Shown here in pieces: positions 1 through 64,000 of a DNA stretch of 64,000 bases. Source of the stretch: Mesonia sp. HuA40. Its GTDB lineage: Bacteria > Bacteroidota > Bacteroidia > Flavobacteriales > Flavobacteriaceae. The notes beneath the pieces are model-generated. The model did not search any database, was not told the DNA's origin, and saw only the letters and a program-made list of their open reading frames with translations. A program made the position numbers and the translations under genes. The DNA lies in assembly GCF_008017835.1 (NCBI RefSeq), contig NZ_VRLT01000032.1, forward strand, positions 1-64,000, written 5' to 3'. Numbering within the stretch: position 1 is the first letter of the stretch; every line of letters starts with the position of its first letter.

Positions 1-259
1 ATTTTTCTCAATACCTAGCTAACTAAGTATCTCGACTCAAAACTATTCTATTTAGCCTTTGTTTTAATTTCGCATTTCTTACTCGTTTCCAAGTAAAAAT
101 ATACACTGTCAATTCAATAAATCAATGAACTTTTTACTCCGTATCAGCTTTAATAAAAAACCTCAACTTCGTTTGTTAGATGTAAAGGAATCGAACCTTT
201 ATTTATTCACCAATCATCCTGTTTTTAAGAACGTTTAACACTTATTGTGTTAGCGGCTG

Positions 260-289
260 CAAAGATAGAAACTTTTTTATTTCTGCAAA
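260..289 (-). promoter_or_regulatory. Bacteroidota-type promoter, proximal of three
   Basis: The minus strand reads TTTG (286-289), an 18-base spacer, then TATCTTTG (260-267), followed by CAGCCGC. It is the last of three stacked leftward promoters. No protein gene starts within the 250 bases downstream. Confidence 0.65.
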
Positions 290-350
290 AATAAATTTAA
301 AGTTTTTTTAAAAATTTATTTTTGCTAACCGCTTAGCTTATTTAAGAAGG

Positions 351-381
351 CAAAGATAAAAAGTCTTTCTTTATCTCACAA
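351..381 (-). promoter_or_regulatory. Bacteroidota-type promoter, middle of three
   Basis: The minus strand reads TTG (379-381), a 20-base spacer, then TATCTTTG (351-358). It is in tandem with and codirectional to the promoters on either side. Confidence 0.65.
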
Positions 382-443
382 CCCCTAAACTAAACTATTT
401 CGCTTTTTAATGAACTTACAAAGACTTGCGTCGTTTGCGGGTG

Positions 444-474
444 CAAATGTAGAACCTTTATTCCATTGCGCAAA
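444..474 (-). promoter_or_regulatory. Bacteroidota-type promoter, distal of three
   Basis: The minus strand shows TTTG (471-474), a 19-base spacer, then TACATTTG (444-451). This matches the Bacteroidota primary sigma consensus TTTG-N19-TAnnTTTG exactly. The bases after the -7 box read CACCCGC, as at the tRNA-Lys promoter in this window. It points left, away from the nearest rightward gene. Confidence 0.75.
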
Positions 475-816
475 CTTTTTATGGGCTTTTTTTTATTTTA
501 TTTTTTAATGAAATACTAATGGCTTGCTAATAAGTGATTTAACCACCCAAAGTTTTTTGAAAATTATATCCAGGCTTACTAAAATGGAAATAGACTTAAT
601 TACACTCGGATTCTATAGGCTTATTCTTATTGCAAAATTTCAAGGTGAAATAATGATCACCCCCCCTTCCTCCTATTTATACTTTTCGAATTATTAATAG
701 GTAACGAGAATAATTCAGCGAAAGCGATGGGGAAAGAATACAAGACATCTCTGCAACAAATATTAATTATATGATAAAATGAAAAAACGCGCTATCTAAT
801 TTTTTACCTTTATACT

Positions 817-1179
817 ATGGACTACTATTCTTGGCATTTCTATTTAATGTGTGCAATGTATATTTTTGCAGGGGTAATGCACTTTGTAAGGCCCAAGGCG
901 TATGTGCGCATTATGCCTAGTATTTTTAAAAATAAAAAAACTTGGGTATTATTAAGTGGTGTGGCTGAAATTCTATTAGGCCTTAGCCTACTTTATGAGC
1001 CATTTAAAGATTATGCGATTTATGGTATTATAGCGATGCTAATTGTTTTCTTGTGGGTACATTTTTATATGCTTAGTTCTAAAAAAGCTGGACTTGGGAT
1101 TCCTAAATGGATTTTAATTTTACGTATTCCTTTGCAGGGATTACTTATTTGGTGGGCTTTCTATTATTTACAATTTTAA
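817..1179 (+). CDS. DoxX-like small membrane protein
   Basis: A 120-residue protein with four predicted membrane segments (about residues 5-20, 42-60, 65-85 and 98-115). The N-terminal pattern MCAMYIFAGVMHFVRP resembles the DoxX/DoxD-like family, whose helices carry an AGxxHF-type motif. The substrate or partner is unknown. The alkB-family gene begins 2 bases after the stop, so the two are probably co-transcribed. A TACCTTTA element ends 4 bases before the ATG. If it is the -7 box, the transcript would be nearly leaderless. Family assignment is moderate and rests on motif and topology only. Confidence 0.6.
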   Translation: MDYYSWHFYLMCAMYIFAGVMHFVRPKAYVRIMPSIFKNKKTWVLLSGVAEILLGLSLLYEPFKDYAIYGIIAMLIVFLWVHFYMLSSKKAGLGIPKWILILRIPLQGLLIWWAFYYLQF

Positions 1180-1181
1180 TT

Positions 1182-1778
1182 ATGCCAGTTATAGATTTAC
1201 CAGATGCCGATATATATTTTGATCCGCTTTATTTACCAGCTTCTGAAGCTGACCTCTTGTTTGAACATCTGTTACATCAAACAGATTGGCAAGAAGACCG
1301 TATTAAGATTTTTGGAAAAGAATACTTACAACCAAGACTTACTGCCTTATATGCAACCAACAAAAACCCGTATTCCTATTCTGGTATTACCTTACATCCC
1401 TCACCTTTTCCTGAACCCATACTAAAGATAAAAAATAAGTTACAAAACGACTTTGATATACAATTTACCACTTGCCTATTAAACTTGTATCGCAACGGAG
1501 AAGATAGCAACGGCTGGCACGCCGATAACGAAAAAGAATTGGGAAGCCAACCTAAAATAGCATCGATAAGCTTGGGAGCTACCCGAAAATTTAAATTAAA
1601 ACATAACTATAAAAAAAGTTTAAAGCACGATATAATACTACCGCACAGAAGTCTTTTATTGATGCAAGGAAATACACAGCATTTCTGGAAACACCAGATC
1701 CCGAAAACTAAAAAGCTTGTTGGGCCTAGAATAAATTTAACCTTTAGAATAATTAAAAATGACAAACAAAAAATTTAG
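1182..1778 (+). CDS. AlkB-family 2-oxoglutarate/Fe(II) dioxygenase
   Basis: A 198-residue AlkB-like dioxygenase, expected to repair alkylated bases by oxidative demethylation in the cytoplasm. The iron ligands are visible as H113-x-D115 (in GWHADNE) and H171 (in WKHQIP), and the 2-oxoglutarate-binding arginines as R183 and R189 (in GPRINLTFR). Length is normal for the ALKBH2/3-like bacterial group. An upstream in-frame ATG at 1107 lies inside the preceding gene. The ATG at 1182, just after that gene's stop, fits better because the protein then begins with the family-like MPVIDLPDADIYF. It overlaps the next gene by 20 bases. Confidence 0.9.
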   Translation: MPVIDLPDADIYFDPLYLPASEADLLFEHLLHQTDWQEDRIKIFGKEYLQPRLTALYATNKNPYSYSGITLHPSPFPEPILKIKNKLQNDFDIQFTTCLLNLYRNGEDSNGWHADNEKELGSQPKIASISLGATRKFKLKHNYKKSLKHDIILPHRSLLLMQGNTQHFWKHQIPKTKKLVGPRINLTFRIIKNDKQKI

Positions 1779-2040
1779 CATACGAGAGATTGATCGTATA
1801 ATTGAAATGGCCTGGGAAGATCGCACTACTTTTGAGGCCATTGAATTCCAATTTGGAATTCCAGAAAAAGAAGTTATTAAACTTATGCAGCGCGAATTGA
1901 AACCTTCAAGTTTTAGATTATGGCGAGCACGTGTACAAGGAAGAAAAACAAAGCATCAAAATTTGAGAAATTTTGATGCTGGAACTTTTAAATGTAGCCG
2001 GCAAAAAGCAATAAGTGGCAACAAAATAAGCAAACGTTAG
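1759..2040 (+). CDS. TIGR03643-like conserved small protein
   Basis: A 93-residue basic protein of unknown function, resembling the TIGR03643 family. The conserved features I recognise are IIEMAWEDRTTFEAIEFQFG in the first third, then SSFRLWRARVQGRKTKH and a basic tail ending SGNKISKR. An N-terminal helix-turn-helix-like segment is possible but unproven. The start overlaps the end of the AlkB-family gene by 20 bases, implying translational coupling. A perfect hairpin lies inside the coding sequence (1952-1980). The stop codon directly abuts the stop codon of the convergent nuclease gene, with no intergenic base. Confidence 0.8.
   Translation: MTNKKFSIREIDRIIEMAWEDRTTFEAIEFQFGIPEKEVIKLMQRELKPSSFRLWRARVQGRKTKHQNLRNFDAGTFKCSRQKAISGNKISKR
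1952..1980. repeat. Perfect 13-bp inverted repeat inside a CDS
   Basis: AGCATCAAAATTT (1952-1964), a 3-base loop GAG, then the exact complement AAATTTTGATGCT (1968-1980). It lies within the TIGR03643-like gene, about 60 bases before its stop. There is no T-run after it, so it is not a typical terminator. It may fold in the mRNA or in antisense read-through from the convergent nuclease gene. Confidence 0.8.
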
Positions 2041-2826
2041 TTAACCGTAAATTTCATTTAAAATTTTGGCTAAGCGCAAGCCTCCTTTTTCTAATTGCGC
2101 TTTTAAAACAGGAAACCATTTATACATATAACTATAACGTAAATTATAGTTTTTTTCTGCATCAGCATAAAGTTTACTGGCTATTTTTTGAGATTCCAAC
2201 GCCCATTCGGCTGGAGTTCCTTCCTGCAAATTCATTATTTGATTTTTATTGAGGGAGGGTCTATGCTCTGCTAATTCGGTAAAACTCATATCGTAGCTCG
2301 CTATCATTTCAGAATCCCAAATACGGTGTAAATTACTGGGTTTTCCAAACCAAATAACATCAATATCATTTCCGCCACGATCTTCTGCCCTTCCCACATG
2401 CATGGGTTGGTGTAAATCTCCCACCAAATGTATAAGCATTTTTAGATGGAATTCTTGATCTTCTGCTGAACGGTTTGAGTCTTTTAAAACTTCAACGCAT
2501 TTTTTAATAGCCCAAACTATATTCTCTTCATTTAGATTATTGATTTGAGCTATACTTGTACCCTCATCAATATTGATATAATGCCAAGCATTATACTTTC
2601 TAAAAGCTCTATCGCTTTTAATTTCATCAGAAAAAGTAGAGGCCACGGCCAGGCTCTCGCCTTTTAAAATTTCTTGAACACGTTTTAAGGTGTTCCTCTG
2701 AAGATATTGTTGAGCGATTTGCGCAGTTGAGCGGTGACCGTTTTGACCCCAATCGTTAGGGGTATTTTTAGCTACTGCTGCTAGGGGCAGCAGAATTAGG
2801 CAAAAAGCCAAAGTTAAATTCTTCAT
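2041..2826 (-). CDS. Secreted S1/P1 zinc nuclease
   Basis: A 261-residue single-strand-preferring nuclease of the S1/P1 family, probably exported. The signal peptide covers about residues 1-19 (ending AAVAKN). The mature part begins with the family signature WGQNGHR, whose first Trp and His bind the trinuclear zinc site. Further zinc ligands lie in HYINID, in LIHLVGDLHQPMHVG, and in GGNDIDV with the nearby HRIWDS motif. Length is typical. It is transcribed alone and converges without gap on the gene to its left. The role is probably scavenging phosphate or nucleotides from extracellular nucleic acid. Confidence 0.92.
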   Translation of the reverse strand: MKNLTLAFCLILLPLAAVAKNTPNDWGQNGHRSTAQIAQQYLQRNTLKRVQEILKGESLAVASTFSDEIKSDRAFRKYNAWHYINIDEGTSIAQINNLNEENIVWAIKKCVEVLKDSNRSAEDQEFHLKMLIHLVGDLHQPMHVGRAEDRGGNDIDVIWFGKPSNLHRIWDSEMIASYDMSFTELAEHRPSLNKNQIMNLQEGTPAEWALESQKIASKLYADAEKNYNLRYSYMYKWFPVLKAQLEKGGLRLAKILNEIYG

Positions 2827-2939
2827 ATTTATTTTTTATGCAAATATATTGTTCCCAAAAAAGATTTAAATAAAATAGCTGACTTTTTTAATGTAATTAA
2901 GTACACCACTTGTGTGCCCCGATTAATTTTTGAAATCAC

Positions 2940-2969
2940 TTTGCAGTTTTGTAAAAGTATTTATATTTA
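2940..2969 (+). promoter_or_regulatory. Promoter of the DUF819 gene
   Basis: TTTG (2940-2943), an 18-base spacer, then TATATTTA (2962-2969), 18 bases before the ATG at 2988. It is close to the Bacteroidota consensus, with the last base of the -7 box changed. Confidence 0.5.
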
Positions 2970-2987
2970 CCAAAATTGATTTTACCT

Positions 2988-4256
2988 ATGGAGAATACCC
3001 CGATTTTTACCAATGATGCCATCGTTTTTGGTTTATTGATGGTTGTTTTAGCACTGGTCTTTTACACCAATGAATCAAAAAATTCATTTTGGCAAAAGTT
3101 TTATAAAGTCGTACCTGCTTTATTAATGTGCTACTTACTCCCTGCAATTTTAAATACATTAGGAATTATCAGTGCAGAAAGTTCTCAGCTATATTTTGTA
3201 GCTAGTAGATACTTGTTACCAGCATCTTTAGTTTTAATGACGCTTAGTATCGACTTAAAAGCAATTTTTAATTTAGGTCCAAAAGCATTGATAATGTTTT
3301 TTACTGGCACATTAGGTATTGTCATCGGTGGCCCCATAGCTATACTTCTAATATCTATGGTCTCCCCAGAAACTGTTGGAGGTGCGGGACCCAATGCCGT
3401 TTGGCGCGGATTAGCAACTTTGGCCGGAAGTTGGATTGGTGGTGGAGCCAACCAAGCGGCTATGTTAGAAATTTTTAAGTTTAATCCCGAAAAATATGGG
3501 GGGATGGTTTTTGTTGATATTGTGGTGGCCAACATATGGATGGCTATTGTATTAATGGGGATTGCTAAAACAGATAAAATTGACAAATGGCTTAAAGCCG
3601 ATTCTAGTGCTATAACAGAACTTAAGCAAAAGGTTAGCGATTACACTGCAAGCATCTCCAGAACACCAAAATTGGCAGATTATATGATTATGCTAGGCTT
3701 AGCCATGGGAGCTGTAGGCCTAGGGCATTGGGGAGCCGATGGAATTTCTAATTTTCTCAAAGACAATTTCTCTGTTTTTAACGACAAAAGCTCGGCACTA
3801 TCTTCGTTTACTTCTACCTTCTTTTGGATGATAACCATAGCTACTTTTATCGGTATTATTTTGTCTTTCACCAAAGCAAAACAATATGAAGGTGCAGGAG
3901 CAAGTAAGATAGGAAGCATTTTTATTTATATTCTTGTTGCTACTATAGGAATGAAAATGGATTTACTGATGATTTTTGACAACCCTGGCTTAATTGCAAT
4001 AGGTTTAGTATGGATGGCCATTCACGCAGGCTTATTAATTGGCGTTGCAAAAATAATAAAAGCCCCCTATTTCTTTTTGGCTGTGGGTAGCCAAGCAAAT
4101 GTAGGTGGGGCAGCCTCTGCTCCCGTTGTGGCTGCAGCCTTTCATCCATCACTTGCAACCGTTGGAGTACTACTAGCGGTCTTAGGTTACGTAGTTGGTA
4201 CTTGGGCAGCTTATTTATGTGCTGTGCTTATGGAAGTAGCCTCTAACTCTATTTAA
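2988..4256 (+). CDS. DUF819 family membrane protein
   Basis: A 422-residue integral membrane protein of the DUF819 (YjcL-like) family with about ten to twelve membrane helices. Recognisable conserved stretches are GGPIAILL, WRGLATLAGSWIGGGANQAAM near residue 150, and the late VGSQANVGGAASAPVVAAAF. These Gly/Ala-rich re-entrant-like segments suggest a transporter, but the substrate is not known to me. A TTG at 2976 is in frame. I chose the ATG at 2988 because it places a 5-UTR of normal length after the promoter. The DUF4369 lipoprotein follows 20 bases downstream on the same strand. Confidence 0.85.
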   Translation: MENTPIFTNDAIVFGLLMVVLALVFYTNESKNSFWQKFYKVVPALLMCYLLPAILNTLGIISAESSQLYFVASRYLLPASLVLMTLSIDLKAIFNLGPKALIMFFTGTLGIVIGGPIAILLISMVSPETVGGAGPNAVWRGLATLAGSWIGGGANQAAMLEIFKFNPEKYGGMVFVDIVVANIWMAIVLMGIAKTDKIDKWLKADSSAITELKQKVSDYTASISRTPKLADYMIMLGLAMGAVGLGHWGADGISNFLKDNFSVFNDKSSALSSFTSTFFWMITIATFIGIILSFTKAKQYEGAGASKIGSIFIYILVATIGMKMDLLMIFDNPGLIAIGLVWMAIHAGLLIGVAKIIKAPYFFLAVGSQANVGGAASAPVVAAAFHPSLATVGVLLAVLGYVVGTWAAYLCAVLMEVASNSI

Positions 4257-4276
4257 ATTATATTTTTTAACCCATC

Positions 4277-4999
4277 ATGAAAAAAACACTTACCGCAGTT
4301 TTAATTAGCTTTCTTGTATTAGCTTGTCAAGAAAAAGAAACCAATTTTACGCTTACTGGAAAGGTAGACGGCCTGAGAAAGGGAACCCTTTATTTACAAA
4401 GGGTTAAAGATTCATTTGTAATTGACCTAGACTCAATACACGTTAGAGGAGAAGAAAGCTTTAGTTTGAAAACCAACTTAAAAGAGCCCGAAATCTTATT
4501 TGTGTATCTAGATAATGGAGTTGGTGAAAACAGCGATAATATTGTAGAAATTTTTGCTGAACCCGGTACACAAAACTTTAAAACTGATTTAAATGAATTT
4601 TCCTATAATGCCAAAGTTGAGGGGAGTACAAATCATAAGCTTTTGCAGGATTATTTTGCGGTTATAAAAAAATTTAATGACGAACGCCTAGACATTGTAG
4701 AAGCTAGTTTTAAAGCCTACCAAGATCAGAATGAGGAAGAAAGTAAAGCTATACAAAAAAAATTCGATCAGCTTTTAAAGCGCAAGTACCTCTACACTGT
4801 GAATTTTGCTATCAATAATAAGGAATACGAAGTTGCTCCTTATATTATGATTACAGAAGCATTTGATGCTAATGTAAAATATTTAGATACGGTTTATAAT
4901 TCGTTGCCTAAACCAATTAAAAAATCTCGGTACGGCAAAACATTTAAAAATTTAATTAAAGAGCGTAAGCAGCTTAGCAAATTAGAAGAGAAAAAATAA
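4277..4999 (+). CDS. DUF4369-domain lipoprotein
   Basis: A 240-residue lipoprotein. The signal peptide ends in a lipobox (LVLAC, Cys about residue 17), so it is probably tethered to the inner or outer membrane. Residues about 24-120 match the DUF4369 domain (FTLTGKVDGLRKGTLYLQR), a beta-rich module often found at the N-terminus of Bacteroidota thioredoxin-like (TlpA) lipoproteins. No thioredoxin domain or CxxC follows. The remainder is helical and charged. It sits 20 bases after the DUF819 gene and is probably co-transcribed with it. A strong terminator follows. Confidence 0.8.
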   Translation: MKKTLTAVLISFLVLACQEKETNFTLTGKVDGLRKGTLYLQRVKDSFVIDLDSIHVRGEESFSLKTNLKEPEILFVYLDNGVGENSDNIVEIFAEPGTQNFKTDLNEFSYNAKVEGSTNHKLLQDYFAVIKKFNDERLDIVEASFKAYQDQNEEESKAIQKKFDQLLKRKYLYTVNFAINNKEYEVAPYIMITEAFDANVKYLDTVYNSLPKPIKKSRYGKTFKNLIKERKQLSKLEEKK

Positions 5000-5125
5000 C
5001 CTAAAATTTCTATTTTTTACAAGACAATTTAGGTAGAATAAAATTTTCTTTTCGATTAAAAGTCTCCACAATTAAAAATAGATTTATTGCTTTTAAACAT
5101 TTAAAAAAGTACGGCAAAAATCATA

Positions 5126-5158
5126 AAAAAACGCGATCGGTACCCCGATCGCGTTTTT
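5126..5158. terminator. Bidirectional terminator
   Basis: Stem CGCGATCGG / CCGATCGCG with a 4-base loop, an A-run on the left and a T-run on the right. It serves both the DUF4369 gene (+) and dnaK (-), which converge here. Confidence 0.9.
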
Positions 5159-5180
5159 ATTTATTGAGATTTAATAAGGT

Positions 5181-7103
5181 TTATTTTACCTCTTCGAAAT
5201 CTACATCTTCAACATCATCTTTAGAATTGTCTCCTCCTGCTTCGCCTTGAGCACCAGCATTGCCAGAATTCTGGGCGCCAGCTCCGTTTTGCTGAGCTTC
5301 TGCCTGCGCTTTATACATCTCTTCAGATACGCTCTTCCAAGTTTCATTTAACTTGTCTAGCGCTGGAGTTATTGCTTCTAATTCTTTGGTTTCATAAGCT
5401 TTTTTAAGCTCTGCTAATGCATCTTCAACTGGCTTCTTCTTATCATCAGATAGTTTATCGCCAAACTCTTTCAATTGTTTTTCAGTTTGAAAGATCATCG
5501 CATCAGCTTCATTAAGCTTATCTACTTTTTCTTTTGCTTTTTTATCCGCTTCAGCGTTAGCCTCTGCTTCTCTCTTCATTTTCTCAATTTCCTCCTCGGT
5601 TAATCCAGAAGATGCTTCGATTCGGATATCTTGTGATTTACCAGTAGCTTTATCTGTAGCGCTTACTTTAATAATACCATTGGCATCAATATCAAAAGTC
5701 ACTTCAATTTGTGGTGTACCGCGTTGTGCTGGTGGTATACCGTCTAAGTGGAACCTACCAATAGTTTTATTATCGGCAGCCATTGGTCGTTCTCCTTGTA
5801 GCACGTGAATTTCTACAGAAGGTTGATTATCTGCTGCGGTAGAAAATATTTGTGACTTCTTAGTAGGAATGGTAGTATTGGCTTCAATTAACTTGGTGTT
5901 TACACCTCCCATAGTCTCAATACCCAAAGAAAGTGGTGTTACATCTAGTAAAAGAACATCCTTTACATCTCCTGTTAACACCCCACCTTGAATGGCAGCT
6001 CCTAAAGACACTACCTCATCTGGGTTTACACCTTTACTTGGTTTTTTACCAAAGAAGCTTTCAACCGCCTCTTGTACAGCAGGAATTCGTGTAGAACCTC
6101 CTACTAGAATTACCTCGTCTATATCGCTTTTTGATAAACCAGCTGCTTTCATAGCCTTTTCACAAGGTGCTATAGTTCGCTTTACAAGGTCACTAATTAA
6201 CTGCTCAAATTTAGAACGAGAAAGTTGTTTTACTAAGTGCTTAGGTCCACTAGCGGTAGCGGTCACATAAGGCAAGTTAATTTCTGTACTTGAAGAACTT
6301 GATAATTCAATTTTAGCTTTTTCTGCAGCTTCTTTAAGACGCTGTAAAGCCATAGGGTCTTTACGTAAATCGATATCTTCATCTTTTTGAAACTCATCGG
6401 CCAACCAATCTATTATCGTTTCATCTACGTCATCTCCACCTAAGTGTGTATCACCATCGGTAGCTAAAACTTCAAACACACCGTCACCTAATTCTAAAAT
6501 AGAAACATCATGCGTACCTCCTCCAAAATCAAAAACTACTATCTTTTGGTCTTGTCCTTTTTTATCTAAGCCATAAGCTAAAGCTGCAGCTGTAGGCTCA
6601 TTAATAATTCTACGCACATTTAAGCCAGCAATTTCACCAGCTTCTTTGGTTGCTTGTCTTTGCGAGTCATTAAAATAAGCCGGAACAGTAATTACTGCCT
6701 CACTTACGTCTTGACCTAAATAATCCTCGGCAGTTTTCTTCATTTTTTGAAGAATCATAGCCGATAATTCTTGTGGGGTATACAAACGCCCATCGATATC
6801 AACACGCGGGGTGTCATTATCTCCCTTTACCACTTTATAAGCAACACGATCTGCCTCTTTTTTTGATTCAGAATACTTGTTACCCATAAAACGCTTGATA
6901 GAAGCAATTGTTTTCTCTGGGTTAGTCACCGCCTGTCGCTTAGCCGGATCTCCTACTTTAATCTCACCATCTTCAACAAAAGCTATTACAGACGGGGTGG
7001 TTCGCTTACCTTCAGCATTAGGAATTACTACAGGCTCATTACCTTCCATCACAGAAACACACGAGTTAGTAGTACCTAAATCTATACCTATTATCTTACT
7101 CAT
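5181..7103 (-). CDS. dnaK: Molecular chaperone DnaK (Hsp70)
   Basis: A 640-residue Hsp70 of normal length. It folds and protects cytoplasmic proteins through ATP-driven cycles with DnaJ and GrpE, neither of which is adjacent here. The ATPase domain (1 to about 380) shows [13 protein letters not shown] at the N-terminus, phosphate-binding [10 protein letters not shown], and VGGSTRIP. The substrate domain follows, and the protein ends in a Gly/Ala/Gln-rich tail plus the acidic DVDFEEVK. It is monocistronic. A 13-base palindrome lies about 76 bases upstream and is a candidate heat-shock operator. Confidence 0.98.
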
Positions 7104-7178
7104 AATTTATATAATTTATTTTTTTTAAACTTTAAATTCGCTTAGCATTATTCAATCTTTGTGCCAGCAGATTAAATA

Positions 7179-7191
7179 TGACATCATGTCA
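7179..7191. promoter_or_regulatory. Palindrome TGACATCATGTCA upstream of dnaK
   Basis: A perfect odd palindrome (6-base arms around a central C), 76-88 bases upstream of the dnaK start codon. It is a candidate operator or activator site. No regulator can be named from the sequence. Confidence 0.45.
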
Positions 7192-7400
7192 CCTTTTTAC
7201 TTTTATTACCTATCATTGTGCCTGTTGGGGGTTCTTTCTTTTTTTAAAAAATAAAAAAAGAAAGCCGGGCTATACGCTTAAAGTCCGCAAAATAAAGCTT
7301 TTTCAAGGCTTGATTTTTTACGGGCTAACGCTGCTATCCCTAACCCAAAAATTTCTCTAATCATATAAAATAGCAAACAAATAAGTAATAAGACATGTGG

Positions 7401-7426
7401 AAAGATGAAATTTTTCTTTCATCTTT
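7401..7426 (+). repeat. Perfect stem-loop before sdaA
   Basis: AAAGATGAAA, a 6-base T/C loop, then TTTCATCTTT, 27 bases before the sdaA ATG. It overlaps the place where a -7 element would sit. It could be a regulator site in DNA or a 5-leader hairpin. Confidence 0.5.
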
Positions 7427-7453
7427 GTATTTGCCAAAATTTAATTGGAAGAA

Positions 7454-8887
7454 ATGAAGAAAGTTGAGTGCATCAGTGTTTTTGATATGCTAAAAATAGG
7501 CGTAGGACCATCGAGTTCACACACCTTAGGCCCTTGGCGTGCTGCCCAGCGTTTTATAGATGAATTAAAAGAAGAAAACATCTTTAATCGAATTACGCAA
7601 ATTCATGTTGATTTGTACGGCTCATTATCGTTAACCGGAATAGGTCACGCTACCGATATTGCGGTATTGTTGGGCTTATTGGGCTATGACCCCGTAAAAA
7701 TGGATTTAGAATTGCTAGAACCCAGTATTGCTAATATAAAAGAAAATCATATTCTTTACCTTAATCAAGAACGAGAACTCAATTTTGACCCAGCCAAACA
7801 GGTGATTTTTAATAAGAAATTTCTTGATTTTCATCCTAATGGCATGACCTTTATTGCTACAATAGATGATACAAGTCAATATAAAGCTACATTCTATTCT
7901 ATTGGAGGTGGTTTTGTAGTTAAAGAAGAGCGAGAAAATGCTAAAAAAAAGGTAGAAGTATTTAAACAATTTCCCTTTAGTATTGAAAAGGGAACTGAGC
8001 TATTGGCTTTTTGCAAGCAAGAAAACAAAAATATTGCTCAAATTGTATTAGAGAATGAAAAATCGCTGAGAAGCGAAAAAGAAATAGACGAGGGCTTAAA
8101 AGCCATTTGGGATGTAATGCTCGAGTCAATGTATGTAGGTTGTCATACTCCTGGCATTTTACCAGGCGGCTTAAAAGTTCAACGTCGAGCATTTGGAATA
8201 CACGAAAAACTTATTGGCGATCAAGATTATAGCAACCCACAAGAATGGCTTGAAGCCATACGCAATACCGAGGTAAAGTTTAGGCAAATTTTAAAATGGG
8301 TAAGCTGCTATGCTATCAGTGTTAACGAAGTAAATGCTAGTTTAGGCCGAGTAGTAACTGCTCCCACCAATGGTAGCGCTGGTACGGTACCCGCAGTAAT
8401 GATGTACTATATGACAATAGAAAATCACCAAGCTAGTTTTGCACACCTTAAAGAGTTTATGCTGGTTGCTGGCGAGATTGGCAGCTTGTTTAAAAAGGGA
8501 GCAACCATATCGGCAGCTATGGGTGGGTGTCAAGCAGAAATAGGTGTTTCTTCGGCCATGGCGGCAGGAGGTTTGGCCCATCTTCTTGGAGGCACACCAG
8601 AGCAAGTACTTGTTGCAAGTGAAATTGCTATGGAGCATCATTTAGGTTTAACTTGCGACCCTATTGCCGGTTTAGTGCAGGTACCGTGTATAGAACGTAA
8701 CGCAATGGGAGCCATAAAAGCAATAAATGCCGCTGAGATAGCCTTAGAAACTGATGCCACTAAAGTAAAAGTACCGTTAGATAGTGTTATTGAAACGATG
8801 TGGGATACGGCAAAAGATATGAACTCAAAATACAAAGAAACCTCAGAGGGTGGCCTAGCTGTTAGGGTTAACTTAAGCGATTGTTAA
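7454..8887 (+). CDS. sdaA: L-serine ammonia-lyase (iron-sulfur)
   Basis: A 477-residue single-chain L-serine dehydratase, which deaminates L-serine to pyruvate and ammonia using an oxygen-sensitive [4Fe-4S] cluster in the cytoplasm. The N-terminal beta domain begins [17 protein letters not shown], the serine-binding loop signature. The alpha domain carries [34 protein letters not shown] and [18 protein letters not shown], which provide the cluster cysteines. A TTG at 7445 is in frame, but the ATG at 7454 follows GGAAG closely and gives the family N-terminus. The gene stands alone and ends in a strong terminator. Confidence 0.95.
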
Positions 8888-8889
8888 AT

Positions 8890-8919
8890 AAAAAATCCCT
8901 ATCAAAATAGGGATTTTTT
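8890..8919. terminator. Bidirectional terminator after sdaA
   Basis: AAAAAATCCCTAT, loop CAAA, ATAGGGATTTTTT. It is shared by sdaA (+) and the convergent hypothetical gene (-). Confidence 0.9.
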
Positions 8920-8927
8920 ATAGGTTT

Positions 8928-9329
8928 TTATAAATTTTCTTGTACTAATTTAAACAATACCTGTTTGTTATCTTTATGCAATTTTAAATGGTCCCGAACG
9001 CGTTTTTTGTAGTCCTGATGCTCATTAAGGTAATAGGTTTCACAAGATAAATCTTCACATTCTTGAATGCCATTAGACACTACATCATAATCGATTAACT
9101 CTTCTAGAAACTTTCGGGTAGTTTCTAGATTCTCGGCTAGTATCTGTTTAACTTCTTGATAATTAGGCGATGTATTAAACTTTAATTCATCTTTAGCCAA
9201 TAACTGTTTAAAAAAAGTTATTTCGGTAACCATAAACTTAAGTTCATCAACCCAAAAGTTCAAATCTTTATTCATATTGAGTATTTGGATTTCTTCTTCG
9301 CTGTAATGTTCCTGTATTTTATCGGGCAT
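8928..9329 (-). CDS. Conserved hypothetical helical protein
   Basis: A 133-residue acidic cytoplasmic protein that I do not recognise. There is no signal peptide or membrane segment. Nearly the whole length looks helical with heptad-like spacing (for example NKDLNFWVDELKFMVTEI and ILAENLETTRKFLEELIDYD), so a small helical bundle or coiled coil is likely. Two cysteines (in CEDLSC) are close together. It is a single gene between the sdaA terminator and the gdhA terminator. Composition matches its neighbours, so I see no sign of transfer. Confidence 0.7.
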   Translation of the reverse strand: MPDKIQEHYSEEEIQILNMNKDLNFWVDELKFMVTEITFFKQLLAKDELKFNTSPNYQEVKQILAENLETTRKFLEELIDYDVVSNGIQECEDLSCETYYLNEHQDYKKRVRDHLKLHKDNKQVLFKLVQENL

Positions 9330-9380
9330 AACCTGTCTTTTTGCGTTGCGGTGATGAAATTACAAATTTTTAGGATAAAA

Positions 9381-9429
9381 AAAAACTTCTCTACATCAAT
9401 TTATCTTTTTGTTGATAAGATAAATTGAT
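9381..9429 (-). terminator. Terminator of gdhA
   Basis: Perfect 13-bp stem ATCAATTTATCTT (9395-9407) / AAGATAAATTGAT (9417-9429) with a 9-base loop. On the minus strand it is followed within a few bases by a run of T (the A-run at 9377-9385). Confidence 0.8.
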
Positions 9430-9462
9430 ACAAGAAGGTTAAGTTTCTAAGAAAGGATAGAT

Positions 9463-10731
9463 TTATGGGAAAATTCCGCGTTGTTTATAAGCCATTTCTA
9501 TACGGTAAATAGCCAATACATATGCAGCAGTCCTCCAGTCTGTCTGTCTTTCATTTACCTCGTTTTCAACTTTCTTAAAAACGCCGGTTAATTTTTTCTC
9601 TAAGCGAATCATGATTTCATCTAACTGCCATAATTCACCATTTCGGTTTTGCAACCATTCAAAATAACTACCAATTACTCCGCCAGAGTTACATAAAATA
9701 TCTGGTATAATGGTTACGCCATTTTCTAATAGTATTTTTTCTGCTGCATCGGTAGTTGGTCCATTAGCTCCTTCTGCAATTAAAGGTGCTTTAACATTGG
9801 CTGCATTTTCTTCGGTAATTTGGTTTCCTAATGCCGCCGGAATTAAGATATCACATTCTAAACCAAAGAATTCCTTAGGGTCGATTTCCTTATCATCTGC
9901 AAAACCAGCTATAGAATTCTTTCTAGGTTTGCTGTGTTCAAATAAATCTTCTACGCTAAATCCTGCTTCATCGTGAATGGTAGCGTGTGCATCTTGAACC
10001 GCAATTAACTTTGCTCCATCGGCCTCTAAGAATTTAGAAGCCCAATAGCCTACATTACCGAAACCTTGCACAATAAAAGTTTTACCTTGTAAAGATTCTC
10101 CTCTACTTTCGTGGTATAATCTTATGGTTAAATAAACTCCAAAACCAGTTGCACGGTCTCTACCTTCAAGTCCTCCAGAACCTACGGGTTTACCGGTCAC
10201 TACATGTTGATGCTTTGATCTCTCAGATGGAGATTTCGTACTCATATAAGTATCTGCAATCCAGGCCATGGTTTGGGCATTGGTATTCACGTCGGGCGCA
10301 GGAATATCGTGCTCGGCACCTATGTTTTCCCCCAGAGCATAAGTAAATCGTCTGGTGATTCGCTCTAACTCAGTAATAGAATATTTTCTGGGATCCAATT
10401 GAATTCCACCTTTTGCTCCGCCATAAGGCAATCCTGCTAAAGAGGTTTTCCAGGTCATCCAAATAGCTAAAGCTTTTGCAGCTTCCACATCAACATCGGC
10501 ATGGTAGCGCAAGCCGCCTTTGTAAGGACCTAAGGCATTGTTATGCTGTACGCGGTATCCGGTGAAAATTTCTACATCACCATTATCCATCCTTACAGGA
10601 AAATGAATAATGATCTCATTATTAGTTACTGATAAGATTTTTCTGATATTCGGATCTAAATCCATGTAATCTGCAACCTTATTGTATTGCTTCATTACAT
10701 TATCATACATGGTTTCTTTCTTATTAGCCAT
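9463..10731 (-). CDS. gdhA: Glutamate dehydrogenase (Glu/Leu/Phe/Val family)
   Basis: A 422-residue glutamate dehydrogenase linking 2-oxoglutarate and ammonia to glutamate with NAD(P). Visible motifs are the substrate-site PYGGAKGGIQLDP (catalytic Lys in GGAKGG), the catalytic Asp region DIPAPDVNT, and the Rossmann motif VQGFGNVGYWA. The length (about 420) fits the hexameric NAD-type subgroup rather than the 450-residue E. coli type. Cofactor preference cannot be read from the sequence by eye. It is monocistronic with its own terminator. The truncated haemoglobin gene lies upstream on the same strand, 174 bases away. Confidence 0.93.
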   Translation of the reverse strand: MANKKETMYDNVMKQYNKVADYMDLDPNIRKILSVTNNEIIIHFPVRMDNGDVEIFTGYRVQHNNALGPYKGGLRYHADVDVEAAKALAIWMTWKTSLAGLPYGGAKGGIQLDPRKYSITELERITRRFTYALGENIGAEHDIPAPDVNTNAQTMAWIADTYMSTKSPSERSKHQHVVTGKPVGSGGLEGRDRATGFGVYLTIRLYHESRGESLQGKTFIVQGFGNVGYWASKFLEADGAKLIAVQDAHATIHDEAGFSVEDLFEHSKPRKNSIAGFADDKEIDPKEFFGLECDILIPAALGNQITEENAANVKAPLIAEGANGPTTDAAEKILLENGVTIIPDILCNSGGVIGSYFEWLQNRNGELWQLDEIMIRLEKKLTGVFKKVENEVNERQTDWRTAAYVLAIYRIEMAYKQRGIFP

Positions 10732-10905
10732 ATATTTTTATTTTTTAATTTTTAGAACAGTATAAGAGCATTAGCTGTTATATCCTGCTTTCTTTTTAAA
10801 CAATTATTTATCAAATTTATGAAACCTAAAAGACCTAATCAGCATGATAATTGAAAAAAATTAGAATATTTTAATTATTTTACCAATCGATTAATTTACA
10901 GAAGC

Positions 10906-11304
10906 TTACAGCGAACTCTTTCGTTCTCTAGCCACAAAAATTTTCATATGAAAATTGGTTCCTAAATTTCTGGCTAATTCTTTGGCTCTATCGGCGCGCT
11001 CTCCTTTAAACAATTGATCTATGGTCTGCCACCACAGATTTAACCACACGCCAAAATGCTTTGCCTCAATGCTGTTATCAAAGTTTTGGTCAACCATAAT
11101 GTGCGCCCTACCGGGGCGTCCTCTAAACTTATCAACATAAAACAAATTGCTTTCCCAAAAATCGGTTAATTTTTCTAGGTGTTCTTCCCAATCTGATATG
11201 GTCTCATTAAAAAAATGTCCTATTTCTTCATTTTTACGTACCTTTTGGTAAAAACTTCTTACCAGCAAAGCCACGTCTGCTCTTTCTTCAATTTCTTTTA
11301 ACAT
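10906..11304 (-). CDS. Group III truncated haemoglobin
   Basis: A 132-residue 2-on-2 globin of the group III type, binding haem and small gaseous ligands in the cytoplasm. Group features include the B-helix region LVRSFYQKVRKNEEIGHFF, the E-helix HLEKLTDFWES, and FRGRPGRAH. The proximal His lies in IEAKHFGVWLNLW. It follows the acetyl-CoA hydrolase gene by 14 bases, so the two form an operon, directly downstream of the cbb3 oxidase locus. Oxygen, NO or sulfide handling under low oxygen is plausible but not established here. Confidence 0.88.
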   Translation of the reverse strand: MLKEIEERADVALLVRSFYQKVRKNEEIGHFFNETISDWEEHLEKLTDFWESNLFYVDKFRGRPGRAHIMVDQNFDNSIEAKHFGVWLNLWWQTIDQLFKGERADRAKELARNLGTNFHMKIFVARERKSSL

Positions 11305-11318
11305 CTAAAGGATAATTT

Positions 11319-12587
11319 TTAATTATTTAATCTCTCGTAGGTTAATTTACTCAATTCTTCCTGATGATCGGGGTGTGCAATAGAAATTAACGCTTTTGCT
11401 CTTTGCTTTAAGCTTTTACCAAATAAATTTACGACTCCGTTTTCAGTAACTACGTAGTGTACATGTGCGCGTGTTGTGGTTACCCCAGCCCCTTTTTTTA
11501 GATAAGGGGTGATTTTTGAAATGCCTTTGGCAGTAATCGAAGGCATAGCTATGATTGCTTTACCATCTTCTGAGAGACTTGCTCCTCGAATAAAATCCAT
11601 TTGACCTCCAACTCCAGAGAATTGCATTTTCCCAATGGTATCTGCACAAACTTGCCCAGTAATATCTATTTCTATTGCAGAGTTTATAGCGGTTACTTTA
11701 GGGTTTCTTCGAATAATGGAGGTATCGTTGGTATAAGCAGCTTCTTTAAAATGTACCATTGGGTTATCGTCGATAAACTCATATAACTTAGGTGACCCCA
11801 TAGCAAAACAAGTTACTATCTTGCCGTTTTTAACCATTTTCTGACTTCCGTTTATAATTCCTTTTTCTACTAAAGGAAGAATTCCATCTGAGAACATTTC
11901 GGTATGAATACCAAGGTTTTTATGGTTTTTTAAGTTGTTGAGCACCACATTAGGTATTGCTCCAATACCCATTTGTAAAGTAGCACCATCTTCAATTAAC
12001 TGCGCTACATGATTACCTATAGCCAATTCTGTTGCGCTAGGCTCAGAAAGCAATACTTGATGAATAGGTTCATCGACCTCTACCATTGCGTCAATTTGTT
12101 GGATGTGTATTATACCATCGCCATGGGTTCGAGGTACATTTGGATTCACTTGAGCAATTACCCGTTTTGCACTTTGAATGGCCGATAAGGTTACATCTAC
12201 AGAAGTTCCTAACGAACAAAAACCATGTTTATCTGGTGGCGAAACTTGAATAAAAGCTACATCTAAAGGCAATATGTTACGCTTAAATAACAAATGAACC
12301 TCACTTAAAAAAATCGGTATATAATCTCCTTGTTTTTGATTGACTGCTTTTCTTACATTGCTACCAACAAAGCAAGAATTTACTCGAAAGCTCTGATTAT
12401 AAGGCTGCTGTATATATTTAGCTTCTCCTTCGGTGTGGAGTTGTACAATTTCTACATTTTCTAACTCTTTATATCGATCGCAAAGGGCTTTAATGATTAA
12501 TTTTGGGGTCATTGCGGCTCCTTGAAAAAACAACCTAGAATTAGATTTAACTTGTTCTACAGCTTGTTGGGCGGTAATATATAACAT
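11319..12587 (-). CDS. Acetyl-CoA hydrolase/transferase family protein
   Basis: A 422-residue member of the acetyl-CoA hydrolase / 4-hydroxybutyrate CoA-transferase family. It shows the signatures QMGIGAIPNVVLNNL, LGIHTEMFSDG (the Glu is the expected covalent CoA carrier), and the glycine-rich SGVGGQMDFIRGA near residue 325. Family enzymes either hydrolyse acetyl-CoA or transfer CoA between short acids. Which applies here is not decidable by eye. A minus-strand TAATTTTG (12610-12617) may be its -7 box. It is the upstream partner of the truncated haemoglobin gene. Confidence 0.88.
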   Translation of the reverse strand: MLYITAQQAVEQVKSNSRLFFQGAAMTPKLIIKALCDRYKELENVEIVQLHTEGEAKYIQQPYNQSFRVNSCFVGSNVRKAVNQKQGDYIPIFLSEVHLLFKRNILPLDVAFIQVSPPDKHGFCSLGTSVDVTLSAIQSAKRVIAQVNPNVPRTHGDGIIHIQQIDAMVEVDEPIHQVLLSEPSATELAIGNHVAQLIEDGATLQMGIGAIPNVVLNNLKNHKNLGIHTEMFSDGILPLVEKGIINGSQKMVKNGKIVTCFAMGSPKLYEFIDDNPMVHFKEAAYTNDTSIIRRNPKVTAINSAIEIDITGQVCADTIGKMQFSGVGGQMDFIRGASLSEDGKAIIAMPSITAKGISKITPYLKKGAGVTTTRAHVHYVVTENGVVNLFGKSLKQRAKALISIAHPDHQEELSKLTYERLNN

Positions 12588-12649
12588 AATAAGTACTTTA
12601 AATTTTATGCAAAATTACAGGTACAGCCCCAACTAAACTATGACATTTA

Positions 12650-13375
12650 TTAGTTTTGTTGCAAATTCGGTGCGCAATCAAAATTTGCTTGAGGCGACTC
12701 AATAAAGTTAACCGATTCTGGCGAAACGTAAGGAATACCCAATCCTAACCCCCTTAAAATAAAAAGTATACCAATTACAACCAATGCATATGGAATCAAT
12801 TTTTGAAATTTATTGCGCCATTTTTGATTAAGGAAATCTTTTGCATAAACTACAAAAGTCATTAAAGGTATGGTACCTAAACCAAAGAGCAACATATAAG
12901 TGGTGCTTAAGACCATAGACTCAAAAGTGAAGGTTGCAAATACCGCCATATAAAGTAACCCACAAGGTAAAAATCCGTTAAGGAAACCTATAGTAAGAAA
13001 AGTATCTGGAGTACGCTTTTTGAGTTCTTTACCTAATGCCGATTTTACCTTAGCAATTAATATATATATAGGATTAACAATATTAAATTTTGCAAATTTA
13101 CCTTTGGGTAGTACAACCACCAAAATCATAACCACTCCAATCGCTATGGATATGCGTTGCTGAAAACCAAACAGGTAAAGCCCTTTACCTATTATACCAA
13201 AAAGCACTCCCATAATGCTATAAGCCATTAATCTTCCGAAATGATATAAACTTAATTGAAAAGCTTTCCTCAGATGGTTGGTCCGGTCTAAAGGCAGCAT
13301 AAAGGCTATTGGCCCACACATGCCTACACAATGCAAGCTACCCAATAAACCTAAAAGAAAAGCGGACCAAAGCAT
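12650..13375 (-). CDS. Sulfite exporter TauE/SafE-like membrane protein of the cco locus
   Basis: A 241-residue membrane protein with about six helices. The N-terminal motif LGLLGSLHCVGMCGP and the later GFLNGFLPCGLLYMA resemble the SafE/DsbD-type family that is regularly found after ccoG and ccoH in Bacteroidota. The paired Cys in HCVGMC and the Cys in LPCG could bind copper or pass electrons in oxidase assembly; this is inference. It starts 2 bases after the ccoH stop, so it is the last gene of the ccoG-H unit. The soluble C-terminal tail (SPQANFDCAPN) adds one more cysteine. Confidence 0.85.
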   Translation of the reverse strand: MLWSAFLLGLLGSLHCVGMCGPIAFMLPLDRTNHLRKAFQLSLYHFGRLMAYSIMGVLFGIIGKGLYLFGFQQRISIAIGVVMILVVVLPKGKFAKFNIVNPIYILIAKVKSALGKELKKRTPDTFLTIGFLNGFLPCGLLYMAVFATFTFESMVLSTTYMLLFGLGTIPLMTFVVYAKDFLNQKWRNKFQKLIPYALVVIGILFILRGLGLGIPYVSPESVNFIESPQANFDCAPNLQQN

Positions 13376-13377
13376 AG

Positions 13378-13824
13378 CTACAAATGAAGTTCTTTTTTAA
13401 ACCGGTAATTTTTATTGTTTTCTTCCCATTCTATGATCACCGACCAAATGCCCCCAACCAATTTTTCTTTAGGTACTAACATTTCTCCATTCTTCAACTG
13501 AAAGGGTAAAGTGAAATCTAGTTTTTTGTTCGATGGTCTATACATTAAGAGTGTACCCTTAGCCAACTCACTCACCTTATCTTGCGGCATCTTTATGCGT
13601 AAATCGCCTGAAACTACTTCAACCAAAATATCTCTTTTAAAAGGTAAGACATTTTGCTCTGCCTCTATTTGTCCATTTAATTTCAATTCTTGTTTGTAAT
13701 ATTCTTCTACCACCAAATCATGTTCATAGGCATCATTTGTAGAAACTTTTACTACAAAGTAAAGTATAAAACTTATAAATCCTACAAAGGCAATCACGAT
13801 GCCCCAACCCCAATTTATTTTCAT
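13378..13824 (-). CDS. ccoH: CcoH/FixH-like cbb3 oxidase assembly protein
   Basis: A 148-residue protein with one N-terminal membrane helix (about residues 5-25, WGWGIVIAFVGFISFILYF) and a periplasmic beta-rich domain. It matches the FixH/CcoH pattern, including YEHDLVVEEYYKQELKLNGQIE just after the helix. The family is needed for maturation and stability of the cbb3 oxidase, working with the CcoI copper ATPase. It lies 12 bases after ccoG and 2 bases before the SafE-like gene, clearly one operon. Length is usual for Bacteroidota. Confidence 0.88.
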   Translation of the reverse strand: MKINWGWGIVIAFVGFISFILYFVVKVSTNDAYEHDLVVEEYYKQELKLNGQIEAEQNVLPFKRDILVEVVSGDLRIKMPQDKVSELAKGTLLMYRPSNKKLDFTLPFQLKNGEMLVPKEKLVGGIWSVIIEWEENNKNYRFKKELHL

Positions 13825-13836
13825 AATATTCCTTTT

Positions 13837-15264
13837 TTATCTAAAACTTCTTGGTCCTAAAAATGCGGTCACAGTTGTTTCAATTAATTTATCGCCGCTG
13901 TAAACACCAATTTTTAATCGCTCTCGATCGCTCTCAATAGCCGGTAAAGGGATTTCAATAAATAAAGTACCCTGTGCCATACCTTGCTCTGGAACTTCAA
14001 AAGCGTCGTGAGAAACAATTTTTATTGTCCCGTCGTGTGAAATCAACTTAAAGCTAACATCTTCAATTTTTGAAGTAGTTTTATTAATTAATTTATAAGT
14101 ATAAACATTGCTTATAATATTGTTTTCTTTCTTTTCATACAATTCTCCAGGCAACCTTAAGATAGTGGCTTCAACATCGTTGCGCAAAAATAGCATTCCT
14201 ACTAGTACCGCTATTAGTATACCCAATACGGCGGTATAGCCTTTTAATCTTGGTGAGAAGGTAAAAGGTTTCTTTTCGGCAATGTTTGCTTCACTCGCAT
14301 AACGTATAAGCCCCTTAGGTAGATTTACTTTTTCCATCATCGCATCACAAGCATCGATACAGGCGGTGCAGTTTACACACTCAAGTTGGGTACCGTTTCT
14401 AATATCTATACCCGTAGGACAAACTTGCACACATTGAAAACAATCGATGCAATCTCCCTTACCACTAGCAGCTCGATCTTCGTTTTTCTTAAATTTGGCC
14501 CTTCCTTTTTCTTTTTCGCCACGTTTATAATCATAGGCTACTACGATAGAATTTTTGTCTAGTAATACCCCTTGTAGCCTTCCGTAAGGGCAAGCGATAA
14601 TACAAACTTGTTCACGAAACCAAGTAAATACAAAGTAAAATACACCAGTAAATATAAGCAAGGGCAAAATAACATCGGTATGCGCCAGTGGACCATCTAT
14701 AATGTATTGAATGAGCTGATCGCTACCAATGAGGTAGGCTAAGAAGACATTTGCTATTAAAAATGAAATGATAAAAAATATAAACCATTTTAAAGATTTT
14801 TTCTTTATTTTATCGGCATTCCACTCTTGTTTATTCAGTCTTATTTGTTTCCCGCGGTCTCCTTCTATCCAATATTCAATTCGTCTAAAAACCATCTCCA
14901 TAAAAATGGTTTGAGGGCAAACCCAACCGCAAAATATGCGTCCAAAAGCTACTGTAAATAGGGTGATAAAAACCACACCTATAATCATAGACATAACAAA
15001 AAGATAGAAATCTTGAGGCCAAAAAGGTAAGCCAAAGATATTGAACCGCCTTTCTAAAACATTAAACAAAAGGAATTGATTCCCGTTGATTTTAATAAAT
15101 GGAGCGGCAAATAGAAACAACAATAAAAAATAGCTTACATATTTTCTATAATCGTAGTATTTACCAACGGGTTTTTTAGGATATACCCAAGCTCGTTTTC
15201 CTTCTTCATCTAGAGTTCCTATTGAGTCCCTAAACTTTTCATTACCTTCTTCAAAATTACTCAT
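13837..15264 (-). CDS. ccoG: Cytochrome c oxidase accessory protein CcoG
   Basis: A 475-residue membrane ferredoxin-like protein of the CcoG/RdxA/FixG family, which reduces copper during cbb3 oxidase assembly. Membrane helices occupy the first half. FCGWVCPQ follows the third helix. Two 4Fe-4S ferredoxin motifs lie in GDCIDCFQCVQVCPTG and ECVNCTACIDACD, followed by a C-terminal helix and an Ig-like periplasmic domain. An in-frame ATG exists at 15291. I prefer 15264 (MSNFEEGNEKFRDSIGT), because family proteins begin just before the FRDSIGT segment. A hairpin terminator separates it from ccoP upstream. Confidence 0.93.
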   Translation of the reverse strand: MSNFEEGNEKFRDSIGTLDEEGKRAWVYPKKPVGKYYDYRKYVSYFLLLFLFAAPFIKINGNQFLLFNVLERRFNIFGLPFWPQDFYLFVMSMIIGVVFITLFTVAFGRIFCGWVCPQTIFMEMVFRRIEYWIEGDRGKQIRLNKQEWNADKIKKKSLKWFIFFIISFLIANVFLAYLIGSDQLIQYIIDGPLAHTDVILPLLIFTGVFYFVFTWFREQVCIIACPYGRLQGVLLDKNSIVVAYDYKRGEKEKGRAKFKKNEDRAASGKGDCIDCFQCVQVCPTGIDIRNGTQLECVNCTACIDACDAMMEKVNLPKGLIRYASEANIAEKKPFTFSPRLKGYTAVLGILIAVLVGMLFLRNDVEATILRLPGELYEKKENNIISNVYTYKLINKTTSKIEDVSFKLISHDGTIKIVSHDAFEVPEQGMAQGTLFIEIPLPAIESDRERLKIGVYSGDKLIETTVTAFLGPRSFR

Positions 15265-15300
15265 ACCGTAAATGCCTATTAAATAATTCAACTACAACTT

Positions 15301-15338
15301 AAAAAAAGACTTCTAACCAAAATCAGAAGTCTTTTTTT
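15301..15338 (-). terminator. Hairpin between ccoP and ccoG
   Basis: AAAAAAAGACTTCT, a 10-base loop, AGAAGTCTTTTTTT: a perfect stem with a run of seven T in either direction. It lies inside an otherwise continuous cco gene string, so it probably ends or attenuates the ccoI-S-NO-Q-P transcript. Confidence 0.85.
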
Positions 15339-15381
15339 AGGCTAAGATTTAGTTTTAATTTTGGTGTACAAAAACGAGGTA

Positions 15382-16260
15382 TTACTTATCACCTGCCCAC
15401 AACTCTCCTTGTGGTTCTTTGGCTCCCTCTGGATTTGTACCCCCTAATGAAATAACATAGCTAGCTACTTGTGCCATTTCAAGAGGCTTTAAAGTTTGTT
15501 TCCAGGCTACCATTCCTTTTCCGTCACGACCTCCCTCAGAAATAGTTTTAAAAACGTTTTTTACGCCACCGCCAAGTATCCAATACTCATCGGTTAAATT
15601 GGGTCCAATACTTCCACCTCCATCAGCTTTATGGCAGGCAACACAGTTTTGCATATATATATTTCCGCCAGCCTTTAGATCTGAATCATCTGTCAATAAT
15701 GTTACCGTATTGATATCGATCAAGTCTTTTGCTGTTCTCTTATACTCCTCTATCTCTTTTTCTGCTTGAGCTAATTCCATTTCAAATTCTTCATGTTGCG
15801 TGTAATCTACGAAAATGTGAAAACGCACCATATACACTACTGCAAAAATAATAGTTGCATAGAATAAGTAGATCCACCATGGCGGCAAGTTATTATCAAG
15901 CTCTTTGATACCGTCATAATTATGATCTAAAATGATCTCATCTTCATTCTCGATAGGCTTTTTATCAAGCATTTTATGATAAGTTTCTTTTAACCAAAGC
16001 ATAATTTTTGAATCCTGAGCTTGACTTGCTTCAAAACCAAGTTTTTTATCTTCGGGTAAGGCTTTATATAAAACACTATTAAGCGCTTCAACAGCTATTT
16101 CTAACGCCACCACGACCAATACCGCAACACCAAAAACTAGCCACGCTATTGGATACATCATAAAGGTTGATTGATCTCCTGTTTCTACTGTATACTCTAT
16201 AAGTAGGTAAGCTAAAAGTGCAAATAAGGCTAAGCGTATGTATGAACCGATTGTTTTCAT
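15382..16260 (-). CDS. ccoP: cbb3 oxidase subunit III CcoP, mono-haem form
   Basis: A 292-residue c-type cytochrome subunit of cbb3 oxidase. The FixP-type N-terminal part has membrane helices near residues 7-22, 34-60 and 127-148. The periplasmic domain carries a single CxxCH site, C206-x-x-C209-H210, with probable axial Met at about 250 (in GKGMVAW). Proteobacterial CcoP has two haem c groups. Only one is encoded here, and I found no second CxxCH. The start codon overlaps the ccoQ stop by 4 bases (ATGA), so translation is coupled. Confidence 0.95.
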   Translation of the reverse strand: MKTIGSYIRLALFALLAYLLIEYTVETGDQSTFMMYPIAWLVFGVAVLVVVALEIAVEALNSVLYKALPEDKKLGFEASQAQDSKIMLWLKETYHKMLDKKPIENEDEIILDHNYDGIKELDNNLPPWWIYLFYATIIFAVVYMVRFHIFVDYTQHEEFEMELAQAEKEIEEYKRTAKDLIDINTVTLLTDDSDLKAGGNIYMQNCVACHKADGGGSIGPNLTDEYWILGGGVKNVFKTISEGGRDGKGMVAWKQTLKPLEMAQVASYVISLGGTNPEGAKEPQGELWAGDK

Positions 16261-16442
16261 AATTCTTGATCGTTTTGGTTATCTAGAGGTAAGTTACTTA
16301 CCTCTTTTATATAATCTTTTTTTGCGGTAAATACCCAGTAGAATAATGCTGAAAAGAATAAGAAAAAAATTAGCAATGAAATAATTGGGTAAATCTCAAT
16401 ATTCTCGATGGTCTCTAAATGACCTTTTACAAATTTAAACAT
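16257..16442 (-). CDS. ccoQ: CcoQ/FixQ small cbb3 oxidase subunit
   Basis: A 61-residue protein with one membrane helix (about residues 18-38, IISLLIFFLFFSALFYWVF) followed by a short charged tail. Identity rests on size, topology and position between ccoNO and ccoP, matching the CcoQ family that stabilises the oxidase complex. It lies 14 bases after ccoNO and overlaps ccoP by 4 bases. Confidence 0.85.
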   Translation of the reverse strand: MFKFVKGHLETIENIEIYPIISLLIFFLFFSALFYWVFTAKKDYIKEVSNLPLDNQNDQEL

Positions 16443-16456
16443 CGTGTAATGGTTTT

Positions 16457-18649
16457 TTAGTTTGTACTAGTAACTTCTTCTTTTACATTAATATCTGTAC
16501 CTAATCGTTGCAGGTAAGCGATAACAGCTACTACTTCTCGGTTTCGCATTTCAACAAACTCTAATCCATTTTCTTGTGCATAAGCTTTATCGGCTTGATA
16601 AGTTTCGGCAAAATCAGGGTCGGTATGTAAGTTCTCTTCGATAGCCGCACCTTGTTCTTCCATCCATTTTTGCGCATTTGCAATCTCTTCATCGGTATAG
16701 GGAACCCCTAATTTTACCAAAGTGCGCATTTTTGTTTCTGTGTTCGATTTATCTAATGGGTTAGTGATTAACCAAGGGTATCGTGGCATAATACTACCAG
16801 CCGAGGTAGTCTGCGGATCATAGAAGTGATTAAAGTGCCAGTTATCAGAATATTTCTTACCGACTCTGTGTAAATCTGGACCTGTACGTTTACTACCCCA
16901 TAAGAACGGACGATCATATACATACTCTCCTGCTTTTGAATACTCGCCATAGCGTTCTACCTCACTTCTAAACGGTCTTATCATCTGTGAGTGACAAGAA
17001 ACACAACCTTCTCGGATATAGATATCTCGGCCTTCTAACTCTAGTGGCGTATAAGGTTTAACTGTAGAAATAGTTGGGATGTTAGACTCAACCAATAAAG
17101 TAGGGATAATTTGTACGGCTCCCCCTATTAAAATGGCAATAGTTGCATAAATAGTTAATCTTACGGGTCTTCTCTCTAACCAAGTGTGGTACCCCTCACC
17201 TGCGGTTCTCTTCTTAGTTACCTTAGGTAAAGCAGCAGCTTCGGCTAATTCATCGGTAACAGCAGACCCTTTTCTAACCGTCATAACAACGTTATATAAT
17301 AAGATAAATGCACCTATAATATACATAGACCCACCAATGGCACGCATCCAGTACATAGGCATAATTTCTGTTACAGTCTCTAAAAAGTTACCATATACCA
17401 AAGTTCCATCAGGGTTAAATTGCTTCCACATAGAAGCCTGTGTAAATCCAGCTACATATAGTGGTAGTGCATACAGAATAATACCTAAAGTTCCTACCCA
17501 GAAATGCACGTTGGCTAAGCCAATAGAGTATAATTTAGTTTTAAACAAACGAGGAATTAACCAATAAATCATACCAAAGGCTAAAAATCCGTTCCAAGCC
17601 AGTGCCCCCACGTGTACGTGCGCAATAATCCAATCGGTAAAGTGACCAATTGCATTAATATTTTTTAGAGAAAGCATAGGTCCTTCAAAAGTGGCCATAC
17701 CATAGCCGGTAATAGCAACCACCATAAATTTAAGAATAGGATCTGTTCTTACTTTATCCCAAGCTCCTCGTAGGGTTAATAAACCGTTAATCATACCTCC
17801 CCAAGACGGAGCGATAAGCATTACCGAAAAAGCCACTCCTAAATTTTGAGCCCAATCTGGTAGAGAGGAGTATAATAAGTGGTGAGGTCCTGCCCAGATA
17901 TATATGAAAATTAACGACCAAAAGTGAATAATTGAAAGACGGTAAGAGTACACAGGTCTATTGGCAGCTTTTGGCACAAAATAATACATTAACCCTAAGA
18001 ATGGTGTTGTTAAGAAAAACGCCACTGCATTATGACCGTACCACCACTGCACCAAAGCATCTTGTACCCCAGCGTAAGCAGAGTAACTTTTCAAGAAGGT
18101 TGCAGGTAAAGCTAAACTATTAAAAATATGTAAAACCGCAACAGTTACAAATGTAGCTAAGTAAAACCAGATTGCCACATACATGTGTCGCTGTCTACGT
18201 TTTAATATAGTCGCAATTAAGTTCCATCCAAAAACAACCCATACTACAGCAATTGCAATATCTATTGGCCACTCTAACTCTGCATATTCTTTTGAACTGG
18301 TAAAACCCAAGGGAAGGGTTATTGCCGCAGCAACAATGACGAGCTGCCATCCCCAAAAATTAATATTACTCAAAGCGTCGCTAAACATACGGGCTTTAAG
18401 AAGGCGTTGAGTAGAATAATACACTCCGGCAAAAATCGCATTCCCTACAAAAGCAAAAATCACCGCATTGGTATGCAGCGGTCGCAACCTACCAAAACTT
18501 AACCATGAGATACCGTCAGTTAGGTTAGGGAAAATAAACATAAAGGCTATTAATAAGCCCACAGACATTCCTACGATACCCCAAAATATGGTTGCATACA
18601 GGAATTTTTTTACAATCTTATTGTCATAATAAAATTTTTCGATTTCCAT
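16457..18649 (-). CDS. ccoN: cbb3 oxidase fused subunits I and II (CcoN-CcoO)
   Basis: A 730-residue fusion of the catalytic haem-copper subunit CcoN with the mono-haem CcoO subunit, the usual Bacteroidota arrangement. The CcoN part (to about residue 470) has twelve or so helices with haem and copper ligands in LHTNAV, WWYGHNAVAF, WAGPHHLLYSS and HVHVGALAWNG. After a linker and another helix, the CcoO part shows IREGCVSCHSQMIRPFRSE (one haem c) and GSIMPRYPWL (Met ligand). It reduces oxygen to water with high affinity and pumps protons. The gene lies 10 bases after ccoS. Confidence 0.97.
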   Translation of the reverse strand: MEIEKFYYDNKIVKKFLYATIFWGIVGMSVGLLIAFMFIFPNLTDGISWLSFGRLRPLHTNAVIFAFVGNAIFAGVYYSTQRLLKARMFSDALSNINFWGWQLVIVAAAITLPLGFTSSKEYAELEWPIDIAIAVVWVVFGWNLIATILKRRQRHMYVAIWFYLATFVTVAVLHIFNSLALPATFLKSYSAYAGVQDALVQWWYGHNAVAFFLTTPFLGLMYYFVPKAANRPVYSYRLSIIHFWSLIFIYIWAGPHHLLYSSLPDWAQNLGVAFSVMLIAPSWGGMINGLLTLRGAWDKVRTDPILKFMVVAITGYGMATFEGPMLSLKNINAIGHFTDWIIAHVHVGALAWNGFLAFGMIYWLIPRLFKTKLYSIGLANVHFWVGTLGIILYALPLYVAGFTQASMWKQFNPDGTLVYGNFLETVTEIMPMYWMRAIGGSMYIIGAFILLYNVVMTVRKGSAVTDELAEAAALPKVTKKRTAGEGYHTWLERRPVRLTIYATIAILIGGAVQIIPTLLVESNIPTISTVKPYTPLELEGRDIYIREGCVSCHSQMIRPFRSEVERYGEYSKAGEYVYDRPFLWGSKRTGPDLHRVGKKYSDNWHFNHFYDPQTTSAGSIMPRYPWLITNPLDKSNTETKMRTLVKLGVPYTDEEIANAQKWMEEQGAAIEENLHTDPDFAETYQADKAYAQENGLEFVEMRNREVVAVIAYLQRLGTDINVKEEVTSTN

Positions 18650-18659
18650 AATATAATAA

Positions 18660-18845
18660 TTAGTCTTTGGTTTTTATTGATTGTTTTTGATTTTCTTCTT
18701 TAACCAATTCATCTTCAAATAGCATTCTCACGGCGGGTGTATGAACATCATCATACTGCCCACGTTTTACGGAGTAAATAAACACCCCAAAAAAAACAAG
18801 AGCAACAATAATACTTAACGCCAATAAAAGATAAATTACACTCAT
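18660..18845 (-). CDS. ccoS: CcoS cbb3 oxidase maturation protein
   Basis: A 61-residue protein with a single N-terminal helix (MSVIYLLLALSIIVALVFFG) and the family-typical FIYSVKRGQYDDVHTPAVRM segment. CcoS family members are required for cofactor insertion into cbb3 oxidase. It sits between ccoI (57 bases upstream) and ccoNO (10 bases downstream), in the normal order. Identification is by motif and context. Confidence 0.93.
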   Translation of the reverse strand: MSVIYLLLALSIIVALVFFGVFIYSVKRGQYDDVHTPAVRMLFEDELVKEENQKQSIKTKD

Positions 18846-18902
18846 ACTTATTTTCTAGTTTTCAAAATTACTTGTGAAAGCTTTCTTAAAAAATGACAAT
18901 TA

Positions 18903-21290
18903 TCAATTTTTAAATAATTTCAACTTTCTACTGGTATAATTAGTTAGCAAAGTAACAAAAATTAATACGCTTATAGAGCTTAAGGGCATTAAAATAGCCG
19001 CAATCACAGGTTTTAGTTGGCCGGTTACTGCAAAATATAACCCAATTACGTTATACAAAAATGACAAAACAAAACTATATTTAATCGTGTTAACTGTCTT
19101 TCTAGCCGCTAACAAAAAACTTGGTAGTTTATGCATTTGTTCGGCATCTAAAATAGCGTCACAAGCAGGCGAAAACACATTTACATTTTCAGAAATGGCT
19201 ACCCCTACCTCACTTTGGGCCAAAGCCCCAGCATCGTTCAAACCGTCGCCAATCATCATTACCTTTTCACCTTTATCTTGCAGAGCTTTTACAAAATTGA
19301 GCTTGTCATCGGGCTTTTGATCAAACAACATTTGGGTATTTTTGGGTAACATTTTGGCTAGTTGCTCTTTCTCACCTGCATTATCGCCCGATAAGACTAC
19401 CAGCTTATGAGAACGGGAAAGCGCATTAAATATAGTTTGCACACCCGACCTATATTGATTATTAAAGGTGTACTTCCCTTTATATTCTTGATTGGTCTTT
19501 ACATGAACCGTTGTTTGTAATTGACTTTCAACCTGCGGGCTACCTACAAAAGACGCCGAGCCAACTTGAATGCTATTCTCTGCCTGTCTTGCTAACATTC
19601 CCTTACCAGTTATTTCTTCAAAACTATCTAGGGTGCTAATAGATTGGCTGGCTAGAAAGGTATACAATGACCTACTCAAAGGGTGGTTAGAAGCCCGTAA
19701 CGTATTTTTTAACAAAGAGGCTTCTTCCTCTGTTAATTCCAAACCTTCATAAGTGATAGCCACTTTTTTATTGGTAGTCAAGGTGCCAGTTTTGTCAAAT
19801 ATAATCGTATCGAGATCATTCAATTTTTCGATTACGTGTGCGTTTTTTAAATAAAATTTAGCTCTACCAAAAATACGAAGCATATTTCCTAAAGAGAAGG
19901 GAGTTGACAGCGCCAACGCGCACGGACAGGCAATAATAAGCACTGCGGTAAAAACATTAAGCGCCATACTGGAGTCATGATACATCCAAAATGCAGTTGC
20001 TACCAGCGAAATGACTAAAAGCACACTTGTAAAATACTTACTTATTTTATTGGTCAGATTTACAAAAGAGGCATCTTTATTTTGACTAAACACATCGTTA
20101 CTCCACAATTGAGTCAAATAACTTTGCTCAACAGATTTTAAAGCCTCTACTTCAATTGCACCGTCAAGTTGCTTTCCTCCAGCAAACAACTTATCACCAG
20201 ACACTTTGCGCACCGGGTCTCTTTCTCCTGTAACAAAGCTATAATCTATTTGCGCCTCGCCATTAATTAAAATAGCATCTACCGGTAAAAGTTCGCTGTT
20301 GCGGATTAAAAGCCGGTCTCCTACTTCAATATCATATACTTGAATGTTCTCTTCAGTTTTATTTTGTTTATCTATCCGGGTAACCGCAATAGGAAAATAA
20401 GATTTATAATCTCTCTCAAAAGAGAGGAAGCTATAGGTTTTTTGTTGAAAAAATTTACCGACAAGCAAAAAGAAAACAAGACCAGTTAAGGAATCAAAAA
20501 AGCCTGTACCCCAATCAAACAAAATCTCTATGGTGCTGCGTAAAAACAAAACCAAAATACCCAATGCTATAGGTACGTCTATATTTAAAATTTTTGCTTT
20601 TAATCCTTTATAGGCCGAAATAAAATAATCTGTACCAGAATAAAAAACCACGGGAAGAGAGAAACTAAACATCAACCACCTGAACAGATGTTTATACTCT
20701 TCAAGCCAGTATTCTTCTACCTCAAAATATTCAGGAAAAGACAAGAACATAACATTACCAAAAGCAAATCCGGCAATAGCCAACTTATAAATAAGGCTGC
20801 GGTCTACTTCTTTTTTTCCTTTATCAAAATCATCTAAACTTATGTAGGGTTCATACCCAATACGACTAAGCAATTGTACTACCTCCTTTAAGCTTAAAGC
20901 AGATGATTTATAGGTTATTCTAACTGTTTTTTTAGGGAAATTAACCTGAGCTGTTCGAATATCTGCTTGCAGTTTATGAAGGTTTTCTAAAATCCAAATA
21001 CAAGAACTGCAATGCATATGCGGAACGTACAAATTTACCACTTGAATATCGCCATCGTCAAATTCTACAAGTTTCTCAACTATTTTCTGATTATCTAGAT
21101 AATCAAATTTACCAGCTACCTCTTCTGGAATGGCACCTGGAGCATCTTGCAAATCATAATAACAGCCTAAATCATTGCTAGAGAATAACTCATAAACGGT
21201 TTTACACCCCCTACAACAAAAAGCTTTTTCGTCAAATACAATTGCATCTTGATCACAAGAGTTGCCACAATGAAAACAATTATCCTGCAT
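18903..21290 (-). CDS. ccoI: Copper-type P1B ATPase CcoI/FixI
   Basis: A 795-residue heavy-metal P-type ATPase of the CcoI/FixI group, which delivers copper for cbb3 oxidase assembly. The N-terminus has a Cys-rich module (CFHCGNSC...CCRGC, residues 5-29) and a heavy-metal-associated domain with HMHCSSC (Cys 94 and 97). The membrane CPC motif is in IIACPCALALSTPF, the phosphorylation site is FDKTGTLTTN, the nucleotide-binding HP is in ASNHPLSRS, and the hinge is MIGDGLNDAGAL. It is the first gene of the leftward oxidase operon, with an FNR/CRP-like site about 50 bases upstream. Confidence 0.95.
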   Translation of the reverse strand: MQDNCFHCGNSCDQDAIVFDEKAFCCRGCKTVYELFSSNDLGCYYDLQDAPGAIPEEVAGKFDYLDNQKIVEKLVEFDDGDIQVVNLYVPHMHCSSCIWILENLHKLQADIRTAQVNFPKKTVRITYKSSALSLKEVVQLLSRIGYEPYISLDDFDKGKKEVDRSLIYKLAIAGFAFGNVMFLSFPEYFEVEEYWLEEYKHLFRWLMFSFSLPVVFYSGTDYFISAYKGLKAKILNIDVPIALGILVLFLRSTIEILFDWGTGFFDSLTGLVFFLLVGKFFQQKTYSFLSFERDYKSYFPIAVTRIDKQNKTEENIQVYDIEVGDRLLIRNSELLPVDAILINGEAQIDYSFVTGERDPVRKVSGDKLFAGGKQLDGAIEVEALKSVEQSYLTQLWSNDVFSQNKDASFVNLTNKISKYFTSVLLVISLVATAFWMYHDSSMALNVFTAVLIIACPCALALSTPFSLGNMLRIFGRAKFYLKNAHVIEKLNDLDTIIFDKTGTLTTNKKVAITYEGLELTEEEASLLKNTLRASNHPLSRSLYTFLASQSISTLDSFEEITGKGMLARQAENSIQVGSASFVGSPQVESQLQTTVHVKTNQEYKGKYTFNNQYRSGVQTIFNALSRSHKLVVLSGDNAGEKEQLAKMLPKNTQMLFDQKPDDKLNFVKALQDKGEKVMMIGDGLNDAGALAQSEVGVAISENVNVFSPACDAILDAEQMHKLPSFLLAARKTVNTIKYSFVLSFLYNVIGLYFAVTGQLKPVIAAILMPLSSISVLIFVTLLTNYTSRKLKLFKN

Positions 21291-21339
21291 AACAGCTTAT
21301 TTTATCTTGCAAAGGTCTTTTTAATATACCTATATAACA

Positions 21340-21353
21340 ATGACCAAAATCAT
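21340..21353. promoter_or_regulatory. Candidate FNR/CRP-family site upstream of ccoI
   Basis: ATGACCAAAATCAT: perfect 4-base arms ATGA / TCAT around six bases, giving the TGA-N6-TCA core of CRP/FNR family operators. It is centred about 56 bases before the ccoI start codon. An oxygen-responsive activator here would fit the oxidase, but this is inference from a short motif. Confidence 0.45.
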
Positions 21354-21508
21354 CGTTTAATACTGCTCTAAGTTAAGAAACCATTTTGTGGATAACCACT
21401 ACCAAGCTTAAATTATAATAGTTCTAAATAAAAAAACATTTCGAGTCATAACTGACCTGAAATGGTTTAAGAATAATTCTTATCTAATAAAAAACAAGAT
21501 AAATTGAT

Positions 21509-23206
21509 TTAAAACGAAGTAGATAAATTGAGTGTAAACCCTGTATTTTCGGGTACAAAGCGGCAAACGCCACCAACACACACCAAACCTCCTCGTTGGC
21601 GTCCGTAATTTAAAGCTATTCGTGTGGCCCCGAAACGATAAGCCCCTCCGAAATTATAGTAATGATTCTTTTCGGCTTCTTTTTTTGTACCATAGTTGTA
21701 GATATCCCAAAAGTAAACCGATAGGTTTCTATTTAAGTTAAACTCTACGGTTGCTCCTGCCCAATTGCGTCTATCGGCGTCGGCCCACATATGCTCTAGC
21801 TCGACTCTTAAAGACTTTTTATTGGGTAGGCTAATCACGTTTTCTACTGCTAAAATATCGGCATTTACTTGATCTCCACCTTCAACCAATCGCTTATCAT
21901 AATACTGGTGAACGTAATAGAAACCGCTACGCCAATTTTTACTGAAACGCTTACGGATTTCTAGGTTATAATCTGAAAAATACTTTTGCCCTCGTCCAAA
22001 AAACTGCGTGTCATAATCTTGAGGGAAATATCGGTATTCTCCCGCCAGATTGTACCAGCTAGCAAAGTTAGCTGCTATTTCGGTTCCGTATTTACCCCCT
22101 AAACTTGTACCCTTTTTAAAGGTATAATATACATCGAGTTGCCCGCCCGTTTCTCCAGACTTTAGAATATCAACATCTAAATTTCCTACGCGATACTGTG
22201 CTTGAAAAACATAGATATTAGCTAGGTTAGAATGATGTTGCTTGGTAAGACCTGGCACATAATTCATTATTTTATCGTTGTAGTTGATGCTGGTATTGTT
22301 CGCATCAATCACTTCGGGTTTACGTTCTGAGAAAAACCCCATGTTTTCCAGCCTTCTTAAAGTCAAATCTATACCCAAACCACTTTTGGTGTAACCTAGG
22401 TTTATTTGATAAGCAGAACCGTCTTTAACCAAATCGTTTGAAATATCATTGTTGGCATTAATAACAGCATCTTCGGTTTTATAATTAGCTTCCCCATTTA
22501 CATAAAAGGAACCCAAGTAGTAATTAAATCGAAATGCCATCGCGCTGGTCAATTCAGAAAAATCTGGATTCTCGATATTGGTTTCCTCATATCGTCCTAC
22601 ATAAGAAGCCCCCACCGATAAATCTGAATTTTCTAATTGCAACCAATCGGTTAGATAAAATTCGCTATCAAATCCGTAAATATCTCCATCGGTCACATCA
22701 AAACCACTACGTTGTTTTCCGTAAAGGCCCGTTAAACGGATGTTATGATTAGGTCTGTACACTATACGTGCTCCACGAAGAGCATTATTGATTCCTAAAG
22801 CGCGATCTTCCCAGGTTCGTAAAAGCAAACCGCTACCAAACTGTTCATAAAAGTGTCCTAAAGTAATGTCTACTTTATCACTTTTGTAATTGACATAAAA
22901 TGTTGCCAAATTTGTTCCTTCAAACTTAGGATTATAATTAAGGAGTGAGTTGGCTTCATAAGCTTCTACTTGCACTCCCGCGGTAAACCTCCCATAATTG
23001 TAGTTGGCGTTTAAGTAATTATTAGATCTAAAACGATCTTTAAACTCAAAGTCGCCCAATTTAGGATCATCTACATAATATTGCATATTAGATTCTAGTC
23101 CACCATAAAATCTACCTTTTATTTTATTTTCATCATCTGTTTCTTGGGCCTGAGAAATCAAACCTGCCGCCAGCAAAACCACCAGCGTTGATATTCTTTT
23201 TATCAT
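21509..23206 (-). CDS. DUF6029 family outer-membrane protein
   Basis: A 565-residue exported protein resembling DUF6029. The signal peptide is about residues 1-20 (ending SQAQ). The remainder is an alternating aromatic, beta-strand-rich sequence typical of an outer-membrane barrel (for example VDITLGHFYEQFGSGLLLRTW and FTLNLSTSF at the C-terminus, ending in Phe). Function is unknown. The start codon overlaps the stop of the upstream TlpA-like gene (TAATG), so the two are translationally coupled. The pair is divergent from an Omp28/T9SS cluster, a grouping often seen in Flavobacteriia. Confidence 0.85.
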   Translation of the reverse strand: MIKRISTLVVLLAAGLISQAQETDDENKIKGRFYGGLESNMQYYVDDPKLGDFEFKDRFRSNNYLNANYNYGRFTAGVQVEAYEANSLLNYNPKFEGTNLATFYVNYKSDKVDITLGHFYEQFGSGLLLRTWEDRALGINNALRGARIVYRPNHNIRLTGLYGKQRSGFDVTDGDIYGFDSEFYLTDWLQLENSDLSVGASYVGRYEETNIENPDFSELTSAMAFRFNYYLGSFYVNGEANYKTEDAVINANNDISNDLVKDGSAYQINLGYTKSGLGIDLTLRRLENMGFFSERKPEVIDANNTSINYNDKIMNYVPGLTKQHHSNLANIYVFQAQYRVGNLDVDILKSGETGGQLDVYYTFKKGTSLGGKYGTEIAANFASWYNLAGEYRYFPQDYDTQFFGRGQKYFSDYNLEIRKRFSKNWRSGFYYVHQYYDKRLVEGGDQVNADILAVENVISLPNKKSLRVELEHMWADADRRNWAGATVEFNLNRNLSVYFWDIYNYGTKKEAEKNHYYNFGGAYRFGATRIALNYGRQRGGLVCVGGVCRFVPENTGFTLNLSTSF

Positions 23207-23685
23207 TACAAAGCCTTTATCTCTTCAAATAATTCTTCTTCTGCACCCTCGGCGTAGCCATTAGATACGTGCATTACCTTTTGATTCTTAACCACAATGG
23301 TATGTGGCACATTATTGATTTGTAATTTGCGTTTTAATTCTTGATTGGTATCTAATAAAATTTCATACTCCCAAGCTTTACCATTAACCATTGGTTTTAC
23401 TCGTTTTACGGTACGGGCATCGTCTATAGAAATAGCTATTAGCTCTACATCTACTTCTTCTTGCCAGTCTGTGTAAACCGCTTTAATCGCCTCTAATTCG
23501 TTAATACAAGGCGCACACCAAGTTGCCCAAAACGAAAAAATATACACTTTATCGTCTTCAGCATAATCTTTATAAACATTTTTTAATTGATTGTCCATGT
23601 TTTTCAATTGAACATTAGGCATTTGAGACTGAGCCTGTGAAAAATGAGCCATCAAGACGGCCACAAAAATTAGTAAAATTCGCAT
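23206..23685 (-). CDS. TlpA-like periplasmic thioredoxin
   Basis: A 159-residue exported thioredoxin-fold protein of the TlpA type. The signal peptide is about residues 1-18 (ending FSQAQ). The active site is FWATWCAPCINE, a WCxPC redox pair. The conserved cis-Pro is in NNVPHTIVV. It probably reduces or oxidises disulfides in the periplasm. Its gene precedes and overlaps the DUF6029 barrel gene by one base, and is divergent from Omp28-type proteins that also have thioredoxin-like CxxC motifs. Minus-strand TATATTTG (23715-23722) is a likely -7 box. Confidence 0.9.
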   Translation of the reverse strand: MRILLIFVAVLMAHFSQAQSQMPNVQLKNMDNQLKNVYKDYAEDDKVYIFSFWATWCAPCINELEAIKAVYTDWQEEVDVELIAISIDDARTVKRVKPMVNGKAWEYEILLDTNQELKRKLQINNVPHTIVVKNQKVMHVSNGYAEGAEEELFEEIKAL

Positions 23686-23741
23686 AGTTTTATTAATTGA
23701 TTGTTAAAGCTGAGCAAATATATAATTTATAGCCTACAAAG

Positions 23742-23781
23742 AAAGAAACTTTATATTTTAAATTAAAAAAAAAGAAACTTT
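23742..23781. repeat. Direct repeat in the TlpA/Omp28 divergent promoter region
   Basis: AAAGAAACTTT occurs at 23742-23752 and again at 23771-23781, a 29-base period, with similar A/T sequence following each copy. It may be a pair of regulator half-sites between the two divergent promoters. Confidence 0.4.
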
Positions 23782-23793
23782 TCATATTAATTT

Positions 23794-23801
23794 TATATTT
23801 G
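23794..23801 (+). promoter_or_regulatory. -7 box of the Omp28 gene
   Basis: TATATTTG matches TAnnTTTG and lies 31 bases before the ATG at 23833. No good -33 TTTG is present at the normal distance, so an activator may be needed. Confidence 0.5.
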
Positions 23802-23832
23802 TGATAATCTTAACTATTAAAACTAAACTTAG

Positions 23833-25566
23833 ATGAAAAGAATTTTACTTAGCTTGGCTATGCTTTCGGGTAGTATGGTTGGTTTTGCACAGACCATTGT
23901 CTCAACTACACCTGAAAACAAAAATGTAATTTTAGAAGAATTTACAGGTATTTATTGTGGTTATTGTCCTCAAGGGCACGCAATTGCTCAAAGTTTAAAA
24001 ACCAATAACCCAGGTGACGTTTTTCTGGTAAATGTGCACACTGGTGGTTATGCTAATCCTGGACCTGGTGATCCAGATTTTAGAACAAATTTTGGAGCCG
24101 CTTTAGCCACACAATCGGGCTTAACGGGGTATCCTGCTGGACAGGTAAATCGTCATGAATTTCCTAGTTATGCGATGGCATCGGGTGCAACCGCAATGGG
24201 AAGAAATTTCTGGACCGCTGCAGCCAATACAATTTTATCAGAGTCTTCTTATGTAAATGTAGCAGCAACAGCAAATATTGACCTGCAAACCAGAGAACTT
24301 ACTGTTTATGTAGAAGCTTACTATACTGGGAATAGTCCCGTTACCACCAACAAACTTAATATTGCTTTAAACCAAAACAATACCGCCGGACCTCAATCTG
24401 GAGGAAATATGGGAAGTAATTACAATCATATGCACCGCCTTATTCACTTTCTAACAGGACAATGGGGTGATGTAATAAGCACTACCACGCAAGGAAGTTT
24501 GTTTACTCAAACCTATACGTATACCATCCCCGCTGATCACAATAGTATCCCTATTGAGTTAAGTGAATTAGAAGTAATTGCTTATGTTGCAGAAGGTAAT
24601 GAAGAAATCATTAGCGGTAACGAGGCCGTAATGACTTTAACCTCTAGCTTTAATAACGAAATTGAATTAGCTGAAATTAAAGAAATAGATAATACTTGTA
24701 AAACAGAAGTTACTCCACAAGTTACCATCAAAAATAACGGAATGAACACGCTAACCAGTTTGGCGATTGAATATAGTATTAACGGTGGTGCTATAAATAC
24801 ACACAATTGGACCGGTAATCTAGCTGTTGGAGAAACGGAAGTTGTTGATTTACCAGTAATTAATTTTACGCTACAACCTTCTAACACTATTGACATAAAC
24901 ATACCTAATGACGATGATAATACCAACAACTCTGGACAAATAAACTTTGATGAGGCGCAAGAGGGTTCAAGAAATATTACCGTTGATATTAGAACAGATA
25001 ATTATCCTACCGAAGCTAGTTGGGAAATACTAGACAGCACCGGTGCCGTAGTGGCCTCAGGAGGTAATTATACTGGACCTCAAAATGGAGGTGGTCCAAA
25101 TGCAATCACTACTATTAGTACGACTCACGTCTTACCAGCTTCAGAGTGCTATACGATTAAACTAAAAGATTCTTATGGTGATGGTTGGTCTTATACTAGT
25201 TCTTCTTTCCAACCTGGCATAGCCATCAAGTCTCAAGGAAACATTATTTACAACAAAGATGTAGGAAATTTTGGATCTGAATTAGTACTTGAAGGAGCTT
25301 TTAAAACAAATACTACCTTAGGTGTAGCTGATAATGATACCGCAGTAATTTCGGTATATCCTAATCCAGCTCAAGATGCTATTTTTGTGAATAACCTAGA
25401 CAATTTTAACATTGAAATATTTGATATTACTGGTAAGCTAGTATATAGCGCTAAAGAAATGAAAAAAGAGCAAGCTATTAGTATCGGGCATTTAGAAAAG
25501 GGTGTTTATTTTGTGAACCTAGCAAGTAAAACCGTAACTTACACCACCAAATTAATAAAGAAATAA
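23833..25566 (+). CDS. Omp28-type protein with T9SS sorting domain
   Basis: A 577-residue secreted protein. The signal peptide is about 1-19 (ending GFAQT). Residues about 30-260 match the Omp28-related domain, beginning VILEEFTGIYCGYCPQGH, with a thioredoxin-like CGYC pair. A middle beta-sandwich region follows (EIKEIDNTCKTEVTPQVTIK). The final 80 residues form a type IX secretion type A sorting domain, with the motifs VYPNPAQD, IFDITGKLVYS and LEKGVYFVNL and a basic KLIKK end. It is probably carried across the outer membrane by the T9SS. The natural substrate is unknown. Two related genes follow on the same strand. Confidence 0.92.
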   Translation: MKRILLSLAMLSGSMVGFAQTIVSTTPENKNVILEEFTGIYCGYCPQGHAIAQSLKTNNPGDVFLVNVHTGGYANPGPGDPDFRTNFGAALATQSGLTGYPAGQVNRHEFPSYAMASGATAMGRNFWTAAANTILSESSYVNVAATANIDLQTRELTVYVEAYYTGNSPVTTNKLNIALNQNNTAGPQSGGNMGSNYNHMHRLIHFLTGQWGDVISTTTQGSLFTQTYTYTIPADHNSIPIELSELEVIAYVAEGNEEIISGNEAVMTLTSSFNNEIELAEIKEIDNTCKTEVTPQVTIKNNGMNTLTSLAIEYSINGGAINTHNWTGNLAVGETEVVDLPVINFTLQPSNTIDINIPNDDDNTNNSGQINFDEAQEGSRNITVDIRTDNYPTEASWEILDSTGAVVASGGNYTGPQNGGGPNAITTISTTHVLPASECYTIKLKDSYGDGWSYTSSSFQPGIAIKSQGNIIYNKDVGNFGSELVLEGAFKTNTTLGVADNDTAVISVYPNPAQDAIFVNNLDNFNIEIFDITGKLVYSAKEMKKEQAISIGHLEKGVYFVNLASKTVTYTTKLIKK

Positions 25567-25576
25567 TTCATAAAAC

Positions 25577-25601
25577 GGCACCTAGAGTATTTCTAGGTGC
25601 C
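25577..25601 (+). terminator. Perfect hairpin between the two T9SS genes
   Basis: GGCACCTAGA, loop GTATT, TCTAGGTGCC: a perfect 10-bp GC-rich stem starting 10 bases after the Omp28 gene stop. Only two T follow before an A-run, so it is a weak terminator at best. It may instead protect the upstream mRNA end or tune expression of the next gene, which starts 14 bases on. Confidence 0.6.
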
Positions 25602-25615
25602 TTAAAAAACAAACT

Positions 25616-26347
25616 ATGAAAAAAATTACCCTACTTTTTACTTTATTTTTAGCCAGTTTAACGACGATGGCTCAAATAACAATTACCGACCCTGCACAAG
25701 GAGTGACCATTGCAGACGGAGATAATTTTTCATTCTCTACCTTGGGTCAAAAAAATGCAGAGGTACAATTAAAAATAACCAATAACGGCAGTAATACAGT
25801 AAACATTATGGCCGAGGTTACTCAAGTGACAAACTCAGATGGAACCAATCTTCAATTTTGTCTTGGTGACACCTGTTTTAATACAATTTCGGCAGGAGCT
25901 ACCTATCCACAAAACGGAGCTTTAACGCTAGCGCCAGGGGCATCTAATAATGATTTTGACCATTTCTTTAATTCTAACCCAGGAACTGATCCCAACCAGC
26001 CTGTGGTTTATGGTTTTAGATTTTTTGAGGTAGATGCTAACGGTAACGAAATAGGAGACATTCTTTCTTTTACCTATACTTATGATTCTTCTTTAAGTAC
26101 AAATAATTATAACTTAAAAGATATGGGAGTTAACCTAATGGCCTCTACTTTTAAGCAAGAAATAAGTTTTAACGCTCAAGAGATAGGAAAAATTAGCCTA
26201 TATGATTTAACGGGAAAAAGAATAGTATTTCAAAACTATCAAGCCGGACAAAACACTTTATTTTTAGGTGATTTAAAAAGCGGAGTTTACCTTTTAGGTT
26301 TTGAAACTAAAAATCAAAAAGCTACCTTAAAGGTGGTAAAAAAATAA
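25616..26347 (+). CDS. Secreted protein with T9SS type A sorting domain
   Basis: A 243-residue exported protein. The signal peptide is about 1-19 (ending TMAQI). The mature part is a beta-sandwich of about 135 residues with one possible disulfide (Cys pair in FCLGDTCF). The C-terminal 70 residues are a T9SS sorting domain (KISLYDLTGKRIVFQNY, LKSGVYLLGF, ending KVVKK). I recognise no enzyme motif. It sits between two Omp28-type genes (49 bases after the first and 12 bases before the next ATG), so all three are likely an operon forming one surface system. Confidence 0.85.
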   Translation: MKKITLLFTLFLASLTTMAQITITDPAQGVTIADGDNFSFSTLGQKNAEVQLKITNNGSNTVNIMAEVTQVTNSDGTNLQFCLGDTCFNTISAGATYPQNGALTLAPGASNNDFDHFFNSNPGTDPNQPVVYGFRFFEVDANGNEIGDILSFTYTYDSSLSTNNYNLKDMGVNLMASTFKQEISFNAQEIGKISLYDLTGKRIVFQNYQAGQNTLFLGDLKSGVYLLGFETKNQKATLKVVKK

Positions 26348-26359
26348 TTGATTATTAAA

Positions 26360-27409
26360 ATGAATCATTTTAAAACACTCATCCTTGTTTTTTTAATTAG
26401 CCTTAGTTTTACAGGTTGTAAAGAAGATTATACCATTTTACCTTCTGAGGACCCTATTTTGCTAAGCACCAATAATGTCTCGAGTTTAATAGACAATAGC
26501 ATTGTTTTTACGGCCACTAAAGGAGGAGAAGAAATCACAGCGCTCACTACTATTTACGTTAATGGTGAAGCCATTCAAGGCGACACATTTACATCAAATG
26601 AAACCGGTGAATATAGAGCCTATGCCACTTATGACAATTTAAAGTCTAATGAAGTTGTTTTTAATTACCACGATGGTAGCGAAATTAACTTTAAAAAACG
26701 AGTTCTTATTGAAGACTATACAGGTACTTGGTGCGGGTATTGTACACGTGTAGCCAAGGCTATTGAACAAGTTTTTACTAGTACAGACAATGCCGTGGCA
26801 GTGGCCATTCACAGAGATAGCTCAAATCCGAATAGCGCTACTTATGATCCTTTTAATTATGATGCCAGTGTTTTAGAAAACTTATTGAATACACCAGGAT
26901 ATCCTAAAGGATTTTTAAATCGTACCATTTTATGGAAAAATCCAGAAACCGAATATGTAAATCAAGTACTTGATTTAACTCAAGGAGAAAACCCCAAATT
27001 AGGATTAGCCATCACTAATAGTTTAGCAAATAATCAGCTAAATATTGCAGTGAATGTAAAAAAGGCCAAAAATTTTGGAGATTTAAAACTCGTTGTTTAT
27101 GTTTTGGAAAATGGTTTAATTTATGAACAGAAAAATTACACCACTTATTATAACAGCGTAAATCCTGTTCCAGATTTTGAACACAACCATGTTTTAAGAA
27201 GCAGTTTAACTGATTTATTAGGAGATAACATTCCTAAAGAAGAATTTATTAATGATGTGTATAGCGTGAATTACGAAATAGCTGTGCCAAGCAACGTGGA
27301 TAATTCTCAAAATATTGAAGTTGTAGCATTTGTAATTGATGAAGACGGGAAAGCCATTAATGTACGTAAAGCAAATTTAGGAGAAGATCAAGACTTTGAA
27401 CAGATCTAG
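26360..27409 (+). CDS. Omp28-type lipoprotein
   Basis: A 349-residue lipoprotein with lipobox SLSFTGC (Cys about residue 19). Residues about 20-110 form an Ig-like domain. From about residue 115 the Omp28-like domain starts, KRVLIEDYTGTWCGYCTRV, with a thioredoxin-like CGYC pair. There is no T9SS sorting tail, so this copy is lipid-anchored while its sister at 23833 is T9SS-secreted. A TTG at 26348 is in frame, but the ATG at 26360 gives a good signal peptide. It is the last gene of the three-gene cluster and is followed by a strong terminator. Confidence 0.88.
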   Translation: MNHFKTLILVFLISLSFTGCKEDYTILPSEDPILLSTNNVSSLIDNSIVFTATKGGEEITALTTIYVNGEAIQGDTFTSNETGEYRAYATYDNLKSNEVVFNYHDGSEINFKKRVLIEDYTGTWCGYCTRVAKAIEQVFTSTDNAVAVAIHRDSSNPNSATYDPFNYDASVLENLLNTPGYPKGFLNRTILWKNPETEYVNQVLDLTQGENPKLGLAITNSLANNQLNIAVNVKKAKNFGDLKLVVYVLENGLIYEQKNYTTYYNSVNPVPDFEHNHVLRSSLTDLLGDNIPKEEFINDVYSVNYEIAVPSNVDNSQNIEVVAFVIDEDGKAINVRKANLGEDQDFEQI

Positions 27410-27433
27410 GAACACATATAAAATGTTTTAAAC

Positions 27434-27468
27434 AAAAAATCCGCTTCTTGTTCGAAGCGGATTTTTTT
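27434..27468. terminator. Bidirectional terminator
   Basis: AAAAAATCCGCTTC, a 6-base loop, GAAGCGGATTTTTTT. It separates the Omp28 cluster (+) from cmk (-), which converge. Confidence 0.92.
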
Positions 27469-27480
27469 ATGTTCTAAAAT

Positions 27481-28179
27481 TTAGCTGTTTACCTGCCTGA
27501 TTTTGTCAATCGCCATTTGCTTTACAACGGCAAACTGCTCTTTTTCATCCATATTACTATTATCGATCAAAACTGCATCTTCGGCTTGTTTAAGCGGACT
27601 GTCTTCTCTATTACTATCGACATAATCACGTTCTTGAATATTTTTTAATACTTCGATAAACTGAGCTTTTTCTCCTTTAGCTCTCAACTCATCATAGCGC
27701 CTTTTAGCACGGGTATCCGCGGAAGCGGTCATAAAAATCTTAAGTTCAGCTTCGGGGAAAACCACCGTACCAATATCACGACCATCCATTACAATTCCTT
27801 TGTTTTTTCCCAACTCGTGTTGTTGCTTTACCTGCATTTTTCTAACCTCGGGAACAGCCGCAACCGCACTCACAAAATTAGAAACCTTTAAAGTTCTTAT
27901 AGCTTCTTCTATATTCTTACCATTAAGGTAAATTTCGCCGAAGCCTTTATCCTCATTGAAGACAAAACTTAACTTAACATCATTCAATTGCGCTATTAAA
28001 CCCTTACTATCAAAATGATCTTCACTTATAAACCCTTTATTCATAGCGTAATAGGTTACCGCCCGATACATTGCACCTGTATCTACATAAATATATTCTA
28101 ATTCTTTTGCGAGTTGTTTTGCAATAGTGCTTTTTCCTGTGCTTGAATGCCCGTCAATGGCAATGATAATCTTTTTCAA
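27481..28179 (-). CDS. cmk: Cytidylate kinase
   Basis: A CMP/dCMP kinase of the CmkA type, transferring phosphate from ATP to CMP in the cytoplasm. It shows the P-loop IDGHSSTGKST, the substrate-binding VDTGAMYRAVTYYAM, and MDGRDIGTVVFPEA. The open frame extends to an ATG at 28242 and would add 21 residues before the P-loop segment. I prefer a TTG start at 28179, giving MKKIIIAIDGHS, because family members begin about there and a TAATTTTG -7 box lies inside the would-be extension. The start is uncertain. The porQ gene is just upstream on the same strand, a common pairing in Bacteroidota. Confidence 0.88.
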   Translation of the reverse strand: MKKIIIAIDGHSSTGKSTIAKQLAKELEYIYVDTGAMYRAVTYYAMNKGFISEDHFDSKGLIAQLNDVKLSFVFNEDKGFGEIYLNGKNIEEAIRTLKVSNFVSAVAAVPEVRKMQVKQQHELGKNKGIVMDGRDIGTVVFPEAELKIFMTASADTRAKRRYDELRAKGEKAQFIEVLKNIQERDYVDSNREDSPLKQAEDAVLIDNSNMDEKEQFAVVKQMAIDKIRQVNS

Positions 28180-28281
28180 ATCAATATTATTTCTCAAAGC
28201 AAAATTAGCTTTTTTAATTGAATTAAATTCGGCTTGACCCATTTAGAAAGCTAGTTTCAAATACCTAAGTATAAGTATAGG

Positions 28282-29307
28282 TTAATACCTATTTTGCAAA
28301 TCGATAATTAAGCCAAAGAAACTCGCATTTGCAGCGCTACTAAATTGTGCGTAAGTATAACTGAGTCTGATTTTATTAAATTTAATCGATAAGCCTGCAC
28401 TGATCCCGGCGAAAGCTCTTTGGTCGAGTATACGCAACTCTTCTCCCCTACGAAAACTATAACCCAGTCTTAGATTAAAGCCACTTTCAGGAAAAAATTC
28501 GGCACCTACAATGGTATGTCGCAATACATTATTAAAAAAACTAGGATCATCTTTGGTTACATTACCATTGAGATCGATTTCATTTCGGTTAGAATTGCTA
28601 AAGGCTATATTCCATTCTTGAAGGTTCTCAAAAGTTATATGCCAACGAACGGGGATGTTTGATGCGGTTTGCGAAATACCTACTATAAATTCAGTAGGTA
28701 AAGACTCTTGCAGTTCATGGTAGGTTGTAAATTGCGTGCCTAAATTTCGTAGTGCTCCGGCAATCACCAGTTTTAAATCTTCATCATAATAGGTGATTCC
28801 CAGATCTATAGCTCCACCCATCGAGGTGTATTGCTCTAGTTTAGAGGTAATTAATTTAAGATGGGCTCCTATGAAAAAATTTGTTCTCGGTAGGTTATAG
28901 GCATATCCAAAAGACAAGGCGGCTTCCCCACCGCTAAAACTACCAGTTGCATTTCCAAACTCATCGTAACCATCGAAACTTCCATAATTAATATATTGTA
29001 TTCCTGTATGAAAAACTTGGGTTCTTCTATCAAATAAATAAGCATAGGAAGCTGAGCCATAATTTACATCGGCCAGGTAATTGATATAGTTTAGAGAAAT
29101 TTGGTTATCCATTTCGGCATTAATCGCAGCGGGATTGTATAAAGCATCTGTAGGATCATAAGAATATCCTGTAATATTTTTACCTCCTAAAGCAGCTTGC
29201 TTGGGTGATGCCGATAGGTTTAAAAACTGATAAGTTGCTTGTCCTCCTATTTGAGCCGAAAGACGCCAACCCAGTATTAAAAACAAAATAACCCCGTATT
29301 TTTGCAT
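28282..29307 (-). CDS. porQ: Type IX secretion system protein PorQ
   Basis: A 341-residue outer-membrane barrel of the PorV/PorQ family. The signal peptide is about 1-18 (ending RLSAQ). The N-terminal mature segment GGQATYQFLNLSASPKQAALGGKNIT and DPTDALYNPAAIN are typical of PorQ. The rest alternates polar and aromatic residues in a fourteen-strand-like pattern. PorQ anchors the PorZ attachment component of the T9SS at the surface. This fits the two cargo genes with sorting domains a few kilobases away. cmk follows downstream. Confidence 0.9.
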   Translation of the reverse strand: MQKYGVILFLILGWRLSAQIGGQATYQFLNLSASPKQAALGGKNITGYSYDPTDALYNPAAINAEMDNQISLNYINYLADVNYGSASYAYLFDRRTQVFHTGIQYINYGSFDGYDEFGNATGSFSGGEAALSFGYAYNLPRTNFFIGAHLKLITSKLEQYTSMGGAIDLGITYYDEDLKLVIAGALRNLGTQFTTYHELQESLPTEFIVGISQTASNIPVRWHITFENLQEWNIAFSNSNRNEIDLNGNVTKDDPSFFNNVLRHTIVGAEFFPESGFNLRLGYSFRRGEELRILDQRAFAGISAGLSIKFNKIRLSYTYAQFSSAANASFFGLIIDLQNRY

Positions 29308-29389
29308 AGGCGCAAATGTAAGTAATTATAGTATTTAACGTAGGTTTTCTCTAAATATTTTGCTTAGCTGTTTTTGACGAGCACTAAAA

Positions 29390-29427
29390 AAAACACCCTC
29401 ACTTAAAGATATAAATGTGGGTGTTTT
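29390..29427. terminator. Terminator of the repeat-containing lipoprotein gene
   Basis: AAAACACCC (29390-29398) pairs with GGGTGTTTT (29419-29427) over a 20-base loop. It lies just past the stop of the minus-strand lipoprotein gene, with an A-run on the left giving U on the minus transcript. Confidence 0.7.
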
Positions 29428-29453
29428 AATTCAATGACATTTCGTAATAAAGC

Positions 29454-30398
29454 CTAAAAAACTTTAGGGTCTAAATAATCTGGTGTGCCATCGTTATCGG
29501 TATCGATAAAATTAATTTCATCGGCAGTAATAATTCCGTCTTCATTAAGATCATTTACTTCTAATTCATCGGCAGTAGGCACTCCGTCATTGTCATCATC
29601 GGGGTCATTGAAATCTGGTATTCTATCGCCATCACTATCATCATCAAAGAACATATTGTTATTTTTATCTTCTAAATAAGAAGGAATTCCGTCATTATCA
29701 TGATCCATTTGTTTTCCCGCATAAAGTTGGAAGGTAAACATAATAGGTTCATAGGCACGAATACTAGCACTAGGCGGTGTGGCATAATACCCTAGACCAG
29801 ATGGAATAAAAACAGCTCCAATCCCGTAATCATCGGCATAAGAGATGGTTCCATCGTTATTTTCGGTAAAGTCAGACGCTCCGCTAAACTCAATCAATCC
29901 CAACATAAAACCACGAATCACACTTCCATTTAAAGAGGTAGGCAAAGTGAATTCGACGGGATTTACACTACCATCAAAATTATCACCATTTAATCGATAT
30001 CCAGCATAGCCTGCAATAGCGTTATCGGCAAAAGTAGGTTGATACGCTGTTTCTGCTCCTTTTCGCACTTGCAAATAATACAAGGTATAATTTACATCAT
30101 TGGTTGCTATGGTTTTAGACTTTAACTCGGGTGAGTCGAATATAGAAACCTTATTGGCATTAGCTCCCGCTATGGTGTCAAAAACAATATGTTTAAGGCT
30201 TGGATTATTGACATCGGTACGCACTTTGAAAAAATGCGTTTTTAGGTATTCTTCAATTTCAACACGATTTTCCTCGTAAACCTCTGCATAATCTCTCAAT
30301 TTAACCTTACTGCCGCCGTCGTCATCGGAGCTACACGCTGCAATTCCTAAAAGACAAGCAACACCCAGACCGTAAATCCAATTTTTTACTTTCATCAT
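29454..30398 (-). CDS. Lipoprotein with FKBP-like region and calcium-type repeats
   Basis: A 314-residue lipoprotein with lipobox GIAAC (Cys about residue 22) followed by acidic SSDDDGG, a surface-export-like signal in Bacteroidota. Residues about 110-230 resemble an FKBP-type prolyl isomerase domain (GYRLNGDNFDGS, LPTSLNGSVIRGFMLGL, FIPSGLGYYA), probably a divergent or inactive one. From about residue 232 there are repeated Asp-rich DxDxDGxxD motifs (DHDNDGIPSYLED, DSDGDRIPDFNDP, DLNEDGIITADE, DTDNDGTPDYLDP), like thrombospondin type 3/EF-hand calcium sites. It probably sits on the outer membrane. Function is unproven. Confidence 0.82.
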   Translation of the reverse strand: MMKVKNWIYGLGVACLLGIAACSSDDDGGSKVKLRDYAEVYEENRVEIEEYLKTHFFKVRTDVNNPSLKHIVFDTIAGANANKVSIFDSPELKSKTIATNDVNYTLYYLQVRKGAETAYQPTFADNAIAGYAGYRLNGDNFDGSVNPVEFTLPTSLNGSVIRGFMLGLIEFSGASDFTENNDGTISYADDYGIGAVFIPSGLGYYATPPSASIRAYEPIMFTFQLYAGKQMDHDNDGIPSYLEDKNNNMFFDDDSDGDRIPDFNDPDDDNDGVPTADELEVNDLNEDGIITADEINFIDTDNDGTPDYLDPKVF

Positions 30399-30464
30399 TT
30401 CTTAATTTTAAGCCTGCAAGATACAATTTTCTTTTATTTTTGTTTTTAAATGCAAAATAGATTT

Positions 30465-30896
30465 ATGCGAGTAGATAAGTATTTGTGGTGCGTTCGGTAT
30501 TTTAAAACAAGAAGTATTGCTACGCAAGCTTGTAAAAAAGGCCACGTAAAAATAAACGGCGATGCATTAAAACCATCTCGTGAGGTTTACCCAGGAGATG
30601 AAATTGAAGTGCGCAAAAATCAAATTAATTATAAACTGCGTGTGCTCGATTTACCACCATCACGTGTTGGAGCTAAATTGGTTTCGATCTACGCCACCGA
30701 TATTACACCAAAAGAGAATTTAGAAAAGCTCGATTTACTAAAGTATAGCAAGGATTATTACCGAAAGAAAGGGACCGGAAGACCCACAAAAAAAGACCGT
30801 CGTGATATTGATGATTGGTTTGACCAACCCCAAGATCCGAATAAATTAACCGACAACGACTCTAATTTTAAAGAAGATGAAAACAGCCATCCTTAA
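30465..30896 (+). CDS. S4-domain RNA-binding protein (Hsp15/HslR-like)
   Basis: A 143-residue basic protein. The S4 RNA-binding domain fills residues 1-65 (MRVDKYLWCVRYFKTRSIATQACKKGHVKIN in its first part, then a DEIEVRK turn). A lysine-rich tail contains RKKGTGRPTKKDRRDIDD. It resembles Hsp15, which binds stalled 50S subunits with peptidyl-tRNA. An ATG at 30450 is in frame. I chose 30465 because a TATTTTTG -7 box (30435-30442) would leave almost no leader before 30450, and the family starts M-R-hydrophobic-DKYLW. It overlaps the next gene by 20 bases. Confidence 0.88.
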   Translation: MRVDKYLWCVRYFKTRSIATQACKKGHVKINGDALKPSREVYPGDEIEVRKNQINYKLRVLDLPPSRVGAKLVSIYATDITPKENLEKLDLLKYSKDYYRKKGTGRPTKKDRRDIDDWFDQPQDPNKLTDNDSNFKEDENSHP

Positions 30897-31371
30897 CCAA
30901 CAAGAAATTGAATACAAAATAAGACGTATTGCTTTTCAAATTTACGAGAGTAATTTAAATGAATCACAAATAATTCTGGCTGGTATTAAAAACAAAGGTT
31001 TTACTTTCGCTGAAAAAATTAAAACTTGCTTGGAAGAAATAAGTGGTATAAATATTCGGCTAGTGAGTCTAAAATTGGATAAAAAAAATCCGTTAAACGG
31101 AATTGAGGCCAGTATTTCCTCTTCAGAATATAAAAATGAGTCGGTTATAATTGTCGACGATGTATTAAATAGTGGTTCTACCTTGATATACGCCGTTAAT
31201 TTTTTTCTCGACCAACCGGTAAAAAAAATACAAACTGCCGTATTAGTAGATCGAAGTCACAAAAAATACCCTGTTAAAGCAGATTTCGTTGGTTTATCGC
31301 TGTCTACCTCTTTAAGCGAAACGGTAAAAGTTAATTTTGATAGCCCTTACACGGCGTATTTATTAGAGTAA
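30877..31371 (+). CDS. Phosphoribosyltransferase family protein
   Basis: A 164-residue type I phosphoribosyltransferase. The PRPP-binding loop is VIIVDDVLNSGSTL near residue 92. The N-terminal hood and the VLVDRSHKKYPVKADFVG segment resemble PyrR and similar nucleobase transferases. The substrate cannot be fixed; PyrR-like uracil phosphoribosyltransferase is one option. It overlaps the S4 gene by 20 bases (coupled translation) and converges on aroK with a 9-base overlap of the two 3-ends. Confidence 0.85.
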   Translation: MKTAILNQQEIEYKIRRIAFQIYESNLNESQIILAGIKNKGFTFAEKIKTCLEEISGINIRLVSLKLDKKNPLNGIEASISSSEYKNESVIIVDDVLNSGSTLIYAVNFFLDQPVKKIQTAVLVDRSHKKYPVKADFVGLSLSTSLSETVKVNFDSPYTAYLLE

Positions 31372-31878
31372 TTGCTTTAGTGCATTTAATGTATCATCAA
31401 GGTCATTAGATGGTTTTAAACTTAAGTCTGCTTGCTGGTAATAATATTGGCGCTCAAACATATGCTTGCGAATAAAGTCTTCTAGGTCTTCTTCTTTATC
31501 TAAATGAGCAATCATAGGGCGTTTGGCTTTTTCTTTCCATAACACATTCAACAAATAATTTAAATCTCGTTTTATGTAGATACTCTTTAAGTTGGTTGTT
31601 TTTGCAATCAACTCTAAATTATTGCCGTAACAGGGTGTTCCTCCTCCCAAGGCCAAAACAAAATTATCTTGAGTTTTTAATAGTTCTTCAAGCATTTCAT
31701 GTTCAAGTTTACGAAAAAAGATTTCTCCTCGGCTAGAAAAAATAGCGCTTATACTTTTTCCTACTTTTTTTTTGATCTCTAAATCTAAATCAAGATATTT
31801 AAATCCTAACTCCTTAGCTAACAGCCGAGAATAATATGATTTCCCGCTGCCCATATACCCCATCAAAACTATTTTCAT
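31363..31878 (-). CDS. aroK: Shikimate kinase
   Basis: A 171-residue shikimate kinase, which phosphorylates shikimate at O3 in aromatic amino acid synthesis. It shows the P-loop MGYMGSGKSYYSR at residues 5-17, the shikimate-binding DLDLEIKKKVGKSISAIF, the FFRKLEHEML segment and LGGGTPCYG. The open frame runs back to 31974, but the extra 32 residues would overlap the tRNA-Lys promoter and are unlike the family. The ATG at 31878 puts MKIVLMGYMGSGKS at the N-terminus. The 3-end overlaps the convergent phosphoribosyltransferase gene by 9 bases. Confidence 0.92.
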   Translation of the reverse strand: MKIVLMGYMGSGKSYYSRLLAKELGFKYLDLDLEIKKKVGKSISAIFSSRGEIFFRKLEHEMLEELLKTQDNFVLALGGGTPCYGNNLELIAKTTNLKSIYIKRDLNYLLNVLWKEKAKRPMIAHLDKEEDLEDFIRKHMFERQYYYQQADLSLKPSNDLDDTLNALKQLL

Positions 31879-31941
31879 AAACACAAATTTTATTGAATTC
31901 TCTTTTTTTTTGAAATATAGGAAAATTCTCTTATTTTTTTC

Positions 31942-31971
31942 TTGATAATTTGAATATTGATTATATATTTG
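31942..31971 (+). promoter_or_regulatory. tRNA-Lys promoter
   Basis: TTG (31942-31944), a 19-base spacer, TATATTTG (31964-31971), then CACCCGC. It lies 31 bases before the first tRNA-Lys. The TTTGCACCCGC stretch is identical to the distal promoter at 444-474. Confidence 0.85.
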
Positions 31972-32002
31972 CACCCGCGTTCAGGCAATAAAATATTGAA
32001 AA

Positions 32003-32075
32003 GATCTGGTAGCTCAGTTGGTAGAGCATCTCCCTTTTAAGGAGAGGGTCCTGGGTTCGAGCCCCAGCCAGATCA
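32003..32075 (+). tRNA. tRNA-Lys(UUU), copy 1
   Basis: 73 bases with a 7-bp acceptor stem (GATCTGG / CCAGATC), D-arm GCTC...GAGC, anticodon loop CTTTTAA (anticodon TTT) and T-arm CTGGGTTCGAGCCCCAG. The terminal CCA is not encoded after the discriminator A. It is identical to copy 2. Confidence 0.97.
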
Positions 32076-32228
32076 CTTTTTAAGTTCTGATTTTTGTTGA
32101 GCTAAAGATTTATATTAACAATGATCTTTTCACAATTTCAAAAGAAATTATCAACTAAATCAATCAAAGAAACCTGTAATAGGAATTGTTCTTTTTAAAG
32201 TTGTTATAATTAAATGTAACAAAATTAA

Positions 32229-32301
32229 GATCTGGTAGCTCAGTTGGTAGAGCATCTCCCTTTTAAGGAGAGGGTCCTGGGTTCGAGCCCCAGCCAGATC
32301 A
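32229..32301 (+). tRNA. tRNA-Lys(UUU), copy 2
   Basis: Base-for-base identical to copy 1 over all 73 bases, 153 bases further on. The flanking sequences differ. No separate TAnnTTTG element was seen between the copies, so both probably come from the promoter at 31942. A hairpin follows. Confidence 0.97.
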
Positions 32302-32303
32302 CA

Positions 32304-32330
32304 AAACCCTGCTTTTTTTTAGCAGGGTTT
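32304..32330 (+). terminator. Hairpin after tRNA-Lys copy 2
   Basis: AAACCCTGC, a 9-base T-rich loop, GCAGGGTTT: a perfect 9-bp stem 2 bases after the tRNA. Only a short T-rich stretch follows, so it is a moderately convincing terminator or processing signal. Confidence 0.65.
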
Positions 32331-32416
32331 GTTGTTTAAACCATAATTTACCGAAGTAAAATTATACAAAAGTAATTATCTTCACGTGTTTAAGCACTCT
32401 TTTGCACCTTACAAAC

Positions 32417-32500
32417 GCCCAGGTGCTGGAACTGGTAGACAGGCATGGTTGAGGGCCATGTGTTCATTAGAGCGTGTGGGTTCGACTCCCATCCTGGGCA
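32417..32500 (+). tRNA. tRNA-Leu(GAG)
   Basis: 84 bases with a long variable arm, as expected for a class II tRNA. The acceptor is GCCCAGG / CCTGGGC. The anticodon stem is CATGG / CCATG around TTGAGGG, giving anticodon GAG. The T-arm is GTGGGTTCGACTCCCAT. An open frame that spans this locus is spurious. Upstream CTCTTTTGCACC may be a divergent -7 region. Confidence 0.95.
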
Positions 32501-32742
32501 CAATAAAGATCTCTAATACCCTACAATATCTTTATTATAATCCCATACTGAATAGATTTAGGGAAAGAATGGCCTTTTTTAATATCCAATAAAATATTTA
32601 ACAACTCAAGAGATAGTAATACCTATCAGAGAACCAAACTCGGGTTATTACCTTCCTAGATCTGAATTGGGTGCTAAGTATTTTAACTCGTTTATCTCAA
32701 GATTTTCGTGCAACTAAGTGATTTACCACGAATTATTAAAGC
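32501..32742. other. Intergenic region after tRNA-Leu
   Basis: About 240 bases with no gene seen. AATAAAGAT (32502-32510) can pair with ATCTTTATT (32528-32536) just after the tRNA, without a T-run. Confidence 0.4.
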
Positions 32743-32773
32743 AAAAAAAACCGAGCGAATACTCGGTTTTTTT
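32743..32773. terminator. Terminator of the Cys-rich gene
   Basis: AAAAAAAACCGAG, loop CGAATA, CTCGGTTTTTTT. It lies 18 bases past the stop of the minus-strand small gene and is symmetric, so it can act in both directions. Confidence 0.9.
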
Positions 32774-32790
32774 GTTTTCATTTTATATTC

Positions 32791-33036
32791 TTATGCTGCC
32801 GTATCTGGCGCCCAACTCGAACACAACATACCCTCTGCTGCTTTCTGCGGATGCGCACACGTTGGTCCCTCATATCGTAAACAAGTTAAACAATTTCGCT
32901 CGTTTTGAATTTCTGACTTCATATCAAACTGATCGCAAGTATAATTAGCACTCACTTTTACTTCATGAACTTTACATTGCATCGCATCATTTGCATTTTT
33001 ACAATTAACGCAATTATTTCCCATTCTTATAGCCAT
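32791..33036 (-). CDS. Small protein with duplicated four-cysteine module
   Basis: An 81-residue cytoplasmic protein that I do not recognise by name. Eight cysteines fall in two similar modules: C9-x2-C12-x8-C21-x12-C34 followed by DQF, and C49-x2-C52-x7-C60-x11-C72 followed by SSW. This looks like an internal duplication giving two metal sites, zinc or iron-sulfur. A second ATG (Met 5) is possible. The minus strand has TTG-N20-TATATTTG (33062-33092) just upstream and a strong terminator downstream, so this is a real single-gene unit. Confidence 0.75.
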   Translation of the reverse strand: MAIRMGNNCVNCKNANDAMQCKVHEVKVSANYTCDQFDMKSEIQNERNCLTCLRYEGPTCAHPQKAAEGMLCSSWAPDTAA

Positions 33037-33131
33037 AACATTAATTTTTTAAGATTATAACCAAATATAAGATAGATTTGATTTAGAAACAATATAAACA
33101 AAGGCGATCAAGTCTACAGGCACTATCTTAA

Positions 33132-34265
33132 TTATTGAGGCAATTGTTCAGGTGCAGGCTCCCTATATATGGTAGAAGACAAACTTAATAGAAATGCTTC
33201 AAGTTGTTCTTGTTCTTTTGTGTTGAGATTTAGCGGCTTTAACAACTCCGATTTCACTGGAAAAAGGCTATCTTTTTGTTGTGCCTTATTCGGTTTTAAA
33301 CTAACCATACCCGCATTATACATATTAATTATACCTTCTAAGTGCGGAAACAAACCATTATGCATGTAGGGGGCGGTATGCGCCAATTCACGTAAAGATG
33401 GTGTTTTGAATTTACCCACATCCTCGGCCTTTTTAGTAATTTGATACCTACCCAAATCTTCATATTTACGGCCGTAGTAAGATAAGCCTAAATCATGAAA
33501 TTGCCCGTCAGAAAATAAGGGAGAATGATGACAATTGATACAACGCGCTTTTGTTCTAAATAAATGTAAACCCTGAACCTCATCATTGCTGAGTTGAGTG
33601 GTGTCACCTGCGATAAAACGATCAAATCTGCTTTTGCGACTCACAATACTTTTCTCGAAAACGACCAGAGCTTCTAATAGTTTCTCACTACTGATTTCAG
33701 ACTCCCCATAAGCCCGCTTAAAATAAGGTGCATAACCAGGTATTTCGCGAATAGATTTAATAGATACTTGCATATGCTGATTCATTTCAATGGGATTCTC
33801 CATGGCTTCCTGTGCTTGTTCCGCCAAGGTTTCAGCTCTTCCATCCCAAAAAAATGAAGAAAAGTAGGCGATATTTAAAATAGACATGGTATTTCTCTCA
33901 CCAGTTGCCCGATTATGACCGTGGGCCACCCGTTTTCCATCGGCCCAACCCAAATCGGGATCGTGACAAGAAGCACAAGCTATTTGTTTACTTCCCGAAA
34001 GCCTAGGATCATGGAAAAGCAATTTACCCAATTGCCTTTTAGCTTTGTAAAGTGAATCATCCTCGGCTATGGATAATGGTGGAAGACTTCCGATTTCTTG
34101 AAAATCTTTTACACTAGCGTCTACAAGGGCATCAGGCCATTGCGTGAAATCTCCGCTGCCATAGCGTGTTTTTAATTCGATAACACTATAAGAATCTGAT
34201 TTCGATTGCTTGTTTTGACATCCAAAGCATGCAATCAATAGTATAATATATAAAATTCTTTTCAT
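33132..34265 (-). CDS. Di-haem cytochrome c peroxidase / MauG-like lipoprotein
   Basis: A 377-residue lipoprotein (lipobox LIACFGC, Cys 16) of the bacterial di-haem peroxidase family. There are two haem c sites, C97-A-S-C100-H101 and C242-I-N-C245-H246, with RNTMSILNIAYFSSFFWDGR between them and TPSLRELAHTAPYMHNG near the end. Family members reduce hydrogen peroxide, or like MauG/MbnH oxidise a partner protein. The open frame extends to 34328, but the added part overlaps the upstream gene; the ATG at 34265 gives a proper signal. It is the last gene of a four-gene operon, 4 bases after the DUF6850 gene. Confidence 0.92.
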   Translation of the reverse strand: MKRILYIILLIACFGCQNKQSKSDSYSVIELKTRYGSGDFTQWPDALVDASVKDFQEIGSLPPLSIAEDDSLYKAKRQLGKLLFHDPRLSGSKQIACASCHDPDLGWADGKRVAHGHNRATGERNTMSILNIAYFSSFFWDGRAETLAEQAQEAMENPIEMNQHMQVSIKSIREIPGYAPYFKRAYGESEISSEKLLEALVVFEKSIVSRKSRFDRFIAGDTTQLSNDEVQGLHLFRTKARCINCHHSPLFSDGQFHDLGLSYYGRKYEDLGRYQITKKAEDVGKFKTPSLRELAHTAPYMHNGLFPHLEGIINMYNAGMVSLKPNKAQQKDSLFPVKSELLKPLNLNTKEQEQLEAFLLSLSSTIYREPAPEQLPQ

Positions 34266-34269
34266 CGCA

Positions 34270-35832
34270 TTAATAGGATAAGGTGATGCAAAATCCAACA
34301 AAGGAATTGATTTTATTATTCGCATCAAAATTTAAATATTCATCGGCTGGGTGGAGTGCCGTTTCTAGTGCGTACTGCAGACGCAATCTTAAACTTCTTT
34401 CGTTATCAATAGATCGAGTGTAGGCCGCAGTTAACCCGGTTAACAACCTATTGGTTCCTTCATAAGCATGATCGGGAAACACAACATCATCTATAAAAGT
34501 TGTATTTTCTGTTACTTGCTGCCAGTCCAATTTTTGTTGTAAAGCGTGAGAATACAAACTTTGTAAAGCAACAAATAAATTATGATTGTTTTTCTGATAT
34601 AGCGTACGACCTATTTCGATTTCTGTTACTAAAGTTTGTATTTCTTTATGCGTATAGCCCAACAGGTCAATATATTCTCCTACAAACAAATTCATATTAG
34701 CTTGGGTTTGCCACAAAATACGCTTCTGCTCTTCTCTCAAAAGCTTTAAATTTAAACCGATTTGTTCTTCGGTTAACCTAAAATTTTGCCCCCCAGCTTG
34801 TTCAATATAATTATCCCCTTGGGTATGTTTATAATGTAAACCCCAAGAAGCATCCAGTTTATTACCCTCATAATCTGTTTGAATGCGCAATTCTTGTTTT
34901 TCTTTACGATAGGCGTGACTAACTAAATTTTCATCATAATAAATCTGATTATTGGCATCAGCTGCATAGAGTTTGCTCACACCAGTATGATAAGTATAAG
35001 CGCCAGAAAGCACCCAATTAGTGGCTGAATATTGGTAGGCGAAACCCCAAGTTTTGGGTATTTCTCTTCGTAAATGTTTGAAATAAGAGTCATTAAAAGT
35101 CACCAAGCCATAACCCGAAGTAAATTGGGTGAAAGTATCGGGATATGCGGGCGAGTTTAATGCATCATCTACATAAAGCGATTGGTGGTTTTCGGTTCTT
35201 CGTCCTATCCCTGCTTGTGCTGCAATTTTATGCTTTCCTTGAGTGTAACCTAGGTGGGCATTCGCTTTGTAAAAGGCAGCGGTAATTTCGGGTCTAGGGT
35301 CTTGCAAACGGTAGGCCTGTTGATTCTCATAGGCTACATTCAAAGCAAAAGACCAATTTTTGCTTAACAAGTAACTTGCTCCTCCTGCTATTTGGTAGAA
35401 TTGACTTTCCCAATCGGCTTTTTTGGGCGCAAAGAAATAATGCGGATCTAACACAGGCCGGTTGGTACTGCGCTCTAAACCCAAAGTATAGCCTAAATCT
35501 TTTTCAAAACTTTTGGTAAATAAAAATTTGCCGTACAACCTCAACCGTGAATTAATAGCATATAAACCTCTTGTATTAAAACTCCATTCGGTGTTTTTTG
35601 AAGGAGTTTGCACCCGTTTGAGTTGGCGTTTTTCTTGCACAAAAGCTACACTGCTTTGTGTAAAGTTTTTAAAACGGTACTTGCTATACAAAAGAGGTTG
35701 CTCCAACAGATTTTGCAAGTTGTTTTTATGGTAGGTGTTTTGACTTAAATCTATACTATCTTTAAGCTGTGCCCAACTTAAATTTGCCCAAAACGCCAAC
35801 AGAAAAATAATACAACCTCTTTTGATTAGCAT
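34270..35832 (-). CDS. DUF6850-like outer-membrane barrel protein
   Basis: A 520-residue exported protein resembling DUF6850. The signal peptide is about 1-21 (ending NLSWAQ). The body is rich in alternating aromatic/polar strands with Tyr/Asn turns, and it ends VGFCITLSY, consistent with a large outer-membrane barrel without a plug domain. The function is unknown. It lies 10 bases after the DUF4876 gene and 4 bases before the peroxidase gene, so it is part of the TonB-receptor operon. Assignment to the DUF is from memory of the family pattern. Confidence 0.78.
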   Translation of the reverse strand: MLIKRGCIIFLLAFWANLSWAQLKDSIDLSQNTYHKNNLQNLLEQPLLYSKYRFKNFTQSSVAFVQEKRQLKRVQTPSKNTEWSFNTRGLYAINSRLRLYGKFLFTKSFEKDLGYTLGLERSTNRPVLDPHYFFAPKKADWESQFYQIAGGASYLLSKNWSFALNVAYENQQAYRLQDPRPEITAAFYKANAHLGYTQGKHKIAAQAGIGRRTENHQSLYVDDALNSPAYPDTFTQFTSGYGLVTFNDSYFKHLRREIPKTWGFAYQYSATNWVLSGAYTYHTGVSKLYAADANNQIYYDENLVSHAYRKEKQELRIQTDYEGNKLDASWGLHYKHTQGDNYIEQAGGQNFRLTEEQIGLNLKLLREEQKRILWQTQANMNLFVGEYIDLLGYTHKEIQTLVTEIEIGRTLYQKNNHNLFVALQSLYSHALQQKLDWQQVTENTTFIDDVVFPDHAYEGTNRLLTGLTAAYTRSIDNERSLRLRLQYALETALHPADEYLNFDANNKINSFVGFCITLSY

Positions 35833-35842
35833 AGTTTATTAT

Positions 35843-37198
35843 TTAAAATCCTTTAGGGATAGCCTTATTCATCACTTTAAAATCAAGTGCCGAGTTGTTG
35901 CTGTCTTCTAAAATTACACGACCATTAACGGTAGTTTTAGTTTTACGCATAACACTTTGTGAGTTATATATACCGTCTACGCTTATCGCGGAAGCATCTA
36001 CCGTAGGAGGCAACATTTTTGGACGTTGAGACGAAGGGTTATAGTGCTGCAAATCTACTCCGTCAATTAACTGAGCCACGGGTATTTGCAGATAAAAATT
36101 AGTGTTATCTTCAATTTGAACCACAGAGGGATCACTATAATTAGCATACGCAGCAAAATCTTGGTCGTCTGCTCTAAAAATGGCAAAACTATCTCTCCCA
36201 AAACTATCTAATACAAAGTCTTTATTATTGCTAAAATAATTTTCTCTTCCCCAGAATGCTAAATTTACATCTTGCACTGCCGGGTTTTGAATATCCCACT
36301 GGTAAGGCTGCTCACCAATGGCTACTCTAAAGTCTCCTAAATATACCTCAAATTCTGCCGAGCTTAAATCTACCGTAAGCGATGGATCACCAATTTCTAT
36401 AGGATCACCATTATTGTCTACTAAAGGCTGTTTATGATTTAAGGCATTTTGAGCAATTACGAAGCTTTCTCCTGGTTGTAAGGGGTAATCGGTTCCTGTA
36501 CCAGGTATTTGCAATACATAATCTGCATACACGTAATCTGTGTTAGCTTTAATGCCCATGCTCATACCTATAGATTGACTCCAATCAAATTGACCAGTTG
36601 GTAGGGTGTAGGCTGCACTATTGGTTTTTGATCGCCCATATAATTGCGCAACATATAAACCGTCTGCATAAATTACTTCGTTAGAATTGTTATAAATTTC
36701 GATAAATTGATCTCTAAAAAGCGCTCCATTTTTGGTGTCTGAACCGGCGTAGTATATTTGCTTGACTACTAAATCTCCTATTCTAGCGGCGTCTAAAGTT
36801 AAATTAACCGAAAGTGTATTGGCGTTCACAACAACATTTTCTTGACTGGCATTAAATATAACCTCATTGCCGCTTGGAGCGTAACCAAAATTTTGCTCGA
36901 AAGCTTGCGCATCAAGCGTTAAACTAGCCGATACATTATAAGTACCAGGTAGTACCGCTTCAAAGCTAGCTAAACCGTTACTGCCCGATGTGGCTTTATA
37001 TGCATCTCCTGTATTGGTATTGGTTAGAACTACCTCTCCTTGGTTTACAGGTTCTCCGTTAAAACGTTGATCGTCGTAATTTAAATAAACCGAAAAACTT
37101 TGGGTTTGTAGTCCGCTTCCTCCAAAATCATCATCATTTGAGCAAGCACTTAAGCCTAATAGCACTAAAAGTGCAAAACCGAATTGAATTAATCTCAT
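35843..37198 (-). CDS. DUF4876 lipoprotein
   Basis: A 451-residue lipoprotein with lipobox LLGLSAC (Cys about 19) and an acidic SNDDDFGG spacer, which suggests surface display in Bacteroidota. Residues about 35-125 form a carboxypeptidase-regulatory-like beta-sandwich. The rest matches DUF4876, beginning DLVVKQIYYAGSDTKNGALF and continuing with FIEIYNNSNEVIYADGLY, which resembles a lamin-tail fold. Few tryptophans are present (for example QFDWSQS, PYQWDIQ and LAFWGREN). It is gene two of the operon, 27 bases after the TonB receptor, and is probably its surface-exposed partner. Confidence 0.85.
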   Translation of the reverse strand: MRLIQFGFALLVLLGLSACSNDDDFGGSGLQTQSFSVYLNYDDQRFNGEPVNQGEVVLTNTNTGDAYKATSGSNGLASFEAVLPGTYNVSASLTLDAQAFEQNFGYAPSGNEVIFNASQENVVVNANTLSVNLTLDAARIGDLVVKQIYYAGSDTKNGALFRDQFIEIYNNSNEVIYADGLYVAQLYGRSKTNSAAYTLPTGQFDWSQSIGMSMGIKANTDYVYADYVLQIPGTGTDYPLQPGESFVIAQNALNHKQPLVDNNGDPIEIGDPSLTVDLSSAEFEVYLGDFRVAIGEQPYQWDIQNPAVQDVNLAFWGRENYFSNNKDFVLDSFGRDSFAIFRADDQDFAAYANYSDPSVVQIEDNTNFYLQIPVAQLIDGVDLQHYNPSSQRPKMLPPTVDASAISVDGIYNSQSVMRKTKTTVNGRVILEDSNNSALDFKVMNKAIPKGF

Positions 37199-37225
37199 TG
37201 TTATTGATTTTATATTTGTTATTGT

Positions 37226-39949
37226 TTAAAATTGATATTCTATTTTAGTTCCAAATGAAAGCTGTACTACATCTGGATTGGTACGCTTCACCAATTGACC
37301 ATTTTCTATCACCAGCCGGGTTGGTTTTAGATCTAAGAAATTATTTACATAAAAACTAAAACGAAATCCGTTAAGGAAATCTTTAGAAATACGCAAATGG
37401 TAGTTGTGATATACCTCGGTTTGCGGCTGAACATAACCTGCGTCTGGTTTTATAATGTCACCAAATAAATTGGTATTGTTTTGTTCATTTGGTGCTATAC
37501 TTACTTTATTTAACCAACTATCAATATAGGCATACGGGTAGAGCGACGCTCCTCGCTGATAATTATCAATTATTATATGTTCTGACCGAACGTTGATTAG
37601 CAAACCTATTTGTGGAATATGATAACTTAGGTTCCCTCCTAAATTAAGTTTCTCTCGGTTTACAATTCCACGTTTATATAACCCAAATTGAATCGGCGTA
37701 GATGCATCTGAAGATTTTACAAATCGGTCATTACCAGGAAAGTCTTGTGTGCGCACATAACTGGCTTGCAAACCAAAAGTTAACTGCTTAAACACCAAAG
37801 ACGGAAAATTTAGAAATGTTTCTACCCCATAGTCTTCTGACTCAAAAACATTAGCGATTTGTGACTCAGTATAGTAATAGGGCCTATAACCTGTGATTTG
37901 CAATTCTGGGTTTTGCAAGTCGCTATCATCAATAGCTACTTCGGCTAAATCACGACGAACGGCGTACGACTGACTGGAGATTCCTTGAAAAAGTTTGTTA
38001 TAAAAAGCGGTAATATTTAGCGTAGCAAATCCAAATTTATAATCGGCGCCTAACTCCGTTCTTAAACTACGCGAGGGTTTTACATTGGGGTTATCTTCGC
38101 GCTCTACAAAAGTTTGAATGGCACCAATATTATACACACCAGGATACCTAAAATCGGCTAAGACCACATCATAATACCTGTAACCGGTATAAATCTGATT
38201 CAGCGAAGGAGCTTTGGCTGTAAGACCAAAGCCAGCTCTTAATTTTACTTTGTTAAAAATCAAAGCCGAATTTACCCGTGGAGATAGACTTAAATATTCA
38301 TTTTGTAGATTGGCTCGCAATCCCGCCGTGATTCGCAACGTTTTATTGGTATAAAAACGAGTGAAATCATCTTCTAAAAAAAAAGAAATTTGTGATTCGG
38401 CTTGAACTTGATCGGCATAATTATACGGTCTAAAAGCTGAAGAGCCAGAACCGGTCTGATTGGTAAACTGACTGATACTGGTTTTTGGTGAACCCAATCG
38501 ACCTGCTCCTAAATTATCGCTTAATCGGTAATTAAAACCAGCCGAAAGATTATGGGTACTGTTTAAATTGCTAATAGACTTATAAACCAAACCTGCAGCA
38601 TAAAACGATAACGGCTTACCCTCTACCTCTTTAACAGAAGTATAGCGTGGTGCGGTATAAACACCTTCATATACCCCTTCGCGTGTTCCAAAACCAACCA
38701 ATTTACCTCCGTTATTTACCGCTTTACTTTCAAAACTATACTGCGAAGAAAAATTAAAATTAACATTGAAATCAAAATAATCTAGAAAAGCTTTAGGCTT
38801 AAAATGGTAGCTAAACCTATTGGTTAAGCGCCAATCTTTTTGCTCGTTCTTTACTTTCTTTTCATTGCGCTCCTCCTTGTCATAATTTACATCATCTAAA
38901 TGAAACCCATATTGCAAGCTAAGCGAATTTTTGATGTTTTTCTCTTTATTGGCCCAACTCCACATCACTTGGCTATTCACTCTTCTATAATTGGTATAAG
39001 CTTCACGCGGATTTGCTTGTGCATCTAAGAAACTAGTCGAAACATTTAAGAAGCCTAATCTGCCAGGAAGCGTCAATCCTTTATTTATTCCATATTCTGT
39101 AGTACCTTCTCGCAAAGAAGCGTAGGCCAAATAAGGCGAACGCCCAGCTTTTTGATCAATTTTAATTAAACCCGAAGTAAGATCGCCATATTTAACCGAA
39201 GGAATCCCTTGTACCACTTCAATTTTTTCTATGTTCTGTGTAGCTATTTGCCTAAGATCTACTCCAAAATTAGCATTCGAAAAGGTGCCGTTAAATCTGG
39301 TTCCTGCACGGTTATCACCAAAGCCTAGATAATTAGCCGCAAAAGGAGAAGCCATATTGGCAGTATAACTCTGCATATTCTCATTATTGCTCAGGGGTAT
39401 ATCATCAACCACCACAGCAGTTCCAAAAGATTTATTGCCAAAACCATCATCTGAAACCGTATTGGGTCGCACCGTCCTAAAGGCAATAGGCTTAAATTCG
39501 TTTAAACTAAAATTGCTGATTTGCTGTCCTGGTAGCTGTTCTAAAACTTCATTAAGCGAGAAAGCTTGCACTTGATTTATGGCTTCCTCTTCAAAAAGAA
39601 CCTCAGAAAAAGTATGGCCTTTGGTAGCTTTTACCACCACCTCATCTAAGCGCAAATTTTCATCGGTAAGAAAAATTTTGATGTCTTTTAGGCTGTTTTT
39701 AGTATTAAACCATCGAGTAACCGTCTTTTTTCCTAATAATTGAAATTGCAATTCTACCTTTTCTAATTCACCCACCCCAATACTAAAATTTCCTTTTTCA
39801 TCGGTGAGCACCCAAGTATTAGTGGTTAAATTGATAACGTTTACATAAGGTAACTTCTCCAAGGTTTTAGCATCTTGCACAACACCTCTTAGTCTTTGTT
39901 GCGCTAAAATACTAATCGGTAAGAAAAAACACATTATTAATAACCGCAA
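37226..39949 (-). CDS. TonB-dependent outer-membrane receptor
   Basis: A 907-residue TonB-dependent receptor. The signal peptide is about 1-16 (ending SILAQ). A carboxypeptidase-D-regulatory-like domain follows (about 18-100, LRGVVQDAKTLEKLPYVNVIN). The plug domain is about 115-270, with LDEVVVKATKG at its start and EKIEVVQGIPSVKYGDLTSG at its end. The barrel fills the rest and ends in KIEYQF. The substrate is unknown. There is no SusD partner, so it is not a typical glycan system; metal, haem or siderophore uptake is more likely. A TAGCTTTG box on the minus strand (39976-39983) and a 14-base palindrome lie upstream. Confidence 0.93.
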   Translation of the reverse strand: MRLLIMCFFLPISILAQQRLRGVVQDAKTLEKLPYVNVINLTTNTWVLTDEKGNFSIGVGELEKVELQFQLLGKKTVTRWFNTKNSLKDIKIFLTDENLRLDEVVVKATKGHTFSEVLFEEEAINQVQAFSLNEVLEQLPGQQISNFSLNEFKPIAFRTVRPNTVSDDGFGNKSFGTAVVVDDIPLSNNENMQSYTANMASPFAANYLGFGDNRAGTRFNGTFSNANFGVDLRQIATQNIEKIEVVQGIPSVKYGDLTSGLIKIDQKAGRSPYLAYASLREGTTEYGINKGLTLPGRLGFLNVSTSFLDAQANPREAYTNYRRVNSQVMWSWANKEKNIKNSLSLQYGFHLDDVNYDKEERNEKKVKNEQKDWRLTNRFSYHFKPKAFLDYFDFNVNFNFSSQYSFESKAVNNGGKLVGFGTREGVYEGVYTAPRYTSVKEVEGKPLSFYAAGLVYKSISNLNSTHNLSAGFNYRLSDNLGAGRLGSPKTSISQFTNQTGSGSSAFRPYNYADQVQAESQISFFLEDDFTRFYTNKTLRITAGLRANLQNEYLSLSPRVNSALIFNKVKLRAGFGLTAKAPSLNQIYTGYRYYDVVLADFRYPGVYNIGAIQTFVEREDNPNVKPSRSLRTELGADYKFGFATLNITAFYNKLFQGISSQSYAVRRDLAEVAIDDSDLQNPELQITGYRPYYYTESQIANVFESEDYGVETFLNFPSLVFKQLTFGLQASYVRTQDFPGNDRFVKSSDASTPIQFGLYKRGIVNREKLNLGGNLSYHIPQIGLLINVRSEHIIIDNYQRGASLYPYAYIDSWLNKVSIAPNEQNNTNLFGDIIKPDAGYVQPQTEVYHNYHLRISKDFLNGFRFSFYVNNFLDLKPTRLVIENGQLVKRTNPDVVQLSFGTKIEYQF

Positions 39950-40038
39950 GCCTGTAAATTTTACGTTTCTGGATGCAAAGCTAATTATTTATTTTTATTT
40001 AGATTTAAATTAAATAAGAAAATATGATTCAATATCAA

Positions 40039-40052
40039 CAACCTATAGGTTG
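40039..40052. promoter_or_regulatory. Palindrome upstream of the TonB operon
   Basis: CAACCTATAGGTTG is a perfect 14-base palindrome about 55 bases upstream of the TonB-receptor -7 box and about 90 bases before its start codon. It is a candidate operator for the receptor operon or the divergent merR-type gene. Confidence 0.45.
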
Positions 40053-40139
40053 ATAAGGTTCTAAAAATTATAACACCTACACCAATTTGATTTACAACAT
40101 ATTATGCTTTAAAAAATTATTTTTTAAAACTATAATTTA

Positions 40140-40175
40140 TTTTGTTTAATGTTTTAACTTTTTATTTAAACAAAA
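40140..40175. promoter_or_regulatory. Inverted repeat, candidate operator of the carotenoid operon
   Basis: TTTTGTTTAA (40140-40149) and its exact complement TTAAACAAAA (40166-40175) are separated by 16 bases. The right arm lies within the spacer of the promoter of the MerR-type gene, so binding there would block RNA polymerase. This fits autoregulation by the CarH-like protein. Confidence 0.5.
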
Positions 40176-40181
40176 ATAAAC

Positions 40182-40199
40182 TAAGTTTGATTAGCTTTG
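40182..40199 (+). promoter_or_regulatory. Promoter region of the carotenoid operon
   Basis: Two -7 candidates, TAAGTTTG (40182-40189) and TAGCTTTG (40192-40199), both match TAnnTTTG and precede the ATG at 40219. The sequence TAGGAGTT just before the ATG is a better-than-usual ribosome site for this group. Confidence 0.55.
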
Positions 40200-40218
40200 A
40201 CAATAAGACTTAGGAGTT

Positions 40219-41121
40219 ATGGAATATGTAAAAAACCAATTTAACATTAAAGATCTCGAGGCCCTTAGCGGAGTTAAGGCACATACCATAAGGATCTGGG
40301 AAAAAAGATACCACATTTTAAAGCCCGAACGTACCGATACCAACATAAGGGTTTACGACACTAAGGCCCTACAGCGCTTGTTGAATATTGCCTTCTTAAA
40401 TGAAAATGGATATAAAATATCTAGAATTTCAAAACTGGATTGCGCTGAGATTGATAAGCTTACCCATGAAATTAGGACGGCCAATAATGCAGAGAATAGA
40501 GCCATAAAAGCTTTTTTTGTATCGATGTATAATTTTGATCAAAGCTTATTCCTTAACACCTACAATACACTACTTGAAAAAATGACTTTTCAAGAAATTT
40601 TTGAAGAAGTGTTTGTTCCAATGCTAAAGCAAATAGGTGATTTATGGCAAACTAATACGGTAAAACCAGCGCACGAGCATTTTATCTCGCATCTTATTAG
40701 ACAAAAACTTTTTAGCAGTATCGAAAAATTGCAAATCGAGCCTGAATTTAATAAAGAAAAAGTCTTTATCTTATTCTTGCCCAATAATGAAATACATGAT
40801 ATTGGCCTGCTTTATCTACAGTATTCCTTGCTTAGCTTAGGTTATAAAGTAGTATATTTAGGTCACTCTATTCCATTAGAAGACTTGACCAGTTTTACAA
40901 GTCAAAATAAATCGGTCTATTTCGTCAGTGTTTTTACCATAAAACCTGAAAGCCCAGAAGCGTATCTAAAAGAATTTTATGATAAAATTTTGGCAAATGA
41001 AGATTCAGATCGTTATCAATTAGCCTTACTGGGTTTAAAAACCAAAGAATTAAATTTAGAAGATTTACCACCACAAATAAACATTTACGAAAACCCAACT
41101 AAACTTATACGCTCCATTTAA
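40219..41121 (+). CDS. MerR-family regulator with B12-binding domain (CarH-like)
   Basis: A 300-residue transcription regulator. The MerR DNA-binding domain covers residues 6-75 (FNIKDLEALSGVKAHTIRIW, then the wing NIRVYD). A helical bundle (about 90-175) carries W143-x9-E153-H154, the signature that cradles the upper face of adenosylcobalamin in CarH photoreceptors. The Rossmann-like B12 domain follows, with E191-x-H193-x2-G196 in place of the usual DxHxxG. The axial His is kept and Asp is replaced by Glu. Its last base overlaps the crtI ATG (TAATG). It probably represses the carotenoid genes in the dark and releases them in light. Confidence 0.9.
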   Translation: MEYVKNQFNIKDLEALSGVKAHTIRIWEKRYHILKPERTDTNIRVYDTKALQRLLNIAFLNENGYKISRISKLDCAEIDKLTHEIRTANNAENRAIKAFFVSMYNFDQSLFLNTYNTLLEKMTFQEIFEEVFVPMLKQIGDLWQTNTVKPAHEHFISHLIRQKLFSSIEKLQIEPEFNKEKVFILFLPNNEIHDIGLLYLQYSLLSLGYKVVYLGHSIPLEDLTSFTSQNKSVYFVSVFTIKPESPEAYLKEFYDKILANEDSDRYQLALLGLKTKELNLEDLPPQINIYENPTKLIRSI

Positions 41122-42584
41122 TGAAGAAAAATATATCTATTATAGGATCAGGATTTGCCGGTTTGTCCGCAGCATGTTATTTAGCTAAAGCCGGACACAA
41201 GGTGAAGGTTTATGAAAAAAATGAAAGCATTGGTGGCAGGGCACGTCAATACAAAAAAGACGGTTTTACATTTGATATGGGACCAACATGGTACTGGATG
41301 CCTGATGTATTCGAGCGTTTTTTTGCTGATTTCGATAAACAACCCAGCGATTATTATGAGTTGATTAAACTAAGTCCGGCTTACAGTATTTATTTTGATC
41401 AAAATGAACGTATGATTATAGGGGATACACTCGATAAAATTTATGCAGAATTTGAACGTATAGAACCTGGAAGCTCCAAAAGTCTAGCTAAATTTGTTGA
41501 AGCAGCTCGTGATAATTACAGCATTGCAATCAAAGATTTGGTTTATAGACCAGGAATTTCACCTCTAGAATTAATCACTCCAGAAACAACCCTAAAGATA
41601 GGGCAATTTTTTAGCACTATTGCCCAAAAGGTGCGTAAACGATTTAAAAATCCGCAATTGATTCAGGCGTTAGAATTCCCAGTTTTATTCCTAGGAGCCA
41701 AGCCAAGTGACACCCCGGCTTTTTACAATTTTATGAATTATGCCGATCTAGGTCTAGGTACTTGGCACCCTAAAGGCGGAATGTTTGAAGTAATAAGAGG
41801 AATCGCCCAATTAGCTCAAGATTTAGGGGTTAGCATTCATACCCAGTCGAATATCAGTGAGATTAAGGTAAATAAAAAAGCTCAGGTAGAGGGACTAATA
41901 TGCAATGAAAAGTTTATTCCATCAGACGTTGTTTTGAGTGGTGCCGATTATCATCACACCGAAAGCCTTCTCGATTTAAACTATCGCCAATACAGCGAAA
42001 AGTATTGGTCTAAAAAAACCTTTGCTCCCTCGTCCCTGCTCTTTTATGTAGGCTTCGATAAAAAATTAAAGAACGTAGATCATCATACCTTGTTTTTTGA
42101 CGTAGATTTTAAAGCTCACGCTTACAGTATTTACGATAAGCCTAGTTGGCCAGAAGAACCGCTGTTTTATGCTAGTTTCCCTTCCAAAACCGATAAGGTG
42201 GCTGCTCCCGATGGTCAAGAAGCAGGTATTTTCTTAATTCCACTGGCACCGGGAATTGAGGACAATGAACAACTACGCGAATCTTATTTTGACAAAATTT
42301 TAAGTAGATTTGAAAAAATAACTCAACAAAAAGTTAAAAAAAATATTATATTTAAAAAAAGTTATTGCGTGAATGATTTTGTAAACGATTACAATTCCTA
42401 TAAAGGGAACGCTTATGGGTTAGCCAATACTTTGCTGCAAACAGCATTTTTAAGGCCAAAACTTAAAAGTAGAAAAGTTAACGGACTTTATTTTACAGGA
42501 CAACTAACCGTTCCCGGTCCAGGGGTGCCGCCCTCCTTAATATCAGGTAAATTAAGCGCAGAACTTATCGATAAAAAAAATTAA
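41121..42584 (+). CDS. crtI: Phytoene desaturase CrtI
   Basis: A 487-residue FAD-dependent phytoene desaturase, converting colourless phytoene to lycopene by four desaturations at the membrane surface. The N-terminal dinucleotide fold is ISIIGSGFAGLSAACYLAKAGH. The region FDMGPTWYWMPDVFERFF is typical of the bacterial CrtI group. The C-terminal signature is GLYFTGQLTVPGPGVPPSLISG. Length is normal. Translation is coupled to the upstream regulator by a one-base overlap, and crtB starts 1 base after the stop. Confidence 0.96.
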   Translation: MKKNISIIGSGFAGLSAACYLAKAGHKVKVYEKNESIGGRARQYKKDGFTFDMGPTWYWMPDVFERFFADFDKQPSDYYELIKLSPAYSIYFDQNERMIIGDTLDKIYAEFERIEPGSSKSLAKFVEAARDNYSIAIKDLVYRPGISPLELITPETTLKIGQFFSTIAQKVRKRFKNPQLIQALEFPVLFLGAKPSDTPAFYNFMNYADLGLGTWHPKGGMFEVIRGIAQLAQDLGVSIHTQSNISEIKVNKKAQVEGLICNEKFIPSDVVLSGADYHHTESLLDLNYRQYSEKYWSKKTFAPSSLLFYVGFDKKLKNVDHHTLFFDVDFKAHAYSIYDKPSWPEEPLFYASFPSKTDKVAAPDGQEAGIFLIPLAPGIEDNEQLRESYFDKILSRFEKITQQKVKKNIIFKKSYCVNDFVNDYNSYKGNAYGLANTLLQTAFLRPKLKSRKVNGLYFTGQLTVPGPGVPPSLISGKLSAELIDKKN

Positions 42585-42585
42585 C

Positions 42586-43425
42586 ATGAAAGCATTATTC
42601 GATCTGGTTTCACATAAATGCAGTAAAGCTGTAACCGAGAGCTATAGCACCTCATTTTCTATGGCCACGAAATTACTGGCACCAAGTATTCGCCAAGATA
42701 TTTATAATATTTACGGATTTGTTCGCTTTGCTGATGAAATCGTAGATTCTTTTCACGACTATGACAAAGCCTTTTTATTTGAGCGTTTTGAAAAAGATTT
42801 GCAAGATGCACTTGAACATAAAATCAGTTTAAATCCTATACTTAATGCTTTTCAAGAAACCGTAAATCGCTATAATATTCAGCCCGAGCTGTACCAAGCT
42901 TTTATGCGAAGTATGAAAATGGATCTCACTAAAAAACAATACCATACACATCAAGAGTACCTAGATTACATTTACGGCAGCGCAGATGTGGTGGGTTTAA
43001 TGTGTTTAAAAGTTTTTGTAAAAGGCGACGAAAAAAAATACAATCAACTCAAAGATGATGCGATGCGTTTGGGCTCAGCTTTTCAAAAGGTAAACTTTTT
43101 AAGAGACCTAAAAGCCGATCACGAAGACCTCAATCGTACTTATTTTCCAGGAACTAATCTTAATGAGTTAGACGAAACGAGTAAACAAAAAATAATTCAA
43201 GAAATCGAAACCGATTTTGCCAACGGCTTACGCGGAATTGCAAAGCTTCCCGTCGAAGCTAAATTGGGCGTATACACCGCTTATATTTATTACTCGAAAC
43301 TATTAAGTAAATTAAAAAATACACCATCTTTGCAAATCAAGGAAAAACGAATTCGTGTTTCTAATTATCAAAAATTTGGCTTAATGGCGCAATGTTATGT
43401 GTCTTACCGATTAAAATTAATTTAA
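42586..43425 (+). CDS. crtB: Phytoene synthase CrtB
   Basis: A 279-residue squalene/phytoene synthase, joining two geranylgeranyl diphosphates into phytoene. The two Asp-rich motifs are visible as VRFADEIVD (DxxxD) and FLRDLKADHED, with STSFSMATKLL near the N-terminus. The GGPP synthase (crtE) that supplies the substrate is not in this window. It lies between crtI and crtZ with 1- and 2-base gaps, so the operon is very tight. Confidence 0.95.
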   Translation: MKALFDLVSHKCSKAVTESYSTSFSMATKLLAPSIRQDIYNIYGFVRFADEIVDSFHDYDKAFLFERFEKDLQDALEHKISLNPILNAFQETVNRYNIQPELYQAFMRSMKMDLTKKQYHTHQEYLDYIYGSADVVGLMCLKVFVKGDEKKYNQLKDDAMRLGSAFQKVNFLRDLKADHEDLNRTYFPGTNLNELDETSKQKIIQEIETDFANGLRGIAKLPVEAKLGVYTAYIYYSKLLSKLKNTPSLQIKEKRIRVSNYQKFGLMAQCYVSYRLKLI

Positions 43426-43427
43426 CT

Positions 43428-43877
43428 ATGCAAGTATTTTATTGGATATTAGTATTTCTGGCTACATTTTTCTTTATGGAGTTTATGGCTTGGTTTACAC
43501 ATAAATATATTATGCACGGCTTTTTATGGAGTCTTCATAAAGATCACCATCAAAAAGATCACAGCCACTGGTGGGAACGCAACGATTTATTCTTTATTTT
43601 TTATGCTTTGGTTAGTATAGGTTGTTTCCTTTTGTGGCGATATGAGGACATATGGTTTGCACTGCCCATCGGTTTAGGTATTTTTGCCTATGGCCTAGCC
43701 TATTTTACCGTACACGATATTTTTATACATCAGCGTTTCAAAATGTTTCGCAATGCCAATAATTGGTATGCCAGAGGAATAAGACGTGCACATAAAATAC
43801 ATCATAAACACTTAGGTAAAGAAAAAGGCGAGAACTTTGGTATGCTTATCGTGCCTTTCAAATATTTTAAAAAGTAA
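43428..43877 (+). CDS. crtZ: Beta-carotene hydroxylase CrtZ
   Basis: A 149-residue non-haem di-iron hydroxylase with four membrane segments, adding 3-hydroxyl groups to beta-carotene to make zeaxanthin. The iron-binding His clusters are HKYIMH, HKDHHQ, HDIFIH and HKIHHKH. The open frame starts at 43392, inside crtB. The ATG at 43428, 2 bases after the crtB stop, gives the normal N-terminus MQVFYWILVFLATFF. No crtW ketolase is present in the cluster, so zeaxanthin rather than astaxanthin is the expected product here. Confidence 0.94.
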   Translation: MQVFYWILVFLATFFFMEFMAWFTHKYIMHGFLWSLHKDHHQKDHSHWWERNDLFFIFYALVSIGCFLLWRYEDIWFALPIGLGIFAYGLAYFTVHDIFIHQRFKMFRNANNWYARGIRRAHKIHHKHLGKEKGENFGMLIVPFKYFKK

Positions 43878-43901
43878 ACACCTTTAAGGCTTCAAAGGCT
43901 T

Positions 43902-45047
43902 ATGCTTAATACCGGCTTTCATTATACAATTGTTGGTGCGGGATGCGCAGGACTCCAGTTGGCTATGGCTTTGGCCGAAAAAACCCAAGCAACAAATAAA
44001 AAAATAGCCTTAATCGATAAGCGTAGGCCCAGTAAAAACGATAAAACCTGGTCGTTTTGGGAGGCTGGTGCAGGGAAATGGGATAGCATTCTATCTTCTT
44101 CTTATTCATATGCTTTTTTTAAAGCGCCAAATACAGAGTTAAAGCTTAAACTGAATCCGTATACCTATAAAAGCCTTAAGGCTGCAGATTTTTATACTTA
44201 CTCATTCGAGAAGTTAAAGGCCTACGCTCACGTAATTTTTATAGAGGAAGAAGTTGTTAGAATTCAAGAAAACAGAAAGGAAGCAATTGTCACCACCGCT
44301 TTGGGTAGTTATCGTTGCAGCCATGTATTTGATAGTAGAATTCCAGCGGCTTTCTATAACCAAAACCGCTACCTAAAAATTCAGCAGCATTTTAAAGGAA
44401 TAAGAGTTAAAACAAAAAATCCTGTTTTTAACACCCAAGCTTTTACAATGATGGACTATCGCTTTTCTTATCCTGATAGTACTAGCTTTATGTATGTATT
44501 GCCTTATAGCCCAAATGAAGCTTTAATCGAATTTACCTTCTTTAGTCCGTTTACGGTAAAAGAAAGTGTTTATGATCAATACAATAAAAACTACCTTAAA
44601 AATTATTTAAACACAACAGATTTTGAAATTCTAGAAACCGAAACGGGCAATATTCCAATGAGTAATTACCCTTTTCATAAACACCACACCAACCGCATCA
44701 CCAAAATCGGCACCGGAGGGGGTTGGGTGAAACCCTCTAGTGGTTATTCTTTTAAAAATACCGAAAAAAAAGTCAAACAAATAATCAAAAACATCGAGGA
44801 AGATAGACTTACTTCTTATGGTCTTTACAGTAAAAAATATAACTTTTACGATACTATATTTCTAAAGGTTTTACAGGATAACAACCATTTGGGACCTTGG
44901 CTATTCACAAAGTTTTATTCAAAAAACTCTGTACCCACAATGTTTCGATTTTTAGATGAAGAAAGTCGATTTAAAGAGGAGTTTAAAATTATGCGAAGTC
45001 TTTTTAGCTGGGCATTCATCAAAGCTTTTTTTCAAACTCGTTTTTGA
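43902..45047 (+). CDS. crtY: Lycopene beta-cyclase CrtY
   Basis: A 381-residue lycopene cyclase, closing both ends of lycopene into beta-rings. The FAD-binding motif is YTIVGAGCAGLQLAMAL, followed by the lycopene-cyclase segments KTWSFWEAG and later GTGGGWVKPSSGYSF. Length is normal. It is the last gene of the carotenoid operon, 24 bases after crtZ. Its stop codon is directly followed by the stop of the convergent thioredoxin-like gene, with no intergenic base and no hairpin terminator between them. Confidence 0.93.
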   Translation: MLNTGFHYTIVGAGCAGLQLAMALAEKTQATNKKIALIDKRRPSKNDKTWSFWEAGAGKWDSILSSSYSYAFFKAPNTELKLKLNPYTYKSLKAADFYTYSFEKLKAYAHVIFIEEEVVRIQENRKEAIVTTALGSYRCSHVFDSRIPAAFYNQNRYLKIQQHFKGIRVKTKNPVFNTQAFTMMDYRFSYPDSTSFMYVLPYSPNEALIEFTFFSPFTVKESVYDQYNKNYLKNYLNTTDFEILETETGNIPMSNYPFHKHHTNRITKIGTGGGWVKPSSGYSFKNTEKKVKQIIKNIEEDRLTSYGLYSKKYNFYDTIFLKVLQDNNHLGPWLFTKFYSKNSVPTMFRFLDEESRFKEEFKIMRSLFSWAFIKAFFQTRF

Positions 45048-45608
45048 TTATTGAGCGAGTAATCGGTCGAGAATACCTTTGGTTTTATCGCTGTTCCAAC
45101 TTGCTGCCCCAGTTTTTTCTAGCACGATCTTACCCAATTTATCAATAAAAAAAGTTGTTGGTAAAGCATTGCTTTGTAAACTAGTAGGAGGCTGACTTTG
45201 CGGATAATATACCGGCATACTATAATTGTGTTTATTCAAAAAAGCATCAACCTTACTCGCATCATCTTGAGTGATAAAATAAAAACGCACCCGGTCTTTA
45301 TAGGCCGTATACAAGTTTTCAAAATCGGGCATTTCGGCCACGCAAGGCGGGCACCAAGTAGCCCAGTAGTTTAAAACGATAACCTCTCCTTCAACCTCTT
45401 TCAAGTTATGCATTTGTCCTTTAGCATCCCGCAAGGCCCAAGAATAAGATTCTAAACGCTTTTGGTCAGCAGCATCTTTCATACTCGGACTAAAAGAAAT
45501 AATTCGGTTTACCGTAACCATAATAGGCATTCGAGTTTGCGGAATGATTAATAAAATCAAGAACAACCCAAATAAAATACTACTCCAGTGCTTTTTAAGA
45601 AACTTCAT
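45048..45608 (-). CDS. TlpA-like membrane-anchored thioredoxin
   Basis: A 186-residue thioredoxin-fold protein. An N-terminal helix (about 9-24, WSSILFGLFLILLII) anchors it in the inner membrane, since no clear cleavage site follows. The redox site is NYWATWCPPCVAEMP, and the cis-Pro is in ALPTTFFID. It is probably a periplasmic disulfide reductase. It is monocistronic and converges on crtY without any gap. The aconitase gene lies upstream on the same strand, separated by a terminator. Confidence 0.9.
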   Translation of the reverse strand: MKFLKKHWSSILFGLFLILLIIPQTRMPIMVTVNRIISFSPSMKDAADQKRLESYSWALRDAKGQMHNLKEVEGEVIVLNYWATWCPPCVAEMPDFENLYTAYKDRVRFYFITQDDASKVDAFLNKHNYSMPVYYPQSQPPTSLQSNALPTTFFIDKLGKIVLEKTGAASWNSDKTKGILDRLLAQ

Positions 45609-45644
45609 TTTTAGGTTTAGTCGATTATATACCTTAAAACTAAC

Positions 45645-45674
45645 AAAAAAGCCCCTGAAATCAGAGGCTTTTTT
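45645..45674. terminator. Terminator of the aconitase gene
   Basis: AAAAAAGCCCCTGA, two bases, TCAGAGGCTTTTTT: a 13-bp stem with one mismatch and flanking A/T runs. It lies 25 bases past the aconitase stop on the minus strand. Confidence 0.85.
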
Positions 45675-45698
45675 AGTTATTTAAATAGAATTTCTGGC

Positions 45699-47963
45699 TT
45701 AAGCATTCATCTTTTTAATCAAGTTAAGCGCAGAACCTTCTTTATACCATTCGATTTGATTCTCGTTGTAAGTATGATTTGCTTTAATCACATCTTTAGA
45801 ACCATCGGCGTGTACCACTTCAATGGTTAACGGCTTGCCTGGTGCAAACGATTCTAAATCTATAAAGTTAAAAGTATCATCTTCCTGAATTAAATCATAA
45901 TCGGTTTCATTGGCAAAAGTGATTCCTAACATACCTTGTTTTTTCAAGTTGGTTTCGTGAATACGAGCAAAAGATTTTACCAATACTACATATACACCAA
46001 GATGTCTAGGCTCCATTGCTGCGTGTTCACGTGAAGAACCCTCACCGTAGTTATGGTCTCCTACTACAACGGTAGGAATACCTGCAGCTTTGTATTCACG
46101 TTGAGTATCGGGAACACCACCATACTCACCCGTTAATTGACTTTTAACAAAGTTCGTTTTCATGTTAAAGGCATTCACAGCACCAATCAAACAGTTGTTT
46201 GAGATGTTATCAAGATGCCCTCTAAAACGCAACCAAGGTCCGGCCATAGAGATGTGGTCTGTAGTACACTTCCCGTGTGCTTTAATTAACAATTTAGCAC
46301 CGGTGATATTTTTGCCATCCCAAGGCTCAAATGGTGTTAACAATTGTAAACGCTCAGATGTTGGCGATACTTTAACTTCTACCGAGCTACCGTCTTTACG
46401 AGGTGCCACATAACCAGGGTCTTCTACATCAAATCCTTTAGGAGGAAGCTCTAAACCTTTTGGCTCTTCTAGCATCACTTCTTCTCCATTTTCATTGATT
46501 AATTTATCGCGGGTAGGGTCAAAATCTAATCTTCCAGAAATTGCAATGGCCGCTACCATTTCTGGCGAACCTACAAATGCGTGGGTATTAGGGTTTCCAT
46601 CGGCACGTTTTGAGAAGTTACGGTTAAACGAGTGCACAATGGTATTTTTCTCTTCGCCTTTACGGTCGCTTCTATCCCACTGTCCAATACAAGGTCCGCA
46701 AGCATTGGTAAAGATGGTTGCATCTAAATCTTCAAAAATTTGAAGCAATCCATCGCGCTCGGCCGTATAACGAATTTGCTCTGATCCTGGGTTGATTCCA
46801 AAATCTGATTTTGCTTTTATGTTTTTATCTACCGCTTGTTTAGCAATCGAAGCGGCTCGAGTAAGATCTTCATAAGAAGAGTTGGTACAAGAACCGATAA
46901 GACCCCAATCTACTTGAATAGGCCAACCATTCTTTTGTGCTTTCTCGCTCATTTCTGAGATAGGAGTGGCTAAATCTGGAGTAAATGGCCCGTTTAAATG
47001 CGGCTTAAGCGTTGACAAATCAATCTCGATAACTTCATCAAAGTATTGCTCTGGGTTCGCGTAAACTTCGTCATCTCCCGTCAAGTACTCACGTACTTCA
47101 TTCGCAGCATCGGCCACGTCATCACGATTGGTCGCGCGTAAGAAACGCTCCATAGAGTCATCATAACCAAAGGTCGAAGTAGTTGCTCCCACTTCGGCTC
47201 CCATATTACAAATGGTTCCTTTTCCTGTACAAGACATCGCCTTAGCTCCTGGACCAAAATATTCTATAATCGCACCAGTACCTCCTTTTACGGTTAATAT
47301 ACCGGCTACTTTTAAAATTACATCTTTAGAGGCCGTCCATCCGTTTAATTCACCGGTTAACTTCACCCCGATTAATTTAGGGAATTTCAACTCCCAAGGC
47401 ATTCCCGCCATTACATCAACAGCATCTGCACCTCCAACACCAATAGCTACCATTCCTAGTCCACCAGCATTTACCGTGTGTGAATCGGTACCAATCATCA
47501 TTCCACCAGGAAAAGCATAATTCTCTAATACCACTTGGTGTATAATACCAGCTCCTGGTTTCCAGAAACCTATACCGTATTTATTTGAAACCGACTCTAA
47601 GAAATCAAAAACCTCATTACTGGTTTCATTGGCACGTTTTAAATCTTTTGCTGCTCCCTGTTTAGCTTGAATTAAGTGATCACAGTGCACCGTAGTAGGC
47701 ACCTCTACCTTCTTTTTACCCGCTTGCATAAACTGCAATAAAGCCATTTGTGCCGTTGCATCTTGACAAGCAATACGGTCTGGCGCAAAGTTTACATAAT
47801 CGGTTGCTCGCTTATAAGCCGTTGTAGGCTCTCCATCCCAAAGATGGGCGTAAAGTATTTTTTCTGAAAGCGTTAAGGGTTTACCCACAATCTCACGCGC
47901 TTTGTCTACACGCTCTGCGATTTGGTTGTAAACCTTTTTAATCATATCAATATCGTATGCCAT
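45699..47963 (-). CDS. Aconitate hydratase
   Basis: A 754-residue aconitase of the mitochondrial-like type, which interconverts citrate and isocitrate in the TCA cycle through a [4Fe-4S] cluster. Motifs include [25 protein letters not shown], the cluster Cys in [14 protein letters not shown] and [13 protein letters not shown], and the swivelling C-terminal domain with [17 protein letters not shown]. Length matches ACO2-type enzymes (about 750), not AcnA of E. coli (about 890). It is monocistronic. Confidence 0.96.
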
Positions 47964-48067
47964 AGGTTTAATTGTTTTAAAGTGCTGCGAAAATAAGCAA
48001 TTCCTATCAAATTAAAAAATAACTAGGCTTTTTAGCTTTTCTCAGAAAAATAAGCAACAAAATCAAG

Positions 48068-48102
48068 AAAACCTTACTTAAAACGAGTCTAAATAAGGTT
48101 TT
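48068..48102 (-). terminator. Possible terminator after moxR
   Basis: AAAACCTTA (48068-48076) pairs with TAAGGTTTT (48094-48102) over a 17-base loop. It lies about 100 bases past the moxR stop. On the minus strand the sequence after the stem is T-rich but interrupted. Confidence 0.5.
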
Positions 48103-48199
48103 TTACTTAAAATTAATCAGTATGAAAATTTTAATCTACAATCTTACGATTCTATTAAAAATAAGGATAAAAACTTAACATAAAATCAATTTGTGGTAC

Positions 48200-49153
48200 T
48201 TACAGTATTTCAGCGATAATGCGTTCTTCGGTAAATCCCTCTGCTTCAGCTTTGTAATTTTTAATGATTCTATGTCGCAAAATTCCGGTGGCAACCGCTT
48301 TAACGTCGGCTATATCGGGCGAAAATTTGCTTTTACTTGCGGCATGGGTTTTCGCCGCTAGAATTAAATTTTGTGAGGCACGTGGACCAGCTCCCCAGTC
48401 TACATACTCCTTCACTAAATCGGGTGCAAATTCTCCCGCGGGTCGGGTTTTACCTACCAGTTTTACCGCATACTCTACCACATTGTCGGCAACTGGCATC
48501 TGCCTTATAAGATTTTGTAACGAAGCGATTTCATCGGCAGTAAACAGCGCTTTGATACTTTCTTTACGGATATTAGTCGTATTCTTTACCACATTTACTT
48601 CTTCTTCATAGCTGGGATATTCTAACAATATAGAAAACATAAACCGGTCTAACTGAGCTTCTGGTAAAGGGTATGTTCCCTCTTGTTCTATAGGGTTTTG
48701 GGTAGCCAAAACAAAATAAGGTAAGGGTAAGGCATAACTTTTACCGGCCACAGTAACATGCTTTTCTTGCATAGCTTCAAGTAAAGCAGCTTGGGTTTTA
48801 GGTGGGGTACGATTGATCTCATCTGCCAAAACAATATTGGCAAATACCGGCCCTTTGATAAATTTAAATTGACGTTTTTCATCTAATAACTCTGCACCTA
48901 TAATATCACTCGGCATTAAATCGGGTGTAAACTGTACCCGTTTAAAATCGAGTCCCAAAGCTTGCGAAATGGTTTGTACCATTAGGGTTTTTGCCAATCC
49001 AGGCACACCGATTAACAAAGCGTGACCTCCAGAAAAAACCGACCATAATATTTGATCAACAACTTTCTCTTGACCTACGATTACCTTGGCGATTTCAGCT
49101 TTTAATTCTTGGTATTTAGCTACAAACTGTTCTAGTTTTTGAACTTCTGTCAT
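48200..49153 (-). CDS. MoxR-family AAA ATPase
   Basis: A 317-residue MoxR-type AAA+ ATPase, a chaperone-like factor for assembling or activating cofactor- or VWA-containing complexes. Walker A is LIGVPGLAKTLM, Walker B is IVLADEINRTPPK, sensor 1 is FVLATQNPIEQEG, and a C-terminal lid with GPRASQNLI follows. Usual partners (DUF58 and VWA proteins) are not in this window; they may have moved elsewhere. Here it begins 3 bases after the third SurA-like gene, so it is the last gene of that envelope-folding operon. Confidence 0.93.
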   Translation of the reverse strand: MTEVQKLEQFVAKYQELKAEIAKVIVGQEKVVDQILWSVFSGGHALLIGVPGLAKTLMVQTISQALGLDFKRVQFTPDLMPSDIIGAELLDEKRQFKFIKGPVFANIVLADEINRTPPKTQAALLEAMQEKHVTVAGKSYALPLPYFVLATQNPIEQEGTYPLPEAQLDRFMFSILLEYPSYEEEVNVVKNTTNIRKESIKALFTADEIASLQNLIRQMPVADNVVEYAVKLVGKTRPAGEFAPDLVKEYVDWGAGPRASQNLILAAKTHAASKSKFSPDIADVKAVATGILRHRIIKNYKAEAEGFTEERIIAEIL

Positions 49154-49156
49154 ATT

Positions 49157-50614
49157 TTATTGCTTTAACCAGTTACTTTTAAAATCGCATTGCTTGTAGT
49201 CATCGCTAATTTTGATATAGGTATCCATAATCTTTTCACGCTGCCATTTCTCAATCGATTTCAATTGTTTTTCGCGCAAGGCAAGCTCCTTAATTTTGGT
49301 GTAGTCTTGAGCATAATTTGCCAAGTGCTCTTCATGCTTTTTATTAACCGTTACCAGTTTAAAGAATTTGGTTCCGGTTCTTGTTTGATCCATTAAAACA
49401 GAAGAAACTTCTCCTTCTTCTAAGTTGTTTACTTGATCGTAAATAAGCGGATCGATATCGGTCAATTCAAAACGGGTATCGCCCGATTTCGGATTGATTA
49501 ATTTCCCTCCATCTCCTTTGGTTTCTTTTTCTTCAGAATACAAACGTGCCGCCTCGTCAAAAGTAATTTCATTATTTACAATTTGCGTACGAATACTATC
49601 AATTTTCTTGCGTGCCGCTTGTACGGTTTCTTCGGTTACCTGTGGTATTAAGATAATATGTCGAATATCCAACACCTTTCCTTTAATTTTATCTAACTGT
49701 ACAATATGGTAGCCAAACTCGGTTTTGAACGGCTTACTTACTTCGCCTTCTTGCAAACTAAATGCCACTTGCTTAAAATCTTTGTCTAAAGGGTCATTCC
49801 TCGTAATACTCATTTGCCCTCCACGCACGCTGGTTCCGTCTTGAGAATACAATACAGCCTTGGTTGAAAAACTAGCTCCGTTTTCTACAATATCGGTACG
49901 CATTTCATTTAAACGATCAATTACCTTTTGCTTTTCGCTTTGGGGTACTTCGGGTTTAATTACCAAGTGTGCAATTTCTACCTCATCGCCAAACAAAGGG
50001 CGTTCATCTTCAGGAATAGAGTTAAAAAAGCTACGCACTTCTTCGGGAGTTACCTCCATCTCGCCAACAATTTTATCTTGCATACGGCTACTTAAAGTAC
50101 GTTCTTTATTGATTTTAAAAAGTTCTTCGCGTAAATCGGCCTCGGAATCTTTGCGATAAAAAGCCAATACTTTCTCAATATCACCCACTTGCGCCATCAT
50201 ACGGTCTAACTGCTGATCGATCATCGCGTTAATTTCATCGGCGCTTACAACAATAGTACTGTCTAGCTGGGCGTGATGCGCATAGAGCTTATTCTCCATT
50301 AATCGCCCCACCAATTGGCAGTCGTTAATCTGGCTCATATCCATACCTTGGGTTTTAGCATCGGCCTTCATTTTTAAAATATCACTCTCTAAAATCAAGT
50401 AATCTCCCACTACAGCAGCAATTCCATCCGCTTTAAAGCGCTGAAAGGTTTTCACCGAATCGGCTTGCTGAGCGAGCAACAATTGCTCTTCTTCGCCGGT
50501 GATTACCAAAGTACTGTCTTGTGGTGTGGTTTGTGCCCAAGCAGTGGCCAGAAGACCTAAACAAAACACCATGCTACTAATAAAACTCTTCAAATTTTCT
50601 ATTTTTAATTGCAT
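49157..50614 (-). CDS. SurA-like periplasmic peptidyl-prolyl isomerase
   Basis: A 485-residue periplasmic chaperone/isomerase with a signal peptide of about 27 residues (ending ATAWAQ). A SurA N-terminal helical domain (about 50-190) precedes two parvulin-type domains: about 200-300, with GTSVRGGQMSITRND and PFKTEFGYHIVQLD, and about 305-400, with LDIRHIILIP. It likely guides outer-membrane proteins. The start overlaps the upstream lipoprotein gene by 38 bases. Met 15 would avoid the overlap but loses the charged N-region, so 50614 is kept. The order is PpiC, SurA-like lipoprotein, SurA, MoxR. Confidence 0.92.
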   Translation of the reverse strand: MQLKIENLKSFISSMVFCLGLLATAWAQTTPQDSTLVITGEEEQLLLAQQADSVKTFQRFKADGIAAVVGDYLILESDILKMKADAKTQGMDMSQINDCQLVGRLMENKLYAHHAQLDSTIVVSADEINAMIDQQLDRMMAQVGDIEKVLAFYRKDSEADLREELFKINKERTLSSRMQDKIVGEMEVTPEEVRSFFNSIPEDERPLFGDEVEIAHLVIKPEVPQSEKQKVIDRLNEMRTDIVENGASFSTKAVLYSQDGTSVRGGQMSITRNDPLDKDFKQVAFSLQEGEVSKPFKTEFGYHIVQLDKIKGKVLDIRHIILIPQVTEETVQAARKKIDSIRTQIVNNEITFDEAARLYSEEKETKGDGGKLINPKSGDTRFELTDIDPLIYDQVNNLEEGEVSSVLMDQTRTGTKFFKLVTVNKKHEEHLANYAQDYTKIKELALREKQLKSIEKWQREKIMDTYIKISDDYKQCDFKSNWLKQ

Positions 50615-51449
50615 TATCTATAATTTCTTTTTCTAATTCATCGGCCAGTTTCAACTTGCGTCTGTTGATTAAAATTTGTTTAATCGTCGGCTCCACATAC
50701 TCTACCGGAGCCAATTCATTCCGGGCTTTAAAGTCTTTTATTTTCACTAAAAAGACGCTGCTCGAGTCTTCAAGTTGCAAAAGCTTGCCTTGATTTTCTT
50801 TTACCTTTTGCTCGTCGAGCAAAGGTACATCTTTTATCACATCTGCTAAGTTATACCAAGTAGAATCATTAAATCTAAATTTTAAATAAGTGAAGGCCTG
50901 ATCTTGAATATCTATTTGATCATCAAGATTAAACCGATCAAAATTCTTTTTCAATTCTTTAGTGTTGTTAAAATCCAACGGAATTTGAATATAACGCAAG
51001 CGCACTAAATTCTGATTGAGCTTAAAGTTCTCCTTATTCTCTTGGTAATAATCACGAATGGCTGATTCGCTTACCGTAGTATCTATACGTTGCCCTATGA
51101 GCATACTTTTATAAGCTTCACTATATAGATTTATTTTATACTGCTCTACCAATCGGTTAAACTCTTGTTGTTTTTCTTGAGGTAGATTAATCTTCGCATG
51201 GTGCAGCAACAATTGCTCAGTCGCCCAATCTTTTACATAATTGCGCAAAAAAATTACACTATCCTCTCCGGTTAATTGCTTAGGCATTAAATCCAATACT
51301 TGCTTTTCATACAAGTAATTGTCATATACCTTGGCCAGTGGCGCCTTTGATTCTGTAGGAACCAAAAGATCACACTGCACCAAAAATAGCGACAGTAAGC
51401 CAAGCGAGCTTAAGCGGATTTTATTTAAGTTCTTCTTGTAATTTTTCAA
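50577..51449 (-). CDS. SurA/PpiC-like lipoprotein lacking a clear isomerase domain
   Basis: A 290-residue lipoprotein (lipobox SLFLVQC, Cys about 26). The layout resembles the SurA N-terminal chaperone domain: KVYDNYLYEKQVLDLMP, then long helices with VKDWATEQLLLHHAKINL, and later IRDYYQENKENFKL. No intact parvulin signature is seen, so it is probably a chaperone without isomerase activity. It overlaps both neighbours (29 bases with the preceding ppiC-type gene and 38 bases with the following surA-type gene), so the three proteins are strongly coupled and may act together on outer-membrane client proteins. Confidence 0.82.
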   Translation of the reverse strand: MKNYKKNLNKIRLSSLGLLSLFLVQCDLLVPTESKAPLAKVYDNYLYEKQVLDLMPKQLTGEDSVIFLRNYVKDWATEQLLLHHAKINLPQEKQQEFNRLVEQYKINLYSEAYKSMLIGQRIDTTVSESAIRDYYQENKENFKLNQNLVRLRYIQIPLDFNNTKELKKNFDRFNLDDQIDIQDQAFTYLKFRFNDSTWYNLADVIKDVPLLDEQKVKENQGKLLQLEDSSSVFLVKIKDFKARNELAPVEYVEPTIKQILINRRKLKLADELEKEIIDNAIKNRKFEEFY

Positions 51450-53358
51450 AAACCGACTGATTAATGGTTATATTATTTTCGGCGCGCAACTGGGCAATCC
51501 AATTTTCTTCCAACTGGCGCTGGTACGCATTAGCTACTTCTCCTCTAATTTCGGCCAAAGGCGGTATACCGGCCGGCTTCACCTCTTCTATCCATAACCA
51601 AACATATTGCCCGTTATGTTTATAAATTTTACTACTGCCTTGTTCTGGTTTCAACTTAGCAGGTATTTGCTCATCATTAAGCGAGTAGCGACCCTGATCA
51701 AATAAAAGATTTTGCGCTCTAAAACGCTGCCTTAAAGCCGAGGCATCTTTTGGATTTTTCGACCAAGCTTTACGTAAATTTCTTAGTGTTTTCTTATCTG
51801 TGCCAGAGGCTATGGTTGCTTTAAATTGCGCTGGTTTTTTAAAATCTTTTGCATGTTGTTCATAAAACTGTTGTAAACCAAGCGAATCCTTATTGCTTGC
51901 CTCCCATACTTTCTGCTGCATCAAATCAAACAAAAGCAAACCGTTTTTGTACTCTTCTATAATACCAGCATACTCTTTATTATACTCATCTAAATGTTCT
52001 TTATAATAGCGTTTCTTTTCAAGCTTAATGTAGTTTTTAAGCAATTGTTTTACCCATTGGTTTTTAACAAATTCATTTCGCGGCGTTTTCACTTGGTTAA
52101 TCACTAAGTAGCTAAAGAAATTCGCGTAGGTTTTGGTTTCTTTAGGAAATTTAACCACAAAATCTTCGGGTAGTTTTTCGCTTAAAGCGGATTTGTCTTT
52201 AGTAGTAAAAAAATCTTCATCAATAAAATTCATAAAGAAAGTTAAGGCTTCAGGGTTCTCTTCTACCTCAATAGTCGAATCAATTTTTTTAATGATATCG
52301 GCATCTATCATCTGTGCGCGTACATCTTGTTGCACTTGTCTTGCCAATTGATCTTTCATATCGCTATACGGCAGTAAATCTTGCTTAAAAATAAGCTTAA
52401 TCAAGTGCCAACCAAATTCGGTATTTACCGGATCAGAAATAGGATTTTCTTCGCTCAAAGCAAAGGCAGCCTCTTCAAACTTAGCGCTCATCAAACTAGC
52501 TTTTTCAAAGGCTTTTAATTCTCCACCATTTGCAGCGGTATTGGTATCTTCGCTGTATTGTTTAGCCATATCGGCAAAACTTGCCCCTTGTTTAATACGA
52601 TCGGCAATGGCTTTAATCTTTTCTTCGGCATCTTGCCCTCCTTCTTTATCGGTAAGCATAATGTGAGCCACTTTTACACGTCCGCCAGCCTCGCGTTTTC
52701 CCGTTACATGAATCAGGTGATAACCAAATCGGGTTTTTACCGGATCAGATACTTCCCCTACAGGCGTAGCATAGGCAGCCGTCTCAAAAGGGTAAATCAT
52801 TTTAAAGGGTCCAAACCATCCTAGCCGACCTTGGTTCTCGCTCACACTAGGATCATCTGAATATTTCAAAGCCGCCGCTTGAAAACTCATCCCCTCGTCT
52901 ATTTCTTTCTTTATAGCCGTGACACGTTGAAAAACTTTCAGTGAGTCTTTTGCGGTGGCATCTTTTGGCCATTGCAATAAAATATGAGATGCTTCAAGCA
53001 CGTGCTGCTTACGCTTGTACGCCTCCTTTACCAACTCTTCTGTAGCGGTGGTATTGCGCATAAACTTATCGGCCAATTGCATGCGATAAATATCAAACTC
53101 CGCTCGATGACTTTGCAAAGTATCTAATTGCAGTGCATAGGCTTCTTTTAGTTTCAGCTTATAATCAATAAATAAATCTAAGTAAGATTGCGCATCCCGA
53201 TCTTCTGGATCCAGCAAATCGAGGTTTTTAGAGAACACCCGTTTAAACTCTTCGGCCATTACCGGCTCATCGTTAATTTTAAGTAAAACTTGTTCTTGAT
53301 CTTGAGCCCAAAGCAAACTGCCAAAGCTTAAAAAACAAAATAAAACGATTTTTTTCAT
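51421..53358 (-). CDS. Two-domain parvulin-type peptidyl-prolyl isomerase (PpiC/SurA family)
   Basis: A 645-residue exported protein with a signal peptide of about 18 residues (ending SLLWAQ). The N-terminal helical domain is followed by two parvulin domains (about 120-225, ASHILLQWPKD to TRFGYHLIHVTGK; about 227-330, VKVAHIMLTDK to TEFGWHLIKLI). A long C-terminal helical part follows, with a degenerate third region (QFKATIASGTDKKTLRNLR). It is the first gene of the operon ending in moxR. It likely helps outer-membrane protein folding in the periplasm. Confidence 0.92.
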   Translation of the reverse strand: MKKIVLFCFLSFGSLLWAQDQEQVLLKINDEPVMAEEFKRVFSKNLDLLDPEDRDAQSYLDLFIDYKLKLKEAYALQLDTLQSHRAEFDIYRMQLADKFMRNTTATEELVKEAYKRKQHVLEASHILLQWPKDATAKDSLKVFQRVTAIKKEIDEGMSFQAAALKYSDDPSVSENQGRLGWFGPFKMIYPFETAAYATPVGEVSDPVKTRFGYHLIHVTGKREAGGRVKVAHIMLTDKEGGQDAEEKIKAIADRIKQGASFADMAKQYSEDTNTAANGGELKAFEKASLMSAKFEEAAFALSEENPISDPVNTEFGWHLIKLIFKQDLLPYSDMKDQLARQVQQDVRAQMIDADIIKKIDSTIEVEENPEALTFFMNFIDEDFFTTKDKSALSEKLPEDFVVKFPKETKTYANFFSYLVINQVKTPRNEFVKNQWVKQLLKNYIKLEKKRYYKEHLDEYNKEYAGIIEEYKNGLLLFDLMQQKVWEASNKDSLGLQQFYEQHAKDFKKPAQFKATIASGTDKKTLRNLRKAWSKNPKDASALRQRFRAQNLLFDQGRYSLNDEQIPAKLKPEQGSSKIYKHNGQYVWLWIEEVKPAGIPPLAEIRGEVANAYQRQLEENWIAQLRAENNITINQSVFEKLQEELK

Positions 53359-53476
53359 GATTTCTTTATTAATTCGCCCAAAAATAACAATTCTAGAGCG
53401 TTAAACAAGCATAAATAAAACGCATAAAATAGAAAATTGATATCTTAGCTACCGAAAAAATTTTAGCCCATCGATT

Positions 53477-53935
53477 ATGAAATACAAAATTGAAATAAAG
53501 GTAGCGGTTCCTCGCCACATTTTTATCGAAAAAATGGATTCGATTGAAAATTTAAAACACTGGCAAGAAGGACTGTTAGAGGCTAGTCCGATTACCGATA
53601 TTCAAGGCGAAGCGGGCAGTAAAATGAAACTGCGATACAAAATGAATAATCGCGAAATTGAAATGGTAGAAAAAATCATCAGTATCAATCTTCCCGAATC
53701 CATGACTGCCGAATACACCACCCGAGGGGTTAAAAACATTCAACACAATACATTTATCGATAATGCCGATGGCACCACTACTTGGGTAGCCGAAAACGAA
53801 TTTATTTTTTCGAGTTTAGCATTAAAAGTCATGGGATTTTTGATGCCCAAAGCTTTTAAAAAGCAAAGCTATAAATACATGGAAGCTTTTAAAAATTTTG
53901 CCGAAAACGGCAGCAGTTTAGTAGAAAGAGCATGA
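53477..53935 (+). CDS. SRPBCC-family protein
   Basis: A 152-residue protein of the START/polyketide-cyclase-like (SRPBCC) superfamily. It begins MKYKIEIKVAVPRHIFIEKM and has the helix-grip pattern with LKHWQEGL, the central strands (MKLRYKM, ESMTAEYTTRG, TTWVAENEFIF) and a long C-terminal helix (AFKKQSYKYMEAFKNFA). Such proteins bind small hydrophobic ligands, and the ligand here is unknown. There is no signal peptide. It overlaps the following small gene by 4 bases (ATGA), so the two are translated together. Confidence 0.85.
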   Translation: MKYKIEIKVAVPRHIFIEKMDSIENLKHWQEGLLEASPITDIQGEAGSKMKLRYKMNNREIEMVEKIISINLPESMTAEYTTRGVKNIQHNTFIDNADGTTTWVAENEFIFSSLALKVMGFLMPKAFKKQSYKYMEAFKNFAENGSSLVERA

Positions 53936-54168
53936 GAAACTTAGAACTAATTTGGGACTTCCGCGGTCCTGATGCCGAAAAAACTGCACAGCACCACCTG
54001 GTTCATCTAAAAGAGTACAACCAACGAGAAAATTTAGGGCTAAGTGTTTTTAAACAAGTACAAATCAATCCTATGCATTGGGAAACTTATTTGGTTTGCC
54101 CTGAGTCATTAATGATTCGTTTGCGCGACGCACTGAAACCTCACCGAGCAAGGCTACATCAAGCATAA
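53932..54168 (+). CDS. Small hypothetical protein coupled to the SRPBCC gene
   Basis: A 78-residue protein that I do not recognise by name. It begins MRNLELIWDFRGPDAEKTAQ and contains HHLVHLKEYNQRENL and an HWETYLVCPESL segment. It is rich in His and charged residues, with no signal or membrane helix. The ATGA overlap with the SRPBCC gene argues that it is real and functionally linked. A strong terminator lies about 80 bases after the stop. Confidence 0.7.
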   Translation: MRNLELIWDFRGPDAEKTAQHHLVHLKEYNQRENLGLSVFKQVQINPMHWETYLVCPESLMIRLRDALKPHRARLHQA

Positions 54169-54244
54169 TTAGCATTCACTACTTTTTGGAGATTGAAGCA
54201 ATTAAGCTAAAATTTATAAAAGCCTCGCTTTTAGCATCACCAAT

Positions 54245-54283
54245 AAAAAAAATCCCTTGCGGTACTAAGGCAAGGGATTTTTA
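54245..54283. terminator. Bidirectional terminator
   Basis: AATCCCTTGC and GCAAGGGATT pair over a 9-base loop, with A- and T-runs outside. It serves the SRPBCC pair (+) and carB (-), which converge. Confidence 0.92.
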
Positions 54284-54306
54284 TTTTATTAACAATAGGC
54301 TTTCTC

Positions 54307-57162
54307 CTAGCTGGTGAGATACATTTTTCTACGCGCATACAAATCATAAAAAGCATCATCGCGTAAGCTATCGATAAACAAAATACTCTCTCCAGTACTC
54401 TTCATTTCTGGCCCTAGTTGTTTGTTTACATTTGGGAATTTGTTAAAAGAAAACACCGGCTGCTTGATGGCATAACCTTCAAGTTGAGGGTTGAAATCAA
54501 AATCGGTGACTTTCTTCTCTCCCAACATTACTTTTGTAGCATAATTCACATAAGGTTCGCCGTAAGCTTTTGCGATAAATGGCACAGTTCTCGAAGCACG
54601 TGGATTGGCTTCAATTATATACACCTCATCGTCTTTTATAGCAAATTGAACATTGATTAAACCAACCGTTTTAAGCGCAAGGGCAATTTTCTTGGTGTGG
54701 TCTTTTATCTTTTGAATAACCAAATCGCCTAAGTTAAAAGGAGGTAGCAGCGCATTTGAATCTCCGCTGTGAATACCACAAGGCTCAATATGCTCCATAA
54801 TCCCAATGATATACACATTTTCGCCATCGCAAATAGCATCCGCTTCAGCTTCTATTGCACCATCTAAATAATGGTCGAGCAAAAGTTTATTATTGGGTAT
54901 GCTACGCAATAAATCTACTACGTGCTGCTCTAATTGTTGTTTGTTAATGACAATCTTCATTCCTTGACCTCCCAGTACATACGAAGGACGCACTAAAATA
55001 GGGAAATTCAATTCATCGGCTAAAGCCAAAGCTTCATCGGCTGTTTCGGCTGTACCAAACTCAGGATAAGGAATGTTGTTCTCTTGTAATAATTTAGAAA
55101 AACTACCACGGTCTTCGGCCAAATCTAGGGCTTCATAACTGGTTCCCATAATTTTAATACCGTATCGGTTCAGTTTCTCGGCTAGTTTTAAAGCCGTTTG
55201 CCCGCCCAACTGTACAATAACCCCTTCGGGTTTCTCGTGACGAATAATATCATAAATATGCTCCCAGAATACCGGCTCAAAGTACAGCTTATCTGCCGTA
55301 TCAAAATCGGTCGAAACCGTCTCTGGGTTACAATTAATCATAATGGTTTCATAACCGCATTCGGCTGCAGCCATCACCCCGTGTACACAGCAATAATCAA
55401 ACTCGATTCCTTGTCCTATTCGGTTAGGTCCCGAACCAAGCACTATAATTTTTTTCTTATCGCTCACCTCACTCTCGTTGTGGCTGTATTGTTTACCGTC
55501 TGCCGTTTCAACTACATCCTCAAAAGTAGAGTAGTAATAAGGTGTTTTGGCAACAAACTCAGCCGCACAAGTATCAACCAGTTTGTATACGCGTTTGATA
55601 TTTAGCTCTTCTCGTTTTTTATAAACTTCGCTTTCTAAGCAATTTAGCATATGGGCAATTTGACGGTCTCCATAGCCTTTTTGCTTAGCCTCGAGCAAAA
55701 TTTCTTTGTCGATGTTTTCTATAGTATAATTACTAGCGATTTCTTTTTCTAGATGATATAGCTCTTCATATTGCTTTAAGAACCACATATCTATTTTGGT
55801 GATTTCGTGAATTCTACTCAGCGGAATACCCAATTGTATCGCATCATAAATGACAAACACGCGATCCCAGCTTGGGTTGGCCAATTTTTGTACAATGGTC
55901 TCGTAATCGTTAAGTCCTTTACCGTCTGCTCCCAAACCGTTACGCTTGATCTCTAACGACTGGGTTGCTTTATGCAGCGCCTCTTGAAAAGAACGCCCGA
56001 TACCCATTACCTCACCTACCGATTTCATTTGTGGTCCTAACAAGCGGTTAGAGCCTTCAAACTTATCAAAATTCCAGCGGGGTATTTTTACAATAACATA
56101 ATCTAAGCTAGGCTCAAATAATGCCGATGTAGTTTTGGTAATTTGATTATCCAACTCGTCTAAGGTATAACCCAAAGCCAACTTGGCGGCTATTTTTGCA
56201 ATAGGGTAACCGGTTGCTTTTGACGCTAAAGCGGATGAACGCGAAACCCTCGGATTGATTTCAATGGCGATGATATCTTCTTTTTCATCTGGACTCACGG
56301 CAAATTGTACGTTACAACCGCCGGCAAAGTCACCTATATTGCGCATCATCTTTATAGCCATATCGCGCATACGCTGAAAAGTTTTATCGCTCAACGTCAT
56401 AGCAGGGGCTACGGTAATAGAGTCTCCGGTATGAATTCCCATCGGATCCATATTTTCTACGGTACAAATAATCACTACGTTGTTGTTTTTATCGCGTAGT
56501 AATTCTAATTCATACTCTTTCCAACCCTGTAAAGCTTTATCAATAAGCACTTCGTGAATAGGTGAAACTTCGAGTCCGTGGGCTAAAGCCTGCTCAAATT
56601 CTTCTTTGGTTTCAACAAATGCGGCACCAGCTCCTCCTAGAGTAAAAGAAGCTCGAATTAAAAGCGGCAAGCCAAATTCTTGGGCAATTTCTTTCCCCTC
56701 TAACATCGATTTAGCCGTTTTGGCAGGTGCTACAGGTATATCGATACGTGACATCAACTGCTTAAACTCTTCTCGATCTTCGGTTATGTTGATCGCAGCG
56801 ATATCTACACCGATTATTTTCACATCAAAATCTTTCCAAATACCCTTTTCATCTGCTTCAATACACAAATTCAAGGCCGTTTGTCCTCCCATTGTGGGCA
56901 ATACCGCATCAATCTGCGGATGTTCTTTTAGGATTTCAATCAGCGATTTGGTGGTAAGCGGCTTAAGGTATACATGATCGGCCATAGTGGGGTCGGTCAT
57001 AATGGTAGCCGGATTAGAGTTTATCAAGATGGTTTCAATTCCATCTTCGCGCAAAGAGCGCAGCGATTGGCTACCAGAATAATCAAATTCACAGGCTTGC
57101 CCAATTACAATAGGACCAGAACCTATAATTAATATACTTTTTAAATCTTTATTTTTTGGCAT
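54307..57162 (-). CDS. carB: Carbamoyl-phosphate synthase large subunit
   Basis: A 951-residue CarB, making carbamoyl phosphate for pyrimidines and arginine with the small subunit CarA (not in this window). It has two ATP-grasp halves. The first starts with SILIIGSGPIVIGQACEFDYSG. The second starts with IIVLGSGPNRIGQGIEFDYC. The oligomerisation linker lies between. The protein ends soon after the second ATP-grasp (KSTGESILFIDSL, then ARRKMYLTS), so it lacks the roughly 120-residue MGS-like allosteric domain of the 1073-residue E. coli enzyme. This is probably normal for the group, not a truncation. Confidence 0.96.
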   Translation of the reverse strand: MPKNKDLKSILIIGSGPIVIGQACEFDYSGSQSLRSLREDGIETILINSNPATIMTDPTMADHVYLKPLTTKSLIEILKEHPQIDAVLPTMGGQTALNLCIEADEKGIWKDFDVKIIGVDIAAINITEDREEFKQLMSRIDIPVAPAKTAKSMLEGKEIAQEFGLPLLIRASFTLGGAGAAFVETKEEFEQALAHGLEVSPIHEVLIDKALQGWKEYELELLRDKNNNVVIICTVENMDPMGIHTGDSITVAPAMTLSDKTFQRMRDMAIKMMRNIGDFAGGCNVQFAVSPDEKEDIIAIEINPRVSRSSALASKATGYPIAKIAAKLALGYTLDELDNQITKTTSALFEPSLDYVIVKIPRWNFDKFEGSNRLLGPQMKSVGEVMGIGRSFQEALHKATQSLEIKRNGLGADGKGLNDYETIVQKLANPSWDRVFVIYDAIQLGIPLSRIHEITKIDMWFLKQYEELYHLEKEIASNYTIENIDKEILLEAKQKGYGDRQIAHMLNCLESEVYKKREELNIKRVYKLVDTCAAEFVAKTPYYYSTFEDVVETADGKQYSHNESEVSDKKKIIVLGSGPNRIGQGIEFDYCCVHGVMAAAECGYETIMINCNPETVSTDFDTADKLYFEPVFWEHIYDIIRHEKPEGVIVQLGGQTALKLAEKLNRYGIKIMGTSYEALDLAEDRGSFSKLLQENNIPYPEFGTAETADEALALADELNFPILVRPSYVLGGQGMKIVINKQQLEQHVVDLLRSIPNNKLLLDHYLDGAIEAEADAICDGENVYIIGIMEHIEPCGIHSGDSNALLPPFNLGDLVIQKIKDHTKKIALALKTVGLINVQFAIKDDEVYIIEANPRASRTVPFIAKAYGEPYVNYATKVMLGEKKVTDFDFNPQLEGYAIKQPVFSFNKFPNVNKQLGPEMKSTGESILFIDSLRDDAFYDLYARRKMYLTS

Positions 57163-57208
57163 AACGCTAGCAGTTATAGATGTTTAAATTTAAGTAGATT
57201 CTAGATAT

Positions 57209-57239
57209 AAAAAAAGGCGTTACCACCGGTAACACCTTT
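57209..57239. terminator. Terminator between rpmH and carB
   Basis: AAAGGCGTTACC and GGTAACACCTTT form a stem with one mismatch and a 3-base loop. The A-run on the left gives U on the minus strand, so it ends the rpmH transcript before carB. Confidence 0.85.
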
Positions 57240-57265
57240 AAAAAATTTTGATAACACAATCATTA

Positions 57266-57424
57266 TTAGTGCTTATGTCTATTTTCTGAAGAAACAGAAA
57301 GTTTCTTTCTACCTTTAGCTCTTCTTCTTGCAAGCACTTTGCGACCGTTAACACTGGCCATACGCTCTCTAAAGCCGTGCTTATTTTTTCTTTTTCTTTT
57401 CGAGGGTTGAAACGTTCTTTTCAT
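57266..57424 (-). CDS. rpmH: Ribosomal protein bL34
   Basis: A 52-residue, very basic protein of the large ribosomal subunit. It was found by reading the minus strand directly. It begins [20 protein letters not shown], continues with [20 protein letters not shown] and ends in NRHKH, which is the full bL34 pattern. The gene has a consensus promoter (57500-57530) and its own terminator. In many bacteria rpmH is near dnaA and rnpA. Here it is beside carB, as often seen in Flavobacteriia. Confidence 0.96.
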
Positions 57425-57499
57425 CTTAAAATATCTTTAATCTTCTGTTGAAATCTTAATTCTAAAAATATAAAAGCCTTGCTGCTTTTAAACTGCGGG

Positions 57500-57530
57500 C
57501 AAATATACAACAAGTTTTTAGTCTCACAAA
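57500..57530 (-). promoter_or_regulatory. rpmH promoter
   Basis: On the minus strand TTTG (57527-57530), a 19-base spacer, then TATATTTG (57500-57507), followed by CCCGC. This is an exact match to the Bacteroidota consensus, about 75 bases before the rpmH start. Confidence 0.85.
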
Positions 57531-57770
57531 TGGAATATTAATTTTTTTCGGGTTTTTTTATATCCCAGTAAGAGGCTTTTCAGGGCCTGGGCAAAGTAAC
57601 AAATAAATACTTGATTTTAGGTACTTTAAATCTCAAGTTTTTATACCAATTAAAGATCAGGTTTAACCTATTAATAAATTTAGCATCTATTCACACGGGT
57701 CTAGCCTTCGATCACAGCTATGAGCATTCATTTTTTTTCTTACCTTTGCGGACATTAAAAAAAACAAATT
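57531..57770. other. Divergent region between rpmH and the TPR-like gene
   Basis: No gene was found in these 240 bases (346 counting the rpmH promoter and leader). TACCTTTG (57741-57748) is a probable -7 box for the rightward gene at 57771, without an obvious TTTG at the right distance. Confidence 0.5.
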
Positions 57771-58286
57771 ATGTTTAATAAGAACCTTAAACTGGTTTTA
57801 GCTGGGGCCATTTTTGCCTTTGCGATTTATCAATTTATAGAAGGCCAAATTGGAAACGGTATTTTTCTAATCTTGCTCGCCTCAATTTTTGTTTTCCTTT
57901 ATTTTAAAAATGAATTGATTCTACTGGCTTTTTTACGCCTGCGTAAACAAGACTTTGACGGAGCTAAAAAATGGCTTGATAAAATTAAAAACCCTGAATC
58001 GGCATTGGTGCAAAAACAACAGGGGTATTACTGGTACCTACACGGTTTAATGGTATCGCAAAAAAATATGACCAAAGCCGAAAAATATTTTAAACGCGCC
58101 ATTAAACTAGGGCTATCGATGAGCCAAGACCTAGCCATGGCTAAATTAAACCTTGCCGGAATTGCCATGACCAAAAGACGTAAACGCGAGGCACAAATCT
58201 TATTAAAAGAGGCTAAAAGCTTAGATAAACATAATATGCTTGCCGATCAAATCAAAATGATGAAACAGCAAATGAAGCGAATATAA
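57771..58286 (+). CDS. Membrane-anchored TPR-like protein
   Basis: A 171-residue protein with two N-terminal membrane helices (about 8-25 and 30-46), followed by a helical domain. The segment YYWYLHGLMVSQKNMTKAEKYFKRAIKLGL has the spacing of a tetratricopeptide repeat, and a second partial repeat follows (AMAKLNLAGIAMTKRRKREAQILLKEAKSL). It probably mediates protein contacts at the inner membrane. No enzyme motif is visible. A terminator hairpin follows 26 bases after the stop. Confidence 0.78.
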   Translation: MFNKNLKLVLAGAIFAFAIYQFIEGQIGNGIFLILLASIFVFLYFKNELILLAFLRLRKQDFDGAKKWLDKIKNPESALVQKQQGYYWYLHGLMVSQKNMTKAEKYFKRAIKLGLSMSQDLAMAKLNLAGIAMTKRRKREAQILLKEAKSLDKHNMLADQIKMMKQQMKRI

Positions 58287-58311
58287 AAATCAGGTATCAT
58301 ATCATTAACAC

Positions 58312-58347
58312 AAATGCGTAAAATTTATTTTTTACGCATTTTTTTTA
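58312..58347 (+). terminator. Terminator after the TPR-like gene
   Basis: AAATGCGTAAA (58312-58322) pairs with TTTACGCATTT (58331-58341), followed by a T-run. It includes the most upstream in-frame ATG (58314) of the next gene, so that ATG is not the real start. Confidence 0.85.
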
Positions 58348-58376
58348 TATATTTATTGAAGATTAATTCGGTGAAT

Positions 58377-59042
58377 ATGCAAAAACTTTTACTATTACTC
58401 ATTTTACTACCTTTTTTTTCTTGGAGTCAAGACACCAAGCAGAAGGAGGTGTTGTTTTCTGATGCTGTAGGCAAGCATATAAAAACCTACAAAAAGAAAG
58501 CCCGTAAGGCTTATCGACATAAAGATTATGAACGCGCACAAATTTTATTCGATTCTTTGGTGAATCACCAGTTGCGCGGTACCTATCTCGATAATTTCAA
58601 GGTTTCTTGTGTGCGCACTGGTAAAACCTACTTTAACGATTTTAAAAAACCTATGTATCTCATGACTTATGCTTCTTGGTGTGTGGCGAGCAAGGGTGAA
58701 GTGCAATCGTTAAATACCTTAGCAAAAAAATATAAAAAAGAAATTGACTTTGTAGTCTTGTTTTGGGACAAACGTAAACAAGCCCGTAGGGTTAGTCGTA
58801 AATATAATCGCTTTGTGCATGTATTGTATGTAGATGAACTCAGCAACCGTGAGGCGCATTTGGTAAAAACTATGAAACATTCCTTAGGTCTTCCTACTAC
58901 TTTTTACATCAGTCAAGATAAAGAGATTTTAGGTATTGAACACCTGCCTAAACCTCACATAGAACAAGACATAAAAAATGCAGTACAATTCAATGCTCAG
59001 CAATTTAAAAAAGGAGTACAGGTACTATTGGCTAGTCCTTAA
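58377..59042 (+). CDS. Exported thioredoxin-fold protein with CxxS site
   Basis: A 221-residue exported protein. The signal peptide is about 1-18 (MQKLLLLLILLPFFSWSQ). A basic helical stretch (about 30-65) precedes a thioredoxin-like fold. The active-site position reads YASWCVASKGE, with Cys 102 kept and the second Cys replaced by Ser 105. The cis-Pro is in SLGLPTTFYIS. A monothiol site suggests it binds or isomerises rather than reduces. The open frame reaches back to 58314, but a terminator hairpin covers that ATG. The ATG at 58377 gives the signal peptide. Confidence 0.85.
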   Translation: MQKLLLLLILLPFFSWSQDTKQKEVLFSDAVGKHIKTYKKKARKAYRHKDYERAQILFDSLVNHQLRGTYLDNFKVSCVRTGKTYFNDFKKPMYLMTYASWCVASKGEVQSLNTLAKKYKKEIDFVVLFWDKRKQARRVSRKYNRFVHVLYVDELSNREAHLVKTMKHSLGLPTTFYISQDKEILGIEHLPKPHIEQDIKNAVQFNAQQFKKGVQVLLASP

Positions 59043-59044
59043 GC

Positions 59045-60502
59045 TTACAGTAAAGGAGCCCATAGCCTAGAGAAAGATTCTTTTATTTTTTCCTTTAAGG
59101 GTCGTTCTATCCAGGGCTCTAGCAACACTTCTTCGCAATCTTGTTTATCTTTTTCAAAATGCCCTTGCATTTTCTGTGTAAAGTCTTCGTTGTAAATCAA
59201 GGCATTGATTTCAAAATTGATTTCAAAACTGCGGTAATCAAAATTAGAGGTACCTACACTGCATAACTGACCGTCAATGAGCATCGTCTTAGCATGCAGC
59301 ATGCCTTTGCAATAATGAAATATACGAATACCTGAAGCCAGTACTTCTCTAAAATAAGAATGCGTCGCATACTTCGCAGCCCAAGAATCTCCGTCACGCG
59401 GACACATAAGCTGAATATCAACCCCACGTGCAGCTGCGGTTTTTAGGGCGACCAGCATAGGCTCATTAGGAATAAAATAGGGCGTGGTGATTAAAATACT
59501 TTCTCGTGCCTGATTGATTGCCGTAAACAAGGCACGCATTATGTGTGGACTGTCGGAATCTGGGCCGCTGGCAACGATTTGCATAGCCACCTCGCCACAG
59601 TCTTTTATTTTAGGAAAATAATCTTCAGCTATATTTATTTCTTTTGAACCGGTTACAAAATTCCAATTCAATAAAAAATGAGTGTGTAAAGATTTGACCA
59701 CATTCCCTTCTAAGCGTAAGTGAATATCGCGCCAAAAAGAATCGTTTAAGCTATTTACATACTCATCACTCACGTTTATGCCTCCTACAAACCCGATGCT
59801 CCCATCAATCACGCACAGTTTGCGGTGATCACGATAGTTTAGTTTACGCGTAAGATTAGGAAACCATACGGGCATAAACGGATAAATTTCTACACCCGCC
59901 TCCTCTAACCTCTGCTTATCACGACTTGCTAATTGACTACCTACATAATCATAAATTACCTTTACAGCAACTCCCTCTTGAGCGCGTTCACAAAGCAAAT
60001 CAAGCAATTGTTTACCGATTTTACCCTGACCAAAAATATAATATTCTAAGTGGATAAAGCGCTGGGCTTTTCTTATAGCATCAAAAAGCGCCTTAAATTT
60101 CTCATCTCCATTATTCAGTAAAAGCACATCATTACCAAAAGTCAACGGCTTACGTTGGGTGTTTTGCACCAAACCTGCTACAGCTGAGTACTGCTCAAGA
60201 AAAGCCTCCTCGTACTTTTTAAGCGACTCCTCATCTGCCAACAGTTTTTTCTCCCACTTCTTGATGATTTTATGATTAAGCACCCCTTGGCGTTTAAACA
60301 TTTTATCTTTGCGGTATTCCTGACCAAAAAATAAATAGACCAACAAGCCTACAAAAGGAAAAAGCAACAAACCTAAAACATAAGAAAGCGTAGAAACCGG
60401 ATTCCCATTGTTGCGAATCACAAAAAAGGCTGTTCCTATAGCCAATAAGTAATTCAGGATCAATAGGCTTATGAGCCAATTGTTGCTTATGAAGTCTATC
60501 AT
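59045..60502 (-). CDS. cls: Cardiolipin synthase
   Basis: A 485-residue phospholipase-D-type cardiolipin synthase in the inner membrane, condensing two phosphatidylglycerol molecules. Two N-terminal helices (about 8-25 and 38-58) are followed by two HKD motifs: YRDHRKLCVIDGSIGFVGG (about residue 225) and MLHAKTMLIDGQLCSVGTSN (about residue 405). Length is typical. The start overlaps the stop of the lytic transglycosylase gene by 4 bases, so the two are coupled in one envelope-related operon. Confidence 0.95.
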   Translation of the reverse strand: MIDFISNNWLISLLILNYLLAIGTAFFVIRNNGNPVSTLSYVLGLLLFPFVGLLVYLFFGQEYRKDKMFKRQGVLNHKIIKKWEKKLLADEESLKKYEEAFLEQYSAVAGLVQNTQRKPLTFGNDVLLLNNGDEKFKALFDAIRKAQRFIHLEYYIFGQGKIGKQLLDLLCERAQEGVAVKVIYDYVGSQLASRDKQRLEEAGVEIYPFMPVWFPNLTRKLNYRDHRKLCVIDGSIGFVGGINVSDEYVNSLNDSFWRDIHLRLEGNVVKSLHTHFLLNWNFVTGSKEINIAEDYFPKIKDCGEVAMQIVASGPDSDSPHIMRALFTAINQARESILITTPYFIPNEPMLVALKTAAARGVDIQLMCPRDGDSWAAKYATHSYFREVLASGIRIFHYCKGMLHAKTMLIDGQLCSVGTSNFDYRSFEINFEINALIYNEDFTQKMQGHFEKDKQDCEEVLLEPWIERPLKEKIKESFSRLWAPLL

Positions 60503-61467
60503 TCGGGTTGGTAGGTATACACCTCATCAAGAGGAATTTCCAATTCATAAGCCTTACGCGAGGCATTGTCTAAATGCGCTTCGCGCAACCAAGGATTATG
60601 AATTTTTAAAATCTTATAATTAATATCCATTTTCTTAGCAAAACGGGCAAAGTTGGTTACCGGTGTATCTATCACCACAGTTCTGGTGGGCACCGGACTA
60701 TACAAATCTTCTTTATTAAAGTGGAAACCATAGGCTTTTGGCTGACTAAAAATCGTTTTAATTGCCAATATACGGAACACGTATCTACCGGTTTCTATAT
60801 TCAACAACAGGTCGTAATAATCATTTACCTCTTGGCGATCTTGCTGTTTACGAATCCCGTAATTTCCTGCATTATAAGCAGCGGCAGCAAGGGTCCAACT
60901 TCCCAACTCTTCTTTGGCTTTTTTCAAATAAGCACAAGCCACTTCGGTCGATTTGGCGATATGGTAGCGTTCATCGATATTGTCATTGATTTCTAAACCG
61001 TACTCCCGTCCGGTGGTTTTCATTATTTGCCAAAAACCTGTAGCACCTGCAGGCGACACCACTGGCATTAAGCCACTTTCGGCAACCGCCAAGTATTTAA
61101 AATCATCGGGGACACCATGTTTAGCTAAAATCGGTTCAATAATAGGAAAGTACTTGTTCATGCGTTTGAGTAACAACAAGCCATTTGACTGCCAATAGGT
61201 ATTCACCAACATTTCTCGATCGAGTCGCTCCCGAATATCCGGATTATCTAAAGGCACCGCCTCCCCGGCAAAATTAATGTTTTCGGGTATAGGCAAAGCA
61301 TACACTTTATAATCTTTTACATGCGGCTCCGCTTTTTTGGGCAGCAAATCTTTTTCAATTAGGGCTTCATAATCATTATGCTGCTGGTAACTACTCAGCG
61401 CCAGCGCTCCAATTCCACTCAGGGCAATCACCCCTACTACACTTAAAAACCGATTCATCCTCTTCAT
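60499..61467 (-). CDS. Lytic murein transglycosylase (SLT type)
   Basis: A 322-residue exported lytic transglycosylase, cleaving peptidoglycan glycan strands with formation of 1,6-anhydro ends. The N-terminal signal or anchor helix is about 8-25. The SLT domain (about 110-250) has the catalytic Glu in LAVAESGLMPVVSPAGATGFW, then AAAAYNAGNYGI. It is like MltD but without LysM repeats at the C-terminus. A start at Met 4 (MNRFLSV) is also possible. cls follows with a 4-base overlap, and the alpha/beta hydrolase gene lies 17 bases upstream. Confidence 0.92.
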   Translation of the reverse strand: MKRMNRFLSVVGVIALSGIGALALSSYQQHNDYEALIEKDLLPKKAEPHVKDYKVYALPIPENINFAGEAVPLDNPDIRERLDREMLVNTYWQSNGLLLLKRMNKYFPIIEPILAKHGVPDDFKYLAVAESGLMPVVSPAGATGFWQIMKTTGREYGLEINDNIDERYHIAKSTEVACAYLKKAKEELGSWTLAAAAYNAGNYGIRKQQDRQEVNDYYDLLLNIETGRYVFRILAIKTIFSQPKAYGFHFNKEDLYSPVPTRTVVIDTPVTNFARFAKKMDINYKILKIHNPWLREAHLDNASRKAYELEIPLDEVYTYQPE

Positions 61468-61484
61468 ACGTATATTTTTTTTTC

Positions 61485-62204
61485 TTATTCATCTACCAGC
61501 ACGCCTTGCTCTATATAGGCTGGCAAGTGCTCATTAAACCATCTAAAACGTTCGATGATCATCGCATGCGTACCACCTTGCACCGGAATATAGTTTTGTA
61601 TATATTTCACAGGAAAAATAGGATCTTCGGTCCCGTGAATATGCACCAAACCGGGCAATGGTTTTTCTTGTTTCCAATGCAAGATTTGCTCCAAAGACCA
61701 ATCTAAATATTCTTTTTGATGCACGCTTAAATATTTTTTATACCATTTCGCCCGCTTGCGCGTGTAGCTTCCTACTGGCCAGTCTGATAGGTTTTCAATC
61801 TTCTGTGCCCATTGAGTAGGTAAAAGCTTATACAATCTCATGCTCTTTGCCCAACGCAAGCGTCTTGGCATCTCTAAATGCGTTTTGATACTCGAAATAA
61901 TAATCACTCGGCGTACGGCTAGCAATTGAGCTAACTCTTGCACGATTATTCCGCCAAATGACACTCCGATTAATACCGGCTGCTCGTGTTTGATTTCGGG
62001 CAGATAGCGCTTCACATAATGCTTCAACGTTTCTCCCATTTCGGGCATCTTCCAAGACAAATACACCAATTTGAACCGATGTTCATCCAATTGTAGGTAT
62101 TCAAAAATAGCCGGACTAGCAGCCATACCGGGCATAAAATAAACCGGTATTTTTTGTTTTACTGCAGGTGGGGTTTCCACCGATGTAGGCGAATCGTTTA
62201 GCAT
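61485..62204 (-). CDS. Alpha/beta-hydrolase family protein
   Basis: A 239-residue cytoplasmic alpha/beta hydrolase. The nucleophile elbow is VLIGVSFGGIIVQEL (Ser in GVSFGG, about residue 103). The catalytic Asp is probably in HIHGTEDPIFP and the His in VQGGTHAMIIERF. The substrate is unknown. It lies 17 bases before the lytic transglycosylase gene and may share its transcript, which suggests an envelope link but does not prove one. Confidence 0.85.
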   Translation of the reverse strand: MLNDSPTSVETPPAVKQKIPVYFMPGMAASPAIFEYLQLDEHRFKLVYLSWKMPEMGETLKHYVKRYLPEIKHEQPVLIGVSFGGIIVQELAQLLAVRRVIIISSIKTHLEMPRRLRWAKSMRLYKLLPTQWAQKIENLSDWPVGSYTRKRAKWYKKYLSVHQKEYLDWSLEQILHWKQEKPLPGLVHIHGTEDPIFPVKYIQNYIPVQGGTHAMIIERFRWFNEHLPAYIEQGVLVDE

Positions 62205-62447
62205 AATTTACTCAACACAAATCTAATAGGAATATACTAAAAAAAGCCTCTTGTTGCCCAGAAATTATTGAGATTAACTTTTTACTATTCCGCGCAAGCA
62301 TATAAACTAGAGCAAGCCTTTAAATCCAAGCCTTAAAGAAACGTCAAAGTCTACTCCTTTACACCCGTACACGATAATTTTTCGTATCTTTATACTTGTT
62401 TATGAGCCGATTGACGCTAAAAATAATCTGTTTAAAATTTATAAATT
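62205..62447. other. Divergent intergenic region
   Basis: 243 bases between the hydrolase gene and a small rightward gene. A TATCTTTA-like element (62387-62394) may be part of a promoter for the latter. Nothing else was recognised. Confidence 0.35.
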
Positions 62448-62756
62448 ATGCCCAGTATTACCGCCCCTTTAAAAGACAATGAATTCATCAGACAATTTGA
62501 AGCCCAAGTAGATCAAGTATTCATCGCAATTGAATATAGCAAACAAGAACGCAAAATATTTCTTTCTCGTTTGCATCAAAATCCGCCAGAAGGTTTAACC
62601 ACCGTACAAGTAGACACCTTTCTAGAACAGGTATTTGATTATGTGCGCAGCTTAGGCCGATTAAAAATTGTGCCCACCGGTAAAGAAGTAGCCCGCTTTT
62701 TTAAGGCCCGCAAAAAACAATATGACGATTTAATTCCTATGGGAATGTCGCTTTAA
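62448..62756 (+). CDS. Small hypothetical protein
   Basis: A 102-residue soluble protein that I do not recognise. It looks mostly helical, with EFIRQFEAQVDQVFIAIEYS in the first third and RSLGRLKIVPTGKEVARFF near the end. Codon use matches the neighbours. Its stop overlaps the stop of the convergent mtaB gene by 4 bases. A real gene is likely because it starts cleanly after an intergenic region, and the family is probably confined to Bacteroidota. Confidence 0.65.
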   Translation: MPSITAPLKDNEFIRQFEAQVDQVFIAIEYSKQERKIFLSRLHQNPPEGLTTVQVDTFLEQVFDYVRSLGRLKIVPTGKEVARFFKARKKQYDDLIPMGMSL

Positions 62757-64000
62757 ATCGTCGCCTCTTCGCCTACAAAATCAAAGCGCACCAAGCCGTC
62801 TTCGTCTATTTCGGTTAATTTTATGCGATGTATGGTATTCACAAAACTAGGATCCCACGGCATTTTTACTTTCACGTAGTTTTCGGTAAATCCGTGTATA
62901 TAACCGGCTTTATTTTCGCCTTCAAATAACACACTACGTTCACTACCCAATTGCTCTTCATAAAAAGCACGTCGCTTTTTAGCCGACAAGCCGCGTAGCA
63001 TTTTGCTGCGTTTTTTGCGTTGCTTTAAGGGCACTACTCCTGGCATACTTGCCGCTGGCGTATTCTCACGCTCAGAATAAGTAAATACGTGTAAATAAGA
63101 AATAGGTAAATCGTTTAAAAAATTATAAGTCTCTAAGAAATGCTCCTCGGTTTCACCGGGAAATCCTACAATCACATCTACCCCTATACAAGCGTGCGGC
63201 ATTGCCGCTTTTATAGCCTGTACCCTATTTACATACAAATCACTCATATACCGGCGACGCATTAATTTAAGCATCGCATCGCTACCGCTTTGCAGCGGAA
63301 TATGAAAATGCGGCACAAAACTGCGGCTTTGTGCTACAAAATCTATGGTTTCATTTTTCAGCAAATTGGGTTCTATACTCGAAATACGCAAACGCTCTAT
63401 ACCTGGTACTTCATCTAGAGCCTGTACCAATTCATAAAAGGTATGCTCATGCTTTTTATTGCCAAACTCACCTTTTCCATAATCACCAATATTCACTCCG
63501 GTTAGCACAATCTCTTTGATATCTTGTGCGGCGATTTCGGCAGCATTGTTCAATACATTAGGTAAGGTATCACTACGCGATATTCCCCTTGCCAGCGGTA
63601 TAGTACAGTAGGTACATTTATAGTCGCAACCGTCTTGTACTTTTAGAAAAGCCCGGGTTCTGTCACCAATACTATAACTTCCCACATAAAAATCGGCTTC
63701 ATCAATTTCACAAGCGTGTACTAAACCATTTCCGCCATCGAGCTTGGGTTGGGCTAACAAATCATTCAAGTAATGCGTGATTTTAAACTTTTCGGTTGCT
63801 CCTAAAACTAGGTCTACGCCGTTTACATCGGCTAGCTCTTCAGGCTTGAGTTGCGCATAACAGCCCACGGCAATCACAAAAGCATCTGGATTTACTTTCT
63901 GCGCCTGTTTTACAATACCCTTAAAACGTTTGTCGGCGTTTTCGGTTACACTACACGTATTGATCACATATATATCGGCCGACTCATGAAATTCTACCCG
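62753..64000 (-). CDS. mtaB: tRNA t6A37 methylthiotransferase MtaB, 5-end cut by window
   Basis: A radical SAM methylthiotransferase of the MtaB (YqeV) type, converting t6A37 to ms2t6A37 in ANN-decoding tRNAs such as tRNA-Lys. The visible part is 415 residues and is open to the right edge. The N-terminal cluster Cys is in VINTCSVTENAD. The radical SAM motif is in QDGCDYKCTYCTIPLARG (CxxxCxxC). IPLQSGSDAMLKLMRRRY and a C-terminal TRAM domain follow. A GTG at 63967 could be read as a start, but the frame continues upstream with family-like sequence (VEFHESADIY), so the gene is truncated only by the window. Confidence 0.93.
   Translation of the reverse strand, partial: RVEFHESADIYVINTCSVTENADKRFKGIVKQAQKVNPDAFVIAVGCYAQLKPEELADVNGVDLVLGATEKFKITHYLNDLLAQPKLDGGNGLVHACEIDEADFYVGSYSIGDRTRAFLKVQDGCDYKCTYCTIPLARGISRSDTLPNVLNNAAEIAAQDIKEIVLTGVNIGDYGKGEFGNKKHEHTFYELVQALDEVPGIERLRISSIEPNLLKNETIDFVAQSRSFVPHFHIPLQSGSDAMLKLMRRRYMSDLYVNRVQAIKAAMPHACIGVDVIVGFPGETEEHFLETYNFLNDLPISYLHVFTYSERENTPAASMPGVVPLKQRKKRSKMLRGLSAKKRRAFYEEQLGSERSVLFEGENKAGYIHGFTENYVKVKMPWDPSFVNTIHRIKLTEIDEDGLVRFDFVGEEATI

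What the first reader, a model, noticed from the sequence alone, without database searches (positions are those of the whole stretch)
33132..39949. Four-gene TonB receptor / DUF4876 / DUF6850 / di-haem peroxidase operon, a candidate undescribed uptake or protein-oxidation system
Seen: gaps of only 27, 10 and 4 bases join a TonB receptor without SusD, an acidic-spacer lipoprotein (DUF4876), a second barrel (DUF6850) and a lipoprotein with two CxxCH haem sites. Known: MauG and MbnH, of the same di-haem family, oxidise a partner protein, and MbnH/MbnP pairs occur with TonB receptors in copper uptake. Inference: the peroxidase-like lipoprotein may modify DUF4876, which would then bind a metal or ligand for import by the receptor.
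Basis: partly seen in the sequence, partly recalled or inferred. Interest (0 to 1): 0.75.

Follow-up and report, generated by a model that had tools for sequence, protein, structure and literature searches.

The report
Iron-regulated uptake operon with MauG-type peroxidase
This is a four-gene operon, found in many Bacteroidota, that very probably imports iron in some bound form and carries its own two-haem peroxidase; the uptake core was already known to respond to iron, but the peroxidase-bearing version looks undescribed and its job is open.

Summary
The four genes, gaps and domains are as described. TonB receptor, DUF4876 lipoprotein and DUF6850 barrel form a near-obligate trio: 46 of 46 fetched DUF4876 neighbourhoods. 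The di-haem peroxidase closes a widespread subset: 52 of the 80 closest relatives kept carry all four genes in order. Of 7 peroxidases of this clade standing apart, 6 lie in genomes with DUF4876, against 12 of 395 genomes of the class.

An iron-type Fur box precedes the operon. The motif, found de novo, matches the EMSA-tested Riemerella Fur box: 41 of 61 operons, shuffles 0.84, other genes 26 of 752. Published transcriptomes of two species show receptor/DUF4876 loci induced by iron depletion. So metal uptake is right, most likely iron.

That the peroxidase oxidises DUF4876 is not supported. The candidate Trp marks one clade, nine peroxidase-bearing operons lack it (one inferred across a contig break), and 63 of 69 enzymes lack a recognised lipobox. 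I favour a periplasmic role on imported cargo, like FusC protease or the peroxidases reported beside FusA-type receptors. Direct tests are missing.

The parts
39996..40016 (-). Fur-box-like operator TATTTAATTTAAATCTAAATA, 47 bases upstream of the receptor ORF
   Evidence: 2 mismatches to TATTTAGAN5TCTAAATA; one of 10 places within 2 mismatches in the 2.64-Mb genome; motif found de novo upstream of related operons and matching the EMSA-tested Riemerella box
39976..39983 (-). TAGCTTTG, resembling the flavobacterial -7 element (consensus recalled, not from a call)
   Evidence: sequence; inference only
37226..39934 (-). TonB-dependent receptor with carboxypeptidase-regulatory-like N-terminal domain, plug and barrel (ORF open to 39949)
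   Evidence: PF13715, PF07715, PF00593
35843..37198 (-). DUF4876 lipoprotein, 451 aa; Cys19 followed by SNDDDF (export-signal-like, recalled); solved homologue BT_1938
   Evidence: PF16215, weak LTD match; AF2 pLDDT 93.8; PDB 4q1z by fold and by profile, E 3.8e-82
36581..36583 (-). codon of DUF4876 Trp206 (loop GQFDWSQS), invariant in one clade only
34270..35832 (-). DUF6850 protein, 520 aa, predicted outer-membrane beta barrel
   Evidence: PF21012 8.3e-70; AF2 pLDDT 91.3, long beta strands; Foldseek matches to TBDT, FadL and AlgE barrels with low TM-scores
33132..34265 (-). MauG-family di-haem peroxidase, 377 aa, with a lipobox here
   Evidence: PF03150 5.1e-53; Tyr316 at the MauG/MbnH position
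33963..33977 (-). haem site 1, CASCH, residues 97-101
33528..33542 (-). haem site 2, CINCH, residues 242-246
33318..33320 (-). codon of Tyr316, aligned with Met258 of the CCP 1iqc; invariant in 65 of 65 peroxidases of the Trp206 clade
32744..32773 (.). hairpin followed by T, possible end of the transcript, beyond the 81-aa ORF 32791-33036
   Evidence: listed on the + strand; T run also seen on the - strand; the number of such sites in the region is no higher than in shuffles

Best explanation
It is a Fur-controlled TonB-dependent uptake operon for iron in some bound form. The receptor imports the cargo (inferred from family). The DUF4876 lipoprotein sits on the cell surface as ligand-binding partner of the receptor, in the place SusD, BtuG or XusB take elsewhere (inferred from lipobox, acidic signal and gene order). 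DUF6850 is a second outer-membrane barrel of unknown role in the same unit (barrel predicted; role unknown). The peroxidase works on the periplasmic side, most likely on the imported cargo: it changes the redox state of, or oxidatively breaks, the iron carrier so that iron or haem is released, the job that FusC protease does in the Fus system. Shown by computation: gene content, operon conservation, iron-type operator match, MauG-type Tyr, genome-wide linkage of peroxidase and core. Inferred: iron as the cargo metal, locations in the envelope, enzyme action.
For: Trio: DUF6850 found in 9 of 9 family genomes with DUF4876 and 27 of 29 phylum genomes by Pfam (the other two have weak DUF6850-like ORFs); receptor directly upstream in 46 of 46 neighbourhoods. 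Peroxidase: 52 of 80 kept relatives have all four genes, 54 of 80 have DUF4876 and DUF6850 upstream. Iron: de novo motif and Fur box; PG1019-22, BT1933-39 and BT3625-33 induced by iron depletion. Cargo-side role: 40 of 44 operons without Trp206 have no adjacent peroxidase (39 after the L086 correction), so the core can do without it; M16 peptidase or HEAT-repeat genes lie within 3 kb downstream of DUF6850 in 10 of 44 operons without and 0 of 69 with an adjacent peroxidase (seeds included, related rows not independent); PMC6793856 reports cytochrome c peroxidases beside FusA-type receptors that lack the M16 protease (passages); 63 of 69 enzymes lack a recognised lipobox; a nested clade of the enzyme sits in SusC/SusD-type loci.
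Against: No substrate is known and I found no experiment on the four-gene form. The window box is 2 mismatches off, and at up to 3 mismatches the genome holds more control than true matches (114 against 66). Among operons counted as peroxidase-free only 4 of 33 have the box (one of the four, L086, in fact very probably has the enzyme); many of these are from other classes. The 61 operons are not independent (near-identical boxes within genera). In operons fetched later 7 of 11 with and 3 of 12 without adjacent enzyme have a box within 2 mismatches. Only 1 of 10 peroxidases standing apart has one (L310), and 3 of 11 SusC/SusD-type loci. Another MauG-like gene, Fjoh_2477 beside PhoX in F. johnsoniae, is induced by phosphate starvation. 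Locations rest on N-termini. The commonest extra gene near that slot is YCF48-like, not a peptidase, so a common cargo-processing slot is a loose reading.
Confidence: 0.5

Rival explanations
1. The peroxidase oxidises a residue of DUF4876, for example Trp206 to kynurenine, making a metal site as in MopE/CorA or MbnP.
For: MauG/MbnH-type Tyr316 invariant; Trp206 in 43 of 46 peroxidase-adjacent and 3 of 34 other DUF4876 as labelled, invariant 69 of 69 in its clade; MopE/CorA precedent with a co-transcribed di-haem peroxidase (passages).
Against: One change on the tree, so one event; receptor Trp330 shows the same clade pattern (66 of 67 against 8 of 42); Trp206 absent from L097, L099, L116, L305, L353, L354, L356, L357 with the enzyme adjacent and from L086 by inference; no cleanly separating residue in the short form (a weak test); one invariant His (H255) against two in the CorA site.
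Confidence: 0.12
2. The peroxidase is an ordinary hydrogen-peroxide scavenger that protects the cell while iron is taken up.
For: Same Pfam family as CCP; PG_1019 and PG_1020 also change in a PG_0686 study on oxidative stress (one passage); iron import raises Fenton risk (established knowledge).
Against: Tyr in place of the CCP Met; linkage to one transporter family.
Confidence: 0.2
3. The enzyme oxidises or reduces iron itself, in the manner of EfeB or of thiol-oxidoreductase/imelysin iron loci.
For: Iron-type operator; BT2473-2482 combines a thiol oxidoreductase and peptidase M75 under iron control (passage); EfeB analogy recalled.
Against: No imelysin or inner-membrane iron permease among the four genes; no direct data.
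Confidence: 0.15
4. The operon imports something other than iron (for instance peptides or phosphorus compounds) and the box is a coincidence.
For: F. johnsoniae MauG-like Fjoh_2477 is phosphate-regulated, though the operon in the F. johnsoniae record L170 has different neighbours in the ORFs listed.
Against: 41 of 61 operons with the box against 0.84 in shuffles; induction of receptor/DUF4876 loci by iron depletion in two species.
Confidence: 0.08

Closest known systems
Iron-responsive TBDT/DUF4876 loci PG1019-22 (P. gingivalis), BT1933-39 and BT3625-33 (B. thetaiotaomicron), PMC10434189 (passages)
   Same: receptor plus DUF4876 protein, induced by iron depletion; BT_1938 is the solved DUF4876 structure 4q1z
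   Different: no peroxidase named in the passages seen; other accessory genes (HEAT, PepSY, ABC, DUF4857); no function assigned there
MbnP/MbnH and MopE-SACCP / CorA-CorB
   Same: MauG-like di-haem enzyme encoded with a partner protein; MopE and CorA are metal-regulated
   Different: partner not related in the alignment made here (MbnP), copper rather than iron, Trp to kynurenine; no general target residue found here
MauG
   Same: family PF03150 and Tyr at the axial position
   Different: 37% identity to a plasmid-borne MauG; no methylamine dehydrogenase genes beside it; half of the equivalog cut-off score
Fus system (FusA receptor with FusC M16 protease; relatives with cytochrome c peroxidase), PMC6793856 (passages)
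   Same: iron-related TBDT with a processing enzyme that can be M16 protease or di-haem peroxidase
   Different: DUF4876 lipoprotein and second barrel present here; receptor kinship to FusA not tested
XusABC, BtuBG, SusCD type receptor/lipoprotein pairs
   Same: TBDT with a lipoprotein partner
   Different: lipoprotein family is DUF4876, and a second barrel and a peroxidase are added

Membership tests
MauG (TTQ biosynthesis) | score over TIGR03791 equivalog cut-off (443.85) | tested here: not met
   222.8 bits
MauG (TTQ biosynthesis) | beside mauA/mauB genes | tested here: not met
   window neighbours against the mau cluster of L132
MauG-like group within PF03150 | Tyr at the axial position of the C-terminal haem instead of Met | tested here: met
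   Tyr316 aligned with Tyr of MauG L132 and MbnH L133 and with Met258 of 1iqc; that this residue is the ligand is recalled
Classical bacterial CCP | axial Met | tested here: not met
   Tyr316 in 65 of 65 peroxidases of the Trp206 clade and 11 of 11
MbnP/MbnH pair | enzyme over TIGR04039 cut-off (362.85) | tested here: not met
   212.5 bits
MbnP/MbnH pair | partner related to MbnP | tested here: not met
   17% identity to the MbnP of L133 in a multiple alignment; no profile comparison made
MopE/CorA kynurenine copper proteins | Trp plus two His forming the site | tested here: not met
   one invariant His, Trp206 in one clade only
MopE/CorA kynurenine copper proteins | Trp oxidised to kynurenine | not testable with these tools
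   needs mass spectrometry
DUF4876 receptor loci of Bacteroidota | PF16215 lipoprotein directly after a TBDT | tested here: met
DUF4876 receptor loci of Bacteroidota | control by iron | tested here: inconclusive
   Fur-box match only; expression not measured
SusCD systems | SusD-family lipoprotein | tested here: not met
   no SusD Pfam match among the four proteins
Fus protein-import systems | FusA-type receptor with M16 protease FusC | not tested
   no M16 match among the four proteins; receptor not compared with FusA

The most novel reading that the evidence does not exclude
A family of outer-membrane iron importers in which a MauG-type di-haem enzyme, not a protease or reductase, is the cargo-opening step: it oxidatively dismantles an imported iron carrier (haem protein, siderophore or iron protein) in the periplasm, and has been recruited separately by DUF4876 systems and by SusC/SusD systems.
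Probability: 0.3. Interest if true: 0.8.

Novelty: new variant of a known kind. Interest (0 to 1): 0.55.

Why it matters
Receptor/DUF4876 loci are among the more strongly iron-responsive loci reported for gut and oral Bacteroidota, yet I found no account of what they import. The peroxidase-bearing version in genetically tractable flavobacteria offers a direct way in: a redox enzyme tied by operon and by genome to one transporter narrows what the cargo can be. If the enzyme opens an imported iron carrier, it would be a new way of releasing iron and a new use of the MauG family.

Tried and rejected
Trp206 as the oxidation target: strong at first sight, then weakened by the tree, receptor Trp330 and peroxidase-bearing operons without it. 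My first reading that the enzymes of four genomes act in trans on Trp206 operons was partly wrong: in G057 the gene is very probably the fourth gene of a second operon split by a contig break (24-base overlap), and in G633 one copy belongs to a second operon. Trans cases that remain: G121, G369, G1022, G1023, G1028; G121 and G369 had been picked because they hold DUF4876. L086 was therefore wrongly counted as peroxidase-free; the numbers quoted from those calls are as computed, uncorrected.

Copper (MbnP-like) reading: 17% identity only. Phosphate reading: Fjoh_2477 lies next to PhoX, while the ORFs listed around the F. johnsoniae operon L170 are others (no family scan of them). DUF6850 fold search gave low-TM barrel matches. 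Calling the ~740-aa HEAT-repeat protein a C25 peptidase was my guess by eye; Pfam shows HEAT repeats only. Gene names hemA, aconitase and others at the ten genome sites are by eye, without family scan.

The lipobox pattern misses true cases (it missed DUF4876 of L097). In one search the nine 'with enzyme' proteins come from eight loci, one being a second, non-adjacent copy, and three of the ten 'without' loci lie in genomes that hold the enzyme elsewhere.
Full report
WHAT IS THERE. The four minus-strand genes stand as described. The receptor probably starts at ATG 39934 rather than TTG 39949. Gaps are 27, 10 and 4 bases. The peroxidase falls in PF03150, well below the MauG and MbnH equivalog cut-offs. 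AlphaFold2 models made from alignments of window and locus sequences are confident: DUF6850 looks like a beta barrel and DUF4876 is mostly beta; the solved relative of DUF4876 is BT_1938, PDB 4q1z.

HOW CONSERVED. With Pfam families I searched 120 and 397 genomes of the family, 395 of the class and 296 of the phylum for DUF4876: present in 9 of 120, 14 of 397, 12 of 395 and 29 of 296. DUF6850, searched in the 120 and the 296, accompanies it in 9 of 9 and 27 of 29 genomes by Pfam; the other two, G128 and G154, carry a weak DUF6850-like ORF by my own profile. DUF6850 matches in genomes without DUF4876 were weak, at most about 31 bits (for example G017, G195, G309, which still pass the cut-off). 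In 46 of 46 fetched DUF4876 neighbourhoods the receptor lies directly upstream (in L102 split in two ORFs), and DUF6850 follows, in L122 and L127 after three inserted genes. The peroxidase follows in 10 of those 46, in L111 after one small ORF (11 with L086 after the contig-break finding).

NAMED RELATIVES. 52 of 80 have receptor, DUF4876, DUF6850 and peroxidase in order; two more (Psychroflexus) have DUF4876 and DUF6850 at a contig edge or with an insertion; one has a DUF6850 remnant. The 52 include Flavobacterium, Gillisia, Aquimarina, Capnocytophaga, Chryseobacterium, Empedobacter, Pedobacter, Mucilaginibacter, Filimonas, Rufibacter and Fulvivirga. The set is chosen by likeness to operon peroxidases, so it shows breadth, not a rate. 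Twelve others share a pattern of gene sizes that in L190, the one scanned, is FecR, SusC-type receptor, SusD and a lipoprotein without Pfam match, then the same peroxidase.

THE ENZYME BELONGS TO THE SYSTEM. In 295 class genomes the scores fall from 468 to 298 bits with nothing between; 7 of 295 genomes hold this clade, 4 of them with DUF4876, and the other three (G140, G144, G131) group with the SusC/SusD type and have none. In the tree, operon enzymes, unlinked ones, the SusC/SusD type and six loci outside Bacteroidota form one group (SH-aLRT 99) apart from MauG, MbnH and the common paralogues; the SusC/SusD type is nested within (97) (quick method, no bootstrap). Of the 80 loci, seven Bacteroidota peroxidases stand apart from both arrangements: L141, L142, L161 (with a DUF6850 remnant), L167, L177, L182, L205. 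Six of these seven genomes hold DUF4876 elsewhere; that of L182 does not. L310 (G121) and L311 (G369) also stand apart, but those genomes were picked for DUF4876. In G1024, G1025 and G1026 the extra enzyme accompanies complete operons; in G121, G369, G1022, G1023 and G1028 the operons fetched lack an adjacent enzyme. Genomes of the SusC/SusD type hold DUF4876 in 5 of 11 searched, and the six loci outside Bacteroidota in 0 of 6.

IRON. An unbiased count of short words upstream of 58 receptors gave TATTTAGA in 41 (2.5 expected) and TCTAAATAA in 37 (1.3 expected). These are the two halves of ATTTAGAATTATTCTAAAT, the Fur box of Riemerella anatipestifer; promoters holding it were tested by gel shift (PMC5609570, passages). 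Within 2 mismatches of its arms it lies upstream of 41 of 61 peroxidase-type operons (shuffles mean 0.84, at most 5), 4 of 33 others and 26 of 752 control genes. Rows from one genus often share one box, so they are not independent. Among operons fetched later it is 7 of 11 with and 3 of 12 without an adjacent enzyme; among peroxidases standing apart 1 of 10 (L310, 1 mismatch); among SusC/SusD-type loci 3 of 11. The window has it 47 bases before the receptor ORF. Of the ten places within 2 mismatches in the window genome, others lie near a hemA-like gene and an AraC-type regulator, an aconitase-like gene, and another TonB receptor with two boxes (named by eye), but some lie in or near genes without a known iron role, and at 3 mismatches the reversed control pattern matches more often (114 against 66). 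PMC10434189 (passages) reports receptor/DUF4876 loci induced by iron depletion: PG1019-22 by 20.8 to 214.5 fold, BT3625-33 by 36.7 to 128 fold, BT1933-39 by 3.5 to 7.4 fold; for Prevotella intermedia I saw only the locus named in a figure legend. PMC10470040 and PMC10101095 (one passage each) list DUF4876 genes among genes that respond to haemin or change in a regulator mutant study.

DOES THE ENZYME MODIFY DUF4876? For it: Tyr316 sits where MauG and MbnH have Tyr and the CCP 1iqc has Met, and MopE/CorA give a precedent (PMC3912023, passages). I compared DUF4876 with and without an adjacent enzyme. Trp206 stood out: 43 of 46 against 3 of 34, 69 of 69 within its clade. But on the receptor tree it changes once, receptor Trp330 behaves alike, and operons with the enzyme but without Trp206 are L097, L099, L116, L305, L353, L354, L356, L357 and, by inference, L086. 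Within the short form no residue of the kinds W, Y, C, M, H cleanly separates nine proteins labelled with the enzyme from 13 without; one of the nine is a second copy, and three of the ten loci without lie in genomes with the enzyme elsewhere, so this test is weak. Only 6 of 69 enzymes have a recognisable lipobox, whereas DUF4876 has the lipid Cys in 46 of 46 and 33 of 34 and an acidic stretch after a recognised lipobox in 40 of 70, the kind that sends Bacteroidota lipoproteins to the surface (recalled). If so, the two would meet only in transit.

WHAT I THINK IT DOES. The trio takes up an iron-bearing cargo. The peroxidase is an optional periplasmic enzyme for that cargo. M16 peptidase or HEAT-repeat genes lie within 3 kb downstream of DUF6850 in 10 of 44 operons without and 0 of 69 with an adjacent peroxidase; a YCF48-like gene is commoner still there. 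PMC6793856 (passages) reports that FusA-type receptors come with M16 protease FusC or, in multiple cases where it is absent, with a cytochrome c peroxidase, and proposes release of an iron cofactor by redox change. I put about 0.8 on iron uptake and about 0.4 on cargo-side action given iron uptake (judgement).

NOVELTY. DUF4876 appears in 3 papers and DUF6850 in none of the held open-access library. Searches for PG1019/PG1020, for MauG with Bacteroidetes and TonB, and for peroxidase with TonB receptors in Flavobacterium, Elizabethkingia and Capnocytophaga gave listings (none) in which I saw no description of the four-gene operon. Subscription papers are not covered. PMC9331221 held none of my terms; PMC8115612, PMC9478572, PMC7221216 and PMC3621798 were seen in passages.

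Noticed in passing
window 40219-45047: Divergent from the operon lies a MerR/B12-binding regulator (CarH-like, below the NCBIfam cut-off) followed by what looks by eye like a carotenoid gene set; possibly light- or B12-controlled pigment genes.
   Followed up: no
window 32791-33036: An 81-aa Cys-rich ORF, co-directional, 95 bases after the peroxidase, no Pfam match; a short ORF also follows the operon in the sister genome (L088).
   Followed up: partly
window 48075-48095: A Fur-box-like site (2 mismatches) upstream of the aconitase-like gene at 45699-47963.
   Followed up: partly
L190:3566-11134 and loci of like gene sizes (L181, L187-L189, L191, L192, L194, L195, L202, L209, L211): The same peroxidase clade closes FecR/SusC/SusD/lipoprotein loci (families scanned in L190 only); the lipoproteins scanned in L190, L188 and L211 have no Pfam match.
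   Followed up: partly
L122, L124, L127, L128, L095, L098: DUF4876 loci with three shared genes that look by eye like an ABC transporter set, recalling BT3625-27 of PMC10434189.
   Followed up: partly
L137:7091-10000: In Psychroflexus halocasei the DUF6850 gene is split by an inserted ORF on the other strand.
   Followed up: no
L312:7059-7661: In genome G094 the match to this peroxidase is only a fragment (200 aa), perhaps a remnant after loss.
   Followed up: no
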